12,472 nt of DNA, taken from positions 1 through 12,472 of the forward strand of contig JACPKR010000058.1 in assembly GCA_016186945.1 (NCBI GenBank), written 5' to 3'. The notes under the pieces are model-generated. The model was not told the DNA's origin. It worked only from the letters and a program-made list of their open reading frames with translations, and searched no databases. The position numbers and the translations under genes are program-made. Positions 1 to 12,472 of the stretch are shown piece by piece (the stretch's first letter is position 1; each line of letters opens with the position of its first letter). The DNA is from Deltaproteobacteria bacterium (GTDB lineage: Bacteria; Bdellovibrionota_B; Oligoflexia; Oligoflexales; Bog-1112).

Positions 1-48
1 GAGAAGCCTGAGGGGAGCGCCTCTCTTGGGAAAGCGGATGCGCTCCAC
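1..48 (-). CDS. possible 5' end of a minus-strand gene running off the window (partial)
   Basis: A minus-strand reading frame is open from a GTG at 48-46 to the window edge and would begin MERIRFPKRGAPLRLL. A GTGAGG stretch lies five bases before the GTG and could act as a weak ribosome site, and a promoter-like pair sits just upstream at 84-112. Sixteen codons are too few to identify a family. The competing reading is a plus-strand gene end in frame 1 with a stop at 82-84. The minus-strand reading is favoured because promoter, ribosome site and start line up. Confidence 0.25.
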   Translation of the reverse strand, partial: MERIRFPKRGAPLRLL

Positions 49-83
49 CTTGGCCTCACCCTTCTCTCAAAGCGGACTATTTA

Positions 84-112
84 AATATACCCGCCGCGGC
101 GAAGCTCTACAA
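84..112 (-). promoter_or_regulatory. candidate promoter for the left-edge minus-strand gene
   Basis: Read on the minus strand, TTGTAG (112-107) is followed after 17 bases by TATATT (89-84). The -10 box matches five of six consensus bases, but the -35 matches only three. It points toward the possible GTG start at 48. The spacer contains a GC-rich palindrome, CCGCCGCGGCG. Confidence 0.28.
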
Positions 113-174
113 TTTTTCCTACTGGGGTATTTCCAGTTTTCCAATCCTTTCTTATGCGAGACTTGAGATGAGGT

Positions 175-203
175 TTGCCTTTTCAGAAGTGCTAACCTAA
201 ACT
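175..203 (+). promoter_or_regulatory. weak candidate promoter for the 238-576 gene
   Basis: TTGCCT (175-180) and TAAACT (198-203) are separated by 17 bases, each with four of six consensus matches. The position, 34 bases before the ATG at 238, is sensible, but the match is weak and could be chance. Confidence 0.2.
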
Positions 204-237
204 CTAGCGGTTTTTCAGATCATCTAAGGAAAGGTTT

Positions 238-576
238 ATGTCACCTGTTATCAAGAAAACCAGGAAAAATTCTCTTCAGGATTTATTGAATGCGTTAATA
301 AAATTTGTAACCCTTCTTGAGGGGCAAGGGGAAAAAAGTGCGGCAGACGATCTTCGTATCGCAGCTGCAGATTTACAAAAATACCAGACTGACTCTCTGG
401 AATTCGATGCGGCGATCAATCTTATCCTTGAATCCTACGAAGGTGAGCATGAACTGAAGGCTTACACTTTACGGCGCCAGTCTAAGGAAAGCAAATGGAC
501 CGAAGCCGAGGAACTTTATCTTGTAAGTATCAATGTATTCAACCTCGCCAAGCGTCTTGAAAAGAAAAAAAACTAA
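238..576 (+). CDS. small hypothetical alpha-helical protein
   Basis: This is a 112-residue protein that I do not recognise. The ATG at 238 follows a good ribosome site, AAGGAAAGG at 226-234. The sequence is charged and looks almost wholly helical: a basic N-terminus (residues 1-11), a leucine-rich amphipathic stretch (13-30), an alanine-rich acidic segment (33-48) and a lysine-rich end. It has no cysteine, signal peptide or membrane segment, so it is probably cytoplasmic. One could imagine a helical-bundle adaptor, but no motif supports a specific role. It is divergent from the possible gene at the left edge. Its stop codon (574-576) overlaps the stop of the convergent lipoprotein gene by four bases, leaving no room for a terminator between them. 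Confidence 0.7.
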   Translation: MSPVIKKTRKNSLQDLLNALIKFVTLLEGQGEKSAADDLRIAAADLQKYQTDSLEFDAAINLILESYEGEHELKAYTLRRQSKESKWTEAEELYLVSINVFNLAKRLEKKKN

Positions 577-2072
577 AAGATCTTAGCGTCAGGCTGCCCC
601 TCTTTTGGTTTCGCCAGCGGTTTAGATGTCGGTACGCTTGCCATCCCTTTGTGTTCGGGAAGGAAGTAGTCAAAAGAAAGCGTGCGGGAATCTCCTTTTT
701 GAAGGGTGAGCTTTGTTTTGTTTGAGCCTCTCGGGGTCGTTGCAAAGTTGTGGCCGAGGAGGAAGTAATGGTGGAGGCTGTAGGTCCCTACCATAAGAGG
801 CAAGCTGGTGGTTTTCGTATAAGGGATGTCATGCGAAAATCCGGCAAGTTGGGGAGATTCTGGCTCAAGTCTTACAAGGTAACTTAGCTGAGCGGGTCTG
901 ACACTGGGTTCGGGCACCAGGTGGAGTTCCGCGGTTTCGAAGATGCTGGTCCTGACGTGAGCCTGGATGAGTTGGCGTAAGCCTCGGGAACCCTCCAGCT
1001 CTACCTGTATATCAGTTTCGTAAGCGAACATGATGGGGATATCGGTTGAACTTTCTATAAAAGGATAGGGAGCGTCCTTTTCGTAAAGGTTTACATCACG
1101 CTTCCCCAGACACTCCCACTCCCAGGGTCCGCAGTTGAGGTTCACCTGTACACTTCGCAACTTTACAGTCGTTAAGGCTCCGGCACTGAGGTGTAATGAG
1201 CCGTGTTTGTTCGCGTCATGCAGACGATAACTCATATCACCCGGCATAAGTGGGTAAACCTTATCTGTGAGAAAAGCGAAGTGATCATTAACCTCTATCA
1301 TGAAAGGTTCCCCTCGAATGTCTCTAAACCGAGATAAATTGATTTCAGGGGGAGCCTCAAACTTCAGATATGCAGGAACGAGAGACGCTACCTCGCTGGG
1401 TTTAAGCGAGGTGACTTGCTGAGAACCGTTAACAGTGATCTGATAAGTACCCGGCAAGAGAAAGAGCCATCTGTCAATTTTTTGAGCCTGAGTGATCGAA
1501 AGATGCCCCTCTGCTGGTGAAACAAAATAGGGAGCTAACTCACTCGGAGTCTGTTTAAGAACATGTTCCACCCTGACGGCAGAGAGGTCGAATTTAAGAA
1601 CTTGCGGAGTATCAAAGTGTTCACCCGATAGTTCAATGTGTAATGGACTCATGCCTACAAGAAGATTCTGAGTTCCCGAAAACATAACAAGTTCAAAGCG
1701 GTTGTTGATAATCTGAGGAGGATGTGTTTTCTGATACCGGTTGCACTGGATGGAAAAAATATCCTCCTCCCCAGGAGGCGTTGGCGGAACGAATTGAATC
1801 GTATGCGCTGTCAACTGCGTCGTTCTCCCTGGGTTAACAGAAACAACATTGTAAGAGCAGTCGCCAAGCACCAAATAACTTCCCGTCGGCAATTCCAGTG
1901 GTGTATTGAAAAAACCCATCTCCATGGAGACAAATTGCAGAGTGGACTCCCCCAGGATTCTGAAAATCTCGTATGCGCCTGATTGAGGCGCGCGAATATT
2001 CAAAAAGCCAGGCTCCTCCTTGCTGCAGGACAAAAAAGAGAGAAAAATTAAGATGGTGATTACTCTTTGCAT
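573..2072 (-). CDS. putative outer-membrane lipoprotein built of four beta-modules
   Basis: This 499-residue protein begins with a lipoprotein signal, MQRVITILIFLSFLSC, with Cys16 as the likely lipidation site. The +2 residue is Ser, which under the E. coli rule favours the outer membrane. I chose the ATG at 2072-2070 because the frame stays open 30 codons further up to 2162, but that would put a Pro/Gly-rich stretch before the signal peptide. No strong ribosome site precedes either start. The mature part shows a module four times: a turn motif of type L-P-G-x-Y (near residues 61, 205, 275 and 426), followed some 20-30 residues later by a beta-strand pair around a Gly or Pro. This recalls PEGA or carboxypeptidase-regulatory-like beta-sandwich repeats, but I cannot assign a family. 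Cysteines at 72, 110, 314 and 321 could form disulfides. It is the last gene of the minus-strand envelope cluster, set off by 141 bp that carry a repeat copy. Confidence 0.7.
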   Translation of the reverse strand: MQRVITILIFLSFLSCSKEEPGFLNIRAPQSGAYEIFRILGESTLQFVSMEMGFFNTPLELPTGSYLVLGDCSYNVVSVNPGRTTQLTAHTIQFVPPTPPGEEDIFSIQCNRYQKTHPPQIINNRFELVMFSGTQNLLVGMSPLHIELSGEHFDTPQVLKFDLSAVRVEHVLKQTPSELAPYFVSPAEGHLSITQAQKIDRWLFLLPGTYQITVNGSQQVTSLKPSEVASLVPAYLKFEAPPEINLSRFRDIRGEPFMIEVNDHFAFLTDKVYPLMPGDMSYRLHDANKHGSLHLSAGALTTVKLRSVQVNLNCGPWEWECLGKRDVNLYEKDAPYPFIESSTDIPIMFAYETDIQVELEGSRGLRQLIQAHVRTSIFETAELHLVPEPSVRPAQLSYLVRLEPESPQLAGFSHDIPYTKTTSLPLMVGTYSLHHYFLLGHNFATTPRGSNKTKLTLQKGDSRTLSFDYFLPEHKGMASVPTSKPLAKPKEGQPDAKIF

Positions 2073-2124
2073 CGGAAGTGTAACAGGCTCATGAAAAAAG
2101 TCGCATCTAGGGAGAGGGGGGTTT

Positions 2125-2153
2125 GGGGGGGCGAGTGAAGCGTCGCCTCCCCC
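2125..2153. other. GC-rich hairpin next to repeat copy A
   Basis: GGGGGGGCGA (2125-2134) can pair with TCGCCTCCCCC (2143-2153) around an eight-base loop. It lies between the barrel gene and the lipoprotein gene, right beside the 43-bp repeat. No T-run follows on either strand, so it is not a classical terminator. Its CGTCGC-CCCCC part resembles the flank of the repeat copy at 12283, so it may be part of a longer element. Confidence 0.4.
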
Positions 2154-2161
2154 GGATTTCA

Positions 2162-2204
2162 TGGAGGAACCAGCTGCGCAGTTTCCTCCAAACCACCTCC
2201 TTGC
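2162..2204 (+). repeat. 43-bp palindromic post-stop repeat, copy A
   Basis: Arms GGAGGAA and TTCCTCC enclose a centre containing CTGCGCAG, followed by AAACCACCTCCTTGC. The core is identical to the copies at 4842 and 12283. It begins 9 bp after the stop codon of the minus-strand barrel gene (stop at 2214-2216) and lies in the opposite orientation to that gene. The flank GGATTT before the core and AAGTGGCTA after it are also seen, with variation, at other copies. The barrel gene's TAG stop is the reverse complement of the CTA in that flank. Confidence 0.9.
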
Positions 2205-2213
2205 TCCAAGTGG

Positions 2214-2966
2214 CTAAAAATAAAATGACGCGTTGGCCAGAAATTGTAGCACAGTGATGTTACCAAAGCCGACATGAATACGCGGCCCGATATGAAATAA
2301 GTCCCACGGCTTGAATCGCCCCTCCAGTCCTATTGAACCGATCCCACCGAACGGTTTCAGCGGCTTGGAATCCTCCTCAATAGGAATCTGGGAGTACAGG
2401 TGTGTGTTGACCAGCCCCGCTTCAAAGGAAGGTAGGAGATCGAAAATCTGGTGCAAATGAAACGCCGTCTCCAGTCCGAAGTTATACGTTTCCACAACCC
2501 CTCTGTACTCCTGGTACGCCGAACTTTCACTGATCGGGGCAACACTGAAGGGGAGATAGCGGAACGTGACGAAAACATCTTTCGTCATGACCGGCCTAGG
2601 CAATCTATAAGCAACTTTGAAATCGGCAAGACCGTTTGCACGTAGGTTCTTTTTGCTTTTGAAGGCTTTCGCCCAACCGAAGCTCGTACTTAAAACAAGC
2701 TTGGTTTTGAGATGTTCAGCCAATTTGGCCTTGAAGCCAGGCTCTGCTTCTTCAGCTTCCTCTATTTCAGTCTCCTGCCCGCCATCGTCCTTTTTTTTGG
2801 CCTTCTTTTTCTTCTTTTCGCTTTTTTCCTTCTTTTCAGGCTCCGGAGTGCCAGCCTCGGAAGGCGGTTGGGTTCCTGTGTCTTGCGCCCAAAGCGAGGC
2901 TTGGGCAGAGAGGAATAGAAAACATACCGTCATGACATGGTATTTGTGAAACATGAACGACCCCAT
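2214..2966 (-). CDS. probable small outer-membrane beta-barrel protein with charged linker
   Basis: This is a 250-residue protein. A hydrophobic signal peptide (about residues 6-27, cleavage likely after LWA) is followed by a low-complexity linker at 34-76, first Lys/Glu-rich with a run of lysines near 51-59, then acidic. From about residue 87 the chain alternates polar and hydrophobic residues, with frequent aromatics as in barrel strands, and it ends in ASFYF. A C-terminal phenylalanine is the usual BAM recognition signal of outer-membrane barrels. The length suits an eight-stranded barrel, but I do not recognise the family. The ATG at 2966 lies one base after the stop of the upstream gene and lacks a clear ribosome site, which suggests translational coupling. 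A second in-frame ATG (2954) would leave a tidier signal peptide. Repeat copy A begins 9 bp after its stop. Confidence 0.7.
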   Translation of the reverse strand: MGSFMFHKYHVMTVCFLFLSAQASLWAQDTGTQPPSEAGTPEPEKKEKSEKKKKKAKKKDDGGQETEIEEAEEAEPGFKAKLAEHLKTKLVLSTSFGWAKAFKSKKNLRANGLADFKVAYRLPRPVMTKDVFVTFRYLPFSVAPISESSAYQEYRGVVETYNFGLETAFHLHQIFDLLPSFEAGLVNTHLYSQIPIEEDSKPLKPFGGIGSIGLEGRFKPWDLFHIGPRIHVGFGNITVLQFLANASFYF

Positions 2967-2967
2967 G

Positions 2968-4089
2968 CTAAATCAATAGCTTTATTTCGAAAATGAAACG
3001 ACGTTCGGCTAACTTCTCGTGCAAACCCACCACGGGACCATGATCGACGGTGTAAGTGGCTAACCTAAGTTTGAGCAGTTCCACGTCGATCTGTAAACCG
3101 GCGGTCGGATAACCACTTTTTAGGCCAGCCTGGACCTTGATGATTCGCGAAAAACCCCATTCCATTCCCAAATTGAATTTTTGCGAATAATGGAGAGGCT
3201 GATTGATCGAATGAGAATCGAGGGCAAGCAGGAGATACGTGCGCTCGGTCTTTAGTGGCTTTAAACTGACCCCTGTATTGAAAGAAGGTTGGCGCAAGGG
3301 AGGAGCCTTGCGAGTTGAGATCGTCTGTTTATAAGCAGTCCCCCCCACGTCGGTGATACTTAGCCCCAGCGTGGGTTCCAAAGGTTCGATAGGTGTAAAA
3401 AGCAACCCCACATCAGCACCCACACCAACGCCCGATACCATCAACTGGTCAAGTTGCTTTTGGGAATCCTTTGCGCCTGTCGTGTCCGATCGGAAAAGAT
3501 CCAGATCATCAACATTAATGTCGTCCTGAATCCCAACAGCAGCGACAGGCTTCAGAGAAACCCCCCAACTGAGGCGATCTTCAAGAAGACTGTCAGCGTA
3601 GGAAATAGGCATCAATACATTGGCTAAAACCTCAGTCTCAAACACAACATAACTATGCGCGGTCAGAGAAAGAAAGTTCTTACTGCCTATCCCTACGCCC
3701 CAATGGGGGGCAACTACGTGAGGTGTAAACCCCAAAGCGAAATAATGAGGAAGACCCGACTGTTCCCTCATCAGATCGAGAATGTCGTCCAAACTTTTCT
3801 GCCCCTTCGTGTCTTTCACCAAATCTCGCGCTAGGGAGATCGTATTGTAAGACACCTCGACGCGAGGATTGATGATTTCAAACCTCATCTCTTTTAGACG
3901 CGCCAACCCCGCAGGGTTATAAAAAAGAGCATTAAAATCGTCCGCCACGGAAACAAAAGCATTCCCCATACCGAGTGGGCGGGTCCCAAAATGGGTCCAC
4001 TCTGCTGGTTGGGACCCTGCAACGCAGGGAAATGAAAATACCATTACATAAAAAAACACGCGAAGGAGGCAACGAGCACTAAAATCCAT
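2968..4089 (-). CDS. PorV/UPF0164/FadL-like outer-membrane barrel protein
   Basis: This 373-residue protein has a signal peptide at about residues 1-25. The segment at 35-63 (GTRPLGMGNAFVSVADD, then NALFYNPAGLA) is the hallmark N-terminal motif of the PorV/UPF0164/TraF-type branch of FadL-like outer-membrane barrels. The rest alternates polar and hydrophobic residues with Gly-rich turns (GVGIGSKN, GVGVGADVGLLF, LGLSITDVGG), as expected for strands. FadL itself takes up long-chain fatty acids, while PorV-type members serve secretion or surface anchoring, so the substrate here is open. The ATG at 4089 has a clear ribosome site (CGGAG, about seven bases upstream). It is the first gene of a three-gene minus-strand envelope cluster and is divergent from a TetR-family gene that is a natural candidate for its regulator. 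Confidence 0.78.
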   Translation of the reverse strand: MDFSARCLLRVFFYVMVFSFPCVAGSQPAEWTHFGTRPLGMGNAFVSVADDFNALFYNPAGLARLKEMRFEIINPRVEVSYNTISLARDLVKDTKGQKSLDDILDLMREQSGLPHYFALGFTPHVVAPHWGVGIGSKNFLSLTAHSYVVFETEVLANVLMPISYADSLLEDRLSWGVSLKPVAAVGIQDDINVDDLDLFRSDTTGAKDSQKQLDQLMVSGVGVGADVGLLFTPIEPLEPTLGLSITDVGGTAYKQTISTRKAPPLRQPSFNTGVSLKPLKTERTYLLLALDSHSINQPLHYSQKFNLGMEWGFSRIIKVQAGLKSGYPTAGLQIDVELLKLRLATYTVDHGPVVGLHEKLAERRFIFEIKLLI

Positions 4090-4137
4090 GAAAAACTCCG
4101 TTTGCTCTCGGCTGTATTATTAAGTAGATAGTTTCCC

Positions 4138-4158
4138 TTGTTTAGTATTGAATAACAA
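4138..4158. promoter_or_regulatory. operator-like inverted repeat in the tetR/barrel divergent region
   Basis: TTGTT (4138-4142) and AACAA (4154-4158) form a perfect 5-bp inverted repeat with a centre of 11 bases. This fits the size of many TetR-family operators. It overlaps the -35 part of the candidate tetR promoter, where an autorepressor would be expected to bind. The arms are short and AT-rich, so chance is a real alternative. Confidence 0.28.
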
Positions 4159-4175
4159 ATATTTTGCCCTATGAT
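4148..4175 (+). promoter_or_regulatory. candidate promoter of the TetR-family gene
   Basis: TTGAAT (4148-4153) and TATGAT (4170-4175) are 16 bases apart, matching four and five of six consensus positions. The -10 box ends 51 bases before the ATG at 4227, which would leave a leader of some 45 bases. Confidence 0.4.
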
Positions 4176-4226
4176 GGCGATAAAGTCGATACATAATCCC
4201 TTGGTTTTGAAATATGGGGGCCAGGA

Positions 4227-4829
4227 ATGCCAAGAACAGAAGTGGCCATTGAACGAAAGCACCAAATCGTTAAAGCGACAGTGGAGTGCGTTTCCAAATA
4301 CGGTTACAACAATTTTTCCATGCAAGATGTTGCCAGAACAGCAGGCGTTAGCAAAGGCATCATCCATTACTATTTTTTAAACAAAGATGACCTGATGATG
4401 TCTGTTTTGGAACATGTTGCCGGAGATATAGAGAGAATTTTACAAACCGGCACAAAGGATGTGAACGACCCTGTTAAGAAGCTCGAGATATTTGTCACAA
4501 CGTGCCTAAATATTGTGCGCGAGACCAAGGAATATTATCAAGTCAATATGGATTTCTGGACGCAAATCAACCAGAAGGAGGAGGTGCGGTTAACGATCTC
4601 CAAACACTACCGAAACTTTCGAGAGACATGTGCCAAAATTATCATTGAAGGCGTGGAACAGAACGTGTTTAAGAAAGTCGACGCAACGGAACTTGCCTCC
4701 GCAATTATCGCATTAGTCGATGGGATCAGCCTCCAATGGCTCTTCGATGAAACCGAGTTCAACTACGATAACGTTGTCAAACACATCAATGAAATGGTGA
4801 AAGCCTACCTGCAGAAACCTGTCCACTAG
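4227..4829 (+). CDS. TetR/AcrR-family transcriptional regulator
   Basis: This is a 200-residue protein with normal TetR-family length. The N-terminal DNA-binding domain spans about residues 10-55. Its helix-turn-helix is SMQDVARTAGVSKGIIHYYF (31-50), and the next segment, NKDDLMMSVLEHV, is the usual start of helix 4. The helical C-terminal ligand and dimer domain (about 60-198) resembles the BetI-like TetR_C group, though this is an impression from layout rather than an alignment. The start at 4227 follows GGGGG at 4216-4220. It is divergent from the PorV/FadL-like barrel gene with 137 bp between, the classic arrangement for a TetR protein controlling its neighbour. The inferred role is ligand-released repression of the envelope cluster and of itself. 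The ligand is unknown. Repeat copy B begins 12 bp after its stop. Confidence 0.9.
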   Translation: MPRTEVAIERKHQIVKATVECVSKYGYNNFSMQDVARTAGVSKGIIHYYFLNKDDLMMSVLEHVAGDIERILQTGTKDVNDPVKKLEIFVTTCLNIVRETKEYYQVNMDFWTQINQKEEVRLTISKHYRNFRETCAKIIIEGVEQNVFKKVDATELASAIIALVDGISLQWLFDETEFNYDNVVKHINEMVKAYLQKPVH

Positions 4830-4841
4830 AATTGTAATTCT

Positions 4842-4884
4842 TGGAGGAACCAGCTGCGCAGTTTCCTCCAAACCACCTCCTTGC
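4842..4884 (+). repeat. 43-bp palindromic post-stop repeat, copy B
   Basis: The core is identical to copies A and D. It begins 12 bp after the tetR stop, in the same orientation as the gene. The 5' flank keeps only ATTCT before TGGAGG. In the 3' flank a run of seven Cs is inserted before CCAAGTGGTTAG. The strand after the hairpin is pyrimidine-rich but lacks a T-tract. Confidence 0.9.
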
Positions 4885-5021
4885 TCCTTTGCCCCCCCAA
4901 GTGGTTAGTTTGCCACAGTCCCCATGAATAGCATGTTGTAAAAAAGACACAGCCAACTCTCCGAACTTACGAGCCAATCAGGAAAGACCTCCATTTCGGC
5001 ACATTAGGGGACGATTTTGTA

Positions 5022-5050
5022 TTGGCATACTGTTTGCTTGTTTATTATAA
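5022..5050 (+). promoter_or_regulatory. candidate sigma70-type promoter of the lpxC operon
   Basis: TTGGCA (5022-5027) is followed after 17 bases by TTATAA (5045-5050), or after 18 by TATAAG (5046-5051). The -35 matches five of six. It lies 57 bases before the lpxC ATG, in the only non-coding gap upstream of the lpxC-comEC-receiver operon. The rest of the 4885-5021 gap shows nothing else I can name. Confidence 0.5.
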
Positions 5051-5107
5051 GCAGGGCCTGCCTAAGGTCGATACATCGACTACGAGACACTTCCAGAAAG
5101 GAAATTC

Positions 5108-6007
5108 ATGAAACGACTGCAAGGAACGGTGACGCGCGAGATTCAATTCGCCGGAGTGGGTTTGCATAGCGGCCGTCTTGTCAATTTAACGATCTTGCCC
5201 CTTGGACCCAATTCAGGGATTTATTTCGAAAGGACCGACACGGATGCGGAACCCGTTCTTGCAAGCCCTTTCAGTGTGACATCTACGATGCTTTGCACAA
5301 CCATCGGGGAGGCCCCTCATTCTATTTCAACAATCGAGCACCTCATGGCAGCCTTTTTCGGTCTAGGAATCGACAACGCCCTCGTGAGGGTAAGCGCAAG
5401 TGAGGTGCCCATCCTAGACGGGAGTGCAGCGCCTTTCGTGGACAAACTGGTTGAGGCCGGCCTTCAGATTCAACACGTTGCGAAGAAGATCATTGCTTTT
5501 CCCGAACCCTTTGTCATTTCCGAGGGTGAGCAATACATAAAATACGAGCCCCTCGACGATCCTTCCGCTTTGGAAATAGAATGTTCGATTGAATTTCCTC
5601 ACTCGGTTATCCGGGCGCAGTCCTTTCAAATGCGTTTTAGCCGCGAGGAATTTATGAGAATCTGTGAGGCAAGGACCTTTTGCCATATAGACAGCGTGAA
5701 AACTATGAGAGCGCAAGGCTTGGCCCTAGGTGGTTCACTAGATAACGCCGTTGTTGTCGACGACAACCGAGTGTTAAACGCAGACGGCTTGCGCTACGAA
5801 GATGAGTTTGTCAGACATAAGCTTCTCGACTTCCTGGGCGACGTCCACCTTCTGCCAGGTGTCCTAGCGGGAAAAGTCACACTTCACAAAGCCGGTCATC
5901 GTTTACATGCGCAATTCACAAGGCACATTCTCTCCCAAGTGAAAATTTCCGTAGCGGAACGATCCCGCAACCCGCATTCCTTTATGCTGCAATCAGCTGT
6001 CGGATGA
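5108..6007 (+). CDS. lpxC: UDP-3-O-acyl-N-acetylglucosamine deacetylase LpxC
   Basis: LpxC is the zinc-dependent deacetylase for the first committed step of lipid A synthesis. It removes acetate from UDP-3-O-acyl-GlcNAc in the cytoplasm. This protein has 299 residues, against about 305 in E. coli, and all key motifs are present. STIEHLMAA holds the general base Glu77 and zinc ligand His78, RHKLLDFLGD holds zinc ligands His237 and Asp241 plus the conserved Asp245, and KAGH holds catalytic His264. ARTFCH (188-193) and ALGGSLDNAVVVDD (206-219) are further family signatures. The ATG follows AAAGGA at 5097-5102. The TGA overlaps the ATG of the comEC-like gene (ATGA), so lpxC heads a translationally coupled operon. 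It is the firmest evidence that the organism is Gram-negative with lipid A. In E. coli LpxC is degraded by FtsH through a C-terminal tail. The tail here (HSFMLQSAVG) ends hydrophobic, so a similar control is possible but unproven. Confidence 0.98.
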   Translation: MKRLQGTVTREIQFAGVGLHSGRLVNLTILPLGPNSGIYFERTDTDAEPVLASPFSVTSTMLCTTIGEAPHSISTIEHLMAAFFGLGIDNALVRVSASEVPILDGSAAPFVDKLVEAGLQIQHVAKKIIAFPEPFVISEGEQYIKYEPLDDPSALEIECSIEFPHSVIRAQSFQMRFSREEFMRICEARTFCHIDSVKTMRAQGLALGGSLDNAVVVDDNRVLNADGLRYEDEFVRHKLLDFLGDVHLLPGVLAGKVTLHKAGHRLHAQFTRHILSQVKISVAERSRNPHSFMLQSAVG

Positions 6008-7449
6008 TGCGTCGAGGGGATTTATTGGAGGAACCAGCTGCGCAGTGTCCTCCAAACCCCCTCCTTGCCCTAAGCGGTACGTTCCGTGGCCTGCAGATAG
6101 TGAGTATCGGTTTTTTCCTTGGCACCTTGGCGGGATGGGCGAGTGACGCTCTTGTCATGCAAGGATATTACCTGGCTGGTCTGTCATTCGCCTTGTGGGG
6201 CCTGAGTCACTGCTTTTACAAACGCTTCTCCCTATTCTTTCTCGCTTGCACAGGAGTCTTCTGGGCCTGGGCGCACAGTGCTGTTTCTCCCCCATACCCC
6301 GTGGAAAATGTTGAAATCACCAGGAGCAACGTCCTCCCTTCACGAACAAACCTAATCGTGAGACATGGTGAGCGTTTCTATCGAGTGAAAGGCGTGGGGA
6401 CTGAATCCACTCATGGCGATGTCAGGGTCGTACCTTTCCAGCAAATTTTTGGATCTGTTAGTGCCAGCTTTACACCATACGAGCCAGGTCATTCCAGTGG
6501 GCTAGCTAAACTTTCCCAATATGTCGGAAACTTTCTGGATAAGTGCCTTGTAAGGTCGTCTCCGAAACTTCAGGCTCTCGTTGCAGCAATCATTTTGGGC
6601 CAAAAAGATGGCCTCGATTCATCCCTGACCAAAGATTTTAGGCATCTGGGAATTTTTCACCTGCTCGTGGTAAGTGGGCTACATATCAGTTTCCTGAGTT
6701 GGCTTTTTCTTGTTTGCATCTTGGCTCCTTTCCAGTGTCTTTATGCGTTTTGTCTGCTCAGTCCCAGAAGGTGGTACTTCCTTCAGTCCCTCTTACGGCT
6801 TATCTCGGTCGCTGTCGTTTTCATTTATGGCTTGGGGATAGGCTTCCCCCCTGCTGCTCAGCGTGCGATTCTTCTTTTCAGCTGTGCTCAGGGGGCGAAG
6901 GTCTTCTCGCTACCCATCGACTTCCGTGGAAAAGTGCTTTTCACCCTTGTAGCACAGCAGTTTTTCTTTCCTCTCGATGTGGTTTCCGTGGCTTCCCTCT
7001 TAAGTTGGACGGCTTATGTTACGGTCGTTTCTCTTGCCGCAGGCGGAGAGGGATTGAGGAGAAGTTTGGAAGTCCAGGCTTGCCTGACTCTTCTCGCGGG
7101 AGGGGTCTTGGGGAGTCTAAGTTTTGCGGGTTTTTTTCTAAACCTGCTCATCGTTCCGCTTTTCCCTCTTGTTGTTTTCGGTGCTGTCTTGCAAATGGTG
7201 CCGAGTGATATTGTACAGACTGCCTCGGGACGTCTTCTCTCTGCTTTCATCATATTAGTGGAAACGTGTTCGGAGTGGTTTGGGAATGTTTCCTGGTCAT
7301 ATTTGGACCTTAGCCACTCACCCCTGGCTCGATGGAGTGTTTTGGGGGCTGGTTTTCTTTTCTTCCTAAATATTTTCAAACGCCTGCCGATACCTTTTCA
7401 AGGTGAGTGTCGGGTAGAGGAAATTTATGAAGAATCAAAGCCAAGCTGA
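6004..7449 (+). CDS. comEC: ComEC/Rec2-family inner-membrane protein, short form
   Basis: ComEC forms the inner-membrane channel for single-stranded DNA in natural transformation. This protein has 481 residues, against roughly 750 in well-known members. Two or more membrane segments lie at about 30-90, then a soluble stretch (100-165), then the competence domain from 185 on, with GQKDGLDSSL (199-208) and the diagnostic LVVSGLHISFL (221-231). Several further hydrophobic helices follow, with PPAAQRAIL at 282-290. It ends near residue 481 without the metallo-beta-lactamase-like domain found at the C-terminus of full ComEC, and the receiver gene follows at once, so no remnant is hidden. The ATG overlaps the lpxC stop and has no clear ribosome site, so coupling is likely. 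Residues 8-22 are encoded by repeat copy C. A GTG at 6100 or ATG at 6157 are alternative starts that would avoid it. A working DNA channel is inferred, not shown. Confidence 0.85.
   Translation: MMRRGDLLEEPAAQCPPNPLLALSGTFRGLQIVSIGFFLGTLAGWASDALVMQGYYLAGLSFALWGLSHCFYKRFSLFFLACTGVFWAWAHSAVSPPYPVENVEITRSNVLPSRTNLIVRHGERFYRVKGVGTESTHGDVRVVPFQQIFGSVSASFTPYEPGHSSGLAKLSQYVGNFLDKCLVRSSPKLQALVAAIILGQKDGLDSSLTKDFRHLGIFHLLVVSGLHISFLSWLFLVCILAPFQCLYAFCLLSPRRWYFLQSLLRLISVAVVFIYGLGIGFPPAAQRAILLFSCAQGAKVFSLPIDFRGKVLFTLVAQQFFFPLDVVSVASLLSWTAYVTVVSLAAGGEGLRRSLEVQACLTLLAGGVLGSLSFAGFFLNLLIVPLFPLVVFGAVLQMVPSDIVQTASGRLLSAFIILVETCSEWFGNVSWSYLDLSHSPLARWSVLGAGFLFFLNIFKRLPIPFQGECRVEEIYEESKPS
6026..6068 (+). repeat. 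43-bp palindromic post-stop repeat, copy C (inside the comEC frame)
   Basis: The core matches the consensus except T to G at 6047 and A to C at 6059. It begins 18 bp after the lpxC stop, in gene orientation, and is preceded by GCGTCGAGGGGATTT, which resembles the flanks of copies A and D. Within the comEC frame it encodes LEEPAAQCPPNPLLA. The unaltered core would also read open in this frame, with Phe and His in place of Cys15 and Pro19. Confidence 0.88.
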
Positions 7450-7825
7450 AACCGATGGTTGGAAAGGAAAAAGTGTTCTCGTCGTTGAAGATTCGAAATT
7501 AATGCAGGAACAAATCGTCGCCATTTTTGAAAGTATAGGCATGAAAGTCGTGGGAACCTGTGAAGATGGGGTCGCAGCCCTTGCTAAAGTGAAGGAATTG
7601 AACCCAGACTTGGTGAGTCTGGATATCATCCTTCCTGACATGAACGGAATCGAATGTTACCGCGAGCTGAAAAAAACAAACGCCAAGGTCCGTTGTATTT
7701 TTGCAAGTGTCCTTGGTGCTCACATCAGTGAGAATTTCCGAGAGGACATTCCCGCTCACCTTTTTATGAATAAGCCATTCTTGCCCGATCAGCTGAGAGA
7801 AAGTTTGAAAAAAGTATTCAGTTAA
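7427..7825 (+). CDS. CheY-like stand-alone receiver (response regulator) protein
   Basis: This is a 132-residue single-domain receiver. The KSVLVVEDS strand carries the acidic pair Glu21-Asp22 that binds magnesium. Asp66 in LVSLDIILPDMNG is the phosphoacceptor, Ser94 takes the place of the conserved Thr/Ser switch residue, and Lys116 in NKPF is the conserved lysine. There is no output domain, so it must act by protein contact, as CheY or Spo0F do. The motif VVEDSKLMQEQI followed by SLDIILPDMNG is typical of CheY-type proteins. The ATG at 7427 follows GAGG (7417-7420) and overlaps the comEC end by 23 bp, making it the third gene of the lpxC operon. The partner kinase is not in the window. Its stop overlaps the convergent zinc-ribbon gene's stop by four bases. 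Confidence 0.93.
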   Translation: MKNQSQAETDGWKGKSVLVVEDSKLMQEQIVAIFESIGMKVVGTCEDGVAALAKVKELNPDLVSLDIILPDMNGIECYRELKKTNAKVRCIFASVLGAHISENFREDIPAHLFMNKPFLPDQLRESLKKVFS

Positions 7826-8967
7826 ACTTTCTCGATATGCTCTTCCTGCTCTTTTCTTTCATAGAAGAAGCTTGAAGTCTCGTTTTCCTTGGAACCGCGT
7901 CTGATCGTGGCAATATAGGCGCTCGCGCCCGCAATCAGAAGGAAAAAGAAGGCAACAAGGAGGAAAGCGGGGTGCCAAATGGATCCGAGAAAAAAGAGGA
8001 TTAAGGCAGCAGCCGAGCACAAGGCAGCGTTGATCCAGATCTTGTCTCTCTGGATAATAGCCAACTCACTTTTCAGAACACCTCCCGTGTATCCTTCGAT
8101 GATGATATTTTTTTTGTCAGTCTTTTGAAAATGTCTCAAGGCACTGGAGGGTCGGTAAAGGTATCGAATGTGCCAAAACGGTAGGTGAATGAGCTGAAGC
8201 CCAGCGATGTCAAGTTCCGTGCGGATGTCCACGGGAATATCGACGTTAAGTTTAGCGATCTTAAAGTGGTAAAGTTCGACGTGCAATCTCGCCCTTCTCA
8301 GCGCTTCTTCCTCGTCAATTTCTACTGATAAAATAGGCAGCCCGTTACTGAACTTGAAATCGAAATACTCCCGCACACCGTAAGCAGGAAGTTCACCTTC
8401 CAAACTTTCCTTAGATGTCTTAACCCCCGTTGTCGGGTCGATCCGGCCACGGGAAAAGGTTGAGTCAAGGGGAAAGCCATCCCATTCGATGTTGATTGCT
8501 TCCTTTGGTTCGTGCAGTTCAGTCAGGCCCCAGTGTTCGCAAATGTTTTTCCGAGACGAAACCGCCCAGCGATAACTTCGGCGAAAGACCCCACTCTCCG
8601 TGACATAGCCCGTTGTGAGCATTTCAGCGGCAGACTTTTGCCTTTTTACAAGGCCTTTCCAGGATGTATGGGCCTCAAGCGACACGATCCAGAAAGGGAT
8701 AGAATAGCCCTTGGCGTCAGTTATGAAGTATTCCCTTTCTACCGTCCCGGGTTTGTGGTGTATGCGTTTGATCCACTGTAGAACCAGATTTCGCACCTGG
8801 CCGGAATCGATCGCGTTGGGGATGATAAAATGCTCCGCAAATATTTCCTTACGCCCCGACTCCAGGTCAAACGAAAACGTCGCCGAGCAGGTCGGGCACA
8901 TTAGCAGGTAACTATTCAGGTCATATTGCGCTGACGCACTGCAACTCGGGCAGGTAAGTTCATGCAT
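7822..8967 (-). CDS. zinc-ribbon membrane protein of unknown function
   Basis: This is a 381-residue protein that I do not recognise. The N-terminus is a zinc ribbon with CPSC (Cys6, Cys9) and CPTC (Cys24, Cys27). The middle is soluble and beta-rich and contains two similar motifs, SIPFWIVSLEAHTSW (about 88-102) and LIHLPFWHIRYLYR (about 258-271), suggesting a duplicated fold. Two hydrophobic helices follow at about 311-330 and 333-352, then a short charged tail. It is probably anchored in the inner membrane with the ribbon in the cytoplasm. The ATG at 8967 is preferred: AAAGGGGG lies five bases upstream. The in-frame GTG one codon earlier (8970) is an alternative and would add one residue. 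It is convergent with the receiver gene (stops overlap by four bases) and divergent from dnaK. No neighbour hints at its role. Confidence 0.75.
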   Translation of the reverse strand: MHELTCPSCSASAQYDLNSYLLMCPTCSATFSFDLESGRKEIFAEHFIIPNAIDSGQVRNLVLQWIKRIHHKPGTVEREYFITDAKGYSIPFWIVSLEAHTSWKGLVKRQKSAAEMLTTGYVTESGVFRRSYRWAVSSRKNICEHWGLTELHEPKEAINIEWDGFPLDSTFSRGRIDPTTGVKTSKESLEGELPAYGVREYFDFKFSNGLPILSVEIDEEEALRRARLHVELYHFKIAKLNVDIPVDIRTELDIAGLQLIHLPFWHIRYLYRPSSALRHFQKTDKKNIIIEGYTGGVLKSELAIIQRDKIWINAALCSAAALILFFLGSIWHPAFLLVAFFFLLIAGASAYIATIRRGSKENETSSFFYERKEQEEHIEKV

Positions 8968-8994
8968 CACGGCCCCCTTTGGGTGTTTTCTTAG

Positions 8995-9003
8995 ATTTTA
9001 ACA
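8995..9003 (-). promoter_or_regulatory. candidate extended -10 promoter of the zinc-ribbon gene
   Basis: On the minus strand TGTTAAAAT (9003-8995) fits an extended -10 element (TGnTATAAT with one mismatch), 27 bases before the ATG at 8967. No convincing -35 box lies upstream, which extended -10 promoters can do without. Confidence 0.35.
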
Positions 9004-9011
9004 TGAAGAAC

Positions 9012-9039
9012 TTGACATAAGGGGCTGTGGTCTTAAGTT
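9012..9039 (+). promoter_or_regulatory. candidate promoter of dnaK
   Basis: A perfect TTGACA -35 (9012-9017) is followed after 16 bases by TAAGTT (9034-9039), a poor -10. No CIRCE inverted repeat and no sigma32-type CCCCAT box is visible in the 8968-9138 gap, so classical heat-shock control is not evident. The leader to the ATG would be about 90 bases. Confidence 0.3.
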
Positions 9040-9088
9040 TCGCTAAGAACGACCTGCTCACAGCAGCATTCCACAGATAATAGAGAAG

Positions 9089-9111
9089 CAGGTTTCCTGT
9101 CAAATAACCTG
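9089..9111 (+). other. hairpin in the dnaK leader
   Basis: CAGGTT (9089-9094) and AACCTG (9106-9111) form a perfect 6-bp stem with an 11-base loop, ending 16 bases before the ribosome site GGAG (9128-9131). A smaller hairpin, CTGCT-CAC-AGCAG, lies at 9054-9066. The stem does not cover the ribosome site, so it is not an obvious RNA thermometer. Confidence 0.3.
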
Positions 9112-9138
9112 GAATGATTACAAAATTGGAGTTTTAAA

Positions 9139-11037
9139 ATGGGAAAAGTTATAGGGATTGACTTGGGTACAACCAACTCTGTTGTGTCCGTTATGGAACA
9201 TGGGAAACCCAAGATCATAGAAAACGCTGAAGGCCAGCGAACCACCCCAAGTGTTGTTGCCTATACGAAAGAAGGAGAAATCCTAGTCGGCGGGGCTGCA
9301 CGTCGCCAGGCTGTCATCAACCCGATGAACACTATTTACTCAGCAAAACGATTTATCGGCTGCTTGTTTAAAGAACGAATGGATGAGTCCAAGCGAGTTC
9401 CCTACAAAGTGAAAGAAGGCAAAGGCGGAGGCTGCATATTTGAAATTTTGGGCAAAGATTTTAACCCTTCGGAAATCTCAGCAAAAGTGCTTTCCAAACT
9501 TAAACTCGCTGCGGAAGATTATCTAGGCGAGAAAGTAACAGAAGCTGTTATTACCGTCCCCGCATACTTTAATGACGACCAAAGGCAGGCTACCAAAGAC
9601 GCCGGCAAGATTGCAGGGCTGGACGTCAAACGGATAGTGGCAGAGCCAACAGCAGCCGCCCTTGCGTACGGAATGGACAAAAAGAAGAACGAAAAAATCA
9701 TCGTATTCGACTTCGGTGGTGGGACCTTCGACGTCTCCCTTCTCGAAGTAGGGGACAATGTGGTCGAAGTGCTTGCCACAAATGGGGACACTCACCTGGG
9801 TGGGGACAATATTGATGAAATCCTCATCTCCTATCTGATCACACAGTTCAAAAAAGACACAGGCATTGATGTTTCCAAAGACCCTATGGCGGTTCAGCGT
9901 TTGAAAGAGGCTGCGGAAAAAGCGAAGATCGAACTTTCCTCAGCGCAATCTACGGAAATCAACTTACCATTCCTTACAGCGGATCAGACGGGGCCTAAAC
10001 ACCTTGTTGTCACCTTAAGACGTTCCGAGTTTGAAAAACTCATTCATGACCTTGTCGCAAAAACCCTGGGACCATGCGAGAAAGTCCTAAAAGATGGAAA
10101 GATCAGCAAAGATGGTATTGAGGAAGTGATCCTCGTCGGGGGGTCTACCCGCATACCTCTGGTACAAGCGAGAGTACGGGAATTCTTCGGCAAGGAACCT
10201 AACAGGTCTGTCAATCCAGACGAGGTTGTATCTTACGGTGCAGCGATTCAGGCGGGTATCCTGGCAGGAGATGTAAAAGACGTCCTCCTTCTCGATGTGA
10301 CCCCACTCTCCCTGGGTATAGAAACCCAAGGGGGCGTCATGACAAAGTTGATTGAGCGCAACACCACGATCCCTACTCGCAAAAGCCAGATCTTCTCCAC
10401 CGCAGCCGACAACCAAACCTCGGTCGAAATCGTTGTTCTGCAAGGTGAACGTGAGATGGCGCCGGACAACAGAAGCCTTGGTCGCTTTAGTCTGGTGGAT
10501 ATTCCACCCGCCCCTAGAGGCGTACCACAGATCGAAGTAACCTTCGACATCGACGCCAACGGTATCGTGTCCGTCTATGCTAAAGATATGGGCACCAGCA
10601 AAGAGCAAAAAATTGTGATCACATCGCAGGCTAAACTTGACGAAAATGAAATCAAGAAGATGGTGCGCGATAGCGAAGAGCACAAGGAAGAAGACAAGAA
10701 GCGTCGAGAAATGGTGGAAGCGCACAATAGCCTCGACTCGCTGATCTACCAGGCTGAGAAACTTCTGCGAGACAATGCGGACAAAGTTCCTGCCGACCTG
10801 AAAGGAGAATTGGAGTCTGCCGTCAGTACAGCAAAATCCAAACTTAGCAGCCAGGATTTGGAAACCTTGAAAGTTGCAAGAACCGAGTTTGAAGCGAAAC
10901 TGCACAAACTCACAGAAACTATCTACAAACACGCTGGTCATGGGCCAGGCGGAGCAGGCCCCTCTGGCGGAAACGACAAGAAAAAAGATGACGATGTCGT
11001 AGACGCTGAGTATGAGGAAGGCGATAATAAAAAGTAG
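9139..11037 (+). CDS. dnaK: molecular chaperone DnaK (Hsp70)
   Basis: DnaK binds exposed hydrophobic peptide segments in an ATP cycle driven by DnaJ and GrpE in the cytoplasm. At 632 residues it is full length. The ATPase domain has [10 protein letters not shown] (5-14), [17 protein letters not shown] (140-156), [11 protein letters not shown] (168-178), [11 protein letters not shown] (190-200) and [10 protein letters not shown] (333-342). The interdomain linker is [15 protein letters not shown] (381-395), the substrate-binding domain follows to about 500, the helical lid to about 600, and then a Gly-rich and acidic tail. The tail has [11 protein letters not shown] (617-627), the usual bacterial DnaK end, but runs on through GDNKK. 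The ATG follows GGAG at 9128-9131. Neither grpE nor dnaJ is adjacent. Instead the stop abuts the ATG of a DUF1704 metallopeptidase gene. If the genome has other DnaK paralogues, this could be a secondary copy, but the sequence looks canonical. Confidence 0.98.
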
Positions 11038-12270
11038 ATGAATTGGGACCATGTTAAAGAGATCAACGACAAACTGATCCCCATCGCCAAAGGTATCAAA
11101 ATACTTTCGTCGATTTCGTGGCCCCTTTCTGCAGAATACGAGTTTATATCTTCCTTGGAAGAAGGGAGGGTTAAACTCCCCACAATCACCTACCCAAAAC
11201 GAGATTTTAACCCTGAAATTAAAGCACTGGACGGCCTTCTTAAGCATTGGACGGCCGTTCATCCTGTAGAAGTCTTTCTGAAAAAGACGATAGAAAGTTA
11301 TCGAGATGCGGCCCGCATGTTGCAGGCGGTGGGAACTCAGCAGTTTACTAAGCTTTCCATCGAAATTTTCGGTACGTCTTCAGATATCATCTCACAGAAG
11401 AAGATTAGCAACCTCCAGGTTGCCAAACGTTTCCTGAGGCACGAGAGGCGATTTGACCATCCCTATCTCAAGGAGACTGAAAGCACGGTTTCGGCAGAAA
11501 CGATTGCCGAGTTCTTACGCAATCAGATTGCAGCGCTCTTTCAGGACGTCGGCCCAAAAGTGGAAATCTCCTCATCCCTCGCCGCAAAAGCGACTGCCAA
11601 CGCGCAAGTCATCCGTTTGCGAGAAGGGACTTCCTACAATACTTATGATGGCCAGCAACTTCTTGTGCATGAAGTGTTAACGCACAGTCTCACTGCTCTC
11701 AACGGTCAGAGGCAGAAATTTCTTAGCATCCTCGGATTCAGTGCGCCTCGTACTGTTAAAACCCAGGAAGGGCTGGCAACTTACTCCGAGGTCATAACCG
11801 GCTCCATCGACTTGCGGCGCTTGCAACGAATCGCGTTGAGGATTATCGCGATCGAAAATGCCCTCAATGGTGCGAGCTTTGTCGATACCTTTCGCTTCTT
11901 TCTTGAAAACGGTCAGAGTCCGAAGGAAAGCTTCTGGTCGGCAGCCAGGATTTTCAGAGGAGGTTTTCCCAACAAGAACATTGTCTTTACGAAAGATATC
12001 GTCTACCTGGATGGACTTATGAAGGTACACGCCTTGTTCCGCTGGGTCTTTATGAACCAACGCCTGGACTTGCTCCACCTTCTTTTCTGTGGACGGCTGA
12101 CGATCGAAGATCTCTTCCCACTTGAGGAATCCTACAAAACGGGAATCATAGACCCGCCGAAGTTTTTACCGGGCTGGTACACCAATATCTACGGTTTAGC
12201 AGGTTCCCTAAGTTTTCTGGAAGTCTCTCATGAAATTGATAAGCTTCATCTGGAACAGGAATTCATGTAG
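11038..12270 (+). CDS. DUF1704/MATCAP-like zinc metallopeptidase (QEGLA-motif protein)
   Basis: This 410-residue protein belongs to the family annotated DUF1704 (PF08014), also called 'flavohemoglobin expression-modulating QEGLA motif protein'. The name motif is present as TQEGLATYSE (242-251). HEVLTH (211-216) is a gluzincin-type HExxxH zinc site, and Glu244 of QEGLA is the likely third zinc ligand. The conserved TKDIVYLDGL is at 318-327. The eukaryotic members MATCAP1/2 (KIAA0895L/KIAA0895) are carboxypeptidases that remove the C-terminal tyrosine of alpha-tubulin. The substrate of bacterial members is not known to me. There is no signal peptide, so the protein is cytoplasmic. The ATG directly follows the dnaK stop (TAGATG), so it is co-transcribed and probably translationally coupled with the chaperone. 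Repeat copy D begins 12 bp after its stop, and the TAG stop may itself be the edge of the repeat element. Confidence 0.88.
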   Translation: MNWDHVKEINDKLIPIAKGIKILSSISWPLSAEYEFISSLEEGRVKLPTITYPKRDFNPEIKALDGLLKHWTAVHPVEVFLKKTIESYRDAARMLQAVGTQQFTKLSIEIFGTSSDIISQKKISNLQVAKRFLRHERRFDHPYLKETESTVSAETIAEFLRNQIAALFQDVGPKVEISSSLAAKATANAQVIRLREGTSYNTYDGQQLLVHEVLTHSLTALNGQRQKFLSILGFSAPRTVKTQEGLATYSEVITGSIDLRRLQRIALRIIAIENALNGASFVDTFRFFLENGQSPKESFWSAARIFRGGFPNKNIVFTKDIVYLDGLMKVHALFRWVFMNQRLDLLHLLFCGRLTIEDLFPLEESYKTGIIDPPKFLPGWYTNIYGLAGSLSFLEVSHEIDKLHLEQEFM

Positions 12271-12282
12271 CGCTTGTGGCAA

Positions 12283-12325
12283 GCAAGGAGGTGGTTTGGA
12301 GGAAACTGCGCAGCTGGTTCCTCCA
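12283..12325 (-). repeat. 43-bp palindromic post-stop repeat, copy D (inverted)
   Basis: The core is identical to copies A and B but on the minus strand, beginning 12 bp after the stop of the DUF1704 gene. In the gene's mRNA it reads GCAAGGAGGTGG followed by the hairpin. The flanks resemble copy A: TAGCGCTTG next to the gene stop, and AAATCC plus a CCCCTTGGGGG palindrome (12332-12342) on the far side. It would also be the 3' region of the possible minus-strand gene ending at 12439. Confidence 0.9.
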
Positions 12326-12438
12326 AGAAATCCCCTTGGGGGAGCGACGGTTCCCTGTTATGTGAATATCCCACAAGCAAAGAAACGTCCTCCTTCGATT
12401 TTTTTCTTCAAAGAGATAAGATCCGCAACAACAACCTG

Positions 12439-12472
12439 TTATTCGGGGTCGAAGTCTAGCTTCGCCTCAAGC
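12439..12472 (-). CDS. possible C-terminal end of a minus-strand gene entering from the right (partial)
   Basis: Only one minus-strand frame is open at the right edge. It reads LEAKLDFDPE and then TAA at 12441-12439. The other two minus frames carry stops within the first few codons. Ten codons cannot identify a family. If real, the gene is convergent with the dnaK operon, and repeat copy D sits between the two gene ends. Confidence 0.3.
   Translation of the reverse strand, partial: LEAKLDFDPE

What the first reader, a model, noticed from the sequence alone, without database searches (positions are those of the whole stretch)
2162..12325. A 43-bp palindromic repeat follows every free gene end in the window
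Four copies of one element (2162-2204, 4842-4884, 6026-6068, and 12283-12325 inverted) occur in 12.5 kb. Three are identical and one has two substitutions. Each begins 9, 12, 18 or 12 bp after a stop codon. Among complete genes, the ends without a copy are those abutted or overlapped by another annotated gene (573/576, 2968, 7449, 7822/7825, 11037). Both orientations relative to the gene occur. Identity this high in non-coding DNA next to unrelated genes argues for recent spread or strong constraint. The hairpin arms GGAGGAA/TTCCTCC around CTGCGCAG suggest a REP/REPIN-like element, a terminator or a 3'-end stabiliser. I do not recognise it as a named family.
Basis: partly seen in the sequence, partly recalled or inferred. 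Interest (0 to 1): 0.85.

Follow-up and report, generated by a model that had tools for sequence, protein, structure and literature searches.

The report
Mobile palindromic repeat supplying stop codons
The palindrome is one of about 400 copies of a small structured DNA repeat, in this genome carried mostly by a miniature jumping element that lands between genes; it seems to follow stop codons partly because the tip of the jumping element itself contains a stop codon, so it is a new family of a familiar kind of genomic parasite with an unusual, possibly triple-stranded fold.

Summary
The genome (2.66 Mb, 91% complete) holds 395 copies of the core. In 412 kb of sampled sequence the copies are intergenic but fit the lengths of tandem, convergent and divergent gaps (40/11/18 against about 36/9/24 expected). 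18 lie in divergent gaps, which contain no gene 3' end, and only 59 of 167 free gene ends carry a copy.

56 of 78 copies carry parts of a ~145-bp miniature inverted-repeat transposable element (MITE) with termini GTAATGCGTAAGCCACTTGGGGCAA. 17 of 37 full-length elements have 8-9 bp target duplications (0.5 expected). The terminal GTAA supplies TAA: of 23 genes running into an element, 13 end on a stop codon inside it. This is the likely reason copies seem to "follow stop codons".

The 43-bp unit is older than the MITE and occurs in two other genera of the family. Its hairpin is supported by base-pair covariation and keeps A·A and C·T mismatches. Its 3' tail co-varies with the 5' arm in mirror order, the signature of an intrastrand triplex. 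No terminator, no RAYT association, no Rfam family. Verdict: a new REP/MITE-like family, possibly triplex-forming.

The parts
2109..2214 (+). truncated MITE remnant (internal GC hairpin, unit, worn right TIR ...CCAAGTGGC)
   Evidence: alignment by eye with full-length copies listed; the right TIR reaches the stop codon of gene 2214-2966 (TAGCCACTTGGAGC on the minus strand)
2162..2204 (+). 43-bp unit, copy 1: hairpin plus mirror tail
4821..4907 (+). worn element around copy 2; GTCCACTAG resembles the GTCCACTCG arm variant and holds the TAG of the TetR-like gene (4227-4829)
   Evidence: sequence comparison with C12:18090; inference
4842..4884 (+). 43-bp unit, copy 2
6003..6077 (+). worn element around copy 3; GATGATGCGTC resembles the TIR end and holds the TGA of the lpxC-like gene (5108-6007)
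   Evidence: sequence comparison; inference
6026..6068 (+). 43-bp unit, copy 3 (two substitutions)
12258..12358 (-). MITE remnant around copy 4: TIR GTAGCGCTTGTGGCAAG holding the TAG of gene 11038-12270, unit, part of the GC hairpin
   Evidence: TIR match and stop 13 nt inside it
12283..12325 (-). 43-bp unit, copy 4 (reverse orientation)

Best explanation
The 43-bp palindrome is the structured module of a lineage-specific non-autonomous mobile repeat. Here most copies sit inside, or are remnants of, a ~145-bp MITE with 25-bp inverted ends beginning GTAA, inserted with 8(-9)-bp target duplications. It is moved in trans by a DDE-type transposase not found in the assembly; IS66-like is the best guess. 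Insertions survive between genes because insertions within genes are removed. When one lands at the 3' end of a gene, the GTAA tip (TAA in two of three frames) becomes the gene's stop codon, so the palindrome appears a fixed short distance after stop codons. The module itself is older than the MITE. It folds as a mismatched hairpin with a pyrimidine tail that mirrors the stem, so one strand could form a purine-motif intrastrand triplex. Shown: copy number, TIRs, target duplications, stop codons inside ends, hairpin covariation, mirror co-variation. Inferred: transposase type, triplex formation, selection against genic insertions.
For: 395 copies; 221 TIR sites in this genome and none in the relatives searched; full-length 143-148 bp elements; 17 of 37 with target duplications against a shuffled mean of 0.5 and maximum of 4; 56 of 78 copies with MITE parts; an element inserted in the loop of another unit copy (L204:740-908); 13 of 23 genes entering an element end inside it, 8 exactly at GTAA; context matches intergenic space; single-strand DNA fold of one full element has z -10.3; hairpin covariation 0.549 against 0.134 shuffled.
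Against: 22 of 78 copies show no MITE part at the cut-offs used, and the units in G005/G007 lack this TIR (G005), so a second spreading route for the unit alone is possible. No transposase with matching ends was found; IS66 is absent from the held 91% of the genome.
Confidence: 0.82

Rival explanations
1. The unit is a REP/REPIN spread as single-stranded hairpins by a Y1 (RAYT/IS200-like) transposase; the MITE merely captured it.
For: Conserved mismatched hairpin with a conserved one-sided flank; inverted pairs 195-485 bp apart in G007 look like REPINs; 22 of 78 copies lack MITE parts; G005 holds several Y1 proteins of RAYT length.
Against: No GTAG or CGTC tag; own genome has only IS200/IS605-type Y1 fragments; of the 11 fetched Y1 loci of G005 only one has a unit within a few kb, and the Y1 locus of G007 has none.
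Confidence: 0.2
2. A transcript-level 3' signal (terminator or mRNA 3'-end stabiliser) held by selection at gene ends.
For: In tandem gaps 27 of 40 are nearer the stop and 26 of 40 are on the gene strand; hairpin pairs covary.
Against: 18 of 69 copies in divergent gaps; most free gene ends lack a copy; no T-run after the hairpin on either strand; no Rfam match; absent from the same-genus genome G001 (75% complete) and most of the family.
Confidence: 0.05
3. The unit is kept and shaped mainly as an intrastrand DNA triplex that stalls replication or promotes rearrangement; mobility is secondary.
For: Mirror co-variation of arm and tail (G-run length equals C-run length in 57 of 79; A3 with T2, A2 with T1; 0 of 5000 within-genome permutations); all 60 distinct own units meet the published type-1 stem rule against 12.8 with shuffled tails.
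Confidence: 0.25

Closest known systems
MITEs with 8-bp target duplications and GTAA ends (IS66-type ends)
   Same: TIR starts GTAA; 8(-9) bp duplication; no coding capacity; high copy number. IS66 elements in relatives show GTAAGCG ends, one of them with an 8-bp duplication
   Different: GTAATGCG rather than GTAAGCG; no IS66 transposase in the held genome; carries a separate older hairpin module
REP / REPIN elements (Bertels & Rainey 2011, PMC3116915; GTAG/CGTC REPs, PMC3733652)
   Same: short, intergenic, high-copy imperfect palindromes, single or in inverted pairs
   Different: no GTAG or CGTC tag, no linked RAYT found, TIR plus target duplications, no significant bias away from divergent gaps
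Intrastrand triplex repeats, TM-ECO (Holder et al. 2015, PMC4666352)
   Same: purine arm, its complement and a mirror third strand within one strand; GGC/AAT/TAT triads of class I; intergenic repeat
   Different: second loop of 13-15 nt instead of 1-6 with its own conserved structure; third strand co-varies across stem classes; linked to a MITE

Membership tests
MITE | terminal inverted repeats and length under a few hundred bp | tested here: met
   25-bp TIRs, mostly 143-148 bp
MITE | target site duplications | tested here: met
   17 of 37 against 0.5 expected
MITE | autonomous parent transposase with the same ends | tested here: inconclusive
   IS66 absent from held genome; only about 100 of 221 TIR places were listed and the one long pair was two ordinary MITEs
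REP (GTAG/CGTC superfamilies) | unpaired GTAG or CGTC tag beside the stem | tested here: not met
   flank is CTCCTTGC / GCAAGGAG
REPIN/RAYT | RAYT gene flanked by the repeat | tested here: not met
   Y1 loci of G005 and G007 inspected, units not flanking; own Y1 genes are IS200/IS605-type fragments; L054 holds a MITE beside a Y1 fragment at a contig end
REPIN | inverted doublets as the replicating unit | tested here: inconclusive
   present in G007; in own genome mostly single units in MITEs plus a few 40-bp inverted doublets
Intrastrand triplex motif (class I) | stem >=6 with GGC/AAT/TAT triads, <=1 mismatch | tested here: met
   60/60 own, 23/34 G005, 6/47 G007; tail-shuffled 12.8, 7.8, 1.6
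Intrastrand triplex motif (class I) | both loops 1-6 nt (published search rule, PMC4666352) | tested here: not met
   0 units pass with second loop <=6
Intrastrand triplex motif | forms a triplex in solution | not testable with these tools
   needs CD, NMR or chemical probing
Intrinsic terminator | GC hairpin followed by a T-run | tested here: not met
   hairpin followed by AAACC or AAGAAAT; no terminator-like hit on any of the four units, one weak hit in the remnant at 12331-12343

The most novel reading that the evidence does not exclude
The unit is a natural intrastrand triplex under selection: three strands co-vary across genera (hairpin arm, its complement and a mirror third strand), giving comparative evidence for a triple-stranded DNA structure that a mobile-element family uses or exploits.
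Probability: 0.3. Interest if true: 0.8.

Novelty: new variant of a known kind. Interest (0 to 1): 0.55.

Why it matters
It replaces a supposed gene-end signal with a simple mechanism: a mobile element whose ends carry stop codons will look like a 3'-end element. The same caution applies to other repeats described as sitting downstream of genes. The arm/tail mirror co-variation offers a rare comparative test for triplex DNA in bacteria, where evidence has rested on sequence matching, in vitro work and footprinting.

Tried and rejected
Rfam scan of the window: no match. Naming the organism through the ComEC-like protein failed. The whole genome was not available as a file, so contexts were computed on twenty 20-kb stretches plus the window. 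Integron attC sites were considered and dropped (no R/L boxes recognised, random orientation; from memory, not tested). RAYT association was looked for and not found. A 2.2-kb pair of TIRs looked like an autonomous element but was two ordinary MITEs flanking genes. Antiparallel (Watson-Crick) pairing of tail to arm was tested as a control: it fits worse (G-C 194 of 289 against 271 of 289 in parallel).

Full report
OBSERVATION. The core GGAGGAACCAGCTGCGCAGTTTCCTCC has 395 matches at <=3 mismatches in the 2.66-Mb assembly and none for the reversed control. In 412 kb of sampled sequence 62 of the copies are exact.

GENE CONTEXT. With genes called on the sample (364 genes, 90% coding), 69 copies could be placed between two genes: 40 tandem, 11 convergent, 18 divergent. 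Intergenic length predicts 36, 8.6 and 24 (p 0.26; 0.14 after removing element length). Only 2 of 82 lie deep inside predicted genes. Only 59 of 167 gene 3' ends with a gap of >=40 nt have a copy in that gap, compared with 69 of 223 gene 5' ends. The rule "every free gene end" is therefore a small-window impression.

WHAT CARRIES IT. Around most copies the similarity extends to GTAATGCGTAAGCCACTTGGGGCAA - GC hairpin - unit - TTGCCCCAAGTGGCTTACGCATTAC, mostly 143-148 bp. Of 37 distinct full-length elements 11 have exact 8-bp and 4 exact 9-bp duplications; 17 pass a one-mismatch rule against 0.5 expected by shuffling. 56 of 78 copies carry at least one MITE part. The TIR is absent from the other genomes searched, including the same-genus one.

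WHY STOP CODONS ARE NEAR. The TIR reads GTAATGCGTAAGCC: a TAA ends 4 nt or 11 nt inside the element in two frames, and the third frame is open through the element. Of 23 called genes that run into a TIR, 13 end inside the element, 8 of them exactly on the GTAA; several more end within 2 nt outside it. In the window the stop of copy 4 lies 13 nt inside a recognisable TIR. By eye the stops at copies 1-3 lie in worn TIR-like sequence (TAGCCACTTGGAGC; GTCCACTAG; GATGATGCGTC); this is inference.

THE UNIT IS OLDER THAN THE MITE. The loop pattern AACCANCTGCGNAGNTT occurs 70 times in G005 and 100 times in G007 (other genera, same family) and hardly elsewhere; a covariance model agrees (at least 130, 108 and 133 hits in G007, G005 and own genome; none in 53 others). 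In G007 it forms inverted pairs 195-485 bp apart.

STRUCTURE. On 36 distinct hairpins 98% of cells pair, and the covariation score is 0.549 against 0.134 in shuffles and at most 0.135 when slid. The N-N' pair takes all four Watson-Crick forms. The A.A mismatch is kept in 86 of 87 distinct sequences, the C.T mismatch in 75, the TGC loop in 85. The 3' tail mirrors the arm: GGGAGAAA with CCCTCTT, GGGGAA with CCCCT, GGGAAA with CCCTT, AGAGAAA with TCTCTT. G-run equals C-run length in 57 of 79 distinct units, and A-run 3 or 2 goes with T-run 2 or 1 in 74 of 79; 0 of 5000 within-genome permutations reach either correlation. The dominant own class has CCACC where strict mirroring asks CCTCC; on the other strand this is T opposite A, a triad that the published type-1 rule allows (AAT, GGC, TAT). 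All 60 distinct own units with a tail pass that stem rule if the second loop may be up to 16 nt, and none with the published 1-6 nt limit. I know of no copying mechanism that makes mirror repeats, so a structural constraint is the simplest reading (inference). Co-variation counts sequences, not independent events, and there are only about eight stem classes.

MECHANISM AND LIMITS. I take the family to be non-autonomous mobile DNA. The transposase is unknown: IS66 is absent from the held genome, though GTAA ends with an 8-bp duplication occur on an IS66 element of a relative. Own Y1 transposases are IS200/IS605-type fragments. A terminator role is unlikely: no T-run follows the hairpin and the pattern scan puts none on the units. 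The organism could not be named with the tools at hand.

Noticed in passing
L075-L082 (G007): 250-480 bp composite elements bounded by inverted units contain inner long hairpins whose stems differ between modules (e.g. CGATCGG against CAGACAG) while internal loops (AAAATCGCAG, GTGACCCGTTGGGCCCC) stay fixed.
   Followed up: no
window 12340-12472; start of L053: A sequence TGTGAATATCCCACAAGCAAAGAAACGTCCTCC... beside copy 4 recurs elsewhere in the genome, twice in tandem at the start of L053; another repeat family.
   Followed up: no
L031-L049 (C6:25647, C12:21862, C16:17270, C17:39628): Inverted doublets 40 bp apart made of two different hairpin classes (AGGGAAA with T-A loop pair and GGAGGAA with G-C loop pair).
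   Followed up: partly
L204:726-1643: A methyltransferase-like ORF ends in ~50 residues encoded by the MITE read through its open frame; the element adds protein tails.
   Followed up: partly
L204:740-908: A full MITE sits inside the loop of another unit copy (nested insertion).
   Followed up: yes
window 6004-6077: Copy 3 lies in frame in the first codons of the ComEC-like ORF, giving LEEPAAQCPPNPLLALSG if the start at 6004 is used.
   Followed up: no
L204:4723-4799 and G000:C16:56669-56745: 77-bp elements made only of the two TIRs, without the unit.
   Followed up: no
C12:64229, C14:64343, C16:24729: MITEs with an extra palindrome AGCCTGCCCTGAGCAAAGCGAAGGGT in the loop of the GC hairpin, a second dispersed repeat nested in the first.
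   Followed up: no
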